Below, piece by piece: positions 1 to 64,000 of a DNA stretch of 64,000 nt. Position numbers and translations under genes: made by a program. Within the stretch, counting starts at the first letter, position 1; each line of letters opens with the position of its first letter. This stretch comes from Fidelibacterota bacterium (GTDB taxonomy: Bacteria; Pseudomonadota; Alphaproteobacteria; Rhodospirillales; Rhodospirillaceae): NCBI GenBank assembly GCA_947470105.1, contig CANISR010000001.1, forward strand, positions 1-64,000, in the 5' to 3' direction. Below the pieces are notes generated by a model. That model was not told the origin of the DNA. It was given only the letters and a program-made list of their open reading frames with translations, and searched no databases.

Positions 1-83
1 ACCTTATCTTGAAATACGGCCGTACGTCGCTCGAAGAAGTCTTTCTCGATATCGCCCGTGGCAATGAGAAGGTGGCATCGTGA
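1..83 (+). CDS. ABC transporter ATP-binding subunit, C-terminal end (partial)
   Basis: Only the last 26 codons are in the window, read in frame from base 3 to a TGA at 81-83. The tail contains TSLEEVFLDIARG, which resembles the conserved end of ABC-2 exporter ATPases, where a Leu-Glu-(Asp/Glu)-Val-Phe motif is usual. The stop overlaps the GTG start of the membrane subunit by four bases, so the two are translationally coupled and form one exporter. The nucleotide-binding motifs lie outside the window, so the family is inferred from the tail and the neighbour. Confidence 0.7.
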   Translation, partial: LILKYGRTSLEEVFLDIARGNEKVAS

Positions 84-877
84 CCGGCTTTTCTTTCACG
101 CGTATCTACGCGATGGCGCTGCGGTATCTCTACCTGCTGCGGCGCTCGCCCATGCGCATCATCGAGCTCATGTACTGGCCGTTCATGAATCTGGCGGTGT
201 GGGGGTTCACGACGGTTTACCTGCGCAGCAACACCTTTGGTGTCGCCCAGGCCGCGGGATTGTTCCTCGGCGCCGTGGTGCTGTGGGAAATCCTGATCCG
301 CTCCAACCTCGGCATGACCGTGACCTTCGTCGAGGAGTTCTTTTCGCGCAACCTCGGCCATCTCTTCATCAGCCCGCTGCGGCCCTATGAATTGCTGATC
401 GGCTGCATGGTGACGAGCCTGGTGCGCACCATTGTCAGTCTTCTGCCCGCGATCCTGGGTCTGGTGCCCCTGTTCGGGTATTCGATCTTCGACCTGGGCG
501 CGCCGCTGATGGTGTTCTACCTGATCCTGTCCATGTTCGGCTGGGCCTTCGGCATGTTCATCATGGCGATCCTGATCCGCTGGGGCCTGGCGGCGGAGGC
601 CTTCGCCTGGGCCGCCATGTTCGCCATCATGCCCATCGCCGGGGTCTACTATCCCATCGCGGCCCTGCCCACCTGGCTGCAGCCCATCGCTTGGGCTTTG
701 CCGAGCGCCTATGTGTTCGAGGGCATGCGCGCCATCGTGCTCGATGGCGTGGTGCGGACCGATTACATGGTCAGGGGTCTTGCCCTCGATCTGGTCTATC
801 TGGCTCTCGGGATTGCAATCTTTCAGTGGACCTTTCACATTGCCCGCAAGCGTGGCTTGTTGCTAAATGCCAGTTAA
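80..877 (+). CDS. ABC-2 type transporter permease
   Basis: This 265-residue inner-membrane protein is the membrane half of the exporter whose ATPase ends just upstream. It has about six hydrophobic segments, roughly at residues 25-45, 55-80, 105-135, 140-165, 170-195 and 230-255. The segment with FAIMPIAGVYYPIAALP followed by LPSAYVFEGMR is typical of the ABC2_membrane family near its last loop. The GTG start overlaps the ATPase stop. Members of this family export polysaccharides, lipids or drugs. Nothing here identifies the substrate, and no glycan or resistance gene is adjacent. Confidence 0.8.
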   Translation: MTGFSFTRIYAMALRYLYLLRRSPMRIIELMYWPFMNLAVWGFTTVYLRSNTFGVAQAAGLFLGAVVLWEILIRSNLGMTVTFVEEFFSRNLGHLFISPLRPYELLIGCMVTSLVRTIVSLLPAILGLVPLFGYSIFDLGAPLMVFYLILSMFGWAFGMFIMAILIRWGLAAEAFAWAAMFAIMPIAGVYYPIAALPTWLQPIAWALPSAYVFEGMRAIVLDGVVRTDYMVRGLALDLVYLALGIAIFQWTFHIARKRGLLLNAS

Positions 878-977
878 CGGCTCGAATCCGCGGCTTTAAC
901 CCCTCCGCCACAGTTCCGGCGTACTGTTAGGCGAGCCTGCGTTCAATTGGGGCGTGCGCGCTCTCTGGAGACACATC

Positions 978-1712
978 ATGACGACCACCTTTTCACGCCG
1001 CGCGGCGGCCAAACGGATTCTCGGCTGCGGAATCGCCGTCAGCGCCCTGGCCGTGGCCGGTCCCGCCCTGGCGGACGACGTGCTGGACGCCCGGCATATC
1101 CTCGATGAATCCGCCATTACCGTCGACCGCGTGCGCCAGGAGCTGCGCTCCTCCAGCGACATGGACGACCTGCTGGCCCGCTCCAAGGGCGTGCTGATCA
1201 TCCCGTCCTACAACAAGGCCAGCTTCATTCTGGGCGGCGCTTACGGTGACGGTGTGCTGCTGCAGCGCATGCCTGACGGCAGCGGCTTCGGCGATCCGGC
1301 CTTCTACCGCATGACCGCGGGCTCCATCGGCCTGCAGATCGGCATGAAGTCCGACGAGATCGTGTTCATGATCCTGACCGAGAAGGGCCTGTCGGCGGTG
1401 CTGAACGATGAGTTCAAGCTGGGCGCCAATGTCGGCATGAGCATCGGCACCATCGGCGCGGGCGCCGAAGCGGCCACCACGACCCATGTGGGCCAGGATA
1501 TCGTCGCTTATTCCAAGAGCTCCGGCCTGTTCGCCGGCGGCAGTCTGGAAGGTGCGGTGATCCGTCCGCGCAAGGATTGGAATTCAGCGGTTTACGGCGT
1601 GGGCAACGACGATCCCCAAGCCATCATCCAGCGCAATCAGTTGCGCCCGGCCACCAATGTGAAAGACGCATTGGCCAAGAGCATCTATCCCGCGAAACCC
1701 GGCATCAACTAG
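978..1712 (+). CDS. SYLF-domain (Ysc84/DUF500) lipid-binding secreted protein
   Basis: The ATG at 978 has a GGAG eight bases upstream and gives 244 residues; a GTG at 954 would add eight residues with no ribosome site. The N-terminus SRRAAAKRILGCG followed by a hydrophobic stretch ending near GPALADD resembles a twin-arginine-like export signal. The mature part has SYLF features: an N-terminal helical segment, then LLARSKGVLIIPSY, a glycine-rich stretch including GGAYGDGVLLQR, and a C-terminal half rich in GANVGMSIGTIGAG repeats. SYLF proteins bind phosphoinositides in eukaryotes; bacterial members are periplasmic or outer-membrane associated with unclear roles. It is transcribed alone and converges on the LpoA-like gene, whose stop follows directly. 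Confidence 0.8.
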   Translation: MTTTFSRRAAAKRILGCGIAVSALAVAGPALADDVLDARHILDESAITVDRVRQELRSSSDMDDLLARSKGVLIIPSYNKASFILGGAYGDGVLLQRMPDGSGFGDPAFYRMTAGSIGLQIGMKSDEIVFMILTEKGLSAVLNDEFKLGANVGMSIGTIGAGAEAATTTHVGQDIVAYSKSSGLFAGGSLEGAVIRPRKDWNSAVYGVGNDDPQAIIQRNQLRPATNVKDALAKSIYPAKPGIN

Positions 1713-3125
1713 CTAGTTCGTCACCGCAGGCGTGAAGGCCGTCGGCGCCGGTTGCGCCACGGCGGCGCCGTTGCGTGTGACCTGCATGATGGCGAAGCCG
1801 CGTTGCGACATGCCGTCCGGCGTGAAGCGGAAAATACCATCGACCCCGGCGAAGCCCGACAGCGAGGTGAGCGACGCCGCCGAGAACGGCGCCGGCTCGC
1901 CGCTGCGGGCGAGGATCGCCGCCAGCGCCAGGGCGTCGTAGCCATGGCTGGCAATATTCGGCGCGGTGCGGCCGTAAAGCTCACGGTAGCGGGCGAAGAA
2001 CTGACGATTGGTGTCGGGCGGCGGGGCAGGATAAACCCCGCCCACCATGACCTGCTCGCGGCCGAGGCCCGGCGAATCGCCCCACACCAGAGTGCCCAGC
2101 ATCTGCACCCGGCCTGGATCGATGTCGTAGAACGACAGCAGTGACACCGCCTGGGTGAGGCGCGTGCCTTGTTCCGGCACGAGGATGGTATCGAAGCCCA
2201 CTTCGCCCACGGTCTCGAGGCGCTCCAGGCGCTTCAGCGCCGCCACCGAGATCTCATCTTCTTTGCCGGCCAGTTCGGCTTTCTGGCTTTCCAGGGTCTT
2301 CTTGCGCTGATCGAAGGCCGCGAGCGACCGCACCACTTCCGTCAGGTCTTTGCCGTCGGGTTCATAAAACGAAACCTGCGCCACCGCCGCGCCGCTGGCC
2401 GGGACGTAGCGCTTCAAGGCTTCCACCACCGCCTGGCCGTAGGGCGAGTTGGGCGCCAGCACCGCGAACCGCGACAGGCCGCGGCCCTTGGCGTAGGCGA
2501 CGATCTGTCTCACCTGTTCCTGCACCAGGAAGCCCAGCACATATACATGGGGGCCGGCGATGGTCGGGTCGGTGGAGAAGGCGACGATATTGATGCCGGC
2601 GGCGCCGGCCGGACCGGCAGCGGCTTTGGCTTCCGCCGAGAACAGCGGGCCCAACAAAAGCTGTGCGCCGTGGCTGATGGCGTTGGTGGCGGCCCGGGTG
2701 GCCCCTTCGGGTGTGCCCTGGCTGTCATAAACCTGCATGACGAGATGTTCGTCGCCCACATCGAACAGCGCCATCTCGGCGGCGTTGAGCAGCGCCTGCC
2801 CAATAGAGGCCGACGGCCCCGTCAGCGGCACCAGCAAGCCGACGCGGACCAGGCCTGACGCATCGGGACGGCCCGCTTGACCGGGCGCGGGCTGCGCCTG
2901 TTGCGCACCGAGGCCGGGGATGAGCTGGTTCATCGGCAGGGTGGAGCGCCCCGGCGGCGGCGGCTGCAATGTGGATTGCGGCAGGGTCGATGCGGGCGGG
3001 CGCACGGCCGCTTGGGTCTGGGGCGCCGCGGCGCGCGGTGTTACACCTTTGGACGCGCACCCGGCGACGGCGAGGGCGCACACGGCCACCAGGAGCGACG
3101 CGCCGACCAATGAAGAGCGGGCCAA
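1713..3125 (-). CDS. LpoA-like penicillin-binding protein activator (lipoprotein)
   Basis: This lipoprotein has a periplasmic type I binding-protein fold. A hydrophobic signal ends in LAVAGC, a lipobox that would anchor it in the outer membrane. A proline- and glutamine-rich linker follows, then a binding-protein domain starting near VRVGLLVPLTGPSASIGQALLNA. LpoA family members activate peptidoglycan synthases, and position supports this: it faces rsmI and yraN, as lpoA does in many proteobacteria. No ATG exists in frame. TTG codons lie at 3182, 3125 and 3110. I chose 3125 because it places two arginine-containing residues before the hydrophobic core; the longer form at 3182 would have an atypical leader. 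No good ribosome site precedes any of them, so the start is uncertain. Confidence 0.75.
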   Translation of the reverse strand: MARSSLVGASLLVAVCALAVAGCASKGVTPRAAAPQTQAAVRPPASTLPQSTLQPPPPGRSTLPMNQLIPGLGAQQAQPAPGQAGRPDASGLVRVGLLVPLTGPSASIGQALLNAAEMALFDVGDEHLVMQVYDSQGTPEGATRAATNAISHGAQLLLGPLFSAEAKAAAGPAGAAGINIVAFSTDPTIAGPHVYVLGFLVQEQVRQIVAYAKGRGLSRFAVLAPNSPYGQAVVEALKRYVPASGAAVAQVSFYEPDGKDLTEVVRSLAAFDQRKKTLESQKAELAGKEDEISVAALKRLERLETVGEVGFDTILVPEQGTRLTQAVSLLSFYDIDPGRVQMLGTLVWGDSPGLGREQVMVGGVYPAPPPDTNRQFFARYRELYGRTAPNIASHGYDALALAAILARSGEPAPFSAASLTSLSGFAGVDGIFRFTPDGMSQRGFAIMQVTRNGAAVAQPAPTAFTPAVTN

Positions 3126-3135
3126 TGAAGAACGG
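3106..3135. repeat. 15-bp imperfect tandem duplication at the lpoA-like/rsmI divergent starts
   Basis: Bases 3106-3120 and 3121-3135 are tandem copies differing at two positions, with core CCAATGAAGARCGG. Each copy contains an ATG in the rsmI frame on the plus strand and, overlapping it, a TTG in the lpoA-like frame on the minus strand. Confidence 0.75.
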
Positions 3136-4093
3136 GGGGAAATCTGGAGGCCCAAAGGGCACCTCAAAAGGCACGGATACAAGTGGTGGGGAACCTACAG
3201 GCGGGAGCCTCCCAAGTAAATCCAGCGGCCTTAAGGCAGACACGCTCAAACGCAAATTCCCGGCGGGCCTTTATGTGGTCGCCACCCCCATCGGCAACCT
3301 CGGCGATATGAGCGCCCGGGCCATCGCCACATTACAAGGCGTCGACCTCATCGCCTGCGAGGACACCCGCGTCACCGGGGGCCTTCGGGTGCATTTCCAG
3401 ATCCAGACCCCCATGACCCCCTATCACGATCACAACGCGGACCGCGTGCGCCCGGAGCTGATCGCGCGTATCACGGCGGGTGCGGCGGTGGCGCTGGTGA
3501 GCGACGCCGGCACGCCGCTGATTTCCGATCCGGGTTTCAAGCTGGTGCGGGCCTGCGCCGACGCTGGGTTGACCGTAGTGCCCATCCCCGGTCCGTCGGC
3601 CATGCTGGCGGCGGTGGTGACCGCCGGAATCGCCACCGACCGCATTCTGTTCGCGGGTTTTCTGCCCAACAAGTCGTCCGCACGGCGCGAAGCCATCAGT
3701 GAGTTCAAGACTCTCTCGGCGACCCTGACGTTTTATGAATCGGCCCAGCGCCTGGCAGACACCCTCGCCGATATGAACGCGGTGCTCGGCCCGCGGCAGG
3801 CTGCCGTCTGCCGGGAGCTCACCAAGCTCCATGAGGAAATTCGCCGCGGGCCGTTGGACGAACTCGCCGCAGCTTATGCCGACGAGCCCACGCCCAAAGG
3901 CGAAGTGGTGGTCGTCGTGGCCGGAGCCGAGAAAACCGTCGCTGAAGTCAGCCCTGCCGAGATCGACGCCGCACTGCAAGACGCCATGGCCAAGCTTTCC
4001 GTGCGCGACGCCGCGGCGCTTGTGGCGGAGCAATTGAACCAGCCGCGCCGCGCGGTCTATAGCCGCGCCATTGAATTGGCGAAGGTGCGGTGA
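3125..4093 (+). CDS. rsmI: 16S rRNA (cytidine(1402)-2'-O)-methyltransferase RsmI
   Basis: RsmI uses S-adenosylmethionine to 2'-O-methylate C1402 in the decoding centre of 16S rRNA. Family landmarks are clear: GLYVVATPIGNLGDMS, ACEDTRVTGGL, LVSDAGTPLISDPG and VPIPGPSAMLAA, the glycine-rich tetrapyrrole-methylase SAM pocket. The conserved domain begins only about 45 residues after the ATG at 3125, behind a Gly/Ser/Lys-rich low-complexity leader. No start codon exists between 3128 and the domain, so the leader must be translated. An in-frame ATG also lies at 3110. The stop overlaps the yraN start by four bases, giving a coupled pair. Confidence 0.92.
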   Translation: MKNGGKSGGPKGTSKGTDTSGGEPTGGSLPSKSSGLKADTLKRKFPAGLYVVATPIGNLGDMSARAIATLQGVDLIACEDTRVTGGLRVHFQIQTPMTPYHDHNADRVRPELIARITAGAAVALVSDAGTPLISDPGFKLVRACADAGLTVVPIPGPSAMLAAVVTAGIATDRILFAGFLPNKSSARREAISEFKTLSATLTFYESAQRLADTLADMNAVLGPRQAAVCRELTKLHEEIRRGPLDELAAAYADEPTPKGEVVVVVAGAEKTVAEVSPAEIDAALQDAMAKLSVRDAAALVAEQLNQPRRAVYSRAIELAKVR

Positions 4094-4461
4094 CCGCGGT
4101 CCACCTCGCCGCCGAACGCCGCGGCCGTTTCGCCGAAGCGATTTGTGTGGCGTGGCTGCGGCTGACGGGCTGGCGCATTCTCGCGCGGCGTTTGAAATCC
4201 AAAGCCGGGTCTGGACTTGGCGAAATCGACATTGTCGCCAAGCGCCGCCGCGTAGTGGCCTTCATCGAGGTCAAAGCGCGGGCCGATCACGCGCGCGCCC
4301 AGGAATCCGTGACCGCGCTGCAGCGCCAACGCATTGCACGCGCCGCGCATGTTTTTGCCGAGCGCAATGCACTCTGCGCGGAATGTGATTTGCGCTTCGA
4401 TGTCATGAGCGTTGATCGCCACCTGTGGCCACGGCGCATCACCGACGCCTGGCGGCCCTGA
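4090..4461 (+). CDS. yraN: YraN/UPF0102 family endonuclease-like protein
   Basis: This 123-residue protein has the conserved UPF0102 pattern: RRGRFAEAICVAWLRL near the N-terminus, then GLGEIDIVA and a downstream FIEVKAR. The Glu-Ile-Asp and Glu-Val-Lys residues resemble the active site of the restriction-endonuclease-like fold. The biochemical role is unsettled. It starts with a GTG overlapping the rsmI stop, an order found across proteobacteria, so it is cotranscribed with rsmI. Confidence 0.85.
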   Translation: MTAVHLAAERRGRFAEAICVAWLRLTGWRILARRLKSKAGSGLGEIDIVAKRRRVVAFIEVKARADHARAQESVTALQRQRIARAAHVFAERNALCAECDLRFDVMSVDRHLWPRRITDAWRP

Positions 4462-4558
4462 TCCCGAAGCCCGTTGGAAGTGGCCGGCGAATTGCGCTAG
4501 ATACGAGATCAGAGTGAAATCGATTTTGTAACTATTTTTGTAACGGGGCACCCACAGC

Positions 4559-5407
4559 GTGGCCACTGCGGAGCGGACCAAAGCGGCGCTGCGTGATATC
4601 GCCGCCCAGCCGGACGAGGACATCGACCTCGCCGAGGCCGCGCTGCTGCTTGCGTCCTTCGATCATCCCGCCGCCGATTTGCAGATTTACCGCGATCACC
4701 TCACCAGTCTCGCCAAAGCCGTCGGCACGGTCGCCACCGAGAGCGGCCTCGACGCCGACGCGGCGCCCGAAGACATGGCCGACGTCTTGCGCCGGGTGGT
4801 GGCCGAGGACTTCCGCTACATCGGCGACGAAGACACCTACAACGATCTCGACAACGCCAACATGATGCGGGTGATCGAACGGCGCAAAGGCCTGCCGGTG
4901 TCGCTGGGCATTGTCTATCTGTTCGCGGCGCGGGCGCAGGGGTGGAGCGCGGCGGGGCTGAATTTCCCCGGGCACTTTCTGATCCGCCTGGAAAGCCGCG
5001 ACGGCCAGCGCGTGATCATGGATCCGTTCTACAGTGGCCGGTCCATGGAGATCCAAGGCCTGCGCGAACTCCTGAAGGTCGTGCGCGGCACGGCGGAGGA
5101 GTTGGACTGGAGCCACTATCAGCCCGTCAGCAACCGCGAGATCCTGGTCCGCCTGCAGAACAACGTCAAAACCCGGCGCCTGGAGCAGAACGAAGTGGCC
5201 AGCGCCCTTGACGCCCTGGGCGCCATGCAGGCCCTGGACCCGGCCAACGCCTCCTTCTGGCGCGAGGCCGGGGTGATGCATATGCGCCTCGGGCACCTCA
5301 AACACGCCGTGGAATCCTTCGAGGCTTTCATTACCCGGTCTCCCGAAGGCCCCGACCGCAAGAAAATTAGCGATGTGGTCCGGGAATTGCGCGAACGGCT
5401 GCATTGA
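4559..5407 (+). CDS. SirB1 family protein (transglutaminase-like domain with TPR-like tail)
   Basis: The 282-residue protein begins with a GTG at 4559. An alpha-helical N-terminus precedes the conserved SirB1 core: DNANMMRVIERRKGLPVSLGIVYLFAARAQGW, then LNFPGHFLIRLE and VIMDPFYSGR. The residues 240-282 resemble a single tetratricopeptide-like helix pair (FWREAGVMHMRLGHLKHAVESFEAF split over two helices). Family members are annotated as regulators or transglutaminase-like, but no reaction is established. It lies between yraN and gshB on the same strand, with roughly 100 and 77 bases of spacing, so it may have its own promoter in the AT-rich stretch at 4500-4550. Confidence 0.75.
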   Translation: MATAERTKAALRDIAAQPDEDIDLAEAALLLASFDHPAADLQIYRDHLTSLAKAVGTVATESGLDADAAPEDMADVLRRVVAEDFRYIGDEDTYNDLDNANMMRVIERRKGLPVSLGIVYLFAARAQGWSAAGLNFPGHFLIRLESRDGQRVIMDPFYSGRSMEIQGLRELLKVVRGTAEELDWSHYQPVSNREILVRLQNNVKTRRLEQNEVASALDALGAMQALDPANASFWREAGVMHMRLGHLKHAVESFEAFITRSPEGPDRKKISDVVRELRERLH

Positions 5408-5484
5408 CCGGCGCGCTTGCACGACCCATTTCACAGGGCCGGCTAAATGCTTTACACAAAGCCGCTCAATAAAAAGGACCGGCT

Positions 5485-6432
5485 ATGACCTTGAAGGTTG
5501 CCATCCAGATGGACCCGATCGAGTCCATCAACATCAACGGGGACTCGACCTTTGTCCTGGCGTTGGAAGCCCAGAAGCGCGGCTATACGCTCTACCACTA
5601 CCTCGCGCGCAAGCTGACGCTCAACGAAGGCAAGGTCACGGCCCGCGGCCGCCCCATGAAGGTCCGGCGCGAACTGGGCAAGCACTATGAGATGGGTGAG
5701 GAAGAGGTTCTCGACCTCGCCGCCATGGACGTGGTGCTCATGCGCCAGGACCCGCCCTTCGACATGGCCTATATCACCGCCACCCATATCCTCGAGCATA
5801 TCCATCCGAAGACGCTGGTGGTCAACGATCCGGCCCATGTGCGCAATGCGCCCGAGAAGCTGTTCGTAACCCACTTCGAAGACGTGATGCCGCCGACGCT
5901 CATCACTGCCGACGTGGAAGAGGTCAAAGCCTTCCGCCGCGCCCATAACGACATCATCGTGAAACCCATCTACGGCAACGGCGGCGCCGGCGTGTTTCAC
6001 ATCCGCCCTGACGATGAAAATCTGGCCTCGCTGCTGGAACTGTTCACCACCACCTGGCGCGAGCCGGTGATGGTGCAGCGCTATGTGCCCGAAGTGCGCC
6101 TGGGCGATAAGCGCATCGTCCTCATCGACGGCAAAGTCGCCGGCGCCATCAACCGCGTGCCGGCGGCCGGGGAAGCGCGCTCCAACATGCATGTGGGCGG
6201 ACGGCCGGAGAAAACCGCGCTGACCAAACGCGAGCAGGAGATTTGCGACCAGATCGGGCCCGCCTTGCGCGACCGCGGGCTGATCTTTGTCGGCATCGAC
6301 GTCATCGGCAACTATCTCACCGAGATCAACGTCACCTCGCCCACCGGCATCCAGGAAATCAACCGCTTCAACGGCACCACCCTTGAGGCCGACATCTGGG
6401 ACGCCATCGAACGGCGCCTGCCCGGGAAATAG
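5485..6432 (+). CDS. gshB: glutathione synthase
   Basis: GshB is the ATP-grasp ligase that joins gamma-glutamylcysteine and glycine to make glutathione in the cytoplasm. The 315 residues match the usual family length. The N-terminal pre-ATP-grasp domain shows [16 protein letters not shown] and [16 protein letters not shown]. The ATP-grasp part shows [34 protein letters not shown] and a metal-binding end [13 protein letters not shown]. An AAAGGA ribosome site precedes the ATG. The mechanosensitive channel starts five bases after its stop. gshB near rsmI-yraN is common in alphaproteobacteria. Confidence 0.95.
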
Positions 6433-6437
6433 CGCCC

Positions 6438-7319
6438 ATGGCCGAAGCCTTCGACCTCGAAAAACTGGTGCAGAACCCGGCGCGCATCGAGCGGCACCTC
6501 ACCAGCGTCGTCGATACCGCCGCCACCATGATCACCGCCTATGGCCTCAAGGTCATCGGCGCCATGGTCCTGCTCATCGCCGGCTGGATGATCGCCGGTT
6601 CGCTGCATAACGCCATCCTGCGCGCCGGCAAGCGCTCCACCCGCGTCGATATCACCATCTTTACGTTCCTGGCGTCGGTGGTCCGCTATGTGACGATCAT
6701 CTTTACGCTCGTCGCCGTGCTCTCCAGCTTCGGGGTCGAGACCACCAGCTTCGTCGCCGTCCTCGGCGCCGCGGGCCTGGCGGTGGGCCTGGCGCTGCAA
6801 GGCACCTTGAGCCATGTGGCCTCGGGCGTGATGCTGATCATCTTCCGGCCGTTCCGCATCGGCGATCACATCGAAGCCGCCGGCGTGGCGGGCGTTGTGC
6901 GCTCCATCACCTTGTTCATCACCGAGATCGACACGGTCGACAACGTCCACATCATCGTGCCCAACGGCCTCATCTGGGGCCGCGACATCAAGAACTTCTC
7001 CGCCAACGATCACCGCCGCGTCGATCTCAAGTTCCAGATCTCCTATGCCGACAATGCCGACACCGCCATGGCGCTGGTGAAGACAATCCTGGAGAAAGAC
7101 CCTCGGGTACAGAAACAGCCGGCGCCGGTGGTGGGCATTCAGGCCATGACCGTGGACGGCGTGATCCTCACCACACAGTTCTGGGTGACTACGGACGCCT
7201 ACGGCCTTGCGCCCCTGGACGTGAACCGCGAAGTGAAGGCGGCGTTCGATAAGGAGAAGATCACCATCTCCTTCCCGCAGAAGACCGGATTTCCGCCGCA
7301 GGCCGTACCCCGCGCCTGA
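6438..7319 (+). CDS. small-conductance mechanosensitive channel (MscS family)
   Basis: This 293-residue inner-membrane channel protects cells from hypo-osmotic shock. It has the minimal MscS architecture: three membrane segments at about residues 35-58, 72-96 and 100-130, where the last is the glycine/alanine-rich pore helix containing [17 protein letters not shown] beta domain follows with PFRIGDHIE and [12 protein letters not shown], then an alpha/beta C-terminus. It begins five bases after gshB and precedes a small membrane ORF by two bases, suggesting one transcript. Confidence 0.9.
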
Positions 7320-7321
7320 CC

Positions 7322-7594
7322 ATGCCAAAACTCTGGTTCCGAGCCCGCAATTTCGGATGGGGTTGGACGCCAATCACCTGGGAAGGCTGGCTGGTACTCG
7401 CAATTTCCCTCGTGCTTATTTTCGCGGGCACGGAGGAGTTCGCTTACTGGGCAAAGGCCGGCGGCGACCGACGCTTAGGATTGCCTTTGCTTTTGCTGTG
7501 GATCGCCCTCGTCGCAGGAGGATTGATCTTCCTTTGTTACGCGAAAGGCGAACGCCCGCGTTGGAGGTGGGGAGCAGATAGGGAGCAGAAGTAA
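7322..7594 (+). CDS. small two-helix membrane protein, unknown function
   Basis: This 90-residue protein starts two bases after the MscS gene. It has two hydrophobic helices, about residues 24-42 (LVLAISLVLIFAG) and 53-73 (LPLLLLWIALVAGGLIFLC), with a tryptophan-rich N-terminus (GWGWTPITWEGW) and a basic C-terminus. The first 40 residues resemble small uncharacterised membrane proteins of alphaproteobacteria, but I cannot name the family. Tight spacing suggests coexpression with the channel. Confidence 0.65.
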   Translation: MPKLWFRARNFGWGWTPITWEGWLVLAISLVLIFAGTEEFAYWAKAGGDRRLGLPLLLLWIALVAGGLIFLCYAKGERPRWRWGADREQK

Positions 7595-7689
7595 AGGCGG
7601 ACTTTCGCCCTATTCCCGCGTCCTTATGTGACCCCGCTTCTTTCACTCTCGAAATATGCTAGGAAAATTCCGGGGGACCTCACCGGACC

Positions 7690-9213
7690 ATGGTCGCGCA
7701 TATCAATACCGTCGCGTTTGTCGGCATCGATGTGACGCCGATCGAGGTGCAGGTGGCCATCTCCAACGGGCTGCCCACCTTCACCATTGTCGGCCTGCCC
7801 GATAAAGCCGTGGGCGAATCCCGCGAGCGGGTAAGGGCAGCGTTGAACGCCATCGGCCTCGCCCTTCCGGCCAAACGCATCACCGTCAACCTGGCGCCCG
7901 CCGACGTGCAGAAGGAGGGCAGCCATTTCGATCTGCCCATCGCCCTCGGGCTGCTGGTAGCCATGGGCGTGGTGCCCATGGAGGAGACCGAGCGCTATGT
8001 AGCCTTGGGCGAGCTGGGCCTCAACGGCGCCATCGCGCCCGTGAGCGGTGTGTTGAACGCGGCCATCGGCGCCAATGCTGCGGACCGGGGGCTCATCTGC
8101 CCGGGCGCGCAAGGGCCTGAAGCGGCCTGGGCCGGCAACGCCGATGTGCTGGCGCCGCGGTCGCTGCTGGAGCTGATCAATCACTTCAAGGGCGTGAGCA
8201 TCCTGACGCCGCCCGTGCCCGCGTCTCCGAAAAGCGAGGCGCCGTTTGCCGACTTCCGGGACATCAAGGGCCAGGAGACCGCCAAGCGGGCGGCCGAGGT
8301 GGCGGCGGCGGGATTGCACAATCTGCTTCTCGTCGGACCGCCGGGTGCGGGCAAGTCCATGCTGGCGAGCCGCTTGCCGGGATTGCTGCCGCCGCTGACC
8401 GCGGCTGAGGCGCTGGAAGTGAGCATGATCCATTCCGTCGCCGGGCAACTGGAGGACGGGGCCATCCTGCGACGCCGTCCTTTCCGCGATCCGCATCACT
8501 CGGCCTCCACCGCCGCGTTGGTGGGCGGCGGACTGAAAGTGCGCCCGGGCGAGATCTCCCTGGCCCATCGCGGCGTGCTGTTCCTGGACGAACTGCCGGA
8601 ATTCTCCCGCCAGTCCCTGGAAGCGCTGCGCCAGCCCATTGAGACCGGGCGGGTGACGGTCGCGCGCGCCAACAGCCATGTGAGTTATCCCGCGCGCTTC
8701 CAACTCGTCGCCGCCATGAACCCCTGCCGCTGCGGTTACCTCGACGATCCGCAGTTGGCCTGCGGCAAGGCGCCCAAATGCGCGGTGGATTATCAGAGCC
8801 GCATCTCCGGTCCCATGTTCGATCGCATCGACCTGCATGTGGATGTGGCCGCGGTGGATCCCCTGGATATGTCACTGCCGCCGCCCCGCGAGGATTCCGC
8901 AGCCATCGCGTTGCGTGTCGCGGCGGCCCATGGGGTGCAAAAGCAGCGCTACGGCGCCGGCGGGCCCATCTCCAACGCCGAGGCCGACGGCGAACTGCTG
9001 GAGAAGGTGGCCGCACCCGACGCCGAGGGGCGCGCGCTGCTCACCACCGCAGCCGATAAAATGCGCCTGTCGGCGCGCGGATATCACCGCATCCTGCGCG
9101 TTGCGCGCACCATCGCCGACCTGGATCAGGCCGACTCGGTGAAGCGCATCCATATCGCCGAAGCGCTGTCCTATCGCCGCGTTATCCCGGGCCGCGGCCT
9201 CGTCGCCGAGTAG
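7690..9213 (+). CDS. YifB/ComM family Mg-chelatase-like AAA+ ATPase
   Basis: This 507-residue protein has the three parts of the ComM family. An N-terminal domain resembles the Lon C-terminal fold, with GLPDKAVGESRERVRAAL and KRITVNLAPADVQKEG. The central AAA+ domain has Walker A GPPGAGKSMLASRLPG and a Walker B-like VLFLDELPEF. A Cys-rich loop includes NPCRCGYLDD and the C-terminal helical bundle ends with SYRRVIPGRG. ComM is a hexameric helicase that promotes branch migration during natural transformation in Vibrio and Haemophilus; many non-competent bacteria also carry it. No competence genes are nearby. Confidence 0.88.
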   Translation: MVAHINTVAFVGIDVTPIEVQVAISNGLPTFTIVGLPDKAVGESRERVRAALNAIGLALPAKRITVNLAPADVQKEGSHFDLPIALGLLVAMGVVPMEETERYVALGELGLNGAIAPVSGVLNAAIGANAADRGLICPGAQGPEAAWAGNADVLAPRSLLELINHFKGVSILTPPVPASPKSEAPFADFRDIKGQETAKRAAEVAAAGLHNLLLVGPPGAGKSMLASRLPGLLPPLTAAEALEVSMIHSVAGQLEDGAILRRRPFRDPHHSASTAALVGGGLKVRPGEISLAHRGVLFLDELPEFSRQSLEALRQPIETGRVTVARANSHVSYPARFQLVAAMNPCRCGYLDDPQLACGKAPKCAVDYQSRISGPMFDRIDLHVDVAAVDPLDMSLPPPREDSAAIALRVAAAHGVQKQRYGAGGPISNAEADGELLEKVAAPDAEGRALLTTAADKMRLSARGYHRILRVARTIADLDQADSVKRIHIAEALSYRRVIPGRGLVAE

Positions 9214-9372
9214 CAAAAGCGCCACCTTCTGGTGCGGACTCGGGCGCGCCACGCACGCATTGTGTTCAGATTGTGCCTTTGGCAACAAAACCGCCTGTGG
9301 ATCGTTTTACTTGCCACGCACGGCCAATCCGGTCCGCGCGGCCGGATATGCAAAACTTTTCAGGAGGCACAT

Positions 9373-9624
9373 ATGAAACGCACAGCTTCACTTACCGCCG
9401 TCGCTATGGTTCTCGTCGCCCTCGCGGGCTGCGGCTATAGCCGTGGCGATCGCGCCCTCAGCGGCGCGGCGATTGGCGCCGGCGCGGGCGCTCTCATCGG
9501 TGGCGACGTGACCGGCGCCATTGTCGGCGGCGCCGTCGGCGCCGGCGTCGGCGCGGCTACGGCCCCGGAAAATCGTGATGACCGTTATTACCGCGAACGC
9601 GACCGTCGCCGTTATCCGAACTAA
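9373..9624 (+). CDS. small glycine-zipper lipoprotein
   Basis: The product has 83 residues. The ATG at 9373 has an AGGAGG site eight bases upstream; the extended reading frame from 9232 has no ribosome site. The signal ends in the lipobox ALAGC (Cys18), so the mature protein is a lipoprotein. It carries two alternating Gly/Ala stretches (AAIGAGAGALIGGDVTG and AIVGGAVGAGVGAA), a glycine zipper of the kind that inserts into membranes, and a charged Arg/Asp/Tyr tail. Similar proteins are abundant outer-membrane lipoproteins of unclear function. A strong intrinsic terminator follows. Confidence 0.75.
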   Translation: MKRTASLTAVAMVLVALAGCGYSRGDRALSGAAIGAGAGALIGGDVTGAIVGGAVGAGVGAATAPENRDDRYYRERDRRRYPN

Positions 9625-9651
9625 GCGGCCCCACTAGCCTTACCAAAGCTG

Positions 9652-9708
9652 CCCCGGGAACTCATGACGGCTCGTTCGCGAGCCGCATGGGTCCCGGGGT
9701 TTTATTTT
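9652..9708 (+). terminator. stacked-hairpin intrinsic terminator after the glycine-zipper lipoprotein gene
   Basis: The lower stem pairs CCCCGGG (9652-9658) with CCCGGGG (9693-9699). A middle stem pairs ACTCATG (9660-9666) with CATGGGT (9686-9692, one G-U). An upper stem pairs CGGCTCG with CGAGCCG around a TTCG tetraloop (9675-9678). TTTTATTTT follows directly, in the plus direction. Confidence 0.88.
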
Positions 9709-9713
9709 GCGGC

Positions 9714-10295
9714 TTATTTTGCCGTGGGGACGGGCTTTTCCGGATACGTCCAGAAGTAGCTCATGACGTATTTGGTTTCCGACGTGGGCGTCACGCCGCG
9801 GTGGAAATGCGTCCAGTAGGGCGGGAAGAGCACGATCTTTCCGGCCTCCGGCTTGATCAGCTTGCCGTCCGAGAATTCCGTGTGGCCGCCGATGTTGATG
9901 GTGCGCAGGTACAGGATCCCGGCCACCACCCGTTCCCAGGCGCTGCGGATATTGTCGTAGTGCCAGTCGAAGCCCTGGCCCGGGTCCACGCGCTCCACCA
10001 GCGGCAGCGTACAATCGAGGCCTTCGTATTCCACCAGGTTGGCGAGGCCGGGATGGGAGGCCATATAGGTTTCCATGGTCGAGCGCAGGGCCGGGACCAC
10101 CGCCATGAACGCAGCTTCCCATTCGGGCGACTTGCGGTTCACCCAGGCCTGGGTGCCGGAGCGGAACTCATGGGCCATGTGCTTGCCGTCGAGGACCACG
10201 GCGCTGGCTTTGCGCCCGGGGTCGCGCTCGAAGCAGGCGATGATCTGTTCACACAGCGCCGGCGCAACGGCGCCGGGATATTCCTGGATCAGCAT
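9714..10295 (-). CDS. prolyl-4-hydroxylase-type 2-oxoglutarate/Fe(II) dioxygenase
   Basis: The 193-residue protein fits the 2OG-Fe(II) oxygenase superfamily. The iron triad appears as His112 and Asp114 in FDWHYDN, and a distal histidine in WTHFHRGV (His163 or His165). Lys175 in TSETKYVMSYFW sits about ten residues after the distal histidine, where prolyl-4-hydroxylases place the lysine that binds 2-oxoglutarate. The substrate is unknown; candidates are protein side chains or small molecules. It starts four bases after the stop of the HIT gene, so the two form an operon. Confidence 0.75.
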   Translation of the reverse strand: MLIQEYPGAVAPALCEQIIACFERDPGRKASAVVLDGKHMAHEFRSGTQAWVNRKSPEWEAAFMAVVPALRSTMETYMASHPGLANLVEYEGLDCTLPLVERVDPGQGFDWHYDNIRSAWERVVAGILYLRTINIGGHTEFSDGKLIKPEAGKIVLFPPYWTHFHRGVTPTSETKYVMSYFWTYPEKPVPTAK

Positions 10296-10299
10296 GTTT

Positions 10300-10671
10300 T
10301 CAGTTTCGGGTCAGCATGGAGCCCAAGGGCCGGCCGCCGAACACATGCACATGCAGATGCGGCACCTCCTGACCGCCGTTGATCCCGGTATTGGCCAGGA
10401 CGCGGAAGCCGTCGTCCTCCACCCCCTTCAAGGCCGCCACCTTACCGATGGCGCGCACGAAGGCCGCGATCTCATCGTCGCCGGCCCGGGCGGCGAAATC
10501 CCGCATGGAGACGTACTTACCCTTGGGAATCACAAGGGTATGGACCGGCGCCTGGGGGTGGATGTCCTCGAACGCCAGGGTATGGGCGTCCTCGTAGACC
10601 TTCTTGCATGGGATCTCGCCGCGGAGAATGCGGGCGAAGATATTGGTATCGTCATAGGCCGGACCGGACAT
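10300..10671 (-). CDS. HIT family (histidine triad) nucleotide hydrolase
   Basis: The ATG at 10671 (MSGPAYDDTNIFARILRGEI) has an AGGGGG site about eleven bases upstream; an ATG at 10713 would add 14 residues not typical of the family. The 123-residue product is the usual HIT length. The triad is His105, His107 and His109 in VPHLHVHVFGG. HINT-type enzymes hydrolyse AMP-linked phosphoramidates and bind purine nucleotides. It is followed four bases later by the dioxygenase gene. Confidence 0.9.
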   Translation of the reverse strand: MSGPAYDDTNIFARILRGEIPCKKVYEDAHTLAFEDIHPQAPVHTLVIPKGKYVSMRDFAARAGDDEIAAFVRAIGKVAALKGVEDDGFRVLANTGINGGQEVPHLHVHVFGGRPLGSMLTRN

Positions 10672-11103
10672 CAGCAGATTTCCCCCTGTTATTTTGGCTT
10701 TGAAAGCCTGCATTCAGAATCACTTACCCATCGCCCGGGCCGTCGCCTGTTGGAATTGAGCTGGATCAAATCCTTGGCTTCCCACCCGGCGTATTCTCCG
10801 CTTCGCTGCACGATCATATCGTTCCGCTGCGCGGCACGCGGCGCCGCAATTGTCGGGCGCGCTTGCTGCGGCCAGCTTCGATTGCGGCGACAATGAGTTG
10901 CGCAATTATCTCGTGTAGATCGGCCTTTCTTGCATCACTAAGCTGTTAGATTAAGCTTCGTGAAGAGACAGAACGGGTATTTTGGACTAGACTCCCCGTA
11001 GATGTTGCCCCTGACGAAACCGAGACCCGCAACATAGATTCACTACAGCGATAAATTACAACAACACATAGAAAAATGGGTAATCGAGTTGACAGTCGTA
11101 TCA
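10672..11103. other. gene-free stretch between the HIT and XRE regulator genes
   Basis: About 430 bases carry the divergent promoters of the HIT operon (minus) and the XRE regulator (plus). I see no convincing coding frame. The part from 10905 to 11090 is markedly richer in A and T than its surroundings, and GANTC sites lie at about 10715, 10988 and 11036. No confident -35/-10 pair or operator could be assigned. Confidence 0.5.
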
Positions 11104-11562
11104 ATGAAAGCCCGCGGTAGAGGCCGTCAGCCGGGTACGCGCGGCGGTGGCCCGGATCCGATCGACATCCATGTCGGCAAGCGGATCAAGCTGCGGCGGA
11201 CCTTGCTCCACATCAGTCAGGAGCAACTGGCCGGCGATATCGGCGTAACCTTCCAGCAGGTGCAGAAATACGAGAGCGGGCATAATCGCGTGAGCGCTAG
11301 CCGCCTGTTCGACATCTCGCGCGTGCTGAACTGCCCCATCGCTTACTTCTTCGAGGACATCGGACCGGAAACCACCGGCGACCGCACCACGCCCGCCGCA
11401 CGCAGCGGCGAAGCGGCGGCCGAAGAGGCGCTCTCGCCCGATGCCGACCCGATGCAGCGCACCGAGACGCTGGAGCTCGTCCGAGCCTACTGGCGCCTCC
11501 ACAATGCGGACCTGCGCCGCAATGTGCTCGAGCTTCTGGGAAATATCTCCAAGCGCGAGTAG
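11104..11562 (+). CDS. XRE family helix-turn-helix transcriptional regulator
   Basis: This cytoplasmic DNA-binding protein has a Cro/C1-type HTH at about residues 20-80: IHVGKRIKLRRTLLHISQEQ, then DIGVTFQQVQKYESGHNRVSASRLFDISRVL. The HTH lies after a short basic leader and before a roughly 70-residue acidic C-terminus ending LVRAYWRLHNADLRRNVLELL. This arrangement is widespread in alphaproteobacteria, where many genomes have several paralogues; targets are not deducible. A TTG at 11089 would add five residues and is an alternative start. A bidirectional terminator separates it from cenR. Confidence 0.85.
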   Translation: MKARGRGRQPGTRGGGPDPIDIHVGKRIKLRRTLLHISQEQLAGDIGVTFQQVQKYESGHNRVSASRLFDISRVLNCPIAYFFEDIGPETTGDRTTPAARSGEAAAEEALSPDADPMQRTETLELVRAYWRLHNADLRRNVLELLGNISKRE

Positions 11563-11582
11563 TGCACTAAATACGCCAACGC

Positions 11583-11620
11583 AAAACGCCGCCCCGGGAA
11601 ACCAGGGCGGCGTTTTTGTT
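11583..11620. terminator. bidirectional intrinsic terminator between the XRE regulator and cenR
   Basis: AAACGCCGCCC (11584-11594) pairs perfectly with GGGCGGCGTTT (11605-11615) over a ten-base loop. The plus direction continues TTTGTTT. The minus direction continues TTTTGC after the stem, so it can end both converging transcripts. Confidence 0.92.
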
Positions 11621-11644
11621 TGGGGCGCTCTATTTTAAGAAGCG

Positions 11645-12343
11645 TTAGGCGCTCAGTCTGTAACCACCAGGCTCGGTGATCAGCAGGCGCACCTGGGCGG
11701 GGTCGGCTTCGATCTTCTGGCGCAGGCGGTAGATGTGAGTCTCCAGCGTGTGCGTTGTGACGCCGGCGTTGTAGCCCCACACTTCGCCCAGCAGGGTTTC
11801 GCGCGACACCGTCTTGTTGCCGACGCGGTAGAGGTATTTGAGGATGGCGGCTTCTTTTTCCGTCAGGCGGATTTTGCGCTGGCCGTCGCCCTGCATGAGC
11901 ATCTTGGCCGCCGGCTGGAATTTGTAAGGCCCAATGGCGAAGATGGCGTCGTCAGACTGGTCGTGTTGGCGCAAGTGGGCGCGCACGCGGGCCAGCAGCA
12001 CCGCCATGCGGAACGGCTTGGTCACGTAGTCGTTGGCGCCGGCATTGAGGCCGGTGATGGTGTCGTCGTCGGAATCCGCCGCCGTCAGCATGATGATCGG
12101 CGAGCGCACGCCCTGGGCCCGCATCTGTTTGCAGACGTCGCGGCCGTCCATATCGGGCAGGCCGATATCCAGCAGAATGATGTCGAACACCTTGGCCTTC
12201 GACATGGACAAGGCCGACAGTCCGTCGCTGGCTTCCTCGATGACCTGGAACTCGCCCTGGGCCACCAATTGCTCGGCCAGCGCCCGGCGCAGGAGTTCGT
12301 CGTCGTCTACGATCAACAGAGTGCGGGTCGATGACACCGTCAT
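11645..12343 (-). CDS. cenR: OmpR-family response regulator, CenR-like
   Basis: The 232-residue regulator has an N-terminal receiver domain with the acidic pocket in IVDDDE, the phosphoacceptor Asp in IILLDIGLPDMDG, the Thr in IIMLTAAD and the Lys in YVTKPFR. A C-terminal OmpR winged helix ends with TTHTLETHIYRLRQKIE. The segments FRMAVLLARVRAHLRQHDQS and KYLYRVGNKTVSRETLLGEVWGYN closely resemble CenR, the essential alphaproteobacterial cell-envelope regulator paired with the kinase CenK. No kinase gene is adjacent. It is transcribed alone, convergent with the XRE gene. Confidence 0.8.
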   Translation of the reverse strand: MTVSSTRTLLIVDDDELLRRALAEQLVAQGEFQVIEEASDGLSALSMSKAKVFDIILLDIGLPDMDGRDVCKQMRAQGVRSPIIMLTAADSDDDTITGLNAGANDYVTKPFRMAVLLARVRAHLRQHDQSDDAIFAIGPYKFQPAAKMLMQGDGQRKIRLTEKEAAILKYLYRVGNKTVSRETLLGEVWGYNAGVTTHTLETHIYRLRQKIEADPAQVRLLITEPGGYRLSA

Positions 12344-12509
12344 GCTCCTTATGAAATCCCCGGACTCCCAATGCGGGAACCGTGGCGGTATCGTGGTATA
12401 TTACTGGAAATTATGACGTATTTGAGGTCGATAGCAGAAGCTGACAGCTTCTAAATAAACTGGAGTAAGGCCCGTGGCGGCCTAAGACCCTCAGGGCTAT
12501 ATAAATCCC

Positions 12510-13652
12510 ATGTCCACGCCTGCAAGAGCGCCCCAGGATAATCCGGCCGCCGACGCCGAAAACCGCGCGCGGGAAACCGTCGAGCGCGCGGTGGCGGACC
12601 TGCGTCGCGGCAGCGCCGTGGTCATTGCCGCATCCGGGTCTCAGACTGCGGTCCTGGTGCGCGCTGCCGAAACCATCGCCGGCTGGCCACTGCCGTTATT
12701 TCAAGATTTGCTGGGTGTTGTATCTCTGGTGGTTACGGGACGGCGCGCTGCCGTGCTGGGCCTCAGCGAACCGTCGTCCCGTGCGGTGCAGTTGAATATC
12801 GCCGGCGAGGTTACACCCGCACGCCTGCGGCCCCTGATCGATCCGCAAGCTGACGCCGGTTCTATTCCACCCGCCGGAGTCACCGCGGCCACCGTCGCCG
12901 ACCACAGCCCGGCCGCAGCAGCCATCCGCCTGGCCAAGATCGCGCGCCTGTTGCCGGCGGTGATCATGACGCCCTTGGGCGATGATGGCCTGCAATGGGC
13001 GAAGGCCCATGACCGCGTCGTCGCCGGCGCGTCCGACATTGATCAATACGACAGCCGCACCGCCTGCGCCCTCAAGCCCATCAGCGAGGCACGCGTGCCG
13101 CTGGAAGGCGCGCGCGATGCCCGTGTCATCACCTTCCGCCCTGAAGATGGCGGCGCCGAACATATCGCCGTCATCGTCGGTGAACCCGATCCGGCGCACC
13201 CGGTCCTGGTGCGGCTGCATTCCGAATGCCTGACCGGCGATTTGCTGGGGTCCTTGCGCTGCGACTGCGGCGACCAATTGCGCGGCGCCATCGCAGCGCT
13301 GTCCAAACACGGCGCCGGAGTGCTGCTGTATCTGGCCCAGGAAGGGCGCGGCATCGGCCTGGTCAATAAACTGCGGGCTTACGGCCTGCAGGACCAAGGC
13401 TTCGACACGGTCGACGCCAACGAACAGTTGGGCTTCGACGACGACGAACGGGTCTATCAGCCGGCAGTGCGTATTCTGCGGTCGCTGGGTTTTGGCCGTG
13501 TCCGCCTGCTGACCAATAATCCGGCGAAAGTGGGCGCCCTGGTGCGCCACGGCATCGAGGTGATCGAGCGGGTGCCCCACAGCTTCCCGTCCAATGAGCA
13601 TAATTGGACCTATCTGCAGACCAAGGCCAAGCGGTCAGGTCACCTGCTGTAA
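12510..13652 (+). CDS. ribA: GTP cyclohydrolase II (RibA) with N-terminal extension
   Basis: RibA opens the imidazole ring of GTP, the first step of riboflavin synthesis. The catalytic domain occupies about residues 190-380: zinc ligands in HSECLTGDLLGSLRCDCGDQ, GTP-binding residues in LYLAQEGRGIGLVNKLRAYG, and RLLTNNPAKVGAL near the C-terminus. The first roughly 180 residues are a separate domain. It lies where DHBP synthase sits in RibBA fusions, but I do not see the acidic RibB active-site motif, so this looks like the alphaproteobacterial form with a degenerate N-terminal domain. No other rib gene or FMN riboswitch is visible nearby. Confidence 0.88.
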   Translation: MSTPARAPQDNPAADAENRARETVERAVADLRRGSAVVIAASGSQTAVLVRAAETIAGWPLPLFQDLLGVVSLVVTGRRAAVLGLSEPSSRAVQLNIAGEVTPARLRPLIDPQADAGSIPPAGVTAATVADHSPAAAAIRLAKIARLLPAVIMTPLGDDGLQWAKAHDRVVAGASDIDQYDSRTACALKPISEARVPLEGARDARVITFRPEDGGAEHIAVIVGEPDPAHPVLVRLHSECLTGDLLGSLRCDCGDQLRGAIAALSKHGAGVLLYLAQEGRGIGLVNKLRAYGLQDQGFDTVDANEQLGFDDDERVYQPAVRILRSLGFGRVRLLTNNPAKVGALVRHGIEVIERVPHSFPSNEHNWTYLQTKAKRSGHLL

Positions 13653-13686
13653 ACTGTTATTAACCCGGCTGCTGCACTGTGGCCCG

Positions 13687-13983
13687 ATGCCCATCGACCC
13701 CATTGTGCCGACCTTTTCCGGTCCCCCGGCCAAAGCGCCCCAGAAGAGCCTGAACGACGGCCGCTTCGGCGCACTGGTGAACCAGGAACTGAAAACCGGC
13801 CTTAAGCCCGGGCCCAAACTGACCCCTGAAACCGGCGACGGGTTCAAGTCCATGGCAAAACCCGAACACTACATCCCGCTCAACAAGAACATGATCGGCA
13901 CGCCGACGCCGCCGCTCACCGCCTCAACGGTCGAGGCCCTCGGCGCCACAACAAAGCATCCGCTCGGCGTGCAAAAACGCTAA
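13687..13983 (+). CDS. hypothetical 98-residue protein
   Basis: The ATG at 13687 follows ribA by 34 bases and the frame ends ten bases before the L,D-transpeptidase gene, so it probably belongs to the same transcript. The sequence is hydrophilic and rich in Pro, Lys and Thr (MPIDPIVPTFSGPPAKAPQK; GLKPGPKLTPETGDG), with no signal peptide or membrane segment, and looks largely unstructured. I do not recognise a family. Codon usage matches the neighbours, which supports coding. Confidence 0.5.
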   Translation: MPIDPIVPTFSGPPAKAPQKSLNDGRFGALVNQELKTGLKPGPKLTPETGDGFKSMAKPEHYIPLNKNMIGTPTPPLTASTVEALGATTKHPLGVQKR

Positions 13984-13993
13984 GCTCGGGGCC

Positions 13994-14515
13994 ATGGGCG
14001 TCGATCTCATCGTCGAAGGCTATGCCAATAATATCCACGGCGTCATACGCTGTGGAAAACTGGTGCTGCCGTGCAGCCTGGGCCGCACCGGCATCAGCAG
14101 CACCAAACACGAAGGCGACGGCGCTACGCCCATCGGCGCGTTCCCGCTACGTCGCTTGCTCTACCGCGCCGACCGGCTGGCCCAACCCGTCACCAAATTG
14201 CCGCTGAGCGTGATCGCGCGCGACGACGGCTGGTGCGATGACGCCAAAGACCCCGCCTATAATGAACAGATCAAGCTGCCCTATGGGCCGAGCCATGAAG
14301 AGTTGTGGCGCGAGGATCAGCTTTACGACCTCATCGTCATCATCGGCTACAACGACCAACCCGTCGTCGCCGGCGCAGGCAGCGCCATCTTCCTGCATAT
14401 CCGCTCGCCCGACGGCGGACCCACGGCAGGCTGCGTCGCCGTCGCGCGGGAACACCTGCTCGATGTGCTGAAGCAGGTCGACGCCGGCAGCAAGATCATC
14501 ATCAAGACAGCTTAG
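13994..14515 (+). CDS. YkuD-type L,D-transpeptidase catalytic-domain protein
   Basis: The 173-residue protein carries the YkuD signature near its C-terminus: IFLHIRSPDGGPTAGCVAV, with the catalytic cysteine in TAGC and the histidine in FLHI. The N-terminal half includes GRTGISSTKHEGDGATPIGAF, also typical (T-P-x-G). Family enzymes form 3-3 peptidoglycan cross-links or attach proteins to the wall. No signal peptide is evident from the ATG, so either a non-classical route or a cytoplasmic role must be considered; short DUF-type members like this are common in alphaproteobacteria. Its stop overlaps that of convergent yggS. Confidence 0.8.
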   Translation: MGVDLIVEGYANNIHGVIRCGKLVLPCSLGRTGISSTKHEGDGATPIGAFPLRRLLYRADRLAQPVTKLPLSVIARDDGWCDDAKDPAYNEQIKLPYGPSHEELWREDQLYDLIVIIGYNDQPVVAGAGSAIFLHIRSPDGGPTAGCVAVAREHLLDVLKQVDAGSKIIIKTA

Positions 14516-15186
14516 ATTTTAGCGCGCGTCCCGAAGATCGCGCTGCCGACGCGGATGTGGGTGGCCCCCAGGGCGACGGCGATCTCGAAATCATCGCTCA
14601 TGCCCATGCTGAGCTGAGCCAGGCCATTGCGCTTGGCGATCTCGCGCAGGAAGGCGAAATGCAGCGCCGGCTCTTCGTTGACCGGCGGGATGCACATGAG
14701 GCCCACCACCGGGATATCCCATTCACCGCAGCAGGCCGTGATGAAGGCATCTGCGTCCTTGGGATCGATGCCGGCCTTCTGTTCCTCGCGCCCTGTGTTC
14801 ACCTGAACAAAACACGGCAGGCGGCGGTTTTGCGCGCGCATCTCCGGGCCGAGTTTCTCCGCCAGGCGCGGGCGGTCGACGGTATGGATGATGTCGAACA
14901 ACGCCACCGCATCGCGGACCTTGTTGGTTTGCAGCGGGCCGATGAGGTGAAGGGTGGACGGGTGCGCGGCCTTCAAACCGGGCCATTTGTCTTCGGCTTC
15001 CTGCACGCGGTTTTCGCCGAAGTCGCGCTGTCCGGCGGCGATGGCGAGACCCGCGCGCGCCGCATCGTGAGTTTTGCTGACGGCGATGAGCGTAATGGAC
15101 TTCGGATCGCGCCCGCAGGACTTGGCGGCGGCCGTGATACGGGCGCGTACGTCAGCAAGCGCGGCGGCAATGGTAGTGTCGGGCAT
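14512..15186 (-). CDS. yggS: YggS family pyridoxal-phosphate homeostasis protein
   Basis: The protein binds pyridoxal phosphate without known catalysis and controls vitamin B6 and amino-acid pools. The ATG at 15186 gives 224 residues (MPDTTIAAALADVRARI); the frame extends to 15222 but those 12 residues are atypical. Landmarks are LIAVSKTH with the PLP lysine, FGENRVQEAEDKW, LHLIGPLQTNK, VQVNTGREEQKAG and LSMGMSDDFEIAVALGATHIRVG. It is divergent from the ThiE-like gene with a 56-base gap, and its stop overlaps the transpeptidase stop. Confidence 0.92.
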   Translation of the reverse strand: MPDTTIAAALADVRARITAAAKSCGRDPKSITLIAVSKTHDAARAGLAIAAGQRDFGENRVQEAEDKWPGLKAAHPSTLHLIGPLQTNKVRDAVALFDIIHTVDRPRLAEKLGPEMRAQNRRLPCFVQVNTGREEQKAGIDPKDADAFITACCGEWDIPVVGLMCIPPVNEEPALHFAFLREIAKRNGLAQLSMGMSDDFEIAVALGATHIRVGSAIFGTRAKI

Positions 15187-15242
15187 GCGGCCTGGATTAG
15201 CTTGCTTCCCGCGGCTTGGCAATTCGCGTGTACACTCAGTTC

Positions 15243-15803
15243 ATGGACTTCCCGACCATCTGGTTGATGACCGACACAACGCGCGCGCCTGATCCGCGGG
15301 CTGCGGTCGCGAAGCTTCCGCGCGGCGCGGCGGTGATCTTGCGTCACTACGATGCGCCGGCGCGCGCGGCCTTGGCTGCGGATCTTGCCGTTTTATGCCG
15401 CAGGCGCGGAATTGCGTTGCTGGTGGCCGGCGCCTGGCGCCTGGCGGCGGCGGTGGGAGCGCGGGGTCTGCACCTTCCCGAACATCTGGCCCACCGGGGA
15501 CCGGAGCCGGGCGCGCGCTTATGGCTCAAACATAAACGCCGGCTTTTGACCGCCGCCGCTCACGGCCCGCGCGGGGTTTTACGCGCAGGCGCGCTTCACG
15601 CTGACGCGGTGTTGCTGTCACCGCTGTTTCCGACAGCCAGTCATCCGCAGGGCAAAGTCCTGGGGCTCACCCGCGCAGCGATGATGGCCCGCGGCGCAGG
15701 GCTGCCGGTGATCGCTTTGGGTGGTGTCACGCCAAAGCATCGCGGTGCGCTCAAACAGCGCGGGTTTTCAGGAATCGCTGGAGTGGGATTTGGTCTGCGC
15801 TAG
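15243..15803 (+). CDS. thiamine phosphate synthase-like protein (ThiE/TenI family)
   Basis: ThiE couples the pyrimidine and thiazole halves of thiamine. The 186-residue frame starting at the ATG at 15243 shows the family's C-terminal landmarks LLSPLFPTASHPQGKVLG and VIALGGVTPKH. The N-terminal half is short, basic and alanine-rich, and I do not see the full set of pyrophosphate-binding residues expected in true ThiE. It may be a TenI-like or diverged member. No other thiamine gene is near and no TPP riboswitch is visible. Confidence 0.6.
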   Translation: MDFPTIWLMTDTTRAPDPRAAVAKLPRGAAVILRHYDAPARAALAADLAVLCRRRGIALLVAGAWRLAAAVGARGLHLPEHLAHRGPEPGARLWLKHKRRLLTAAAHGPRGVLRAGALHADAVLLSPLFPTASHPQGKVLGLTRAAMMARGAGLPVIALGGVTPKHRGALKQRGFSGIAGVGFGLR

Positions 15804-15819
15804 ATTCTTGGTTTGGGTC

Positions 15820-15863
15820 GCGGTTTGGCCGGCTGAACCGGCTTCCACTTCAGCCTAAACCGC
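15820..15863. terminator. nested inverted repeat between convergent genes (possible terminator)
   Basis: GCGGTTT (15820-15826) pairs with AAACCGC (15857-15863), enclosing a hairpin of GCCGG and CCGGC around CTGAA (15828-15842). It lies between the ThiE-like gene and the convergent beta-barrel gene. No T-tract follows on either side. Confidence 0.3.
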
Positions 15864-15865
15864 TC

Positions 15866-16603
15866 CTAGAAGCGCAGTTGAACGCCGACGCGGGCGCCGG
15901 TGCCTTGCGGGGCCTGGGCCCCTGCGGCGGGAGCCGGCGTGAAGAACGTGGTCGTGCGGCTATCACGCAGTCCGTAGAAGGCGTCCGCGTTCAGACGCAA
16001 GGACGAGCTGAGGCGGTAGATGCCGCCCAGGGTCCACTGCTGGCTGTCCATTTCGGTTTCGCCCGAGGAGAAATTGCCGGTCTGGGCGGTGAGGAAGGTC
16101 AGGCGGAAATCAAAGCCGCCGGAGGCAAAGCCCAGGCCCGCCTGCCAGCCCTGGGTACGCTGAAACGGACCGAGGGTCGGCGTGCCGGACAGACCGGCGC
16201 GCAGGTAAAAGCCGGCGTAGCCCAGCGAGCCGCCCATGTTCCAGGCGGTGGCCGGCGCCAGGGCGAACAGCGAGGGTCGCTCCGACACGTCGCCGAACAG
16301 GCCCACGGCGCCGCCCTGGATGGCGGTGCGGTATTCGCTGCTGAAATTGTAAGCGTCGGCGATGCCCAGGCCGGCGGAGCGGGCCGTCGGAAGGGACGAG
16401 CCGAGCAGGCTGTAAGCCGGGGTGATGCCGATGCTGAGGGCATCCATGGAGCTGACGAACAGGGACGACAGGGACGCCGCCGGCGCCGTTTCCACCGGAG
16501 CGGCCTTTATCTCGGCCGCCGCCACGGGCTGCGCCGCGAGCACAAGCATCGCCGCGGCAAGCGCCGGGAGGGTGGAAAGGATCTGTTTAATCGTCGGGCG
16601 CAT
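15866..16603 (-). CDS. predicted outer-membrane beta-barrel protein
   Basis: The 245-residue protein begins with a signal peptide (MRPTIKQILSTLPALAAAML, cleavage near AQPVAAAE). The rest has alternating hydrophobic and polar residues in short strands, such as GGSLGYAGFYLRAGLSG, WQAGLGFASGGFDFRLTFL and QQWTLGGIYRLSSSLRL. It ends in GARVGVQLRF; a terminal phenylalanine is the usual signal for outer-membrane insertion. I cannot name a family. It lies downstream of rimK on the same strand, separated by a possible terminator and a palindrome. Confidence 0.65.
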   Translation of the reverse strand: MRPTIKQILSTLPALAAAMLVLAAQPVAAAEIKAAPVETAPAASLSSLFVSSMDALSIGITPAYSLLGSSLPTARSAGLGIADAYNFSSEYRTAIQGGAVGLFGDVSERPSLFALAPATAWNMGGSLGYAGFYLRAGLSGTPTLGPFQRTQGWQAGLGFASGGFDFRLTFLTAQTGNFSSGETEMDSQQWTLGGIYRLSSSLRLNADAFYGLRDSRTTTFFTPAPAAGAQAPQGTGARVGVQLRF

Positions 16604-16751
16604 GTGCGCGGGCAGCTTTCGTCAGTCTCGTTATTCTCAAACTTGCACTCGAAGTTCGGGGAATCAATAAGCGCCGCCCCGATGGTTTTGGAATCGGCCC
16701 AATTGTGACATTAACCGCACAGTTCGGCTGGTTTCGGCCCCGAATTGTTGT

Positions 16752-16774
16752 AAAAAAGCCGAGCCTCTACGGCT
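16752..16774 (-). terminator. possible weak intrinsic terminator downstream of rimK
   Basis: Read on the minus strand, AGCCG and CGGCT form a five-base stem around an eight-base loop, followed by a run of T. The position, about 77 bases after the rimK stop, is plausible, but the stem is short. Confidence 0.4.
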
Positions 16775-16775
16775 A

Positions 16776-16791
16776 GTTACAAGGTTGTGAC
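16776..16791. promoter_or_regulatory. 16-bp palindrome GTTACAAGGTTGTGAC, possible operator
   Basis: This near-perfect inverted repeat lies about 170 bases upstream of the beta-barrel gene start. It matches 14 of 16 bases of the palindrome at 51478-51493. TTGTGAC half-sites lie at 16703-16709 and, inverted, at 17888-17894 upstream of rimK. Confidence 0.35.
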
Positions 16792-16850
16792 GGCCTCTCA
16801 AAGTTCTCGTTCCGCTGTTTGGCGACTCGACCGCCTGGATGGGGCGACCT

Positions 16851-17756
16851 CTAACCTTCGCCCTTGGTTTTGGTCTTGTTGGGCTTGGCGTTCTTTTCCA
16901 GGAATTCGATGATCTGGCCGGCGATGTCGATGCCCGTCGCTTTTTCGATGCCTTCGAGGCCGGGCGTCGAGTTGACCTCCATCACCACCGGACCGTGGTT
17001 GGAGCGCAGCATGTCTACGCCGCAAACATTGAGGCCCATGATCTTGGCCGCGCGGACCGCCGTGGAGCGTTCCTCGGGGGTGACCTTCACCTCAAGGGCC
17101 TTGCCGCCCCGGTGCAGGTTGGAGCGGAAGTCGTCCGGGGCGCCGGTACGCTGCATGGCCGCGATCACCCGGCCGCCGATGACAAAGGCGCGGATATCGC
17201 TGCCTTGGGCTTCCTTGATGAACTCCTGAACCAGGATGTTGGCTTCGACCCCGCCGAAGGCCTCGATCATGCTTTTGGCCGAGGAGCGGGTTTCGGCCAA
17301 CACCACGCCGATGCCCTGGGTGCCTTCCAGCAGCTTGATCACCACCGGGGTGCCGCCGACCATGTCGATCAGGTCATCGGCCTGGCTGGTGGCATGGGCG
17401 AAGGCGGTCACGGGCAGGCCGATGCCTTTGCGCGACAGCAACTGCAAGCAGCGGAGCTTGTCCCGCGAGCGGCCGATGGCAACGGACTCATTGAGAGGGT
17501 AGACGCCCATCATCTCGAACTGGCGTAAGACCGCCGAGCCGTAAAAGGTGATGGACGCACCGATACGCGGAATCACCGCATCGTAGCCCTCGAGGCTGCG
17601 GCCACGGTAGCGCACCTCGGGCCGGTGGGCGGCGATGTTCATGTAGCAGCGCAGGGTATCGATGACGTCGATGTCGTGGCCGCGCTCTTTGGCAGCCGCG
17701 ACGATGCGCATGTGGGAATAGAGACCGGCATTGCGCGCCAGCATCGCGAGCTTCAT
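16851..17756 (-). CDS. rimK: RimK family ATP-grasp alpha-L-glutamate ligase
   Basis: The 301-residue ligase shows the RimK layout: an N-terminal domain ([38 protein letters not shown]), then ATP-grasp motifs [54 protein letters not shown] and the metal site [15 protein letters not shown]. In Escherichia coli RimK adds glutamates to the C-terminus of ribosomal protein S6 and can make poly-alpha-glutamate. The retropepsin-like protease encoded 200 bases upstream is a known genomic partner of RimK ligases. The ATG at 17756 is followed by the expected MKxAML start; a TC-rich upstream stretch may hold its own promoter. Confidence 0.92.
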
Positions 17757-17956
17757 GACCGTCTCCCACGGGAACTGAATAAAAGGAATTGGACAAGAAC
17801 GGGCGGCTCATAACGTCCGCCGGAGGGATTTAGTTTACCGGTCCGGTCGGAGTCGAAGCAAATTCTGTTTGTGAAAGATGTTAAACAGTCACAATGGGTT
17901 AAAGAGGCAATACAGCGGGAACGCCGATGGTTGGGCTTCAACCTCTTGGGATCGCG

Positions 17957-18517
17957 TCAGGTTACCTTGCGCGGGCGTTTCTTTTTCAGCCGTCCGGCGA
18001 CGAACGACCGGCTGGGGTCCACCACATATCTGCGCCGCACCGCCTGACGGCCGATGAGCATGCGGAATCCCATCTGGTCGCGGTTGGTGAGGGTCAGTTC
18101 CACCGGCCAAAGGTTTTTGCCCAGCTTGAGGGTGGTGCGGATGACATAGCGTTCCTCGGCCCGGCCGCCGGAGTCGGTAACGCAGCGGTAGTCGATCACC
18201 AGGGCGACGCAGGACACTTCGGGTTTCTTGCGCCGCTGCAAGGGATGCAGCACGAAACGAACATAAGCCGCGCCGTATTTGCTGAAGGGGGTAATGCGGA
18301 AGGCGTGCAGCGCCGAGGTGCGCGCGCCGGTGTCGATCTTGGCCTTGATGCGTTCGACGCCCAGATCCGGAAGCTTCACCCACTCGCGCCAGCCGATGAG
18401 TTTCTTTTTCTTCTCCGGCGGTAGCGGCGTGGCGTTTTCGATATCTGCGGCGATCTGGACTTCCGCCGCCGGGCGGCGTTTGGGCGTTGTCTTGGCTTTG
18501 CGTTTGACGGCCGCCAT
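17957..18517 (-). CDS. RimK-associated retropepsin-like protease (PF05618 type, RimB-like)
   Basis: The 186-residue frame from the ATG at 18517 has a basic, Pro/Lys-rich N-terminal 40 residues and then the family core: IGWREWVKLPDLGVERIKAKIDTGARTSALHA read in two parts, with the Asp-Thr-Gly-Ala motif of retropepsin-like aspartic proteases. FRMLIGRQAV follows near the C-terminus. Older annotation calls the family an ATP-dependent zinc protease; in Pseudomonas the RimB protein works with RimK. Its ATG overlaps the preceding porin's stop by one base (TGATG), so it is cotranscribed with the porin. rimK follows 200 bases on. Confidence 0.85.
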   Translation of the reverse strand: MAAVKRKAKTTPKRRPAAEVQIAADIENATPLPPEKKKKLIGWREWVKLPDLGVERIKAKIDTGARTSALHAFRITPFSKYGAAYVRFVLHPLQRRKKPEVSCVALVIDYRCVTDSGGRAEERYVIRTTLKLGKNLWPVELTLTNRDQMGFRMLIGRQAVRRRYVVDPSRSFVAGRLKKKRPRKVT

Positions 18518-19593
18518 CAGAAGCCGATCTTCAGCCCGCTGAGCACACCGCCGGAATCCCACGACGTGCCCACCACATCGCGTTGAGTGGCATAGAAGCC
18601 GCCGACGCCGACACTGATTCCGGGGCCGAGCTTATAAGCGCCCTGGAGCATGGCGCGGTCAACGCGCTCGCGCGCCGTGGTGAGCAGGCTGACGCGGCGG
18701 CTGGCGACGCGGTAGTCGGCGGAAATCTGGAACGGACCGATGCCGTAGAGGGCGCCCAGGGTCCAATCTTCTTCATTGAGCCCGTTCTGCGGCAGCACGC
18801 GCATATATGCGGCCCCCAGTTCCCAGCCGCCGTAAGTGGCGCCGGCCGACATGTTCCAGGCTTCGACGCCGTCTCTCACGATGGGGCCGAGACCCGGGGT
18901 GCGTGGCGCCAGATGGAAATAGCCCCCCGCCAGGCGGTAGGTGCCGCCGTCGAAGTCGCCCTCGTAGCCGGCGGTGAAATCAAACGCGTTGTGCGGCCCG
19001 AGGCGCCCGTCGATGGGCCCCACGGCCGGTGTCGGCGTCGGGTGATAGGCGACGCCGACCTTAATGCCGAACAGCTCGGGGCTTTGATAGGACACGCCGA
19101 GGGCGTTGCCGGTGAAGCGTTTGAAGGTGAAGGCGTCGCGCAGCGTAATGGCGGTGCGCGCCTTGACGCCGTCGCCGATGATCTCGTCATCGACCGTGAG
19201 GAATGCTTGCGGGATCGGATCGCCGATGGTGGAGGCGTTGATGCCGGCCTTCTCGCCGATGCGCACGCGGCCGAAGGTGGTGACCACGTCGATATAGGCT
19301 TCGTCCACATCGACGTTCTCGCGACCGACGGCGAAGACGCGGATATAGCTGCGGATGCTGATGCCGTTGTCGAGGGCGGTCTTGCCTTCCGCCGACAGAC
19401 GGACATCGTTGAACATGGAGGCGGCGCCCAGATCTTCGCCGGGCGCCTGGTCCTGATCGGCGACGGTGAAGAATTCCTTGATGCGCCCGCCAAGGGTCAG
19501 GGTGATGGCGTCGGCGGCCAGCACGGTGCCGGGATAAAACGCGACCGCGCCGAGGAGGACGCCGCGCACGATTTGTTTCGGGAAAAGGGCCAT
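18517..19593 (-). CDS. Gram-negative porin
   Basis: The ATG at 19593 gives 358 residues with a signal peptide (MALFPKQIVRGVLLGAVAFY, cleavage near GTVLAADA). The first mature strand, ITLTLGGRIKEFFTVADQDQ, and the final VLSGLKIGF with terminal phenylalanine are typical of trimeric porins in alpha- and betaproteobacteria. Alternating strand patterns and glycine/aromatic ends run throughout. The stop overlaps the protease start. The OprP-like porin gene ends 78 bases upstream with no visible terminator, so read-through from that promoter is possible. Confidence 0.85.
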   Translation of the reverse strand: MALFPKQIVRGVLLGAVAFYPGTVLAADAITLTLGGRIKEFFTVADQDQAPGEDLGAASMFNDVRLSAEGKTALDNGISIRSYIRVFAVGRENVDVDEAYIDVVTTFGRVRIGEKAGINASTIGDPIPQAFLTVDDEIIGDGVKARTAITLRDAFTFKRFTGNALGVSYQSPELFGIKVGVAYHPTPTPAVGPIDGRLGPHNAFDFTAGYEGDFDGGTYRLAGGYFHLAPRTPGLGPIVRDGVEAWNMSAGATYGGWELGAAYMRVLPQNGLNEEDWTLGALYGIGPFQISADYRVASRRVSLLTTARERVDRAMLQGAYKLGPGISVGVGGFYATQRDVVGTSWDSGGVLSGLKIGF

Positions 19594-19671
19594 GAATCCG
19601 TCACCAACCAACCGGCGACACCTTATGCCAACGGGGCGATTTGGCAAACCGGGTAGCTGGAGGGACGAGGC

Positions 19672-21201
19672 CTAGAACATCACCTGCCAGCGGACCGCGA
19701 GCGCGTCGATGTCGAGGCTGGCGCTGACGCCGGGGCCGCCACCTACGCGCGGGTTCGCTTTATGCAGGTTGGTGTGGATGTAGTTCAGCTTCCACAGCAT
19801 GTTCGAATTCCAATACCAGTTGATGCCCGCAGTCACAGCCGCCTGGCGGCCGCCGTTGACAGCCAACGGCTGCACGGCCGTGGGGATGCTGCTGTTGTAC
19901 TGGTCGGTGAGGTCGATCCGACTGTAGCGCAGGGCGAACTCTACGGCGCCCTGTCCGCCCTTGAGCGGGCTGAACGGCGTGGTCGGATTGACGCCGCTGT
20001 AACAGCCGCAGGTGACGGTGTAATTGTGCTTACCGCCGAGTGTATAGGTGAGTTGCGCATACGCGCCGTCGAACTTGGCCGAGGTGCGGCCCAGACGGTG
20101 CACGTCGTAGCGATAGTATTCACCTTGATAGAAGAACTGATCGAAGGTGCCGGCCACTTCCGCGCCGTAGATCGTCGCCTTGTCCACCGGATTGGCCACG
20201 GTGCCCAAAGCGCCGGTGGTGATGGTGGGCGTCGGATCGATACGCAGCTCAGCCTGGTTGGAGATCGTGATGGACTCCGCCGTATTGGCGCCGGAGTTGG
20301 GCGCGCGCAACAGTTGGTCGACGCCGGCGCCCACATGCAGCGTGGTGTCGCTGGTCTGAATGATCTGATAGGTGCCGCGCGCGTAGGCGCCGAGGGTGCG
20401 CTGAGTCAGCGCGTGGGCGTCGCCGGGCTTTGAGCCAGTGAGGTAAGCGCCGAACCACCAGTTGGGGCCCCAGGTGCGGAAGCCGAGATTGGCGCGCGGA
20501 TCGCCGACGTTGATGTTGGCGATGACCGCGGTCGGTGTCGCGCGCTCGAGGAAAATAATGTCGTTGGAGCTGGTGGCCTCATCCAGCGTGAATTGCGACG
20601 GCATGTAGCCGACTTCGATGATGGTGTTCGCGATGCCCGTGTAGCCGATGCTGGCGGTGTTCAGCAGCGTCGCGTTGTCGGTGGAACCGCCGGCGTCGAT
20701 GATGAGCGAGTAGGTAAAGTCGCTCATGGCCTTGCCGGTGACGCCGAGGCGGCCGCGGCGGACATTGAGCCCGCTGGTGAGGCGGCCGCCGGCATCGGTG
20801 CCGAGACCGGTGGTGCTCTGGGCTTTTTGATTCAGGTACCCGCCGATATCGAAGTGGATGCGGCCGGTGGGGGCGATGGTCCAGGCGCCGTCGGCGCTCG
20901 ACAAGGTGAAGCGGTGGGTGGCGGACTCGGTGACCTTGGGAACCGCCGGCGGAGCGGCGTTGGCGATAGCGTTGGTGGAGGCGATGCGCTCCTTGGCTTC
21001 CCGGGCGACGGCGTAGCGGGTGCTGTCGTTGGCGGCCTTCAGGGCGTCGAGCTGTTGCTGCAGGGTCTTCAACTGCTGCTGCAGCAACTCGATCTCCCGC
21101 GCCATGGTGGCGGCGTCGGCGGCTTGGGCCGGAGAAGACACAAGCGGCGCCATCGCAGTGGTGGCCAGGAGCATTGCCGTGATGAAACGCAGCTTTTTCA
21201 T
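19672..21201 (-). CDS. OprO/OprP-like porin, probably phosphate-selective
   Basis: The 509-residue outer-membrane protein has a signal peptide (residues 1-27, ending SPAQAADA), a periplasmic coiled coil at about residues 33-55 rich in Leu and Gln (ELLQQQLKTLQQQLDALK), and a long beta-barrel that ends in RWQVMF. The coiled coil before a barrel with DFTYSLIIDAG and EVGYMPSQFTLDEATSSNDI is typical of the OprP/OprO family, which in Pseudomonas takes up phosphate or polyphosphate. It faces pstS, and three 11-bp Pho-box-like repeats lie 127-155 bases upstream. The ATG at 21201 follows a longer open frame whose first 81 residues are not signal-like. Confidence 0.85.
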   Translation of the reverse strand: MKKLRFITAMLLATTAMAPLVSSPAQAADAATMAREIELLQQQLKTLQQQLDALKAANDSTRYAVAREAKERIASTNAIANAAPPAVPKVTESATHRFTLSSADGAWTIAPTGRIHFDIGGYLNQKAQSTTGLGTDAGGRLTSGLNVRRGRLGVTGKAMSDFTYSLIIDAGGSTDNATLLNTASIGYTGIANTIIEVGYMPSQFTLDEATSSNDIIFLERATPTAVIANINVGDPRANLGFRTWGPNWWFGAYLTGSKPGDAHALTQRTLGAYARGTYQIIQTSDTTLHVGAGVDQLLRAPNSGANTAESITISNQAELRIDPTPTITTGALGTVANPVDKATIYGAEVAGTFDQFFYQGEYYRYDVHRLGRTSAKFDGAYAQLTYTLGGKHNYTVTCGCYSGVNPTTPFSPLKGGQGAVEFALRYSRIDLTDQYNSSIPTAVQPLAVNGGRQAAVTAGINWYWNSNMLWKLNYIHTNLHKANPRVGGGPGVSASLDIDALAVRWQVMF

Positions 21202-21327
21202 GTCTTTGTCCTTGGTTCTCAATGTCTTACGCCGACAATTTCGCGTCGGTGCCAGGCCACTCGCAGCTCCGGACGCACACCTCAAGCACCGCGAGACGGG
21301 CCGCAAGGAGTGATATCGCGGGTTCTG

Positions 21328-21356
21328 GTGACAGAGCGATGACGGTTTTGTGAAAC
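21328..21356 (-). promoter_or_regulatory. Pho box-like array upstream of the OprP-like porin gene
   Basis: On the minus strand three elements occur with exact 11-bp spacing: GTTTCAC (21356-21350), CCGTCAT (21345-21339) and CTGTCAC (21334-21328). The PhoB consensus is two or more CTGTCAT-type heptamers at 11-bp intervals. The array ends about 127 bases before the porin ATG. Confidence 0.65.
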
Positions 21357-21485
21357 AGCGGCGTGCCGGTTGTCGTGCAGGCCGGAAGATGCGCTGTCCG
21401 GGCCAGTCCGGCCATTCGGTCGGACGGCGTAGGCGATTGGGCAAAGGGGGTAGTCCCCGGAGGACCGCACCGGCTTGAGGCCAGA

Positions 21486-21513
21486 CGTCACATATCTATC
21501 ATAAATCCGTAAC
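21486..21513 (+). promoter_or_regulatory. Pho box-like array upstream of pstS
   Basis: Three TCAC/TCAT/TAAC elements start at 21488, 21499 and 21510, exactly 11 bp apart and separated by A/T-rich spacers. The array ends 79 bases before the pstS start codon. It fits PhoB activation of pstSCAB under phosphate limitation, the usual control of this operon. Confidence 0.65.
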
Positions 21514-21592
21514 ACTAGAGTCGCGGCTGGTTCTTAGCATCGCCCCTGTCAGGAGTCCGGACGTTCCGGCATCCGCAATTCAGGAGGCGAAC

Positions 21593-22651
21593 GTGTACCA
21601 ATTCACAAAGAAGATCGCACAAGCGGCCATGACAATGGCGGCTGTCGCGACTCTTTCTACCGCGGCCATGGCTGCCGACATCTCCGGCGCGGGCGCGACC
21701 TTTCCGTATCCGATCTACGCCAAGTGGGCGGACGCTTATAAAAAGGAAACCGGCGTCGGCCTGAACTACCAGTCCATCGGCTCCGGCGGCGGCATCAAGC
21801 AGATCACCGCCAAGACCGTGACCTTCGGCGCCAGCGATCAACCGCTGAAGCCCGAAGACCTGGACAAGAACGGCCTCATCCAGTTTCCCATGGTCATGGG
21901 CGGCGTTGTGCCGGTGGCCAACATCAAGGGCGTGAAGCCCGGCGAGCTGAAGCTCGACGGCGCGACCCTGGCCGACATTTATATGGGCAAGATCAGCAAG
22001 TGGAACGACGCGGCGATCCAGAAGCTCAATCCGGATGTGAAGCTGCCGTCCACCGCCATCGCCGCTGTCTACCGCTCCGACGGTTCGGGCACCAACTTCC
22101 TGTTCACCACCTATCTTTCGCAGGTGAGCCCGGCCTTCAAGGAAAACATCGGCGCCGCCACCTCCGTCGAATGGCCCTCGGGCATCGGCGCCAAGGGCAA
22201 TGAAGGTGTCGCCGGCATGACCACCCAGACCGACGGCGCCATCGGCTATGTGGAATACGCCTTCGCCAAGCAGAACAAGATGACCTACCTCAACCTGATC
22301 AATAAGGACGGCAAGGTGGTCGAGCCCAAGAGCACCTCGTTCCAGGCGGCCGCCGCCGGCGCCGACTGGGCCAATGCCAAGGGCTATTACCTCGTGCTCA
22401 CCAACCAGAGCGGCGCGGACAGCTGGCCCATCACCGGCGCGTCCTTCATCCTGATCCACAGGCAGCCGCAGAACCCGGCCGCGGTGCAGGATGCCCTCAA
22501 GTTCTTCGCCTGGGCCTACAAGGGCGGGGCCAAGATGGCCGATGAACTCGATTACGTGCCCATGCCCGGCAGCGTCGTCTCCCTGGTCGAAAAGACCTGG
22601 GGCGAAATCAAAGGCGCCGACGGCAAAGCTGTGTGGATGGCTGCCAAATAG
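21593..22651 (+). CDS. pstS: phosphate ABC transporter substrate-binding protein PstS
   Basis: PstS captures inorganic phosphate in the periplasm and passes it to PstCA. The 352-residue protein starts with GTG, eight bases after a strong AGGAGG site. Its signal peptide ends near STAAMAAD. Phosphate-site motifs are [32 protein letters not shown] and [10 protein letters not shown]. Length is typical. A hairpin separates it from pstC, probably giving more pstS than pstCAB message. Confidence 0.96.
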
Positions 22652-22677
22652 CACTTTATAAACACCGCTAGCGAATC

Positions 22678-22706
22678 GGGGAGAAACGCCGTCCGCGTTT
22701 CTCCCC
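22678..22706 (+). terminator. 12-bp perfect hairpin between pstS and pstC (attenuating/processing hairpin)
   Basis: GGGGAGAAACGC (22678-22689) and GCGTTTCTCCCC (22695-22706) pair perfectly around CGTCC. The tail GTTGCTTTGTTTCTC is T-rich but interrupted, so termination is probably partial and the stem may protect the 3' end of pstS mRNA. Confidence 0.75.
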
Positions 22707-22744
22707 GTTGCTTTGTTTCTCTTTCCTCTCGAATCTCAGCCTCC

Positions 22745-23731
22745 ATGTCCCAGCAAGCCGAATCCATGGCGCTCTCCGCCGAGATCCAGCAGCGCATTCA
22801 GCGCCAGCGGATGTTGGACCGGGCCTTCCGCGCCGTGACCATGTTCTTCGCGCTGCTGGTTCTGGTGATCCTGGGCGCGATCATCATTTCTCTGGTGGAA
22901 GGTTCCTTGCCGGCGCTCAAGAAGTTCGGCTGGAACTTCCTGACTACCGAACGCTGGAATCCGGTAACCGAGGTTTTCGGCGCGCGCGCGCCGATCTACG
23001 GCACACTCATGACCTCCGCGATCGCCATGATCGTCGGCATCCCAGTGAGCTTCGGTATCGCCATTTTCCTCACCGAGCTGGCGCCTGAGTGGCTGAAGCG
23101 TCCCATGGGCACGGCCATCGAATTGCTCGCCGGCATCCCCAGCATAATCTACGGCATCTGGGGTCTGTTCGTGTTCGCGCCGTTCCTGCAGCGTAACATC
23201 CAGCCGTTGCTGATCGCGGTCTTTGAGGACGTGCCCGTCCTCAATACTTTTTTCGCCGGCCCGCCTTACGGCATCGGCATTCTTACCGCCGGGCTGATCC
23301 TCGGCATCATGGTGCTGCCGTTCATCACGTCGGTCACCCGCGATGTGTTCGAGACGGTACCGGCGCTGCTGAAAGAATCCGCCTACGGCCTCGGCGCCAC
23401 CACCTGGGAAGTGGTGTGGCAGATCGTCATCCCCTACACCCGCGTCGGCCTGGTAGGCGGCATTATGCTGGGCCTGGGCCGCGCCCTGGGCGAAACCATG
23501 GCGGTCACTTTCGTCATCGGCAACGCCCACCGCATCAGCCCGTCGATCCTGGCGCCCGGCACCACCATCTCGGCGTCCATCGCCAATGAATTCACCGAAG
23601 CCGTCGGCGACATTTACACCAGCGCCCTGGTGGCCCTGGGCCTGTTGCTGTTCGTGATCACCTTCACCGTATTGGCCATGGCCAAGATCATGTTGATCCG
23701 CATGCAGCGCAACGCGGGGACGCGCACATGA
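22745..23731 (+). CDS. pstC: phosphate ABC transporter permease PstC
   Basis: PstC is one of the two inner-membrane subunits of the phosphate importer. The 328 residues contain about six membrane helices after a cytoplasmic N-terminus of some 30 residues. The permease coupling motif is visible in [22 protein letters not shown], with [18 protein letters not shown] typical of PstC/PstA. The ATG at 22745 follows the pstS hairpin by 38 bases. The stop overlaps the pstA start by four bases. Confidence 0.95.
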
Positions 23732-24570
23732 CCCTGTACGAACGCCGCAAGATGAAGAACCGCATCGCCCTGGCGGCATCGGGCGTGGCCGCGCTCATCG
23801 GCCTGTTCTGGCTGGTGGCGATCCTCGGCACCCTGCTTGTCAACGGCGTGAGCGCCTTGAGCCTGACTCTGTTCACCGAGAGCACACCGGCGCCGGGCAA
23901 CGCCGGCGGATTGATCAACGCCATCTTCGGCAGCGCCGTCATGAGCCTGTTCGGCATTCTCATCGGTACGCCCGTGGGCATTCTCGCCGGCACTTACCTC
24001 GCGGAATACGGCAAGAGCAATCCGCTCGCCTCCGTCGTCCGCTTCATCAACGATATTCTGCTGAGCGCGCCGTCCATTATCATCGGCCTGTTTGTCTATG
24101 AACTGATGGTGGTGCCCATGGGCCACTTCTCCGCCTGGGCCGGGACCGTAGCGCTATCGCTGATCGTCATCCCGGTGGTGTTGCGCACCACCGAGGACAT
24201 GCTGAACCTGGTACCCGACTCTTTGCGCGAAGCCGCCGCCGGATTGGGCGCTCCCAAGTGGCAGGTCGTGAGCCACGTGGTTTACCGCGCGGCGCGCAGC
24301 GGCATCGTCACCGGCATTCTGTTGTCCGTCGCCCGCGTCAGCGGCGAAACCGCTCCCTTGTTGTTCACCGCGCTCAACAATCAGTTCTGGAGCACGGACA
24401 TGAATGCGCCCATGGCTAATTTGCCCGTGGTGATCTTCCAATTCGCCCTGAGCCCTTATGAAGATTGGCGCAATCTGGCCTGGGCCGGGGCGCTGCTGAT
24501 TACGGTTACAATTCTTGTTCTCAACATTGCCGCCCGTCTCTTGACGGCGCGGCCCTCCGCCCGGCAGTGA
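23728..24570 (+). CDS. pstA: phosphate ABC transporter permease PstA
   Basis: The 280-residue partner of PstC has about six membrane helices. Family landmarks are [33 protein letters not shown] and the coupling loop [20 protein letters not shown], with [16 protein letters not shown]. The ATG overlaps the pstC stop (ATGA), and pstB starts two bases after its stop, so translation of pstC, pstA and pstB is coupled. Confidence 0.95.
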
Positions 24571-24572
24571 GC

Positions 24573-25421
24573 ATGAGTATGGAACGTCCCTCCGAAGCGC
24601 CCCGGCCCGCGACCGCTTTTCGCGGCATTTCCATCGGCAGCCCGCGGTCCACGGACCCGGCGACGCTGGTGGAGAAGATCGGCATCAAGAACCTCGAGTT
24701 CTTCTACGGCAGCCACAAGACGCTCAAGGACATCTCGCTCTCCATCTATGACCGCCGCGTCACCGCCTTCATCGGCCCCTCGGGGTGCGGCAAGTCCACG
24801 CTGCTCCGCGTACTCAACCGCATGTACGACCTCTATCCCGGCCAGCGTGCCGTGGGCTCGGTGCTGCTGGACGGCCAGGACATCCTGTCGCCCAAGCAGG
24901 ACATCAACCTTCTGCGGGCGCGCATCGGCATGGTGTTCCAGCGCCCGACGCCGTTCCCCATGTCGATCTTCGACAATGTGGCATTCGGCCTGCGCCTTTA
25001 TGAGCGCCTGGCCCAGGCCGACATCGAGGCCCGCGTCGAGGAAGCTTTGCGCGGCGCGGCGTTGTGGAACGAAGTGAAGGACAAGTTGGGCCAGAGCGGT
25101 CTATCGCTCTCGGGCGGTCAGCAGCAGCGCCTGTGTATCGCCCGCGCCATCGCCGTGCGGCCAAGTGTTTTGCTGCTCGACGAACCGGCCTCAGCGCTCG
25201 ATCCGATCTCTACGGCCAAGATCGAGGAGCTGATCGACACCTTGCAGTCCCAGTACACCATCGCCATCGTCACCCATAATATGCAGCAGGCCGCCCGCGT
25301 CTCGGACTTCACCGCCTTCCTGCTCATGGGCGAACTGGTGGAATTCAGCCGCACCGAGGACATCTTCACCAAACCCTCGGACCCGCGCACCGAAGCCTAT
25401 GTCACCGGCCGGTTTGGCTGA
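24573..25421 (+). CDS. pstB: phosphate ABC transporter ATP-binding protein PstB
   Basis: PstB is the ATPase of the phosphate importer. From the ATG at 24573 the product has 282 residues; an ATG at 24579 is an alternative. It has Walker [18 protein letters not shown], the Q-loop in [12 protein letters not shown] (the Pro-rich form typical of PstB), signature [14 protein letters not shown], Walker [13 protein letters not shown] and the switch His in VTHNMQQA. The first 40 residues are a Pro/Arg-rich extension. The usual downstream phoU and phoB genes are absent; a DUF3576 lipoprotein follows. Confidence 0.96.
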
Positions 25422-25598
25422 GCCGGGGAACCTTCGAACCTGACGCCGGCCTCACGGCAAAAACCCCTTTTCCCCTTAGGGTTAGCCAGGGTCGCGCCGG
25501 GCCTTCGCAAGACCCTTCCAGTTGGCTATAAACGCCCCCACGTTCGCGGCGGGGCTTCAGTCCCGGTGCGCGCCGGACCTCGTGTGGAGCGGATAACA

Positions 25599-26126
25599 AT
25601 GTCGGCTAAAGCCTTAGTATCGTTGAAGTTTGTGGCTTTTGCCGCGACCGCGGCCCTGTTGGTGGGCTGCGGCTCCGGCCGCATGCAGACCGCCCCTTCG
25701 GGCGGGCGGGACCGCGATGCGGCGCCCAGCGACGGCGTTTTCTCCAGCGGCGGCGGCGGCAATGCCCTGTTCGGCGCGAAGAAAGACGGTGAAGCGGTCT
25801 CCATCAACGCCTTCCTGTGGCGCGCCTCCCTGGACACCATCGCCTTCATGCCCCTGGCGTCGGCCGATCCGTTCGGCGGCGTCATCCTGACCGACTGGTA
25901 TGCGCCCCCCGAGACGCCGGACGAGCGCTTCAAGGTCAATGTCTACATTCTCTCCCGCGTGCTGCGCGCCGACGGCCTCAAGATCACCGTCTTCCGCCAG
26001 CAGCGCGACGCCAGCGGCCAGTGGCGCGACACCACCGTTGGCCCGGAAGTCTCCACGGAATTCGAGAACGCGGTCCTGACCCGCGCCCGCGACCTTCGAC
26101 TTAGGGCCGTGCCGGAAAATAATTAG
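25599..26126 (+). CDS. DUF3576 domain-containing lipoprotein
   Basis: From the ATG at 25599 the product has 175 residues. A short signal (MSAKALVSLKFVAFAATAAL) ends in LLVGC, a lipobox at Cys24, followed by a Gly/Arg/Asp-rich linker. The DUF3576 core shows INAFLWRASLDTIAFMPLAS, DPFGGVILTDWY and FKVNVYILSRVLRADGLKI. Function is unknown; it is almost always found directly before leuS-lptE-holA in alphaproteobacteria, and since LptE assembles lipopolysaccharide an envelope role is plausible. It has a GGAG site about nine bases before the start. The 177 bases after pstB hold no evident terminator. Confidence 0.85.
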   Translation: MSAKALVSLKFVAFAATAALLVGCGSGRMQTAPSGGRDRDAAPSDGVFSSGGGGNALFGAKKDGEAVSINAFLWRASLDTIAFMPLASADPFGGVILTDWYAPPETPDERFKVNVYILSRVLRADGLKITVFRQQRDASGQWRDTTVGPEVSTEFENAVLTRARDLRLRAVPENN

Positions 26127-26217
26127 CCCGCCCGCTCTATTCGCGGCGAGGCTTCACACCAACGAGGCTGGCCGCAGACGCCGAAAACGTGCCACGCCTC
26201 AACTAGGCAGTTGAGCG

Positions 26218-28815
26218 ATGTCAGTATCAGAAGAGCGCTATAATTTCGCCGAGGCCGAGCCCAAGTGGCAGAAGGCCTGGTCCGCGGGCAATTGCTTCGC
26301 GGCGGAAACCTCCTCCTCCAAGACCAAATACTATGTGCTTGAGATGTTCCCCTATCCGTCGGGGCGCATCCACATGGGCCATGTTCGCAACTACACCCTG
26401 GGCGACGTGGTCGCACGCTTCAAGCGGGCGCAGGGCTTCAACGTCATGCACCCCATGGGTTGGGACGCGTTTGGCTTGCCGGCGGAGAATGCGGCGTTGG
26501 AGCGCGGCGTGCATCCGGGCACATGGACCCGCCAGAACATCGGCGTCATGAAAGCGCAGTTCGAGCCCCTCGGTCTGTCGCTGGACTGGAGCCGGGAGAT
26601 CGCCACCTGCGAGCCCGAATACTACAAACACGAACAGAAGATGTTCACCGACTTCCTGAAGGCGGGCTTGGCCTATCGCAAGGAGTCCTGGGTCAACTGG
26701 GATCCGGTGGAACACACCGTGCTGGCCAACGAGCAGGTCATCGACGGCAAGGGCTGGCGCTCGGGCGCCGATGTGGAACAGCGCAAGCTGAACCAATGGT
26801 TCCTGAAGATCACCCACTACGCCGAGGATTTGCTGCAGGCCATCGATACCCTGGACCGCTGGCCCGACAAGGTCCGGTTGATGCAGCAGAACTGGATCGG
26901 CCGCTCCGAGGGCGCCCGCGTAACATGGCCGCTGCAGGACGCCGCGGGAAAAGTGCTGGGTGAGTCCGTTGAAGTCTTCACCACCCGGCCTGACACTTTG
27001 TTCGGCGCTTCGTTCTGCGCCATCTCCGCACAGCATCCTCTGGCGGTGAAACTGGCCGCCACCGACGCCAAGCTCGCGGACTTCATCGCCGAATGCGGGA
27101 AGGTCGGCACATCCACCGCCGCCATCGAGACCGCGGAGAAGCAGGGTTATGACACCGGCCTCAAGGCCGAACATCCGTTCATCGCCGGCGCGGTGGTTCC
27201 GGTGTACGTCGCCAACTTCGTGCTGATGGCTTACGGCACCGGCGCCATCTTCGGCTGCCCCGCCCATGACGAGCGCGACATGGAGTTCGCCCGCAAGTAC
27301 GGCCTCGCCGTGCGCAGCGTCGTGGCGCCCGAAGGTGAAGACGCAGCGGCGTCCTCCGCCAAGATCGAAGCCGGCAACACGGCCTTCACCGACGACGGCG
27401 TCATCGTCAATTCCGCGTTCCTGAACGGCCTCAAGGTGCAGCCCGCCATCCGCGCCGCCATCCAGAAACTGGAATCCATCGGCCGCGGCAAGGGCACGGT
27501 GCAATACCGCCTGCGCGACTGGGGTGTGTCGCGGCAGCGATATTGGGGTTGCCCGATCCCCATCATCCACTGCGAAAAGTGCGGCCCGGTGCCGGTGCCG
27601 GAGAAGGACCTGCCGGTGACGCTGCCGGAGGACGTGACCTTCGACAAACCCGGCAATCCGCTGGAGCGGCACCCTACCTGGAAACATGTGAAGTGCCCGA
27701 CCTGCAACGCGGCCGCGGTGCGTGAAACCGACACCTTCGACACCTTCTTTGAGTCGTCCTGGTATTTCGCGCGCTATTGCAGCCCGCACCTGACCGACCG
27801 CGCCTTTGACAAGAATGAGGCGCAGTCCTGGCTGCCGGTGGATCAATATATCGGCGGCGTGGAACATGCGGTCCTGCACCTGCTGTATTCGCGCTTCTTC
27901 ACGCGGGCACTTTCGGATTGCGGCTACCTTGATCTCAAGGAGCCCTTCGCCGGCATGTTCACCCAGGGCATGGTCTGCCACGAGACCTACCGCGCCGCCG
28001 ATGGCGCCTGGGTCGAGCCCGGCAATGTGAGCAAGGACGGCGGTACCGCGGTGCGGATTTCCGACGGTGCGCCGGTGACGGTGGGCCGTTCGGAGAAGAT
28101 GTCCAAGTCCAAGAAGAACACCGTGGACCCTCAAGCCATCATCGACACCTTCGGCGCCGATGCTGCACGGCTGTTCATGCTGTCCGACTCTCCGCCGGAG
28201 CGCGATCTGGAATGGACTGACGCCGGGATCGAGGGCGCCTGGCGCTACCTCAATCGTTTATGGCGCCTGGCCATTGCCGCGCGCGACATCGTGCCCGGCC
28301 CCCTGCCTTCGAGCATGGATGCGGCGCCGACGGCCGTGAGCCGCCAGGTCCACCGCACGATCGCGGCCGTTGGTGATGATCTGGAGCGGTTCCGCTTCAA
28401 CTCCGCCGTGGCGCGTATCCGCGAACTGACGAATTCCCTGGCGGACCTTGACCGTACAGCCAGCGGCGGCGACGCGGTGTATCGCTTCGGCATCGAGACC
28501 GTCACCAAGCTGGTAGGCCCCATCGCGCCGCACCTGGCCGAAGAAGTGTGGCAGGCGCTGGGTCACAAAACCCTGCTGGTCGATACGCCGTGGCCGCAGT
28601 TCGATCCCAGCAAGCTCGAGGACGACGTGGTGACCCTCGCCGTTCAGGTGAACGGCAAGCTGCGCGGCACCATCAGCGTCGCCAAGGGTACCGATAAAGC
28701 CGCCTGCGAGACCGCCGCTCTGGCGCTGCCGGCGGTGCAGAAACACCTGGACGGCAAGCCGCCGCGCAAAGTCATCGTGGTTCCCGAAAAGATCGTCAAC
28801 ATCGTGGCCGCCTGA
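26218..28815 (+). CDS. leuS: leucine-tRNA ligase
   Basis: The class I synthetase charges tRNA-Leu in the cytoplasm. The 865-residue length is standard. The HIGH motif appears as [15 protein letters not shown], the editing domain as [19 protein letters not shown], and KMSKS as [17 protein letters not shown] zinc-ribbon-like pair of Cys-x2-Cys motifs lies in [11 protein letters not shown] and VKCPTCNA. The anticodon-binding domain and a C-terminal beta-rich tail follow. The stop shares one base with the lptE start (TGATG). Confidence 0.98.
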
Positions 28816-29360
28816 TGAAAATGCGCCGGATCATCGCGATGTGTGTGGCGGCAGCGGCCCTGAGCGGCTGTGGCTTCACACCGCTCTACGGCGAAAACAG
28901 CCCTGCCGGCGGGCCGGGCGTTTCCGCCGAGCTGTCGCATGTGGCCATCCGCCAGCTTCCCGACCGCCAGGGCATGCGCTTGGGTCAGGTGCTGCGCGAG
29001 CAGCTTCAGCCGCGCGGCGCAAGCGCGGGTCAAGGTGGGGGCACAGGGCAATACGATCTCGATGTCACCTTGACGACGCGGGTGGAGGAACTGGGTGTGC
29101 GCCGCGACGCCACCAGCTCGCGCGCCAATTTTATCCTGTCGGCCAGCTTCTATCTCAGCGAATCCGGCCAGCGGATTTACAGCGACCGCGTCCAGAGCAC
29201 CGTCAGCTACAACATCCTCGATGACCAATACGCCACGGTGGCGGCCCAGTCCGACGCCGAAGAGCGCGCCATCCGCGAGGCCGGCCAGCAGATCAAGACC
29301 CGGCTGGCGGTGTATTTCGTGAAGCGCGGCAAAGCCCAGTCTCCTAAGGCCGGCAATTGA
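28815..29360 (+). CDS. lptE: LPS assembly lipoprotein LptE
   Basis: LptE plugs the LptD barrel and helps insert lipopolysaccharide in the outer membrane. The 181-residue product has a signal ending in LSGC (lipidated Cys19) followed at once by GFTPLYG, the hallmark of LptE. Later parts show QYDLDVTLTTRVEELGVRRD and a C-terminal helix with EERAIREAGQQIKTRL. It is translationally coupled to leuS and to holA, a gene order kept across proteobacteria. Confidence 0.93.
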   Translation: MKMRRIIAMCVAAAALSGCGFTPLYGENSPAGGPGVSAELSHVAIRQLPDRQGMRLGQVLREQLQPRGASAGQGGGTGQYDLDVTLTTRVEELGVRRDATSSRANFILSASFYLSESGQRIYSDRVQSTVSYNILDDQYATVAAQSDAEERAIREAGQQIKTRLAVYFVKRGKAQSPKAGN

Positions 29361-30385
29361 AAATAACCGGACGCGCCGAGGCGTTTATCGCCAAGCCCGA
29401 TCCGGCCCTGGCGGCGATCCTGATTTACGGTCCCGACGCCGGCCTGGTGCGCGAGCGCTTCAACGCACTCACCAAAGCCGTCGCCGGCACCCTCGATGAT
29501 CCGTTCCGTGTGAGCGAGATCGGCGCGGAGACTTTGCGCGAAGATCCGGCGCGCCTTGGCGACGAGGCTGCGGCACTCGTCTTTACCGGCGGCCGCCGCG
29601 TGGTACGCATCCGCGGCGCCACCGATACCGTGGCCGACGCCATCACCAAGTTTGTCGAGGATCCGGTGGGCGAGGCCTTGGTGCTGGTGACCGCCGACGA
29701 TCTCAGTCCGCGGTCGAAATTACGCCTGGCCTTCGAGAAGGCCGATCGCGCGGCGGCGCTGCCGTGTTACGCCGACAACGAACGAGATCTTGAGGCCGTT
29801 ATCCGCGAAACCTTGAAGGCCGCGGGCTTGTCCATTTCCAGCGACGCCCTGTCCTGGCTCACGGACCGCCTCGGCGGCGACCGGGAGCTCAGCCGCCGGG
29901 AGCTGGAGAAACTGGTGATCTATATGGGCGATGCGAAAAGCATCACCGAGGATGATGTGTTCGCCTGTATCGGCGACACCGCCGCCATGAATCTGGATGA
30001 TTTGATTTACGCTGTCGGCGACGGCGACCAAGCCACGGTGCAGCGGGTGTTCGGACGCCTCACCAGCGAAGGCACCTCGGCCATCAGCATTCTCACCAGC
30101 GTGGCCCGTCATGTGCTGCGCCTGCATGAAACCCGGGGCCGTATGTCCGAGGGTAAGAACCTGGAGGCGGCGCTCATGAGCCTGCGCCCTCCGGTGTTCT
30201 TCAAGTTCAAAACCCGCTTCACGGCACAGCTCAATAAATGGAGCGAGCCGTTGCTGGCCCGCGCCATCGAGCTGCTCAATGAAGCCGAGATGACCGCCAA
30301 GAGCACCGACATGCCGGCGGAAGCCGTGATTGAGCGCGCCCTCATCCAGCTTGCCAATGTGGCGCGAAGCGCAGGCCGGCGTTAA
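29357..30385 (+). CDS. holA: DNA polymerase III delta subunit
   Basis: HolA is the clamp-loader subunit that opens the beta clamp. The 342-residue protein starts with TTG, overlapping the lptE stop by four bases; the predicted N-terminus MKITGRAEAFIAKPDPALAA followed by ILIYGPDAGLVRER fits the family. Domain II and III landmarks include LVLVTADDLSPRSKLRLAFE, WLTDRLGGDRELSRRELEKL and VLRLHETRGRMSEG. It ends the DUF3576-leuS-lptE-holA operon and converges on the phosphatase gene. Confidence 0.93.
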   Translation: MKITGRAEAFIAKPDPALAAILIYGPDAGLVRERFNALTKAVAGTLDDPFRVSEIGAETLREDPARLGDEAAALVFTGGRRVVRIRGATDTVADAITKFVEDPVGEALVLVTADDLSPRSKLRLAFEKADRAAALPCYADNERDLEAVIRETLKAAGLSISSDALSWLTDRLGGDRELSRRELEKLVIYMGDAKSITEDDVFACIGDTAAMNLDDLIYAVGDGDQATVQRVFGRLTSEGTSAISILTSVARHVLRLHETRGRMSEGKNLEAALMSLRPPVFFKFKTRFTAQLNKWSEPLLARAIELLNEAEMTAKSTDMPAEAVIERALIQLANVARSAGRR

Positions 30386-30439
30386 AGCATTTTCCGGCGA
30401 AGTGATCACCGGCTCGACGCGCAGAAAATGCGCCGAAAC

Positions 30440-31045
30440 TTACAGCGCCTGGGCCTCACCGATGATCAGACTGGGACCGGAGGGTTCCGTGAGCGCGGTG
30501 TAGGTCCACGCTTCCGTGCCGTTCGCGGGCGGATCGAATCTATAGAGCGCGCAGTTGGCGATCTTGAGTCCGGTGGCGATTTTTGCCATGCGTTCCAGCG
30601 GCGCGACGCTGCCGCCGTGGCCGACGATCAACACGGGTCCGGTATTGGCCAGCGCCGCGTTGAGACCGCGCGCAAGCCGCGCGGTGTAGACATCCAGTGA
30701 CTCACCTTGCGGAATCGACGCCCCGTTGCGCCAATCCTCGCGCCAGGCGCCGGCGGCGTCCTGGCCTTCGTAGATTCCGAAACCGCATTCCTTGAGATCA
30801 TCGATGACAACGATGGGAAGCTTGCGGGTATTGACGATCTCCGCCGTACGCCGCGCGCGGCTCAAGGTGCTGCAGCAGATGCTGGCGATGGGAAGCTTCG
30901 CCACAGCGGGCGCCACTTCTTCCGCCTGCGCAATGCCGTGGGCATTGAGGGCGATGTCGGTGTGACCCTGCATGATGCGGCGACGATTCCAATCGGTCTC
31001 GCCGTGGCGCATGAAATAAAATGGGACCGGCGTCAGCCGCGTCAT
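30440..31045 (-). CDS. histidine phosphatase family protein
   Basis: The ATG at 31045 gives 201 residues. The phosphoglycerate-mutase-like catalytic motif FYFMRHGETDWNRRRIMQGH is near the N-terminus, with the second active-site histidine in LIVGHGGS and the supporting residues in CGFGIYEGQ. The substrate is unknown; broad-specificity phosphatases and cobalamin or phosphosugar phosphatases share this fold. A frame reaching 31363 is open but low-complexity antisense to parB. It follows parB by 25 bases on the same strand and could be the last gene of that operon. Confidence 0.88.
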   Translation of the reverse strand: MTRLTPVPFYFMRHGETDWNRRRIMQGHTDIALNAHGIAQAEEVAPAVAKLPIASICCSTLSRARRTAEIVNTRKLPIVVIDDLKECGFGIYEGQDAAGAWREDWRNGASIPQGESLDVYTARLARGLNAALANTGPVLIVGHGGSVAPLERMAKIATGLKIANCALYRFDPPANGTEAWTYTALTEPSGPSLIIGEAQAL

Positions 31046-31048
31046 GAG

Positions 31049-31064
31049 AGCTTCTCGTGAAACG
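31049..31064. promoter_or_regulatory. degenerate parS-like sequence between parB and the phosphatase gene
   Basis: AGCTTCTCGTGAAACG matches 12 of 16 bases of the parS consensus TGTTTCACGTGAAACA, with the right half nearly intact (CGTGAAAC). Binding by ParB is uncertain. Confidence 0.25.
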
Positions 31065-31070
31065 TTGGCG

Positions 31071-32057
31071 CTAGAGAGGATGGTCGGCGTGACCGATGTC
31101 GCTGCCGCTGATGCCCTCGTCGGGCATCTCGTCTTCATCGTTATCTGCGGCAGGTTGGCGCGGACCGCTGGACAAGCGGCGCACGATATCGTCGAGCTGC
31201 TCAAGGGTGGCGTAGTCGATTGTGACGGAGCCGCCCTTGCCGTTGAAGCTGATGTCGACTTTGTAGCCGGTGGCCTTGGCGAGGCTTTGTTCGAGGGCGG
31301 TGGTATCCGCGCCCTTTGCCCCCAGGCCTGTGCCGACGCCGGCGCTGGGTTTGTGTTTTCCAAAACCTTTTGCGAGGCGTTCGGACTGGCGGGCCGACAG
31401 CCCTTTCTTGACGATGATGCGGGCGATAGCTTCGGCGTCGGCGCGCCCGATCAAGGGCCGCGCTTGACCGGCCGACAGTTGGCCGCGTTCGATGAGTTCG
31501 AGGACGGTCTCGGGCAGGGTGAGCAGACGCATGCTGTTGGCGATATGGGTCCGGCTCTTGCCCACCGCGCTGCCGACCTGTTCCTGGGTGTGGCCGAACT
31601 CGTCGAGCAGCCGCTTATAGCCGCGGGCCTCTTCCACCGGTGACAGATCCTGGCGCTGCAGGTTTTCGATCAGCGCGACTTCGAGGGTTTCGGCGTCGGT
31701 GAGATCGACGATCTGAACCGGGACCTCATGCACCTGGGCCCGCTGCGCCGCCCGCCAGCGCCGTTCGCCGGCGATGATCTCGAAGTGACCGGGTTTGCGC
31801 GAATCGGGCCGGACCAGGAGGGGCTGCAGGACGCCTTTTTCCGCCACCGACGCCGTCAGGTCGGCCAGAGCCGACTCGTCGAAGTGCCGGCGCGGCTGGA
31901 ACGGCGAAGGGGCAAGAAGATCGACAGAAATTCTATTTGAGGTTGCAGACACCTGGGCGAGGGGTGCCGCTTCGCTTTGGGGCGCCGAATCCTGCTCTCC
32001 GAACAGAGCGTCGAGGCCGCGACCTAGATTTTTGCGCTTGGGGGTATCGGCGTTCAT
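31071..32057 (-). CDS. parB: chromosome-partitioning protein ParB
   Basis: ParB is the CTP-dependent clamp that loads at parS and spreads along DNA near the origin. The 328 residues show the N-terminal RKNLGRGLDALFGEQD, CTPase motifs HFEIIAGERRWRAAQRA and the box II region IENLQRQDLSPVEEARGYKR, the HTH in TQEQVGSAVGKSRTHIANSM, and a C-terminal dimerisation domain with VTIDYATLEQLDDIVRRL. An acidic tail follows. The start overlaps the parA stop by four bases. Two perfect parS sites lie 1.4 kb away in rsmG. Confidence 0.97.
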   Translation of the reverse strand: MNADTPKRKNLGRGLDALFGEQDSAPQSEAAPLAQVSATSNRISVDLLAPSPFQPRRHFDESALADLTASVAEKGVLQPLLVRPDSRKPGHFEIIAGERRWRAAQRAQVHEVPVQIVDLTDAETLEVALIENLQRQDLSPVEEARGYKRLLDEFGHTQEQVGSAVGKSRTHIANSMRLLTLPETVLELIERGQLSAGQARPLIGRADAEAIARIIVKKGLSARQSERLAKGFGKHKPSAGVGTGLGAKGADTTALEQSLAKATGYKVDISFNGKGGSVTIDYATLEQLDDIVRRLSSGPRQPAADNDEDEMPDEGISGSDIGHADHPL

Positions 32058-32884
32058 GCGGCCGGCCTTTGCTCACGTTTGAGGACTTCGCCGGCCAGGT
32101 CGAGGTAGGCCCGGGAGCCTTTGGAGTGGAGGTCATAGATCAGGACCGGCTTGCCGTGGGAGGGCGCTTCCGAGATCCGGACGTTGCGGGGGATGGTGGT
32201 GGTGTAGACCTTGGCTCCGAAGTAGCTGCGCACGTCGCTCTCGACCGCCTCCGAAAGATTGTTGCGCTTGTCCACCATCGTCAGGACGATGCCCTGGAGT
32301 TCCAGGCCGGGGTTGAAGCTCTTGCGCACCCGCTCGATGGTTCGCACGAGTTGGCTGATGCCTTCCAGGGCCAGGAATTCCGCCTGAAGGGGCACCATGA
32401 CCGCGTCGGCCGCCACCAGGGCGTTGAGGGTCAACAGGCCCAGGGACGGGGGGCAGTCGATGAGCACGAAATCCCAGTTATCATATTGATTTGCAATGGC
32501 TTCTTTGAGGCGCGCCTGACGATTGTCCAGGTCCACCAACTCCAATTCCGCCGCCGCCAGGTCGACGCCGGCGGGGATGATGCTGAGGTTGGGGATGCCG
32601 GTCGGCACAATGGCGTCGGCCACGGAGCCGGTCCCGGTCAGCAGGTGATAGGTGGTCACCGGCCGATGCTTCTGGTCGATGCCGAGGCTGGTGGAGGCAT
32701 TGCCCTGGGGATCCAGGTCGATGACCAGGACCCGCTTCTTGACCGCAGCCATGGCGGTGGCCAGGTTGACGGTCGTGGTCGTCTTGCCGACGCCGCCCTT
32801 CTGGTTGGAGATGGCGATAACTCGGGGCTTGGTGCTAACCGGGAGTTCCGGGGACGTGGCCGGGGACGTTGGGAGTGCGGTCAT
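32054..32884 (-). CDS. parA: chromosome-partitioning ATPase ParA
   Basis: ParA is the Walker-type ATPase whose gradient on the nucleoid moves ParB-bound origins. The deviant Walker A motif is ISNQKGGVGKTTTTVNLATA, Walker A' is VLVIDLDPQGN, and Walker B is FVLIDCPPSLG. The 276-residue frame starts with the ATG at 32884, which overlaps the end of rsmG by 50 bases. No start codon lies between the rsmG stop and the Walker A motif, so this overlap is real. parB is translationally coupled downstream. Confidence 0.97.
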   Translation of the reverse strand: MTALPTSPATSPELPVSTKPRVIAISNQKGGVGKTTTTVNLATAMAAVKKRVLVIDLDPQGNASTSLGIDQKHRPVTTYHLLTGTGSVADAIVPTGIPNLSIIPAGVDLAAAELELVDLDNRQARLKEAIANQYDNWDFVLIDCPPSLGLLTLNALVAADAVMVPLQAEFLALEGISQLVRTIERVRKSFNPGLELQGIVLTMVDKRNNLSEAVESDVRSYFGAKVYTTTIPRNVRISEAPSHGKPVLIYDLHSKGSRAYLDLAGEVLKREQRPAA

Positions 32885-33506
32885 GAGGCGATACCTCTCG
32901 CAAAATCACCACACGACCCGTCGAATCAGTCCGGCTGACGTGTGATTCCACCACCATTGTCCATATTTTGTGGGCCTCGGTCAATTCAACCTCTACATTT
33001 TGGCCCTTCAAGAAGACGAATTTCGTCGTTTTTGACGCCATGGGCGCGCTCAGGTCGAGCAATTTGGCGATAGGCGCAACCGCACGGGCGCAGACCTGGG
33101 TGGTGGGGAGCCCTTTGACGGCCTCGAACCGGGCGGCGTGGACCGTGACTTTGGCGCCGGCAACCCGGGCCGCTTCCCGGAGAAAGGCCGCCTTGCGCTG
33201 GTCGGACTCCACCAGATGAACGTTGCCTTGACCCATGATGGCCAGGACCAGGCCGGGAAACCCGGCGCCGGAGCCGAGGTCCACCAGATCGGGGAGATCC
33301 TGGGTAAAGGGCAGAAGCTGGGCCGAGTCCAGCATGTGCCGGAACCAGAGTTCAGGGATGGTGGCCGGTCCCACCAGGTTGGTGGTCTTGTTCCAGGTCT
33401 CGAGGAGGGTGGCGTAGGCCTGGAGGCGCGAAAGTGTTTCACGTGAAACATTCGTATCGCGCTGAAAGTCGTCCGGGCCGTAAGCGGAATGTTTCACGTG
33501 AAACAT
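32835..33506 (-). CDS. rsmG: 16S rRNA (guanine(527)-N7)-methyltransferase RsmG
   Basis: RsmG methylates G527 of 16S rRNA using S-adenosylmethionine. From the ATG at 33506 the product has 223 residues, with LWFRHMLDSAQLLPF, the SAM motif LVDLGSGAGFPGLVLAI and LREAARVAGAKVTVHAARFE. Its start codon lies inside a parS site, so the protein begins MFHVKH, and a second parS encodes the NVSRET stretch at residues 19-24. The C-terminus is extended by about 19 residues that overlap parA. It follows mnmG by one base, giving mnmG-rsmG-parA-parB in one run. Confidence 0.93.
   Translation of the reverse strand: MFHVKHSAYGPDDFQRDTNVSRETLSRLQAYATLLETWNKTTNLVGPATIPELWFRHMLDSAQLLPFTQDLPDLVDLGSGAGFPGLVLAIMGQGNVHLVESDQRKAAFLREAARVAGAKVTVHAARFEAVKGLPTTQVCARAVAPIAKLLDLSAPMASKTTKFVFLKGQNVEVELTEAHKIWTMVVESHVSRTDSTGRVVILREVSPHDRTPNVPGHVPGTPG
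33435..33450. promoter_or_regulatory. parS centromere-like site
   Basis: The sequence is TGTTTCACGTGAAACA, an exact 16-bp palindrome and a perfect match to the bacterial parS consensus bound by ParB. It lies within rsmG, 55 bases from a second identical copy, and 1.4 kb from parB. Confidence 0.95.
33490..33505. promoter_or_regulatory. parS centromere-like site overlapping the rsmG start codon
   Basis: This is a second exact TGTTTCACGTGAAACA. The site covers codons for the first residues of RsmG (Met-Phe-His-Val-Lys-His), sharing bases with the ATG, so ParB binding here could affect rsmG transcription or elongation from mnmG. Confidence 0.95.
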
Positions 33507-33507
33507 T

Positions 33508-35403
33508 TTACGCGGAATGGGCCAGGGAAATGTCCTTGGACGTGTCCTTACGATGGACATGACGGAGCAGAGCCGTCAGCGCCGCCGGCGTCACCCCGGG
33601 AATGCGGGCCGCCGCCCCAAGCGTAGCGGGACGGGCCGCCTGCAGCTTTACCCGCACTTCCGTGGACAATCCGCCGATCTTACCGAAGTCCAAAGTGGCA
33701 GGCAAAACAAGGGCTTCGTCCTTGCGGAACGCCTGGATATCGGCGGTCTGGCGTTCAATATAGCCCGTATAACGGCCCTCTATCTCAAGCTGCTGGGCGA
33801 TATCGGCGCGCACTTCGGGTAGCTCCGGATATAGAGTGCGCAAGCGCTCGACAGTCATATCCGGAAGGGCCAGGAGCTCGATGCCACTGCGGCGGATGCC
33901 ATCCTGATTGACGTGAACGCCCTTGGCCGCGAGCTCCGGCGGCGACACCCGGAGGGCGCCGAAGGCCGAGCGGGCCGCAGAGAGTGCTGTTGATTTGGCC
34001 GAAAAGTGGTCCTGCCGGCGGCGCCCCACACAGCCCGCGGCGACGGCTTTGCCGGTCAGGCGGAGGTCGGCGTTGTCCGCGCGCAGGAGAAGCCGGTACT
34101 CCGCCCGGGACGTAAACATACGGTAGGGCTCGATGGTCCCCAGGGTGGTGAGATCGTCCACCATGACTCCCAAATAGCCTTCGGCCCGATCGACCGTGAC
34201 CGGTGCGGCGCCCGATAGGGACCGCGCAGCGTTGAGACCCGCCAGCAGCCCTTGGCCCGCCGCTTCTTCATAGCCGGTGGTGCCGTTGATCTGGCCGGCG
34301 AAGTACAAGCCCTTGATTTTCTTGGTTTCAAGGCTAGGCCACAGCTCTCGCGGATCGACAAAGTCGTATTCGATGGCATACCCGGCCTGGAGCATGACGG
34401 CATTTTCCAAGCCGGGGATGGTCTGCAGCAATCTTTGCTGGACGTCTTCGGGGAGCGAGGTGGAGATGCCGTTGGGATAAACCGTGGGGTCGTCGAGACC
34501 CTCGGGCTCAAGGAAGATCTGGTGCCGGTCCCGGTCAGCGAAGCGCACCACCTTATCTTCGATGGATGGGCAGTAGCGGGGCCCGACGCTCTGGATCTGC
34601 CCGTTGTACATGGGCGCGCGATGTTTGTTTTCCAGGATCAGGGCGTGGCTGGCCGGGGTCGTATAGGTGATGCCGCATTTGATCTGCGGGGTGGTGATCC
34701 TGTCTGTGAGGAAGGAGAACGGCTCCGGCGGATCGTCGCCCTCCTGACTTTCCAGGCTGGCCCAATCAATGGTCCGGCCATCGAGCCGCGGCGGCGTCCC
34801 GGTTTTCAATCTTCCGACCGAAAAACCCTTTGATTTCAATGTATTAGAGAGTCCCAGGGCCGGGGCCTCACCGATGCGGCCGGCCGGGATACGGGCCTCG
34901 CCGCGGTGGATCAGGCCCCCCAGGAAGGTGCCGGTGGTAAGCACCACGGCCCCACAAGAAATGCTTTCGCCGGAACCGGTTAGCACCCCGGCGATGCGCC
35001 CGGCGGCGTCGAACAGGAGGTCCTCGATAGCGCCAGCCCGGATGGAGAGATTAGGTTCCTCCGCCAACAACTCCTGGATCGCTTGCTTATAGAGTCTGCG
35101 ATCGGCCTGGGCCCGTGGGCCCCGGACGGCGGGGCCCTTGGACCGGTTCAGCACTTTGAACTGAATTCCGCCCCGGTCGATGGCCCGGCCCATGATGCCG
35201 TCGAAGGCGTCGATCTCCCGGACCAGGTGGCCCTTGGCCAAGCCGCCGATGGCGGGGTTGCAGGACATCTGGCCGATAGTCTCGACCTTATGGGTAATAA
35301 GGAGTGTCTTGGCGCCAAAGCGGGCCGAAGCGGCCGCGGCTTCGCAGCCGGCATGACCGCCGCCGACAACAATGACATCGAAATGTGAGGACTCGGACGC
35401 CAT
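33508..35403 (-). CDS. mnmG: tRNA uridine-5-carboxymethylaminomethyl modification enzyme MnmG (GidA)
   Basis: MnmG, with MnmE, makes cmnm5U at the tRNA wobble position using FAD, NADH and folate. The ATG at 35403 gives 631 residues; the frame is open to 35475, but the conserved N-terminus is [20 protein letters not shown]. The FAD and folate sites are visible in [36 protein letters not shown] and [20 protein letters not shown]. The stop is one base from the rsmG start. mnmE lies 86 bases upstream on the same strand. Confidence 0.96.
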
Positions 35404-35415
35404 GGGATCTAGGCC

Positions 35416-35437
35416 TGTGGATATCCCCTGTGGATAT
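35416..35437. promoter_or_regulatory. pair of DnaA-box-like 9-mers in front of mnmG
   Basis: TGTGGATAT occurs at 35416-35424 and 35429-35437 within a 13-base direct repeat (CCTGTGGATATCC). Its complement ATATCCACA matches the DnaA box TTATCCACA at eight of nine bases. The pair sits 13-34 bases upstream of the mnmG ATG. Confidence 0.4.
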
Positions 35438-35489
35438 CTCGGGGCCTTATATCCCCAAAGCCCCCGGCCGACCAATCGGGATTCGAGAC

Positions 35490-36797
35490 CTACTTACCGA
35501 TACAGAAATCCCGGAACACCACGTCGAGGATTTCCTCCACGTCGATGCGTCCGGTGATGCGGCCAAGGGACCGGGCGGCGAGGCGCAAATCCTCCGCCGC
35601 CAGCTCCGACAACGGCGCAGCCAGGGCGCGGCCTAAAGCGACGACGCACTCCTCAAGCGCTGCGCGATGGCGGGCCCGGGTGAGTGGCGCCGCGCCCTGG
35701 GTATCCACTTTGCTTTTCACCAGGGCGGTGAGACTTGCCAGAAAACCCGCAAGTCCCGCGCCGGTCTTGGCGGAAATCACGTGACCTTGGACTTGGGCCG
35801 GGTCGAGCAGATCAGCCTTGTTGATCACCACCAGCGTATTGGCGTCGACCAGTGCTTCCGTCGCCGCATCGCGTGGCGCCGTGCCGTCGAACACCGCGAT
35901 CTTCACATCAGCGGTTTCCGCACGGGCCAAGGATCGGCGGATGCCTTCTTGTTCCACGTCGTCGGCGGCCTCACGCAAGCCTGCTGTATCGGCGAGTGTC
36001 ACGGCATAGCCACCGAGATTCAAATGAACCTCGATCACATCCCGCGTGGTGCCGGGACTGGCGGCGACGATGGCGGCGTCGCGTCCCGCCAGGGCATTGA
36101 GCAAACTCGACTTGCCGGCATTAGGCGGACCGATGATGGCCACAGCCAGACCTTCACGGATTTGTTCGCCGCGCCCGCCGTCATTGAGATGGCCTTCGAT
36201 TTCCGCCGCCAAGCCCCTGACGTCCGCCCACAGACGATCGGCCACGTCCTGCGGTAAATCCTCGTCGGGAAAATCGATCACGGTTTCCAGGTGCGCCAAG
36301 GCTTTGATCAACCGCGCGCGCCAGCCGTCGTAACGCTCTTTCAGTTCGCCGCTCATCTGGCGCAAAGCCTGGCGGGCCTGGGCGCTGGTTTCCGCATCGA
36401 CCAGGTCGGCGAGCGCCTCGGCCTGGGTGAGATCCATCTTGTCGTGTTCGAAGGCACGGCGGGTGAACTCGCCCGGCGCCGCCATGCGCAATCCGGGAAT
36501 GACGGCGAGAGCACCGAGCATTTCCGCGATCACGGCGCGGCCGCCGTGGATATGCAGCTCCGCCACATCCTCACCGGTGAAACTGTGGGGCGCCGGGAAC
36601 CACAGCAACAGACCGTGATCGATAACTTCGGCGTTGCGCGGATGCGTGAATGGCACGCGCGCCGCCGTACGCGGCGCCGGTAACCGGCATCCAAGACTCG
36701 CGATCGCGTCTCTGGTGTTCGCGCCCGAAACGCGGATGACGGCGATGCCGGCGCGCCCGGCGCCGGACGCCAGGGCAAAGATCGTCTGCGCCGTCAT
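35490..36797 (-). CDS. mnmE: tRNA modification GTPase MnmE (TrmE)
   Basis: The 435-residue GTPase partners MnmG. The N-terminal folate-binding domain includes [20 protein letters not shown] and [20 protein letters not shown]. The embedded G domain has [14 protein letters not shown] (P-loop), [11 protein letters not shown] and DTAGLREA. The protein ends in the conserved FCIGK whose cysteine is needed for function. Length is slightly below the Escherichia coli form (454). mnmE-mnmG adjacency is conserved; the DUF6489-like gene starts 15 bases before its ATG on the same strand. Confidence 0.96.
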
Positions 36798-36812
36798 CTC
36801 TCTACTTCAATT

Positions 36813-37052
36813 CTACTCGGACGTCTTGGCGCCGAACTGACCCCAGAACGCCTTCTGCATGTCCGCGACGCTGCCGGTCTGCAGCGGGAACAGCGCCTTG
36901 AAGGCGACCTCGGGATCGAGGCCCGCAGCCGCTTTCTCCATTTGCGCCAGCATCTGCGCCATCATGCTTTCCTGGATGGGCCGCACATCAGGCAGGCCAA
37001 AAAATGCGCGGGCTTCCTCGGGTGAGCACTCCACATCGATCGTTACTTTCAA
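36813..37052 (-). CDS. small conserved alphaproteobacterial protein (DUF6489-like)
   Basis: I place the start at a TTG at 37052 because GGGAGGA lies six bases upstream, giving 79 residues (KVTIDVECSPEEARAFFGLP). An ATG at 37067 is in frame but leaves no ribosome site. The product is a short acidic protein: an initial beta stretch, the motif CSPEEARAFFGLPDVRPIQE, then a Met-rich helix (MMAQMLAQMEKAAAG) and FKALFPLQTGSVADMQKAFW. This resembles a small family found next to mnmE in alphaproteobacteria; function unknown. It is the first gene of the mnmE-mnmG-rsmG-parAB run. Confidence 0.7.
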   Translation of the reverse strand: MKVTIDVECSPEEARAFFGLPDVRPIQESMMAQMLAQMEKAAAGLDPEVAFKALFPLQTGSVADMQKAFWGQFGAKTSE

Positions 37053-37167
37053 ATGCAATCCTCCCATGCCGGCACGGAGTCCTAATGCATCTAGGATTCC
37101 AGATGACGTCCGCCTAAGGTTAGGCGGTGATGCCGCGCGTGTCACGCACCACCGACGGCGAGTAGCG

Positions 37168-37653
37168 ATGCCCCAACTTTCCCTCCATTCCCCCATCGGC
37201 GACCTGACCGTCAGCGCGGAGGACGAGCATATCGTCGCTCTCGATTGGGGCTGGGGCCGCGACCAGGAGGAGACGCCGGTTCTGGTGCGCGCCCGGGCGC
37301 AGCTCGACGACTATTTCGACGGCAAGCTCAAAACCTTCGACCTGCCCTTGCGCCCCGATGGGTCTGCGTTTCACCAGGCGGTCTGGAAGATCATGACCGA
37401 GATCCCCTACGGCCAGGTGCTGACATATGGGGCAATTTCCGATCGCTTGAAGGCCAGTGCCCGGTCTGTGGGCACCGCCTGCGGCCGCAATCCGATCCCG
37501 GTTATCATCCCCTGCCACCGGGTCATCGGGGCCGCCGGCCTCGGCGGATATTCGGGCGACGGCGGCGTGGACACCAAAGTTGTCCTGCTGCGCCACGAGG
37601 GCTACGCGTTGGATCCCAAGCTTCCACTTTTTGAATCTTTAGAGCGAGGATAA
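37168..37653 (+). CDS. methylated-DNA-[protein]-cysteine S-methyltransferase
   Basis: This 161-residue protein removes alkyl groups from O6-methylguanine by suicidal transfer to a cysteine. The acceptor is Cys116 in VIIPCHRVIG, after the DNA-binding helix region FHQAVWKIMTEIPYGQVLTYG and the SVGTACGRNPIP motif. It is the short Ogt type without an Ada regulatory domain. The ATG at 37168 follows a divergent region with the DUF6489-like gene; qor follows four bases after its stop. Confidence 0.93.
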   Translation: MPQLSLHSPIGDLTVSAEDEHIVALDWGWGRDQEETPVLVRARAQLDDYFDGKLKTFDLPLRPDGSAFHQAVWKIMTEIPYGQVLTYGAISDRLKASARSVGTACGRNPIPVIIPCHRVIGAAGLGGYSGDGGVDTKVVLLRHEGYALDPKLPLFESLERG

Positions 37654-37657
37654 CGGT

Positions 37658-38653
37658 GTGACCAAAGCAATTGTCGTGAGAAGCAACGGCGGGCCCGAAG
37701 TGCTGCGCCTCGAAGACATTACCGTGGGCAATCCCGGCCCCGGCGAGATCAAAATCCGCCAGGGCGCCGTCGGCGTAAATTTCATCGATACCTATTTCCG
37801 CACCGGCCTGTACAAGGCCGCCCCTGCCGCTGGATTTCCGGCGGGTGTTTTCATTCCCGGCCAGGAAGGCGTAGGTGTGGTGGAAGAGGTCGGCGCCGGC
37901 GTCACCGATCTCAAGGCCGGCGACCGTGTCGCCTATGGCAACGGTCCCACCGGCGCCTACGCCGAGAGCCGTCTGATTCCCGCCGCCAGCGTCGTCAAAG
38001 TGCCGGGCGGCCTCAAGGACGAGCAAGTCGCCGGCATGATGCTGCGCGGCCTGACGGTGTGGTACCTGATCCGCGCGTTGCATGTGTTGAAGCCCGGTGA
38101 GACCGTGCTGTTTCACGCCGCGGCCGGCGGCGTCGGGTTGATCTTCTGCCAGTGGGCCAAACATCTCGGCGCCACTGTCATCGGCACCGTGGGCACCGAG
38201 GAGAAGGCCGTCCTGGCAAAAGCCGCGGGCTGTCACCACACCATTCTCTATAAACAGGAAGATTGGGTGGCCAAGGTGAAAGAGCTCACCGGCGGCAACG
38301 GCGTGGCGGTCGCTTATGACGGCGTCGGCAAAGACACCTTCTCAGGTTCCCTCGACTGTCTGGCGCGGCGCGGCATCATGTGCACCTTCGGCAACGCATC
38401 GGGCCCGGTGCCGGCCATGGAGCCTGCGATCCTGGCCGCCAAGGGCTCACTCTTCCTGACCCGCCCGCGCCTCGGTGACTATATCGCCCAGCGCGAGGAG
38501 CATGTTCGCGCGGCGGATGAACTTTTTGATGTGGTGACAAAGGGCATCGTCAAAATCGATGTGGGCCAGTCCTACCCTCTCGCCCAGGCCGGCCAGGCCC
38601 ACAGCGATCTGGAATCACGCAAGACCACGGGATCCACCATCCTCGTGATCTGA
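37658..38653 (+). CDS. NADPH:quinone oxidoreductase, zinc-independent MDR family (Qor-like)
   Basis: The 331-residue cytoplasmic enzyme reduces quinones with NADPH. The N-terminus (SNGGPEVLRLEDITVG, VGVNFIDTYFRTGLY) and the nucleotide-binding turn ETVLFHAAAGGVGLIFCQWA fit the quinone oxidoreductase group, and zinc-ligand cysteines of alcohol dehydrogenases are absent. The GTG start is four bases from the end of the methyltransferase, with GCGAGGATAA as the ribosome site. A bidirectional terminator separates it from rho. Confidence 0.92.
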   Translation: MTKAIVVRSNGGPEVLRLEDITVGNPGPGEIKIRQGAVGVNFIDTYFRTGLYKAAPAAGFPAGVFIPGQEGVGVVEEVGAGVTDLKAGDRVAYGNGPTGAYAESRLIPAASVVKVPGGLKDEQVAGMMLRGLTVWYLIRALHVLKPGETVLFHAAAGGVGLIFCQWAKHLGATVIGTVGTEEKAVLAKAAGCHHTILYKQEDWVAKVKELTGGNGVAVAYDGVGKDTFSGSLDCLARRGIMCTFGNASGPVPAMEPAILAAKGSLFLTRPRLGDYIAQREEHVRAADELFDVVTKGIVKIDVGQSYPLAQAGQAHSDLESRKTTGSTILVI

Positions 38654-38673
38654 GAATAGATGGAGCTGAAAGC

Positions 38674-38708
38674 AAAAGGGCGGGTCCCACAGGAGCCCGC
38701 CCTTTTTC
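38674..38708. terminator. bidirectional intrinsic terminator between the quinone reductase gene and rho
   Basis: AAAGGGCGGG (38675-38684) pairs with CCCGCCCTTT (38696-38705). The plus direction ends in TTTTTC, the minus direction in TTTTGCTTT. It serves both convergent genes. Confidence 0.92.
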
Positions 38709-38727
38709 ACGTTCAGCTTCCGCAGAC

Positions 38728-39990
<1,263 letters not shown>

Positions 39991-40670
39991 ATGATTCAAA
40001 ATCTTTGTGGTGGGGAGTGTCTGGGAAATTCAACAGCACAAAAGCTGCTGCGACGAACCGAAGGCCCGATGAAGAAAAAAGCTGGAGAGGATCGGCCGGA
40101 AGGAGAAAAGTCAGTCAACACATCTGGGAGGGGCGGGCGCCCCGGATCTGACGTCATCAGCGATACCCGAGGTCCGATTTTAAGTCAATTCCCATCGCAT
40201 TGCCGGCCTCCTTGGAACGGTCACGTTGGAAGTTATCCCGGCTTCTCTTTACCTCCCTAAAAAGATTCTTTCTGGTGGGGGTAGGTAGTTGGTCCTGTGA
40301 GTCACAGGGATTATTTGCTGGCGGCATATTCTCCCCAAAGTAGGCTTTTTCCCGGGGCGCTGGAGTGCGGGCCTGTGAACTGCGGGGAGAACCCGCGCCA
40401 ACGTCATCACCTAAAGCCGCGGCGCGGAAGATCTGGCCCGGGAAAACCCGGGGCGTGGCCCGGCCGGCAGCCATGATTACCGGGATTCACCTATGCGGCG
40501 CGGTCCTATCCACACGCTGGAAAGAAAAGGATAGAATCTGCGTCTGGGACCATGGATTTGGGGCGGGTCCTCGAAAAGCAGAGTCATCCCCATGATTCCA
40601 AAGTTGTCCCATGAGGTCGCCAAGTGTGTTTTGGGGTGGCCTTTCCCGTGTTCCGAGCCTAGCTGAGAGC
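39991..40670. other. candidate chromosomal replication origin (oriC) region
   Basis: No convincing gene lies in these 680 bases. The gene arrangement matches the Caulobacter origin: a leftward block with rho on one side and the PSRP-maf-aroE-coaE-dnaQ run rightward on the other. It has seven GANTC sites (39993, 40264, 40299, 40484, 40534, 40581, 40594), about three times what I would expect by composition. One DnaA-box-like CTATCCACA lies at 40506-40514 (8/9) and a weaker TCATCCCCA at 40584. A 15-bp palindrome CCTGTGAGTCACAGG lies at 40294-40308, and A/T-richer stretches at 40246-40271. I do not see the cluster of perfect DnaA boxes that would make it certain. Confidence 0.5.
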
Positions 40671-41507
40671 ATGCAGCAGCCCATTTATAACCTTCACCTC
40701 GTGTCCGATTCGTCCGGCGAGACCGTCACCAACATCGCGCGCGCTTGCCTGGTGCAGTACGGCGACGTCCATGTCACCGAGCATTACTGGTGGTTGGTGC
40801 GCACCGCCGGTCAGATGAACCGGGTCATCGACGGCATAAAGTCGGCTCCCGGACTGGTTGTCTTCACCCTGCTGGACGGTAAGGTGCGTGCACTCCTGGA
40901 GGCGGCCTGCCGGGACCTGAAGATGCCCTATATCTCGGCCATGGACCCGGTGATGCAGGCGTTTTCGCGCTTCTTCGGCCGGCAAGCGGTGGGTGAGGTG
41001 GGCAAACAGCACGTCCTCGATGACGGCTACTTCCAGCGCATCGACGCCATGCAGTTCACGGTCCAGCACGACGATGGCCAGTCGCTGGCCACCATGGTTG
41101 AAGCAGACATTATCCTGGTAGGGGTGTCCCGGACCTCCAAAACTCCCACCGGCATGTATATCGCCAACCGCGGCCTCAAGGTGGGCAACATCCCGCTGGT
41201 TCCGGGGTTCGTGGTGCCCGACGAGATCATCGCAGCACCCCGGCCGCTGTTCGTGGGCCTGACCCGCGAACCGAAAAGCCTCACCGATATCCGGCAAAGC
41301 CGCCTGCGCATCATGAATGACACCCGCGGCGAGGGTTACGCCGACATCGAGAAGGTGAAAGAGGAAATTGCCGACTCCCGCCGGTTGTTTGCCAAGCACG
41401 ACTGGCCGGTGATCGACGTCACCCGCCGCTCCATCGAGGAAACCGCCGCCACCATCATCCAGCTCTATAACCAGCGCCACGCGTCGACGGCGACGCTGGG
41501 CCTATGA
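40671..41507 (+). CDS. pyruvate, phosphate dikinase / PEP synthase regulatory protein (PSRP, DUF299)
   Basis: The 278-residue bifunctional kinase/phosphotransferase inactivates and reactivates pyruvate-phosphate dikinase or PEP synthase by threonine phosphorylation. The family start is IYNLHLVSDSSGETVTNIAR, and the nucleotide-binding loop is GVSRTSKTPTGMYIANRG. The C-terminus has DVTRRSIEETAATIIQLY. In Caulobacter and Rickettsia this gene is the first one beyond the origin. It is coupled to maf through ATGA. Confidence 0.92.
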   Translation: MQQPIYNLHLVSDSSGETVTNIARACLVQYGDVHVTEHYWWLVRTAGQMNRVIDGIKSAPGLVVFTLLDGKVRALLEAACRDLKMPYISAMDPVMQAFSRFFGRQAVGEVGKQHVLDDGYFQRIDAMQFTVQHDDGQSLATMVEADIILVGVSRTSKTPTGMYIANRGLKVGNIPLVPGFVVPDEIIAAPRPLFVGLTREPKSLTDIRQSRLRIMNDTRGEGYADIEKVKEEIADSRRLFAKHDWPVIDVTRRSIEETAATIIQLYNQRHASTATLGL

Positions 41508-42115
41508 CACCTGTGTCCGCCCGCACCGTCGTGTTGGCCTCGGCGAGCAAGAGCCGGGCTCAACTGCTCACCGACGCCGGTCTGAAATTCGACGTGGTCC
41601 CCGCCCATGCGGACGAGGACGCGGTCAAAGCCGCCCTCAAAGCTGAGGGCGCCACGGCGGTTCAATGCGCCGAGGCCCTGGCGGAGATCAAAGCCGTACA
41701 GGTGTCACAGCGTCTGCCGGAATGCTTGGTGATCGGCGCCGACCAGATGCTCGAGTGCGACGGTGTGTGGTTCGACAAGCCGGCCGATCTCAATGGCGCG
41801 CGCGCCCACCTCACGGCCATGCGCGCAAAAACCCATGTGCTGCCGACGGCGGTGGCGGTGGTGCTGGGCGGCCAGGTGATCTGGCACCACAGCGCCAGCC
41901 CGCGGCTCACCATGCGCGATTTCAGTGATGCTTTTATCGAACACTACATTGCCAATACCGGCCCCCGGGTCTTGAGTTCGGTGGGCGCCTATCAGCTTGA
42001 AGGCTGGGGCGTGCAATTGTTCGACCGCATCGAGGGAGAGTTTTCCACCATCCTCGGCCTGCCGCTGCTGCCTTTGCTGGCGTTCCTTCGCGAACATCAC
42101 GTCGTGATGAAATGA
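41504..42115 (+). CDS. maf: Maf family nucleotide pyrophosphatase
   Basis: Maf proteins are house-cleaning nucleotide pyrophosphatases that hydrolyse non-canonical or dTTP/UTP-type nucleotides. The 203-residue protein has the N-terminal ASASKSRAQLLTDAGLKFDV, the ADQMLECDGVWFDKP motif with the acidic catalytic region, and SVGAYQLEGWGVQLFDRIEG. The dTTP/UTP or other preference cannot be decided. It overlaps PSRP and aroE by four bases each. Confidence 0.88.
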   Translation: MTPVSARTVVLASASKSRAQLLTDAGLKFDVVPAHADEDAVKAALKAEGATAVQCAEALAEIKAVQVSQRLPECLVIGADQMLECDGVWFDKPADLNGARAHLTAMRAKTHVLPTAVAVVLGGQVIWHHSASPRLTMRDFSDAFIEHYIANTGPRVLSSVGAYQLEGWGVQLFDRIEGEFSTILGLPLLPLLAFLREHHVVMK

Positions 42116-42939
42116 CCGCCAAGCGCGCCGGCGTCATGGGCTGGCCGGTGGCGCATTCCAGATCGCCGCGGCTCCATGGCTATTGGCTGAAGCACTACAG
42201 TATAGACGGCAGCTATGTGCATCTTCCTGTGGCGCCCAGTGATCTGGCCGATGCCTTATCTCACTTGGAGGCGAATGGTTTTGCCGGCGTCAACCTGACG
42301 GTGCCTCACAAGGAGGCGGCGCTCTCTCTCGTCGACGAAGTGAGCCCCCAGGCGGCGCGCATCGGTGCGATCAACACTATTTTCGTCAACAACGGACGGC
42401 TCACGGGCACGAATACCGACGCTTACGGATTTATGGCCGCCCTCAAAGACAGTGCTCCGGCCTATGACCCGACGGCCCGTCCCGCAGTGGTGATCGGGGC
42501 CGGCGGTGCTGCGCGCGCCGTTTGTTTCGCACTCCAGGACGCCGGCTGCCCCGACATTCGTCTGGTGAACCGGACCCTCTCCCGGGCTCAAGCATTGGCG
42601 CGTGATTTCGGCAAGCCGGTGGCGGCGCACGATTGGGACAGGCGGAACCAAAGCCTTTCCGACGCAGGTCTGGTGGTGAACTGCACCACGATGGGCATGA
42701 CCGGCCAGGCGCCGCTGGACCTCGACCTTGCGCTTTTACCGGCGTCGGCCGTGGTCAACGACATTGTCTACACACCGCTGGACACGCCGTTATTGGCAAC
42801 AGCGCGCGCCCGCGGTCATGGGGTGGTCGATGGGCTCGGCATGCTGCTTTACCAGGCCCAGGCGGGATTCGAAGGCTGGTTCGGCGTGAAGCCGGCGGTG
42901 ACGCCTGCACTCCGCGCCCATGTTCTGGGCGCCCCGTGA
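42112..42939 (+). CDS. aroE: shikimate dehydrogenase (NADP+)
   Basis: AroE reduces 3-dehydroshikimate in aromatic amino-acid synthesis. The 275 residues carry the substrate motif PVAHSRSPRLHGYWLK, the catalytic lysine region GVNLTVPHKEAAL, the NADP loop VIGAGGAARAVCFAL followed by VNRTLSRAQALARDF, and a C-terminal GLGMLLYQAQAGFEGWFG. It overlaps maf and coaE by four bases, so PSRP-maf-aroE-coaE-dnaQ reads as one coupled operon. Confidence 0.95.
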   Translation: MTAKRAGVMGWPVAHSRSPRLHGYWLKHYSIDGSYVHLPVAPSDLADALSHLEANGFAGVNLTVPHKEAALSLVDEVSPQAARIGAINTIFVNNGRLTGTNTDAYGFMAALKDSAPAYDPTARPAVVIGAGGAARAVCFALQDAGCPDIRLVNRTLSRAQALARDFGKPVAAHDWDRRNQSLSDAGLVVNCTTMGMTGQAPLDLDLALLPASAVVNDIVYTPLDTPLLATARARGHGVVDGLGMLLYQAQAGFEGWFGVKPAVTPALRAHVLGAP

Positions 42940-43595
42940 GCCGGCGTCGCCTCCGCAAGCGGCGGACACTCGACCGGCCCATCACCTTGGGACTCACCGG
43001 CTCCATGGCCATGGGCAAATCCACCGCCGCCGCGCTTCTGCGCCGGCTTGGGCTGCGGGTGTTCGACGCTGACGCGGCTGTTCATAAGCTGCTCGGCCCA
43101 AAAGGCGCCGCCCTGGGCCCGTTAGCGGCGCGGTTCCCAGGCCTGGTCGGCGCTGCGGGCGTCGATCGCAAAAAAATGGGCGCGCTGGTGTTCGCTGATC
43201 CCAAGGCGCTCCAAGCTCTGGAAGGCATTCTTCATCCCCTTGTTCACGACGCCCGCGGGGCCTTCATCCGCAGCGCGGCGCTGCAACGTGTGCCGGTGGT
43301 GGCGCTCGATGTACCGCTGTTATTCGAGGGCAAATATCACCAGGACTACGATCTGGTGGCGGTGGTCACCGCGCCGGGATTTCTGCAAACACAGCGGGCA
43401 TTGCGGCGGCCGGGCATGACCGTGGGCAAGCTCAAGGGCGTGTTGGCGCGCCAGATGAGCGATGTTCAGAAACGCGCCCGCGCCGACGCGATCATTCCCA
43501 CCGGTCTTGGCAAACGGGAAACCTTGCGCCACTTGAAGCAAGTGCTCAAAGTGGCTCGGCGTGAAAAAAGCGAAGCGGAAGAGAGTAAGGCCTAA
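42936..43595 (+). CDS. coaE: dephospho-CoA kinase
   Basis: CoaE phosphorylates dephospho-CoA in the last step of coenzyme A synthesis. The GTG at 42936 overlaps the aroE stop and gives 219 residues; the P-loop GLTGSMAMGKSTAAALL starts at about residue 19. Other landmarks are VFDADAAVHKLLGPKG, ILHPLVHDARGAF and LDVPLLFEG. The basic start (MSRRRLRKRRTLDR) is longer than usual. The stop shares a base with the dnaQ ATG. Confidence 0.93.
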   Translation: MSRRRLRKRRTLDRPITLGLTGSMAMGKSTAAALLRRLGLRVFDADAAVHKLLGPKGAALGPLAARFPGLVGAAGVDRKKMGALVFADPKALQALEGILHPLVHDARGAFIRSAALQRVPVVALDVPLLFEGKYHQDYDLVAVVTAPGFLQTQRALRRPGMTVGKLKGVLARQMSDVQKRARADAIIPTGLGKRETLRHLKQVLKVARREKSEAEESKA

Positions 43596-44284
43596 TGCGC
43601 GAAATCATCCTCGACACGGAAACCACGGGCCTCAGTCCGGTCGACAACCGGGTGGTGGAAATCGGCTGTATCGAACTGGTGAACCACGTGGCCACCGGCC
43701 GGGAATTTCACGCCTACCTCAATCCCGAACGCGATATGCCGGCGGAAGCCGAAGCGGTCCATGGCCTGTCGGCGGAATTCCTGAGCGATAAGCCGTTGTT
43801 CGCGGCAATCGTGGATGACTTCCTCGCCTTCCTCGGCGACGCGCCGGTGGTGGCCCACAACGCCGGCTTCGACATGGGCTTTATCAATGCGGAATTGCGC
43901 CGGGTTAACCGGGCGCCGCTGCTGTCGGACCGCGCCATCGATACGGTGCTGCTGGCGCGGCGGAAATTCCCCGGCGCTCAGGCCAGTCTCGACGCCCTCT
44001 GCCGCCGGTTTCAGATCGACACGTCGGCGCGCACCAAGCACGGCGCTCTGCTGGACGCCCAATTGCTGGCGCAGGTTTACCTGGAACTTATCGGCGGACG
44101 AGAGCCGGGCCTGGCGTTGGCGGTTTCCGAAACCATCACGGTGTCAGTCACCGCGGTGGAGCGCACCATGCGCGAACCGCGGCCCCACGGGCCTTCGCCC
44201 GAGGAGCTGGCGGCCCACGCCACCTTCATCGCGACCATCAAGAACGCCTTGTGGTCGCGGGCCGACGAAACTGTCGTAAATTGA
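43595..44284 (+). CDS. dnaQ: DNA polymerase III epsilon subunit (proofreading exonuclease)
   Basis: The 229-residue DEDDh exonuclease proofreads replication. Exo I is IILDTETTGLSPVDNRVVEI, Exo II lies in VVAHNAGFDMGFINAEL, and Exo III includes TKHGALLDAQLLAQVYLEL. It ends with a basic/Pro-containing tail that may bind the alpha subunit. It is the last gene in the maf-aroE-coaE-dnaQ run and is convergent with secB, whose stop begins the base after its own. Confidence 0.95.
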   Translation: MREIILDTETTGLSPVDNRVVEIGCIELVNHVATGREFHAYLNPERDMPAEAEAVHGLSAEFLSDKPLFAAIVDDFLAFLGDAPVVAHNAGFDMGFINAELRRVNRAPLLSDRAIDTVLLARRKFPGAQASLDALCRRFQIDTSARTKHGALLDAQLLAQVYLELIGGREPGLALAVSETITVSVTAVERTMREPRPHGPSPEELAAHATFIATIKNALWSRADETVVN

Positions 44285-44836
44285 TTAGTGAACCGCCGGC
44301 TGCGGCGGGGCGCTGTCCGGAGCGGGGTTGGCGGTCGGGTCGCCGAACTTCTTACGGTACATGTCGGCGAAATCGAACACCTGCAGCATGAGCGGCGGGA
44401 AGCCGCCGTTGCCGGTGATGTCCGCCACAAGCTGGCGTACGAACGGGAAAAGCTGGCGCGGAACTTCAATCATCAGAATGGGATGGACGTGTTCTTCCGC
44501 CACCATCTGGGTGTTGACCTCAACCACGGCGCCGTAGGCCAGCTCCAGGATGAAAGCCTTCTTCCCCGTCACCACGGCTTCCAGCTGCACGCTGAGAGTC
44601 ACTTCAAAACTGGACCCCGACAGGTGGCGCACGACGGTGTCGAGGCCGATGGGGATTTCAGGGGCTTCGGTCCGCAAAACGGCGAAAATGTCCGGCGCGT
44701 GGGGCGTTTCAAAGGACAGGTCCTTGATGTACTGGCCCATGATCCGCAACGGCGACGGCGGCGGATTGTCGAGCTGCAGGGGCTCGGATCCAGCGGGCGG
44801 GGTATCGGAGGGCGGGGGTACGGACGTGTCGCTCAT
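44285..44836 (-). CDS. secB: protein-export chaperone SecB
   Basis: SecB keeps preproteins unfolded and delivers them to SecA. The 183-residue protein has acidic/Pro-rich ends around a conserved core: QYIKDLSFETPHAPDIFAVL, FEVTLSVQLEAVV, FILELAYGAVV, HPILMIEVPRQLFPFVRQLV and GNGGFPPLMLQ. The Pro-rich tails (SDTSVPPPSDTPPAG and DPTANPAPDSAPPQPA) are longer than in Escherichia coli SecB. It is divergent from the Tim44-like gene across a 383-base gap. Confidence 0.95.
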   Translation of the reverse strand: MSDTSVPPPSDTPPAGSEPLQLDNPPPSPLRIMGQYIKDLSFETPHAPDIFAVLRTEAPEIPIGLDTVVRHLSGSSFEVTLSVQLEAVVTGKKAFILELAYGAVVEVNTQMVAEEHVHPILMIEVPRQLFPFVRQLVADITGNGGFPPLMLQVFDFADMYRKKFGDPTANPAPDSAPPQPAVH

Positions 44837-45219
44837 CGGGCAATCTCCAGGAGGGCGCGCTTGGTCTAACGCCCATAATCTTAAGCAGGGCGCTGCGAAC
44901 TAACATGCTTCGGGCTCTGTAAACAAGGAGAGCTCAGCACCAAAGGCGGATTGGTGGCCGCCCGCCTCGCGCGCGAGGCGAAGGCGGGTTCACTTGCCCT
45001 TTGCGCGCCGAGCGCCTATTTTTTCTTAAATAAGTGCTGGATTTGAGCCGGCCGCGCGGAAAACCGTGTGAAAAACGCCCGTCAGTCCCCATATTGGGGT
45101 TAGACTTATCCACCGCCGACGCATCGGAGTTCCGGGCGCAAGCGGTTCTTCGGGAAACGATCCCGTACCTAAGATTTCATAACCTGGGCTTGTGGCCCTC
45201 TCGATAGGCGATCCGGACG
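44837..45219. other. divergent promoter region between secB and the Tim44-like gene
   Basis: No coding frame is convincing. It holds an 18-bp perfect palindrome CGCCTCGCGCGCGAGGCG (44963-44980), a five-base hairpin CCCCATATTGGGG (45086-45098), an A/T-rich patch at 45017-45037, and one DnaA-box-like TTATCCACC (45105-45113). It has no GANTC site, unlike the candidate origin at 40 kb. Promoters for secB (minus) and the Tim44-like gene (plus) should lie here. Confidence 0.45.
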
Positions 45220-45897
45220 ATGGAAGGCTTTCAGTTTATCGACATCATCATCCTGGCCATGGCCGCAGGCTTTGTGGTGCTGCGGTTACGCAGCGTTCTG
45301 GGCCGCCGCACCGGGCATGAGCCGCAGACGCCGCCGGCCGCCGACAATTTCGGCCGCAGCCCCGACAATGTCGTGCCCATGCCCCAGCCGGCCCGCCGCG
45401 GCCGCGAGGGCGTCCTGGATATCGAACCGGCGTATCAGGGCACGGAGCTCGAAGCCGGTCTGGTTCAGCTCAAGATGGCCGATCCCAATTTCTCTGTGGC
45501 CCGCTTCCTCGAAGGCGCCGCCAAAGCCTTCGAAATGATCGTCGCGGCCTATGCCAAGCATGACACCGACACCCTGAAGCCGTTGGTGAGCGACGACGTC
45601 TACGCCGGTTTCGCGTCCTCGATTCAGGATCGTGAAGACCGCGGCGAAACCGCGGAAACCGAACTCGTCGTGCTGAAGCCGCCCAAGCTTGAGTCCATCG
45701 AGGTTGTCGACGGCCGCGCCCTGGTGGCGGTGCGCTTCCAGAGCGAGCAGGTCAACGTGATCCGGGATAAATCCGGCGCGGTGATCGAAGGCAGCCGTGA
45801 TCATGTGGAGAGCGTCACCGACGTCTGGACCTTCGCCCACGACGTCGCCAGCCGCGATCCCAACTGGATCCTGGTCACGACCCGCAGCGTCGAATAG
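45220..45897 (+). CDS. Tim44/TimA family putative adaptor protein
   Basis: The 225-residue protein has an N-terminal membrane segment at about residues 5-22 (FIDIIILAMAAGFVVLRLR), a basic/Pro linker, and a C-terminal Tim44-like domain with FLEGAAKAFEMIVAAYAKHD, SDDVYAGFASSIQDRED and VWTFAHDVASRDPNWILV. Bacterial TimA relatives sit in the inner membrane and are the ancestors of the mitochondrial Tim44; their bacterial role is not settled. The secB-Tim44-mltA-smr order is conserved in alphaproteobacteria. Confidence 0.88.
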   Translation: MEGFQFIDIIILAMAAGFVVLRLRSVLGRRTGHEPQTPPAADNFGRSPDNVVPMPQPARRGREGVLDIEPAYQGTELEAGLVQLKMADPNFSVARFLEGAAKAFEMIVAAYAKHDTDTLKPLVSDDVYAGFASSIQDREDRGETAETELVVLKPPKLESIEVVDGRALVAVRFQSEQVNVIRDKSGAVIEGSRDHVESVTDVWTFAHDVASRDPNWILVTTRSVE

Positions 45898-45942
45898 CCC
45901 AGCAGGCGCCGGCGCTTTCGTTCCTTCCCCCGTCCTTTTCTG

Positions 45943-47226
45943 ATGTCTCCCAATCAACGCCTTCTCGCGACAGCACTTGTATCGGCGCTGGTCGGCGCCG
46001 TGATCGGCGTCACCGTAACCAAACGCCTGCAGCCGCCCGTCGTAGAGCGCGAGCCTGCGGATCAGGTGCGCGCGGAACCCGGCGCGGTCTATACGCCGGT
46101 CGGCGTAAGCGCCCTTCCCGGCTGGTCCGAAGACACAGTGGTGCAAGCGCTGCCGGGCCTGAAGCGCTCCTGCAACGCCCTGAAGTCCCTCAGCCCCGAC
46201 ACCACCATCGGCAACGGCCCCATCGCCCGTCCGGCCGCAGCCTGGCACGCGGCCTGCGCCCAACTTGAAAACACCCAGGACGGCGACGCCAATGTCCGCG
46301 CGACCCTGGAGCGGGCGTTCATGCCTTACCGCGTCACCGCCTCGTCGGGCGCGGGGCGCGAAACCGCCAAGGGCGTGTTCACCGGCTACTATGAATCCGA
46401 GCTCAACGGCTCACTGGTTCAAACCGGCGCCTATCAGTTTCCGATCTACGGACCGCCGCGCAATCTGATCGTCGCCAACCTCAAGAACTTCCTGCCCAAG
46501 GCGACGCAATTGCCGAGCGGCATCCCCGATACGCTCGTGGGCCGCCTGGATCCCGAAGACGCCGGCGCCGGGCAACGGCGGCTTCAGCCGTTCTTCACCC
46601 GCGAGGAAATCGACACCGGCCATGTGCTGGCCGATGATGCGGATGTGTTGCTGTGGGCCGACGATCCGGTGGCGGTGCACGTATTGCATATCCAGGGGTC
46701 CGGCCGGGTCAATATGCCCGACGGCAGCCAGCAGCGGATTGGTTTTGCCGCCCACAACGGCCGCGCCTTCAAGGGCATAGGATCGATCCTCCTGGAAGCC
46801 GGCATGCTGCAGCCGGGGGGTGCTTCCATGATCGCAGTGCGCGATTGGCTCAAGGGTCATCCCGATCAGGCCATTGAGCTCATGAACCGCAACACCCGCT
46901 ACATCTTCTTCCGCCGCATCCCCGCCGGCACCGACGGGCCCATCGGCGCCCTCGGCGTACCCCTGACCGCCGGACGCTCCCTCGCCGTAGACCCGCGCTA
47001 TATCCCGCTGGGTGCGCCGGTGTGGCTGGATCTCAAAGACCCGGACAACGTCGAGCTTCAACGTTTGGTCGTGGCGGAAGACGTGGGCGGCGCCATCACC
47101 GGCCCGGTGCGCGGGGACTATTTCTGGGGCCACGGCGAGGATGCCTTTCACAAGGCCGCCCGCATGAAGTCGCAAGGGTCGTACTTCGTCTTCATTCCGC
47201 GCCCGGTTGGGCAGCCGGGCACCTGA
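45943..47226 (+). CDS. mltA: membrane-bound lytic murein transglycosylase A
   Basis: MltA cleaves the MurNAc-GlcNAc bond of peptidoglycan to give 1,6-anhydro ends. The 427-residue protein has an N-terminal hydrophobic segment (LLATALVSALVGAVIGVTV) without a lipobox cysteine, so it may be anchored by this helix. MltA motifs are GVFTGYYESELNGS, LHIQGSGRVNMPDG and the 3D domain with its catalytic aspartate in VVAEDVGGAITGPVRGDYFW. It lies between the Tim44-like gene and an unknown membrane protein. Confidence 0.93.
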   Translation: MSPNQRLLATALVSALVGAVIGVTVTKRLQPPVVEREPADQVRAEPGAVYTPVGVSALPGWSEDTVVQALPGLKRSCNALKSLSPDTTIGNGPIARPAAAWHAACAQLENTQDGDANVRATLERAFMPYRVTASSGAGRETAKGVFTGYYESELNGSLVQTGAYQFPIYGPPRNLIVANLKNFLPKATQLPSGIPDTLVGRLDPEDAGAGQRRLQPFFTREEIDTGHVLADDADVLLWADDPVAVHVLHIQGSGRVNMPDGSQQRIGFAAHNGRAFKGIGSILLEAGMLQPGGASMIAVRDWLKGHPDQAIELMNRNTRYIFFRRIPAGTDGPIGALGVPLTAGRSLAVDPRYIPLGAPVWLDLKDPDNVELQRLVVAEDVGGAITGPVRGDYFWGHGEDAFHKAARMKSQGSYFVFIPRPVGQPGT

Positions 47227-47285
47227 TCAGCGGCTCGTTTAGAGTCGGGTAAACTTTGGCGGTTACGCTGCGCCAGACTGGCGGC

Positions 47286-47340
47286 TTAGGCCTTCAAATC
47301 AATAGACTTCGCGCGAATCCAGCGGCTATTGATGGCCTAA
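47286..47340. repeat. bulged inverted repeat upstream of the 185-residue membrane protein gene
   Basis: TTAGGCC (47286-47292) pairs with GGCCTAA (47334-47340), and ATCAATAG (47298-47305) with CTATTGAT (47326-47333). Five bases (TTCAA) bulge on the left arm and 20 bases form the loop. It could be a transcript structure or an operator. Confidence 0.6.
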
Positions 47341-47368
47341 ATCGGTACGAGTCGCGGGACCCAAAGAC

Positions 47369-47926
47369 ATGAATTCGACGCCCACGCCCAAGGCTGGTGA
47401 AAAAAAGCGCGACCGGGCGCTGTTCGCGCGCCTGATCGAGTCCTACCAGGCCGACCGTGTCGGCATCTTCGTGGACTTCGACCGGCTCAATCACCCGCGC
47501 TCGCCGGTGTGGAATCCCTGGGAAAACATCGCCCCCCTGCTGTTCATCCTGTTCGGCTCCCTGGCGGTCATGTTCTTCATGATGCTGCTGGGCATCGCCG
47601 TCATGGTGTTGGGCGTGCTGTTTTATCTGTTCATCATGCGCCCCTGGATCGCCCAGCGGGTGTACCGCCGCGCCATTGATGCGGCGACCGAGAACCTCCA
47701 CAACTGGAACCTGTTGTGGAAGATGGGCGGCCTTGTCATCACGCTCAACCATATGAACAAGACCCGCTGCGTGGCGCCGGACGGTGACTGGCGCGCCTTC
47801 GTGACGCGCTATCTGCCGGAAATGGAGCTGGAAGGCACCGAGATCTATAACGCCTTCAAGCAAGGCGGCGCCGACGAGGACAAGGGCAAGGAAAAGCCCT
47901 CCCGGTATCAAGACATGCATATGTGA
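47369..47926 (+). CDS. hypothetical membrane protein, unknown function
   Basis: The 185-residue protein has a hydrophilic N-terminus, a double hydrophobic stretch at about residues 55-92 (LLFILFGSLAVMFFMMLLGI and VMVLGVLFYLFIM), and a cytosolic-looking C-terminus of about 90 residues with LHNWNLLWKMGGLVITLNHM and an acidic/basic tail ending in Met. I do not recognise a family. It sits between mltA and smr, which are adjacent in many alphaproteobacteria, and smr starts nine bases after it. Confidence 0.7.
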   Translation: MNSTPTPKAGEKKRDRALFARLIESYQADRVGIFVDFDRLNHPRSPVWNPWENIAPLLFILFGSLAVMFFMMLLGIAVMVLGVLFYLFIMRPWIAQRVYRRAIDAATENLHNWNLLWKMGGLVITLNHMNKTRCVAPDGDWRAFVTRYLPEMELEGTEIYNAFKQGGADEDKGKEKPSRYQDMHM

Positions 47927-47935
47927 CGGTGAGCC

Positions 47936-48466
47936 GTGGCCCCGCGCCGCGATCTCAGTCCGGAAGACGCCCAGCTCTGGCGTTATGTCACCCGCAATGT
48001 GAATCCCTATCACGGCGCCCGGCATCCAACGCCCGAGCCTGAGCCGGACGCACCGGTAGAAAAGGCGCAGCCGCTCCACCGCGTGCGTGAAACCCCAGCA
48101 CCTTCCGCGCCGCAGAAATCTCTCAGCGTCGGCAACGTGGTGGACATGGATCGCCGCACCGCGCGCCGGCTCAAGCGCGGTGAACTGCCGGTGGACGGGC
48201 GCATCGACCTGCACGGCATGACCCTCGACCAGGCCCACGGCGCCCTGACAGGCTTCCTGCGCGGCGCCTACACGCGCGGTGCGCGCTGCGTGGTGGTGGT
48301 GACCGGGAAAGGCAAAGCCGGCGAAGGCACAGGAAAAATCCGCCGCGAAACGCCCCACTGGCTCAATCAGGCTGCGCTACGGCCGCTGGTGCTCGCGGTA
48401 ACCGAGGCGCGCACCCATGATGGCGGGACGGGCGCCTTTTACGTACTGCTGAAGAGAAAGCGCTAG
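47936..48466 (+). CDS. Smr domain-containing protein
   Basis: The 176-residue protein starts with a GTG at 47936. A Pro/Glu-rich N-terminal half is followed by the Smr domain: [37 protein letters not shown] (the conserved TGxG loop) and [20 protein letters not shown]. Smr domains nick DNA or RNA in some proteins (MutS2 tail). Stand-alone alphaproteobacterial Smr proteins next to mltA are of unknown function. It converges on hslU with overlapping stops. Confidence 0.9.
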
Positions 48467-49776
48467 AGAATAAACCGCGACAGGTCGCCTTTGCGGGCCA
48501 GTTCGCCCACCTGGCTTTTCACATAGGCAGCATCGACCGTGAAGGTCTCGCCGGATTTGTCCGTGGCGGCGAAGCTGATGTCTTCCAGCAGCTTTTCCAG
48601 AACCGTGTGCAGGCGGCGCGCACCGATGTTTTCGATGCTGGCGTTGATTTCAGCGGCCAGGTCGGCGACGGCGGTGATGGCATCGTCCCGGAAATCCAAC
48701 GTCACATTCTCCGTCGCCAGCAGCGCCTTGTACTGCTTGATCAAATTGAATTCGGTCTCGGTGAGGATGCGCACAAAATCCTCGCGGGAAAGGGCCTTGA
48801 GCTCGACGCGGATCGGCAGGCGCCCTTGCAGCTCAGGCAGCAGATCGGCGGGCTTGGCCAGATGGAATGCGCCCGAGGCGATGAACAGGATGTGGTCGGT
48901 CTTCACCGGGCCATGCTTGGTGGTCACGGTGGTGCCCTCGATCAGCGGCAATAGATCGCGCTGCACGCCTTCGCGGCTGACGTCGGCGCCGCGGGCGCCG
49001 TCGCGGCCGGTGATCTTGTCGATCTCGTCCAGGAATACGATGCCGTCGTTCTCCACCGCGCTGATGGCTTCGCGGGTCACGCGTTCCTGGTTCAGAAGTT
49101 TGTCGGATTCCTCGCGCAACAGCACTTCATAGGACTGGGACACGGACATCTTGCGCGCCTTGGCACGGGCGCCGAACATGCCGCCCAGGACGTCGCCCAG
49201 ATTGACCATGCCCATCTGTGCGCCCGGCATGCCCGGAATATCCATGGTCGGCATGGACGCCGTCACGGACTCCTGCACCTGGACCTCGATCTCGCGGTCG
49301 TTGAGCGAACCTTCGCGCAGCATTTTGCGGAATTTCTGCCGGGTTTCGACGCTGGCGTTGTCGCCTACCAAGGCATCCAGCACCCGCTCCTCGGCGGCCA
49401 GTTCGGCTTTCGCCGTGACCTCCTTGCGCAAGCGATCACGGGTCATGGTGAGGGAGATTTCGGTCAGGTCGCGGATGATGCTTTCCACGTCCCGGCCCAC
49501 ATAGCCCACTTCGGTGAATTTGGTGGCCTCGATCTTGAGGAACGGCGCGTTGGCCAGTTTCGCCAGACGCCGCGCAATCTCGGTCTTGCCCACGCCGGTG
49601 GGGCCGACCATGAGGATGTTCTTGGGCAGCACTTCATTGCGCAGGTCTTCGGGCAACTGCTGGCGCCGCCAGCGATTGCGTAAGGCGACAGCGACGGCGC
49701 GTTTAGCGTCGTTCTGGCCGATGATGAAGCGGTCCAGCTCCGAAACGATCTCGCGCGGGGAGAAACTGCTGCTCAT
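48463..49776 (-). CDS. hslU: HslU (ClpY) ATPase subunit of the HslUV protease
   Basis: HslU unfolds substrates and feeds them to HslV. The 437 residues have [20 protein letters not shown], Walker [19 protein letters not shown], pore motif [14 protein letters not shown], Walker [12 protein letters not shown], sensor [18 protein letters not shown] and the C-terminal [14 protein letters not shown] whose tail activates HslV. The start overlaps the hslV stop by four bases. Confidence 0.96.
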
Positions 49777-50318
49777 AAAGATTCCAAGGTTACTTCGCGG
49801 TTGGTGTAGACGCAGATATCGGCGGCGATGCCCATGGCTTTGCGGGCGATGGCCTCGGCGTCCATGTCCGGGATGTCAACCAGCGCCCGGGCAGCGGCCA
49901 GAGCGAATGCCCCGCCGGAGCCGATGCCGATCAAACCGGCTTCAGGTTCCAGCACGTCGCCGGTGCCGGACAGGATCAGCGATACGTCTTGGTCCGCCAC
50001 GGCCATCATGGCTTCCAGGCGGCGCAGGTAACGATCCGTGCGCCAATCCTTGGCCAGCTCGACACAGGCCCGCATCAATTGCCCCGGGTGTTTCTCCAGC
50101 TTGGCTTCCAGGCGCTCGAACAGGGTGAAGGCGTCAGCGGTGGCGCCGGCGAAGCCTGCGATCACCTGGCCATCCGACAGCCGGCGCACCTTACGTGCAT
50201 TGGCCTTGACGATTTGCGCGCCCATGGTCACCTGACCGTCGCCGGCGATGACCACGCGGCCGTTCTTGCGCACGGATAAAATGGTCGTGCCGTGCCAAGC
50301 CTGTTCCGATGACGCAAT
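49773..50318 (-). CDS. hslV: HslV (ClpQ) protease subunit, apparent ATT start
   Basis: HslV is the threonine protease of the heat-shock HslUV complex. The protein reads on without a stop above the first GTG at 50273. The conserved mature N-terminus, Gly-Thr-Thr-Ile-Leu-Ser-Val-Arg-Lys, is encoded at 50265-50291, upstream of that GTG, so GTG would remove the catalytic threonine. No ATG, GTG or TTG is in frame between there and the exonuclease gene. An ATT at 50316-50318, giving nine residues before the Gly-Thr-Thr, is the best fit; a CTG at 50361-50363 is the alternative. The rest has [20 protein letters not shown] and [15 protein letters not shown]. About 181 residues, the normal length. Confidence 0.88.
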
Positions 50319-50359
50319 GGAGGATCGCTTTCGTTGGGGAGGATCGTGGTGGGGAAGGT

Positions 50360-51217
50360 TCAGAAATGATGGTGAGTCCCGGCGGCGGTTTCAAGCTCCG
50401 CCTCGGTGCGAAGTTTCAGCACCACAGGCACGTGGTCGGAGGGCGGCTGCCAGTGTCGCACGTCGGTGAGGATCTCCACCGTGGCGATCCGAGACTTGAG
50501 CGCGGGGGTCACCCAGATGTGATCCAGGCGGCGGCCCTTGTTGGCGGCCTGCCAGTCTGACGCCCGGTAACTCCACCATGTAAATACCGGATCGTCGGCG
50601 GCAACCACCTCGCGCAAGGCATCGACGAAATAGAGCGAGCGCTTCATGCGCTCAAGCGCCGCCACTTCGATGGGCGTATGGGTGACGATCCGCGACATCC
50701 TGCGGTGATCCCATACATCCGACGGCATGGGCGCGATGTTGAAATCCCCCGCCACCACCGCCAGGTCGCGCAAGCCGTGGGAAGTGGCCATGTGATCGCC
50801 GACCGCATCCACGAAACGCAGTTTGTGGGCGAACTTGGGATTGAGGTCCGCATCGGCAATCTGCCCGCCCGCCGGCACATAGAGCGAATGCACCGTAAGC
50901 GCGTCGCCGCCGAGATCAACGCGGGCGCTGATGTGGCGGGCATCCTCACGCTCGCAATGGTGATGGCGCTGAATATGGCTGAGGGGAATTTTGGAAAGGA
51001 TGGCGACGCCGTTGTAGCCGCTCTTGTTGCCCCCTTGCCCGGCATAAGCCTGATGAGGATAGCCCAGGGCTTCGAGCGCCGCGGCGGGAAATGCCGCTTC
51101 GCTGCATTTGGTTTCCTGCAGGCAGATGATATCGGCGCCGGTGTCGTCGATCAGGCGTTCGACCTGATGCATACGCTTGCGCACCGAGTTCACGTTCCAA
51201 CTCGCGATGGTCAGCAT
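50360..51217 (-). CDS. xth: exodeoxyribonuclease III (AP endonuclease family)
   Basis: The 285-residue enzyme repairs abasic sites. Metal and catalytic motifs are visible: [13 protein letters not shown] (Asn), [14 protein letters not shown] (Glu), VHSLYVPAG (Tyr), [10 protein letters not shown] (Asp, Asn) and the C-terminal [10 protein letters not shown] (Asp-His). The ATG at 51217 ([10 protein letters not shown]) is preferred over the one at 51232. hslV follows 42 bases after its stop. It sits downstream of a strong hairpin at 51247-51278. Confidence 0.93.
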
Positions 51218-51246
51218 CAGCCTAGATAACATGAGCCGGATAAGAC

Positions 51247-51278
51247 GGCGCCCGGTGTTGGGGGGAACACCGGGCGCC
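51247..51278. repeat. 13-bp perfect hairpin upstream of the exonuclease III gene
   Basis: GGCGCCCGGTGTT (51247-51259) and AACACCGGGCGCC (51266-51278) pair around six G residues. No T-tract follows on either strand, so classical termination is unlikely; it may be a Rho-independent pause or an RNA-stability element. Confidence 0.6.
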
Positions 51279-51477
51279 TAACACGACGCCAAGAACGGCA
51301 GGGGACACCGTCATTTTCCTTGGCGCACCGGCAGCCTTTGCGGCGCCGATGGGTATGCGCTCAATATGGGCGGGACGGCCTTTTGTGCAACGGGTTGCGT
51401 TCGCATATCCGACATGCACGCGCTGCAAACGTGGCGGACGGCATGAAAGGCGCACAGAATCAGGACTTTAGGAGGTG

Positions 51478-51493
51478 GTCACAAGATTGTGAC
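51478..51493. promoter_or_regulatory. 16-bp palindrome GTCACAAGATTGTGAC, possible operator
   Basis: The inverted repeat has perfect seven-base arms and two central bases. It lies seven bases downstream of the lolA stop and matches 14 of 16 bases of the palindrome at 16776-16791. Confidence 0.35.
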
Positions 51494-51500
51494 GACGGCT

Positions 51501-52121
51501 TTAGTTCTTATCGCCGCGATCCTGGCCGCGCTTTTTGGCGTCATATTTGAACAGATTGGCGTCCAATTTGCCGCCGAGCCGGATGTTGTCGAGGGTTACG
51601 ACCACCTCTTTGCGCTGGGCATCGACCACGCGCCATTGCTTGAGCTCAAACGGCGCTTCGGTGAAGACCAGGGTGAGTTTACCGGCGGCGGGATCCTTGG
51701 TCATGGACACAGCGATCTCGACCGTGCCGGTGGCTGCTTTCACGCCGCCGAGTTTGATGTCGGAATCGGTGAAGGACAGGTCCTTTTTCAGCAGCAATCC
51801 TGCGGGCGTATCGTTGAGGTCGATATGGCTCACGTCCTTCATCTGCGTATCCACGTAGATCAGGAACACGCCGTCGGCCACCATGAGCATCGGGGTCGGC
51901 GGATCGTAAGCCAGGCGCATCTTGCCGGGGCGGGAGATATAGAGGTCACCCTCGTGGCTTGAACCGTCGGGGTTCACCTGCACGAACCGCGCCTGCAAAG
52001 TGCTGATGCCGTTGAGATAACCCTCCGCGCGCTTGAGGGCGGCGGTTTCGGTATCGGTGAGGGCAAATGCAGGCGCCGCCGCGAACAGCAGGGCCGCCAG
52101 GAATGTCAGGAACTTACGCAT
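51501..52121 (-). CDS. lolA: outer-membrane lipoprotein carrier protein LolA
   Basis: LolA carries lipoproteins across the periplasm to the outer membrane. The ATG at 52121 (a GTG at 52124 is also in frame) gives 206 residues with a signal peptide ending near AAAPAFALTD. The mature domain shows YLNGISTLQARFVQVNPDG, GDLYISRPGKMRLAYDPP and YVDTQMKDVSHIDLNDTPAG. A strongly basic tail ends it. Downstream of ftsK, as in many proteobacteria, with an 84-base gap. Confidence 0.94.
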   Translation of the reverse strand: MRKFLTFLAALLFAAAPAFALTDTETAALKRAEGYLNGISTLQARFVQVNPDGSSHEGDLYISRPGKMRLAYDPPTPMLMVADGVFLIYVDTQMKDVSHIDLNDTPAGLLLKKDLSFTDSDIKLGGVKAATGTVEIAVSMTKDPAAGKLTLVFTEAPFELKQWRVVDAQRKEVVVTLDNIRLGGKLDANLFKYDAKKRGQDRGDKN

Positions 52122-52205
52122 CACGCCTCGCCATTGGTCTAGGCCGTAGATATGGCCGCAGACTATGGCGAGGGTGTGACCTAGTCCACCTTAACCGGGA
52201 AAGAC

Positions 52206-54695
52206 TCAGTAGTCGTCGCGTTGCGGCAGCAGAACTTCGCGTTTGCCCACGTGGTTGGCGCGGCTGATCATGCCTTGCTGTTCCATTTCCTCGATGATGC
52301 GGGCGGCCCTGTTGTAGCCGATCTGCAGGTGGCGCTGGATGAAGCTGGTGGAGGCTTTGCGCTCCCGGGCGATCACGGCTACGGCCTTGTCGAACAGGCC
52401 GTCGCCTTCGCTGGAATTGCCCCCGGCCTCGCCGCTAAAGCCCGGCACGCCGTCGAGATCGACGTCGTCGGTCACCTCCTCCACGTAGTCGGGCTCCGAC
52501 TGGGCGCGCAGGTGATTGGTGACCTGTTCCACTTCCTTGTCGCTGACGAAGGGCCCGTGGACGCGGGTGATGCGTCCGCCGGCGGCCATATACAGCATGT
52601 CGCCCTGGCCAAGCAGTTGCTCGGCGCCCTGTTCGCCAAGGATGGTGCGGCTGTCGATCTTGGAGGTCACCTGGAAGCTGACGCGGGTCGGGAAGTTGGC
52701 TTTGATGGTGCCGGTGATCACATCCACCGACGGACGCTGGGTGGCCATGATGACGTGAATGCCGGCCGCGCGCGCCATCTGGGCGAGGCGCTGGACGGCG
52801 GCTTCCACGTCTTTGCCGGCCACCAGCATCAGGTCGGCCATTTCGTCGATGATGACGACGATATAGGGCAACGGCGTCAGGTCGAGGGCCTGTTCCTCAT
52901 AGATCGGTTTGCCGGTGGAAGGTTCAAAGCCGGTCTGCACGGTGCGGGTCAGGGACTTGCCCTTACTCGCGGCTTCGGTGAGGCGCTGGTTGTAACCGGC
53001 GATATTGCGTACCGACAACTGACTCATGGAACGGTAGCGGTTCTCCATCTCGCGCACGGTCCACTTCAGGGCCATGACCGCCTTGCCGGGGTCGGTCACC
53101 ACCGGCGCCAATAGGTGCGGGATGCCGTCGTAGCTCGAGAGTTCGAGCATCTTGGGATCGATCATGATGAAGCGCACATCCGCGGGCGTGTTGCGGTAGA
53201 GCAGCGACATGATCATGGTATTGATGGCCACCGACTTGCCCGAGCCGGTGGTGCCGGCGACGAGCATGTGCGGCATACGGGCGAGATCGGCGAACACCGG
53301 TGTTCCATTGATATCCTTGCCCAGCGCCAGGCTGAGCTTGGCGTCGTTGGTCTCGAACTCCTCTGAGGACAGCATCTCGCGCAGATAGACGGTTTCACGG
53401 TTGGCGTTGGGTAGTTCGATGCCGATGACGGTGCGGCCGGGAACCACGGCGATACGCACCGAGACCGCGCTCATGGAGCGGGCGATATCGTCGGCCAGGG
53501 ACACCACGCGGGCGGTCTTGGTTCCGGGCGCCGGCTCCAGTTCATAGAGCGTGACCACGGGGCCGGGACGCACTTTGATGATCTGGCCCTTGATGCCGAA
53601 ATCGTCGAGCACGGATTCCAACATGCGCGCGTTGCCTTCCAGGGCTTCGCGGCTGACGCTCTTGTTGTTCCGCTCAACGATGGGCGGCGTGAGGATGTCC
53701 AGCGGCGGCAGCTCGAAGCCCTTGTTGGCTTTGGGGAGCAAGCTGCCTTGGCGCGCCTCCATTTCCCGCTTGGTGGGCTTGGCCGCCTTGCGCGGTTCGA
53801 CCACGGGCTCTTTCGGCGGCGCCTGGTATTGGATCGCGGCCGGCGCGACATCGTCTTCATCGTCGTAATCGTCGATCGCCGGCGCGGTGCTGATGGCAGG
53901 AGCCTCATCGCGTTCATCGTCAATGATCTCGGCGCGGCGCTTGGCCATGGCGGGTTCAGCCGCTTCGGGTTTGGGCTTGGGACGCGCCTCCTGGAAGCGC
54001 GCGAAGGCGGTTTTCATTCCGCCGCCAAGGGCCGCGAAGAACGCCATGAGCCCGGCAAAAAGACCGCGGCCGGCCATGACGCTGGTGCGGCCGGCGGTTT
54101 CGGGGCGCACGGTGATGCTGAACAGCGCGAGCAAGACGCCGCCCACGCCGGCAGCGATGCCGACGAGAATACGCACGGTGTGGAGGACAGGCGCCGGGAT
54201 CGCGCCGAAGCGCGTCGCCACGTCGTGGTTGACGGTCATGGCTTGCATCAGTACGCGGCCGGCCGAGCCGCCGATGCCCGCACCCACGGGCCAAAAACTC
54301 GGTGCCGGAATCAGCGCGAGGCCCACGGCCAGCAGGATCATGCTGGCCAGTGCGCCCACGGTGCGCAGCCACAGCCATGTCACGGCCTCGCCGCGCATAA
54401 GACGGATACCCCAGGCCAGAACTGCGAGCCCGGCGATGCCGGCGCCCAGTCCCGTGGCCTGCAGCAGCACATCGGCCACCACGGCGCCCACATAGCCCAA
54501 CGCGTTCTGCGCGCCCGAAGACGTGGCGGTGTCGAAGGAGGGATCGTCGGGCGCATAGGTCAGCAGCGCCAGCAGGACCGCGGCCCCCACAGCTGCCACC
54601 AGCCCGCCCGCGACAAACAGCGCGGAGCGCTTGAGCAAGGCGGCCCAAGCCGGCGGCAGGAACGGAACGTTCTCGGTGCGAACGGCGGTGTTCAT
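52206..54695 (-). CDS. ftsK: DNA translocase FtsK
   Basis: FtsK pumps DNA at the division septum and activates XerCD. The 829-residue protein has about four membrane helices in residues 20-180, an acidic/Pro-rich linker, then the motor: [20 protein letters not shown] (Walker A), [20 protein letters not shown] (Walker B) and [13 protein letters not shown]. The C-terminal gamma winged helix ([23 protein letters not shown] split over helices) reads KOPS sequences. The linker is short compared with Escherichia coli FtsK (1329 residues) but typical for alphaproteobacteria. The ATG at 54695 is preferred over TTG 54707. Confidence 0.96.
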
Positions 54696-54732
54696 GGCAA
54701 TCCCCAAATGTCGAGCAACAGGTCGCTTAAGC

Positions 54733-55917
54733 TTATCCGAGCAGGTCTTTCATACGTGTCAGTGCGTCGGCGGTGGTTTTGCGGTCGTGAACCAGGGCCA
54801 CGCGGATATACGGCTGGCCGGGATTTTTGCCGTGGTCGGTACGGGCGAGATAGGCGCCGGGCAGCACGCGAATACCTGCGTCACTCCACAAGCGCTTGGC
54901 GGTGCGTTCGCCGTCGCCCACGTCGAGCCACAGAAAAAATCCGCCCGCGGGGCGATAAAATCCGAACTGGTTGCCGAAGACCTGGGCGGCATCCTCGATT
55001 TTGGCGCGGTAGAGGGCGCGATTTTCTTCCACGTGGGTTTCATCGCGCCACAAGGCGGCGGAGGCGGCCAGGACCGGCAGCGGCTGCACCGCGCCGCCGT
55101 GAGCGCGCAGGCGGCCGAACTTGGCGATGAGGTCGGCATCGCCGGCGACAAAGCCCGAGCGTAAACCCGGAACACTGGAGCGCTTGGACAGGGAATTGAG
55201 CACCAGCACATTGGCGAGACCGTCACCCAGGGCGGCGCATGCGGCTAAAGCACCGGCAGGCGGTGTATCGGCGTAGATCTCCGAATAGCACTCGTCGGAA
55301 ATCAGAACGAAGTCATGGGCGCGGGCGAGGCGGATGAGGACTTTAAGCTGCTCGAGCCCGGCGACGGCGCCTTGCGGATTGGCTGGTGTGCAGAGATAGG
55401 CGAGCGCCGCCCGGTCGAGTTCGGCTTTGGGAACTTGGGTGTAGTCCGGCTGAAATCCGGTGGCGGCGTCGGCGGAGACGTAAACCGGGTCCGCGCCGTT
55501 CATCACAGCCGCGCCGAAATACACCTGGTAGAACGGATTGGGCATCAGGACGGCGGGCTTGCGGCCGCCTTTGTCGGGCGGCACGCAAAGCTGCGCGGCC
55601 ATGAACAGAGCCTCGCGGGAGCCGGCCACAGGCAGGATATGGCGCTCCGGGTCGAGGAACCCGGCGGGCAGGCCGTACCGCGCAGCGCACCAGGCGCCGA
55701 CGGCGGCGCGGAAATCCGGAGTGCCGGCGTTGGGAGGATACTTGCCCCAGTCGGCTTTGTGCTTTTCCAGGGCCGCATGCAGCAGGGCGGGGGGCGTATG
55801 CTGGGGCTCGCCGATGGCCATATTGAGTGTCGCCGCCGGCGCGGTGACCCCGCCCAAAAGGGCGGCCAGCCGCTGAAACGGGTATTCGGTCAGGCCGTCG
55901 AGACGGGTGTTGTACAT
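54733..55917 (-). CDS. class I/II pyridoxal-phosphate aminotransferase (DapC-like)
   Basis: The 394-residue enzyme has the fold-type I motifs: [28 protein letters not shown], the Asn-Pro-x-Gly region [20 protein letters not shown] with the PLP-binding Asp and Tyr, and the Schiff-base lysine in [16 protein letters not shown]. The [14 protein letters not shown] stretch resembles succinyldiaminopimelate aminotransferase (lysine and peptidoglycan precursor synthesis), but substrate is inferred. ftsK follows 37 bases after its stop, suggesting one cell-wall/division transcript. Confidence 0.85.
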
Positions 55918-56139
55918 CCAGGTGGCGCCCAGGTTTAGGGGACGAGTCCCGGACCTGATGTGGGCCGCCCCTCCCCGATATTCTCTCGGAGAAGGTATAT
56001 GAAACGTAAACGGAACGCAAAAAATATAGCGTTATCAGCGCTATCAACGTGAATGCTGAGGGCTTACACGAGCTTTGGAAGGGTGAGCCACAGACTCAGA
56101 AATGCGTCTCAACTCATTGATTAATAATAGTATTAAGAA

Positions 56140-57309
56140 TCAAGACAGAAGGGCGCTGACCACGGCATTGAGGGCCAAGCGGCCCTTGGGCAGGGCTAAG
56201 AGCGTAGTGGCAGACTCCGCCAGATGCCCTTCATCCCGCAGGACTTTCAGGGCCTGGGGGTTCAGGACCTCGGCCAGGGGGCGCCCCGCTAACCTGGCGA
56301 ACCGGTCCTTATCCAAACCCTCGGTGAGGCGCAGGCCCATGAGCACCAATTCCTCGGCCCGGGCTTCGGGATTCACCGGCGCCACCTCCTGGGTGCCATG
56401 GCCGGAGGCGGCCACAGCTTTCAGCCACAGGGCGGGGGCCTTGATCTGGCGGGTTGCTCGGGTGGCGCCGTCGGTGGTCAGGCGGCCGTGGGCTCCCGGC
56501 CCGACCCCCACATAGTCGCCGCCCCGCCAGTAGGTGCGGTTATGGCGGCTCGCCTGGCCGGGGCGGGCGTGGTTGGAGATTTCATAGGCCGGAAAGCCGG
56601 CCGCCTCGCACAGCTCCTGGGTCGATTCGTAGAGCTCGGCGGCGGTGTCCTCATCGGGCAGGGCGAACTCGCCGCGGGCGTGGGCGGCCTGCATGGCCGT
56701 GCCCTGCTCCATGGTGAGCTGATATAGCGACAGATGGGTGATGCCGCAGTCTTCGACCGCGCGCAGGGCTTCCTGGAGTTCGCTGCGCCACGCGGCCACG
56801 GTCCGTTGCGGGCGGCCGTAGATCAGGTCGAAGGACACCCGCGGAAAAATCCTGGCGGCATTTTCCCAGGCACGGCGGGCGTCGGCGATGCTGTGCTTGC
56901 GCCCCAGGAAGGCGAGGTCGCGGTCATTGAGGGCCTGCACGCCCATGGACAGGCGATTGATGCCGGCGTCATGAAAGGCGCTGAAGCGTTCAGCGTCCAC
57001 CGTTCCGGGATTGGCTTCGAGGGTGATCTCAAGATCATCGGCTGTGCGCCAATATGTCCGTGCGGCGGCGATGATGGCTTCCGCTGTTCCGGCATCCATC
57101 AGCGACGGTGTGCCGCCGCCGAAGAAGATGCTGGTCAGTTCGCGGCCCGCAATCGGCTGCGCAAAATGCGCCAGCTCTTTCAGCAACCCCGTACGCCATG
57201 CGTCCTGGTCGACGCTGGCGACGACATGGCTGTTGAAGTCACAGTAAGGACACTTGGAGATGCAGAACGGCCAGTGCACATAAAGGCCGAAGCCCTCGTC
57301 ACCGGTCAT
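56140..57309 (-). CDS. hemW: HemW family radical SAM heme chaperone
   Basis: HemW (formerly a coproporphyrinogen oxidase-like protein) binds heme and an iron-sulfur cluster for transfer to respiratory proteins. The ATG at 57309 gives 389 residues. The cluster motif is FCISKCPYCDFNSH near residue 20; TSIFFGGGTPSLMDAGT, ITLEANPGTVDAERFSAF and YEISNHARPGQASRHNRTYW follow. The first cysteine spacing Cys-x3-Cys-x2-Cys is the radical SAM form. It follows rdgB by ten bases in the rph-rdgB-hemW operon. Confidence 0.94.
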   Translation of the reverse strand: MTGDEGFGLYVHWPFCISKCPYCDFNSHVVASVDQDAWRTGLLKELAHFAQPIAGRELTSIFFGGGTPSLMDAGTAEAIIAAARTYWRTADDLEITLEANPGTVDAERFSAFHDAGINRLSMGVQALNDRDLAFLGRKHSIADARRAWENAARIFPRVSFDLIYGRPQRTVAAWRSELQEALRAVEDCGITHLSLYQLTMEQGTAMQAAHARGEFALPDEDTAAELYESTQELCEAAGFPAYEISNHARPGQASRHNRTYWRGGDYVGVGPGAHGRLTTDGATRATRQIKAPALWLKAVAASGHGTQEVAPVNPEARAEELVLMGLRLTEGLDKDRFARLAGRPLAEVLNPQALKVLRDEGHLAESATTLLALPKGRLALNAVVSALLS

Positions 57310-57319
57310 AGGAATGCGG

Positions 57320-57934
57320 TCATTTGAAGCAGGCATCCACAAGCTGGCGGAAGGCCAGCGCCCTGTGGCTGATGGTCTGCTTGAAGTCATGGGACATCTC
57401 GCCGCAGGTAACGGCGTAACCGTCGGGAATGAAGATCGGATCGTAGCCGAAGCCGTTTTCGCCTCGTGGCGGAAACACCAGATGTCCCGGCAGAACGCCG
57501 GTAAAGTGCTCCACATGGCCGTCGGGCCAAGCCAGCGCCAGGGTGCAATTGAATTGGGCTTTGGTGTCCTTCTGACCCGTGGCGCGTTCTTTCTCCGCCA
57601 TTTCCCGGGCGATGCGCTCCATTGCGAAGCCGAAGTCCTTTCCAGGTCCGGCCCAGCGTGCGGAATAAATTCCCGGCGCGCCGTCGAGGGCGTCCACGCT
57701 CATGCCCGAGTCATCAGCCAGCGCAGGCAGACCACAGGCCTTGGTCGCGGCCACGGCCTTGAGTACGGCATTGTCCACATAGGTGAGACCGGTTTCCTCG
57801 GGCTCCGGCAGATTCAATTCCGCCGCCGAGACGATCTTCACCGGGAACGCCGTCAGCAGCTCATTGATCTCGCGCGCTTTACCGGCGTTGTGGCTCGCGA
57901 CAACCAGAGTGTCCGAGGTGAAACGCCGCGCCAT
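57320..57934 (-). CDS. rdgB: RdgB/HAM1 family non-canonical purine NTP pyrophosphatase
   Basis: The 204-residue enzyme removes dITP and XTP. Landmarks are [38 protein letters not shown] and [15 protein letters not shown], with [10 protein letters not shown] near the end. Its ATG shares one base with the rph stop (TGATG), so the two are coupled. The upstream frame to 58315 is antisense-like and not part of it. Confidence 0.95.
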
Positions 57935-58668
57935 CAGAGGCCAATACCAGCAAGCGCTTCGCGCTGCTTTACCACCAGCTCGGCGATGCCGGACTTCGCC
58001 AGCGCCATGAGCGCCAGGAATTCCTCCTCCGTGAACGGATGATGTTCGGCGGTGCCTTGAATCTCCACCAGCTTGCCGGAGCCGGTGAGCACGAAGTTGG
58101 CGTCGGCCTGGGCGTTGGAGTCTTCGTTGTAGTCCAGGTCCAGCATCGGCGTGCCGTTCACCAGGCCGCAGCTTACCGCCGCCACCGGCTCCCGCAGCGG
58201 GATTTTGGAGATGGCGCCGACCTTCTTCATGGTGGCGAAGGCCTGGTACAGCGCCACATAGGCGCCGGTGATGCTTGCGGTGCGGGTGCCGCCGTCGGCC
58301 TGGATGACGTCGCAATCCAGGCGCACCTGGACTTCGCCGAACCCGCGCATATCCGTGACGGCGCGCAGCGCGCGGCCGATGAGGCGCTGGATCTCATGGG
58401 TGCGGCCCGATTGTCCGCCTTTGGCGGCTTCGCGCGCCGTGCGGGTATTTGTGGAGCGCGGCAGCATGCCGTATTCGGCTGTTACCCAACCTTTGCCGCT
58501 GTTCTTCAGCCAACCGGGCATCTGTTCGTCGATGCTCGCGGTGCACAGCACGTGGGTATCGCCGAATTTGACGAGGCAGGAGCCCTCGGCGTGTTTGCTG
58601 ACCCCCAAATCGAAGGAAATCGGGCGAAGCGTGGCGGGCGAGCGGCCCGCAGGTGACCGGGATGCCAT
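57934..58668 (-). CDS. rph: ribonuclease PH
   Basis: RNase PH trims tRNA 3' ends by phosphorolysis. The 244 residues include [40 protein letters not shown], the phosphate-binding [20 protein letters not shown] and [20 protein letters not shown]. The start has a basic N-terminal leader ([20 protein letters not shown]). It is the first gene of rph-rdgB-hemW and is divergent from hrcA across 198 bases. Confidence 0.96.
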
Positions 58669-58866
58669 AAGGGGACCTTCAATACGGAATGTGTGGCCTC
58701 GTCTATCATCTGGACGGCGACGGGGTAAAGCGAAGCCGCAAGTCCTTGGACGCGCAGGGACTTATGTGTGACGCCCGCTGATTGACGCGACCGGATGCGC
58801 AGCTTACATAGCGCACACCTCTTTAATCCCGGTATTTCCCGGCTTTTTTGACATTATCTTGAGCAG

Positions 58867-59943
58867 ATGATCACCCCAGACGCTCACAGTGTTGTCGCGC
58901 TCAACGATCGTTCGCGGGAGATTTTCCGCCACATCGTCGATGCGTTCGTGGATACCGGCGAGCCGGTGGGCTCGCGCACCATTGCGCGCAAACTCAACGG
59001 CGTGTTGTCACCGGCCACCATCCGCAACGTCATGGCGGATCTGGAATACGCGGGTCTGCTCTACGCCCCCCACACGTCTGCGGGACGGCTGCCCACCGAC
59101 GCGGGCCTGCGCATGTTCGTGAGCGGCCTCCTCCAGGTGGGCGGCCTCGACAGCGAGGAACGCAACGCCATCGACGCTCATTGCCAGGCGGCGGGCCGCT
59201 CGCCCGAGGATGTGCTCGGCCAGGCGACGGGCGCCCTTGCCGGTCTCGCCCAATGCGCCAGCCTCGTCCTCGCCCCAAAGACCGAAGCGCCGCTGAAGCA
59301 TATCGAATTCGTGAACCTCAAGCCTGGCCGCGCCCTGGTGGTGATGGTCGACGAAGCCGGCATGGTGGAAAACCGCCTGATCGAAGTGCCGCGGGATCTG
59401 CCGGTATCGGCGCTGGTGGAAGCGGGCAACTTCCTCGCGGCCCGCCTCGCCGGCCGTACGGTCACTGAAGCGCGCGCAGGGATTATCGACGAAGTGGAAA
59501 GCCGGCGCGCCCAGCTCAACGAGCTGACGGCGAAAGTCGTTCAGGCCGGCCTCGCCACCTGGAGCGGCACCGGACCCAGCTTTGAACGGGACGCCAGCTT
59601 GATCATCCGCGGGCAGTCGAACCTGCTTAATAATGTCACCGCCCTTGAAGACCTCACCCGCATCCGCCAATTGTTCACGGCTCTTGAGGCGCGCGAACAG
59701 ATGGTGCGGCTCCTGGACTTGGTCAACAAGGGCGAGGGCGTGCAGATCTTCATCGGCGCACAGAATGAATTGTTCGGCATGGCCGGCTGCTCCATGGTGG
59801 TTGCGCCGTTCCAGAACAGCCGCGAACAGATCGTCGGCGCCATTGGCGTCATCGGCCCTACCCGCTTGAACTATGCCCGCGTCATTCCCATGGTTGATTA
59901 CACAGCCAAACTGGTGGGACGGATGCTGGGCTACGAACCCTAA
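58867..59943 (+). CDS. hrcA: heat-inducible transcription repressor HrcA
   Basis: HrcA represses chaperonin operons at CIRCE operators. The 358 residues begin with a winged helix (SREIFRHIVDAFVDTGEPVG, then RNVMADLEYAGLLYAPHTSA) followed by the GAF-like dimerisation domain (FVNLKPGRALVVMVDEAG; GEGVQIFIGAQNELFGMAGC) ending RLNYARVIPMVDYTAKLVGR. No CIRCE inverted repeat (TTAGCACTC with a nine-base spacer) is visible upstream of hrcA or dnaK. grpE follows after 21 bases. Confidence 0.95.
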   Translation: MITPDAHSVVALNDRSREIFRHIVDAFVDTGEPVGSRTIARKLNGVLSPATIRNVMADLEYAGLLYAPHTSAGRLPTDAGLRMFVSGLLQVGGLDSEERNAIDAHCQAAGRSPEDVLGQATGALAGLAQCASLVLAPKTEAPLKHIEFVNLKPGRALVVMVDEAGMVENRLIEVPRDLPVSALVEAGNFLAARLAGRTVTEARAGIIDEVESRRAQLNELTAKVVQAGLATWSGTGPSFERDASLIIRGQSNLLNNVTALEDLTRIRQLFTALEAREQMVRLLDLVNKGEGVQIFIGAQNELFGMAGCSMVVAPFQNSREQIVGAIGVIGPTRLNYARVIPMVDYTAKLVGRMLGYEP

Positions 59944-59964
59944 CCAGAGAACAGCAGAGATCTT

Positions 59965-60615
59965 ATGAACACACCTGATGTGAACCCCGAGACCCCCGCC
60001 CCCGCTGCCAATGGCGGCCCCAATGCCGCTCAGGCTGACCCCGCATCGGTGTCCGAAGCCGCCAGCGCGGATATGACGGCCCACTTGGAAAAGCGCGTCA
60101 CCGAGCTGGAAGCAGTGGTGGAAACGCTGAAGAGCGAAAAACTATCGGCCCTGGCCGAAGCCGAAAACGCCGGCAAGCGCGCCGATCGGCGCATCGCCGA
60201 CAACGCCAAATACGCCGTGTCGAATATCGCCAAGGCGCTGCTGGCGGTGGCGGATAATCTGAGCCGCGCGCTGCTGGCTGCGCCCGCCGAAACCCGCGCC
60301 TCCAACGACACCCTCAAGAATCTCGCCACCGGGGTCGAACTGACCGAGCGCGAACTTCATGTGGTCCTCGAAAATCAGGGCGTGCGCAAACTCACCGTGC
60401 TGAACCAGCCCTTCGACGCCAACTTCCACAACGCCATTCAGGAAGTGGAAAACAAGGACGTGCCTAACGGCACCGTCGTGCAGGTGTTTCAGGACGGCTA
60501 CATGATCCACGACCGGCTCTTGCGGCCGGCCATGGTGGTGGTGTCCAAAGGCGGACCGAAGCGCGAGGCCGCGCCGGCGGCCGCTGCCGCAAGCGGCGTC
60601 AATACCAGTATCTAA
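59965..60615 (+). CDS. grpE: nucleotide exchange factor GrpE
   Basis: GrpE releases ADP from DnaK. The 216-residue protein starts with a Pro/Ala-rich leader, then a long coiled coil at about residues 35-90 (HLEKRVTELEAVVETLKSEK), and the C-terminal beta domain with HNAIQEVENKDVPNGTVVQV and DGYMIHDRLLRPAMVVVS. It is downstream of hrcA, and its stop overlaps that of antisense alkB. Confidence 0.95.
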   Translation: MNTPDVNPETPAPAANGGPNAAQADPASVSEAASADMTAHLEKRVTELEAVVETLKSEKLSALAEAENAGKRADRRIADNAKYAVSNIAKALLAVADNLSRALLAAPAETRASNDTLKNLATGVELTERELHVVLENQGVRKLTVLNQPFDANFHNAIQEVENKDVPNGTVVQVFQDGYMIHDRLLRPAMVVVSKGGPKREAAPAAAAASGVNTSI

Positions 60616-61265
60616 AGCGCCTTCCGGAACGTCAGGCTGATCCGCCCGGCGAGCCCGGGCAGCGGACTCGTGCCGCTGTGGACTTTGCGGATGCCGTGAA
60701 ACCGCATGCGGCTGTCACCGCCCATGACCAGGACGTCGCCGCTGTGTAAGGGCAGCACCTCACTGCGCCCGGTCCGCGTCAGGCCGCCGATGAGAAAGTC
60801 GCCGTCGTCGCCCAATGAGACGGTGACGATGGGCTGGGAAAAATCCTTCTCGTCCCGGTCCTGGTGCAGCCCCATCTTGGCGCCCTCGCCGTAGAAATTG
60901 AGCAGGCAGGCGTCCGGGACAAAATCCGGCCAGGGCGTCTCGGCCACGGCCGCGGCGGCGATCTTCAGGAAAATGTCCGGCAGGGGCGGCCACGGCTCCG
61001 GACTGTCCGGGCGGTGGGTTTGATAGCGGTAGCCCTTGGGGTCGCTCCACCAGCCGGCCTCGCCGCAATTGGTCATGGCCGCCGAGGTCATGCCGTTACG
61101 GGTCCTGGCGTGGGTAAACGGGGCGACGCGGGCAATCTCCTGAACGGCCGCGTAGAGATCCCGCTGGCCGTCAGCCCCCACGGCGCCCGGCCGGTAGTAA
61201 AAGCCGGGGGGGAGATTCACCGCTGGATCGGCAAAAAGCCGGGGCTGGGAGGGGGTACGGGGCAT
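60612..61265 (-). CDS. alkB: AlkB family DNA/RNA dealkylation dioxygenase
   Basis: AlkB removes methyl groups from 1-methyladenine and 3-methylcytosine by 2-oxoglutarate and iron chemistry. The 217-residue protein has MTSAAMTNCGEAGWWSDPKG, the iron ligands His134 and Asp136 in MGLHQDRDE, His190 in RMRFHGIRKV, and arginines 208 and 214 in RISLTFRKAL. These positions fit the spacing of Escherichia coli AlkB closely. It is on the opposite strand between grpE and dnaK, splitting the usual heat-shock order. Confidence 0.92.
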   Translation of the reverse strand: MPRTPSQPRLFADPAVNLPPGFYYRPGAVGADGQRDLYAAVQEIARVAPFTHARTRNGMTSAAMTNCGEAGWWSDPKGYRYQTHRPDSPEPWPPLPDIFLKIAAAAVAETPWPDFVPDACLLNFYGEGAKMGLHQDRDEKDFSQPIVTVSLGDDGDFLIGGLTRTGRSEVLPLHSGDVLVMGGDSRMRFHGIRKVHSGTSPLPGLAGRISLTFRKAL

Positions 61266-61323
61266 TTATCCCGGAATTTCCAAAGGTTTTGCCGATTTTC
61301 GCTGCAAAAAGAGTCGCTTGGCC

Positions 61324-61352
61324 GTTGCGGTCATTTTGACCTCCACTTATAT
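61324..61352 (+). promoter_or_regulatory. putative RpoH (sigma-32)-type promoter for dnaK
   Basis: GTTG (61324-61327) and CTTATAT (61346-61352) are 18 bases apart, close to the alphaproteobacterial heat-shock sigma consensus CTTG-N17/18-CYTATNT. A housekeeping-type reading (TTGCGG-N17-TATATA) overlaps it. It lies about 140 bases before the dnaK ATG. Confidence 0.4.
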
Positions 61353-61492
61353 AGCCCGGGAGGCTGAAAGCATCGCCCACACGTTGCTCGCTGGGGCGGC
61401 TTCCACAGCCTTTTGAATGACTTAAATGAATGGGGATTTCCGGAGTGCCACGGTTGGGCTCTGGGGGTCAGCCGCAAAGGAGGATTGAACTA

Positions 61493-63400
<1,908 letters not shown>

Positions 63401-63408
63401 GGTAAGTG

Positions 63409-63449
63409 GGGGCATGAGCCGGAAACCGGTTCATGCCCCGCTTCTTTTA
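63409..63449 (+). terminator. hairpin with T-rich tail between dnaK and dnaJ (partial terminator)
   Basis: GGGGCATGAGCCGG (63409-63422) pairs with CCGGTTCATGCCCC (63426-63439; one G-U), loop AAA, tail GCTTCTTTTA. Probably lowers dnaJ relative to dnaK. Confidence 0.75.
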
Positions 63450-63559
63450 CGCAGCGTCTTTCATTAAGAATTTTCCGCCATATATGGCGGTGATCTGAAG
63501 CCGAACGCGGGACCAGGGCAACGACCTGGGGGACCGTAGTTCCAAGAAGCGATAACGTC

Positions 63560-64000
63560 ATGGCGGCTACGAAGCAGTGCTATTACGAAACCCTTGAGGT
63601 GACCCGGACGGCGTCCGGGGACGACCTCAAGAAGTCGTACCGTAAGCTCGCCATGAAGTGGCACCCGGACAAGAATCCGGGCGACAAGAACGCCGAGCTT
63701 CAATTCAAAACCCTCAGCGAAGCCTACGACGTGCTGCGCGACGAACAGAAGCGCGCGGCCTACGACCGCTTCGGCCATGCCGCCTTCGAGCAAGGCAACG
63801 GCGGCGGCGGCGGCGGCGGTGGTTTCGGCTTCGGCGCCGGCTTTGCCGACATCTTCGACGAAATGTTCGGCGACATGATGGGCCGCCGCGGCGGCGCCAA
63901 GCAGAACGCCCGCGGCCAGGACGTGCGCTTCGATATGGAGATCACTCTCGAAGAAGCCTACTTCGGGAAGAAAGCCAGCATCAACGTTCCGTCGTCCATC
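63560..64000 (+). CDS. dnaJ: molecular chaperone DnaJ (partial, 3' end outside window)
   Basis: The 147 visible residues begin with the ATG at 63560. The J domain has [20 protein letters not shown] and the invariant His-Pro-Asp in [13 protein letters not shown], then the [17 protein letters not shown] signature. A Gly-rich region (63799-63840 codes for a run of glycines) and the start of the substrate-binding domain ([20 protein letters not shown]) follow. The zinc-finger part lies outside. The order dnaK-dnaJ is standard. Confidence 0.95.

Follow-up and report, generated by a model that had tools for sequence, protein, structure and literature searches.

It is highly probable that the spacer between an outer-membrane porin gene and pstS in this alphaproteobacterium holds two PhoB-dependent promoters, and that an imported pstSCAB operon of the Escherichia coli type has replaced the native pst genes of the lineage while the native pst promoter was kept in front of phoU-phoB. 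The basic prediction within this reading, that both the porin and pstSCAB are under PhoB control, is well supported. The analysis covered a window of 64,000 nucleotides (the whole stretch of DNA that was analysed), the remainder of its genome, and genomes of the same genus and family; the two arrays, the gene identities, the synteny, the restriction to a single clade and the retained promoter were read directly from these sequences. Coordinates are given in Table 1.

Table 1. Features of the porin/pstS region, numbered by position in the window.
Feature	Position	Strand	Remarks
rimK	16851-17756		next after the RimB-like gene
RimB-like retropepsin / Zn_protease-family gene	17957-18562	-	Pfam match over cut-off; overlaps the second porin gene at its end
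Second porin (Porin_4)	18517-19647	-	24 bp behind the first porin
OprP/OprO-family porin (PF07396), 509 aa	19672-21201	-	161.7 bits, cut-off 20.9
Alternative porin -10-like element TATCAC (possible)	21310-21315	-	13-18 nt past the array
Porin-promoter Pho-box array	21328-21356	-	three 7+4 repeats, GTTTCAC AAAA CCGTCAT CGCT CTGTCAC
pstS-promoter Pho-box array	21485-21513	+	ACGTCAC ATAT CTATCAT AAAT CCGTAAC
Possible fourth, degenerate repeat GAGTCGC	21518-21524	+	in register with the pstS array
Putative pstS -10 TAGCAT	21535-21540	+	22-27 nt past the array
pstS, E. coli-type phosphate-binding protein	21593-22651	+	434 bits, cut-off 339
pstC, short form, 328 aa	22745-23731	+	TIGR02138, 316 bits, cut-off 196
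pstA	23728-24570	+	TIGR00974, 285 bits, cut-off 193
pstB	24564-25421	+	TIGR00972, 377 bits, cut-off 343
DUF3576 gene	25566-26126	+	adjoins the porin in relatives lacking this pst
leuS	begins 26218		after the DUF3576 gene

Both arrays are built of direct 11-bp repeats, a heptamer plus four nucleotides, oriented towards the gene they precede, and so have the architecture of Pho boxes, which a review describes as 11-nucleotide direct repeats with seven well conserved and four less conserved positions and with CTGTCAT as the E. coli heptamer (PMC4415409). On the minus strand GTTTCAC (21356-21350), CCGTCAT (21345-21339) and CTGTCAC (21334-21328) start exactly 11 bp apart, as the original prediction had stated. 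On the plus strand ACGTCAC, CTATCAT and CCGTAAC start at 21485, 21496 and 21507, again in 11-bp steps; the TCAC, TCAT and TAAC noticed earlier at 21488, 21499 and 21510 correspond to the final four letters of each full heptamer. The orientation claimed for each array, towards its own gene, also agrees with the porin start codon at 21201 and the PstS GTG at 21593.

Both strands of the window were scored for three-repeat sites, first with a weight model of the CTGTCAT type, under which the porin and pstS arrays took ranks 1 and 2 (25.8 and 25.5 bits) and the best other site reached 13.7 bits. A second model was trained on 23 sites (11 porin and 12 native pst promoters) from genomes outside the window's clade, sites which had themselves been chosen by the CTGTCAT-type weights. 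It placed the porin array first (34.8 bits), two registers of the single pstS array second and third (23.0 bits, for the register 21496-21524, and 22.5 bits) and the next-best site at 11.75 bits, to be compared with a Markov null of window length in which the best score of 60 trials had a mean of 11.7, an SD of 2.7 and a maximum of 23.0. By its letters alone, the porin array is far beyond chance. The pstS array reaches the edge of the null by the same measure, and its case is carried by position and conservation: it was kept in all three genus genomes that have this pstSCAB, and among them strong conservation of the pstS-side promoter extends from the array through GGTTCTTAGCAT, which is identical in all three, and does not include the middle of the spacer.

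The porin promoters, the native pst promoters and the pst promoter of the window share a -10-like hexamer 22-28 nt beyond the third repeat, a gap that gives space for a fourth, degenerate repeat; in E. coli pstS the -10 lies nearer to the third repeat. At the place used by its relatives for the porin -10, the window reads TTGCGG (21301-21306): a TA stands at nucleotides 22-24 after the array in 15 of 16 porin promoters, the window's being the exception, so the porin promoter here may be weak or may use a shifted -10. The absence of this TA could mean that the porin array is becoming a relic, the Pho control of the porin having weakened so that mainly pstSCAB responds. We regard such decay as unlikely, since the array itself is the best pattern match of the whole genome, both sister genomes retain the array together with a TA-containing -10, and TATCAC, one helical turn nearer, could serve as the -10.

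That genome-wide ranking comes from a search of the whole genome (3.86 Mb) with a general Pho-box pattern, allowing up to two mismatches, which returned seven places versus two with the reversed control. They were the porin array (the sole match with one mismatch), the pstS array, the promoter array of phoU-phoB in two registers, and three others. The search recovered both arrays and the phoU-phoB promoter, together with those three unexplained places, on contigs C212, C231 and C264. Judged by eye, the reading frames close to these three look aldolase-like, TonB-receptor-like and amidase-like, with no phosphate gene among them, and we take the three places to be at chance level. Rfam gave nothing in the window at gathering thresholds.

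The porin is the only PF07396 match in its own genome, and at E <= 0.001 a profile of its genus orthologues found no PDB relatives other than OprP and OprO (OprP 2o4v, E 2.6e-18). Similarity to these Pseudomonas aeruginosa proteins is nevertheless weak overall, and it fails at a position of functional interest: OprP Lys121, a central phosphate ligand, aligns in an ungapped stretch with Glu208, and OprP Lys126 aligns with Asn213. By contrast, OprP Arg133, the central arginine, is matched by Arg220. Because of the change at Lys121 we file the protein under the Porin_O_P family and not as a phosphate-selective OprP, so that its earlier description as OprP-like is upheld as regards family membership, phosphate selectivity being no more than putative. 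A structure predicted from three sequences had a mean pLDDT of 29.1, too low for use on the trimeric 16-strand barrel fold. Given the 24 bp between the two porin genes and the overlap of the second with the RimB-like gene, the porin transcript may span more than one gene. Fourteen relatives have the porin-DUF3576 arrangement, and in 12 of them the Porin_4 gene adjoins the porin; the two exceptions lie at contig edges. The RimB-like protein scored 135.5 bits with the RimB NCBIfam model, under its cut-off of 200.

Elsewhere in the genus, distant Porin_O_P paralogues (30-32% identical) stand beside the sulfate permease gene CysT in three genomes, G001, G012 and G014 (L121:265-2775, L122:1306-3832 and L116:160-2952), a hint of a wider association between this porin family and ABC transporters for oxyanions. 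G001 also has its porin directly behind a second pstS, of the TIGR02136 type (L220:5862-8549), with about five 11-bp repeats upstream, a porin-pstS linkage that apparently arose independently.

The original prediction had joined the two arrays and their genes into a single phosphate-starvation unit. Pho-type arrays do indeed precede both the porin and pstSCAB, but the unit appears to be a recent assembly. An array precedes the porin in 16 of the 17 genus genomes with a readable orthologous locus; 14 genomes reach at least 19.0 bits, G015 and G018 score 42.8 and 41.2 under the trained model, to which neither had contributed a site, and the array of G013 is poor (11.2). The porin has been relocated in G001, and G014 has only a distant paralogue. 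Where this pstSCAB is lacking, the porin faces DUF3576-leuS in 14 of 16 genus genomes. On this comparative evidence the porin-side array is older than its pst neighbour, and the two halves of the spacer differ in history, the pst half having apparently been imported. Joint arrival of the porin box with pst was considered and is ruled out, as relatives without this pst carry the porin box.

The transporter genes are the complete phosphate ABC transporter that had been predicted, all four subunits exceeding their NCBIfam cut-offs in one gene run; for PstC and PstA the models passed were TIGR02138 and TIGR00974 and not the more narrowly drawn PRK ones, and among solved structures the PstS has its close relatives in E. 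coli-type PstS proteins. This PstS occurs in three of 19 genus genomes (the window's, G004 and G008), all of one clade, and in each of them pstSCAB stands between the porin and DUF3576. Outside the genus, it was detected in two of 41 family genomes, one match being strong (G036, 64% identity) and one marginal (E 4.5e-5). We scored the upstream DNA of 49 of 80 pstS loci for arrays, most Mesorhizobium loci and loci with little upstream DNA having been omitted, and 31 of the 49 reached at least 17 bits, L020 and L021 among them, which belong to the window's clade and are counted as the records of G008 and G004 and not as additional genomes. Without that clade the figure is 29 of 47 loci of this type, versus two of 245 shuffles, and the incoming operon therefore probably brought its own box. 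With the window porin alone as the tblastn query, a search that distant porins would escape, no match of more than 60 residues at E <= 1e-3 was found near other such pst loci (L022-L099, 78 loci). The proteins of L021 are 78-92% identical to those of the window.

The native transporter of the genus is of a different kind, with a long PstC of 877 aa in place of the 328 aa in the window. Native PstC is present in 15 of the 19 genus genomes and, beyond the genus, in 10 of 54 family genomes, from four other genera; in the genus it is absent from the three genomes of the window's clade and from one genome that is 76% complete. In 14 of the 15 native-pst genomes phoB lies just past pstB, with or without phoU between them; G014, whose contig stops at pstB, is the remaining one. 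Nine relatives, G014 among them, have a fragment extending as far as rpe, and there the pst genes begin beside rpe and occupy the interval between rpe and phoB. The three clade genomes show instead the order tkt-rpe-phoU-phoB-apt on single contigs, and a gap in a draft genome is thereby ruled out as the cause of the missing genes, rpe and phoU being on one contig in all three.

What was left between rpe and phoU includes a strong array, scoring 28.2 bits in the genome of the window, 25.4 in G004 and 24.5 in G008, and behind it the -10 region with the motif of the native pst promoters. Over the 30 nt after this array, the phoU-upstream region has a mean identity of 74% to the 12 native pst promoters, against 32% to 16 porin promoters. 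A Pho-box array also precedes native pstS in all 14 genomes, of the 15 with the native transporter, whose promoter was readable. Judged by this resemblance, the native pst promoter has outlived its operon and now precedes phoU-phoB. Two further observations concern the native locus. In six genus genomes (L182, L183, L184, L185, L187 and L192) phoU was undetected between pstB and phoB, whose matches are 38-61 bp apart, and each of these genomes has a phoU-family gene elsewhere, a partial one in G005. In G006 a second, more diverged pst-phoU-phoB copy (L188, PhoB 66%) exists besides the native copy, with a weaker array (21.0 under the CTGTCAT-type model and 13.1 under the trained model).

A genus tree from pieces of PhoB, Apt, Rpe, LeuS and DUF3576, rooted at its midpoint and with two rows under half filled, united the three clade genomes at 100/100, and a single change of Pst type suffices on it. 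In a quick PstB tree, which carried long-branch warnings, the three formed a group at 100 and joined the alphaproteobacterial MAGs L026 and L030 at 87, with native PstB in a separate group at 99; the upstream arrays of L030 and L026 score 24.2 and 16.8. Twenty of 23 Mesorhizobium loci, two short rows and the partial native PstB of G005 had been left out of that tree, seven loci gave no PstB row, and L031 was a frame-broken outlier. The same distribution might have arisen by differential loss, from an ancestor that carried the two pst types side by side in its genome, with the E. coli-type genes at the porin locus; all lineages but one would then have lost the E. coli-type genes, and that one the native genes. 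The difference in neighbourhood gives by itself no direction, the genus tree is rooted only by midpoint, and G036, with its similar PstS, belongs to another genus of the family. Yet no genome of the 19 has both Pst types, and the E. coli-type PstS is sparse, with strong matches in one of the 41 genomes beyond the genus, set against the four outside genera with native PstC; we consider differential loss improbable, and favour replacement by an incoming operon.

The regulators lie away from the spacer. PhoB is present on contig C180, adjoining phoU, with 338 bits against a curated NCBIfam cut-off of 296, and it alone passes that cut-off among the 12 places in the genome with near-full-length matches to the PhoB profile. 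A full-length OmpR-family response regulator in the window itself (11651-12328, minus strand) scores 149 bits to the PhoB profile, below the cut-off. OmpR-family regulators other than PhoB can also bind direct repeats, and the 11 further profile matches leave room for one of them to bind these arrays in place of PhoB, but we think this very improbable in view of the like arrays before phoU-phoB here, before the native pst genes of relatives and at so many non-clade pstS loci. PhoB thus remains the favoured regulator. Its presumed partner, a PhoR-like kinase at C1:72040-73074, about 8 kb beyond the window end on the same contig, scores 307 bits and stays below the curated PhoR cut-off of 334. 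Only one of 14 control genomes passes the model and none of the 19 genus genomes does, while 18 of the 19 have a match at E <= 1e-60. The window's genome also has a second phoU (L221:7157-7903), beside genes that look by eye like queC and queE, and no phosphate transporter was recognised close to it.

We propose that the spacer (21202-21592) would act as a pair of promoters of a classical Pho regulon: the first would drive the porin, perhaps together with Porin_4 and the RimB-like gene in its transcription unit, and the other would drive pstSCAB. When phosphate is short, PhoB in its phosphorylated form would occupy the 11-bp repeats of each array head to tail and bring RNA polymerase to a -10 about 22-28 nt downstream, and phosphate uptake across the outer and inner membranes would rise together. 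In one lineage, an E. coli-type pstSCAB, probably accompanied by its own array, would have been inserted between the porin and DUF3576 and would have replaced the long-type pst once present between rpe and phoU, whose Pho-box promoter was kept and now stands directly before phoU-phoB. The new Pst would presumably signal through the retained PhoU/PhoB and the PhoR-like kinase. PhoB binding, induction, the import and this signalling are what we infer from the comparisons. We see roughly even odds that the exchange was a transplant in the strict sense, in which the E. coli-type Pst took over flux sensing from a native Pst of quite another kind while the resident PhoU, PhoR-like kinase, PhoB and native promoter, now an autoregulatory phoU-phoB promoter, were kept.

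The E. coli Pho regulon offers the same repeat unit, spacing, orientation, position upstream of pstS and type of PstS, and differs from the present case in that here phoU is outside the pst operon, the porin is divergent from pstS and the -10-like element is farther from the third repeat. In Xanthomonas oryzae, an OprO-PhoX-PstSCAB-PhoU cluster was up-regulated together in pathogenicity-activated cells, which is not a phosphate test (PMC8220824). An OprO porin gene is likewise clustered there with pst genes, but as described it is one cluster including phoX and phoU, whereas here the two units are divergent, each has an array of its own, and phoU-phoB is elsewhere. That pst genes pass between lineages also has precedents, in the pst islands exchanged among marine alphaproteobacteria (HIMB59), as outlined in PMC10734472, and in the transfer of pst operons in Firmicutes, as cited in PMC5439949. 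The HIMB59 islands, as they are outlined there, include phoU and keep to one genomic position; in our case the transporter genes alone arrived at a new site, and the regulators and the old promoter were kept. Among the best-ranked literature matches, at the level of titles and the openings of abstracts and with subscription journals mostly uncovered, none reported a pst exchange under retained PhoU/PhoB. With Pho boxes and porin-pst clusters known already, it is the clean transporter swap that is of interest: the regulatory reading is right and ordinary, and the unit is a recent assembly that came about by transporter replacement, apparently once.

The swap raises the question of why an incoming phosphate operon settled beside a gene of the Pho type. 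It also provides a before-and-after comparison, 15 relatives with the native transporter versus three in which it was exchanged and the old promoter was left before phoU-phoB. PhoU-like families are reported in PMC13170248 to be paired with cognate transporter families, and the families compared there are PhoU, PitR and an NptA-linked clade; these are distinct regulator families, and the comparison therefore bears on the present swap by analogy only. Should the incoming PstB prove to work with the resident PhoU, then the contact between Pst and PhoU would be more interchangeable than that pairing might suggest. The exchange thus opens the way to asking which components of phosphate sensing are bound to co-evolve and which ones tolerate being swapped.
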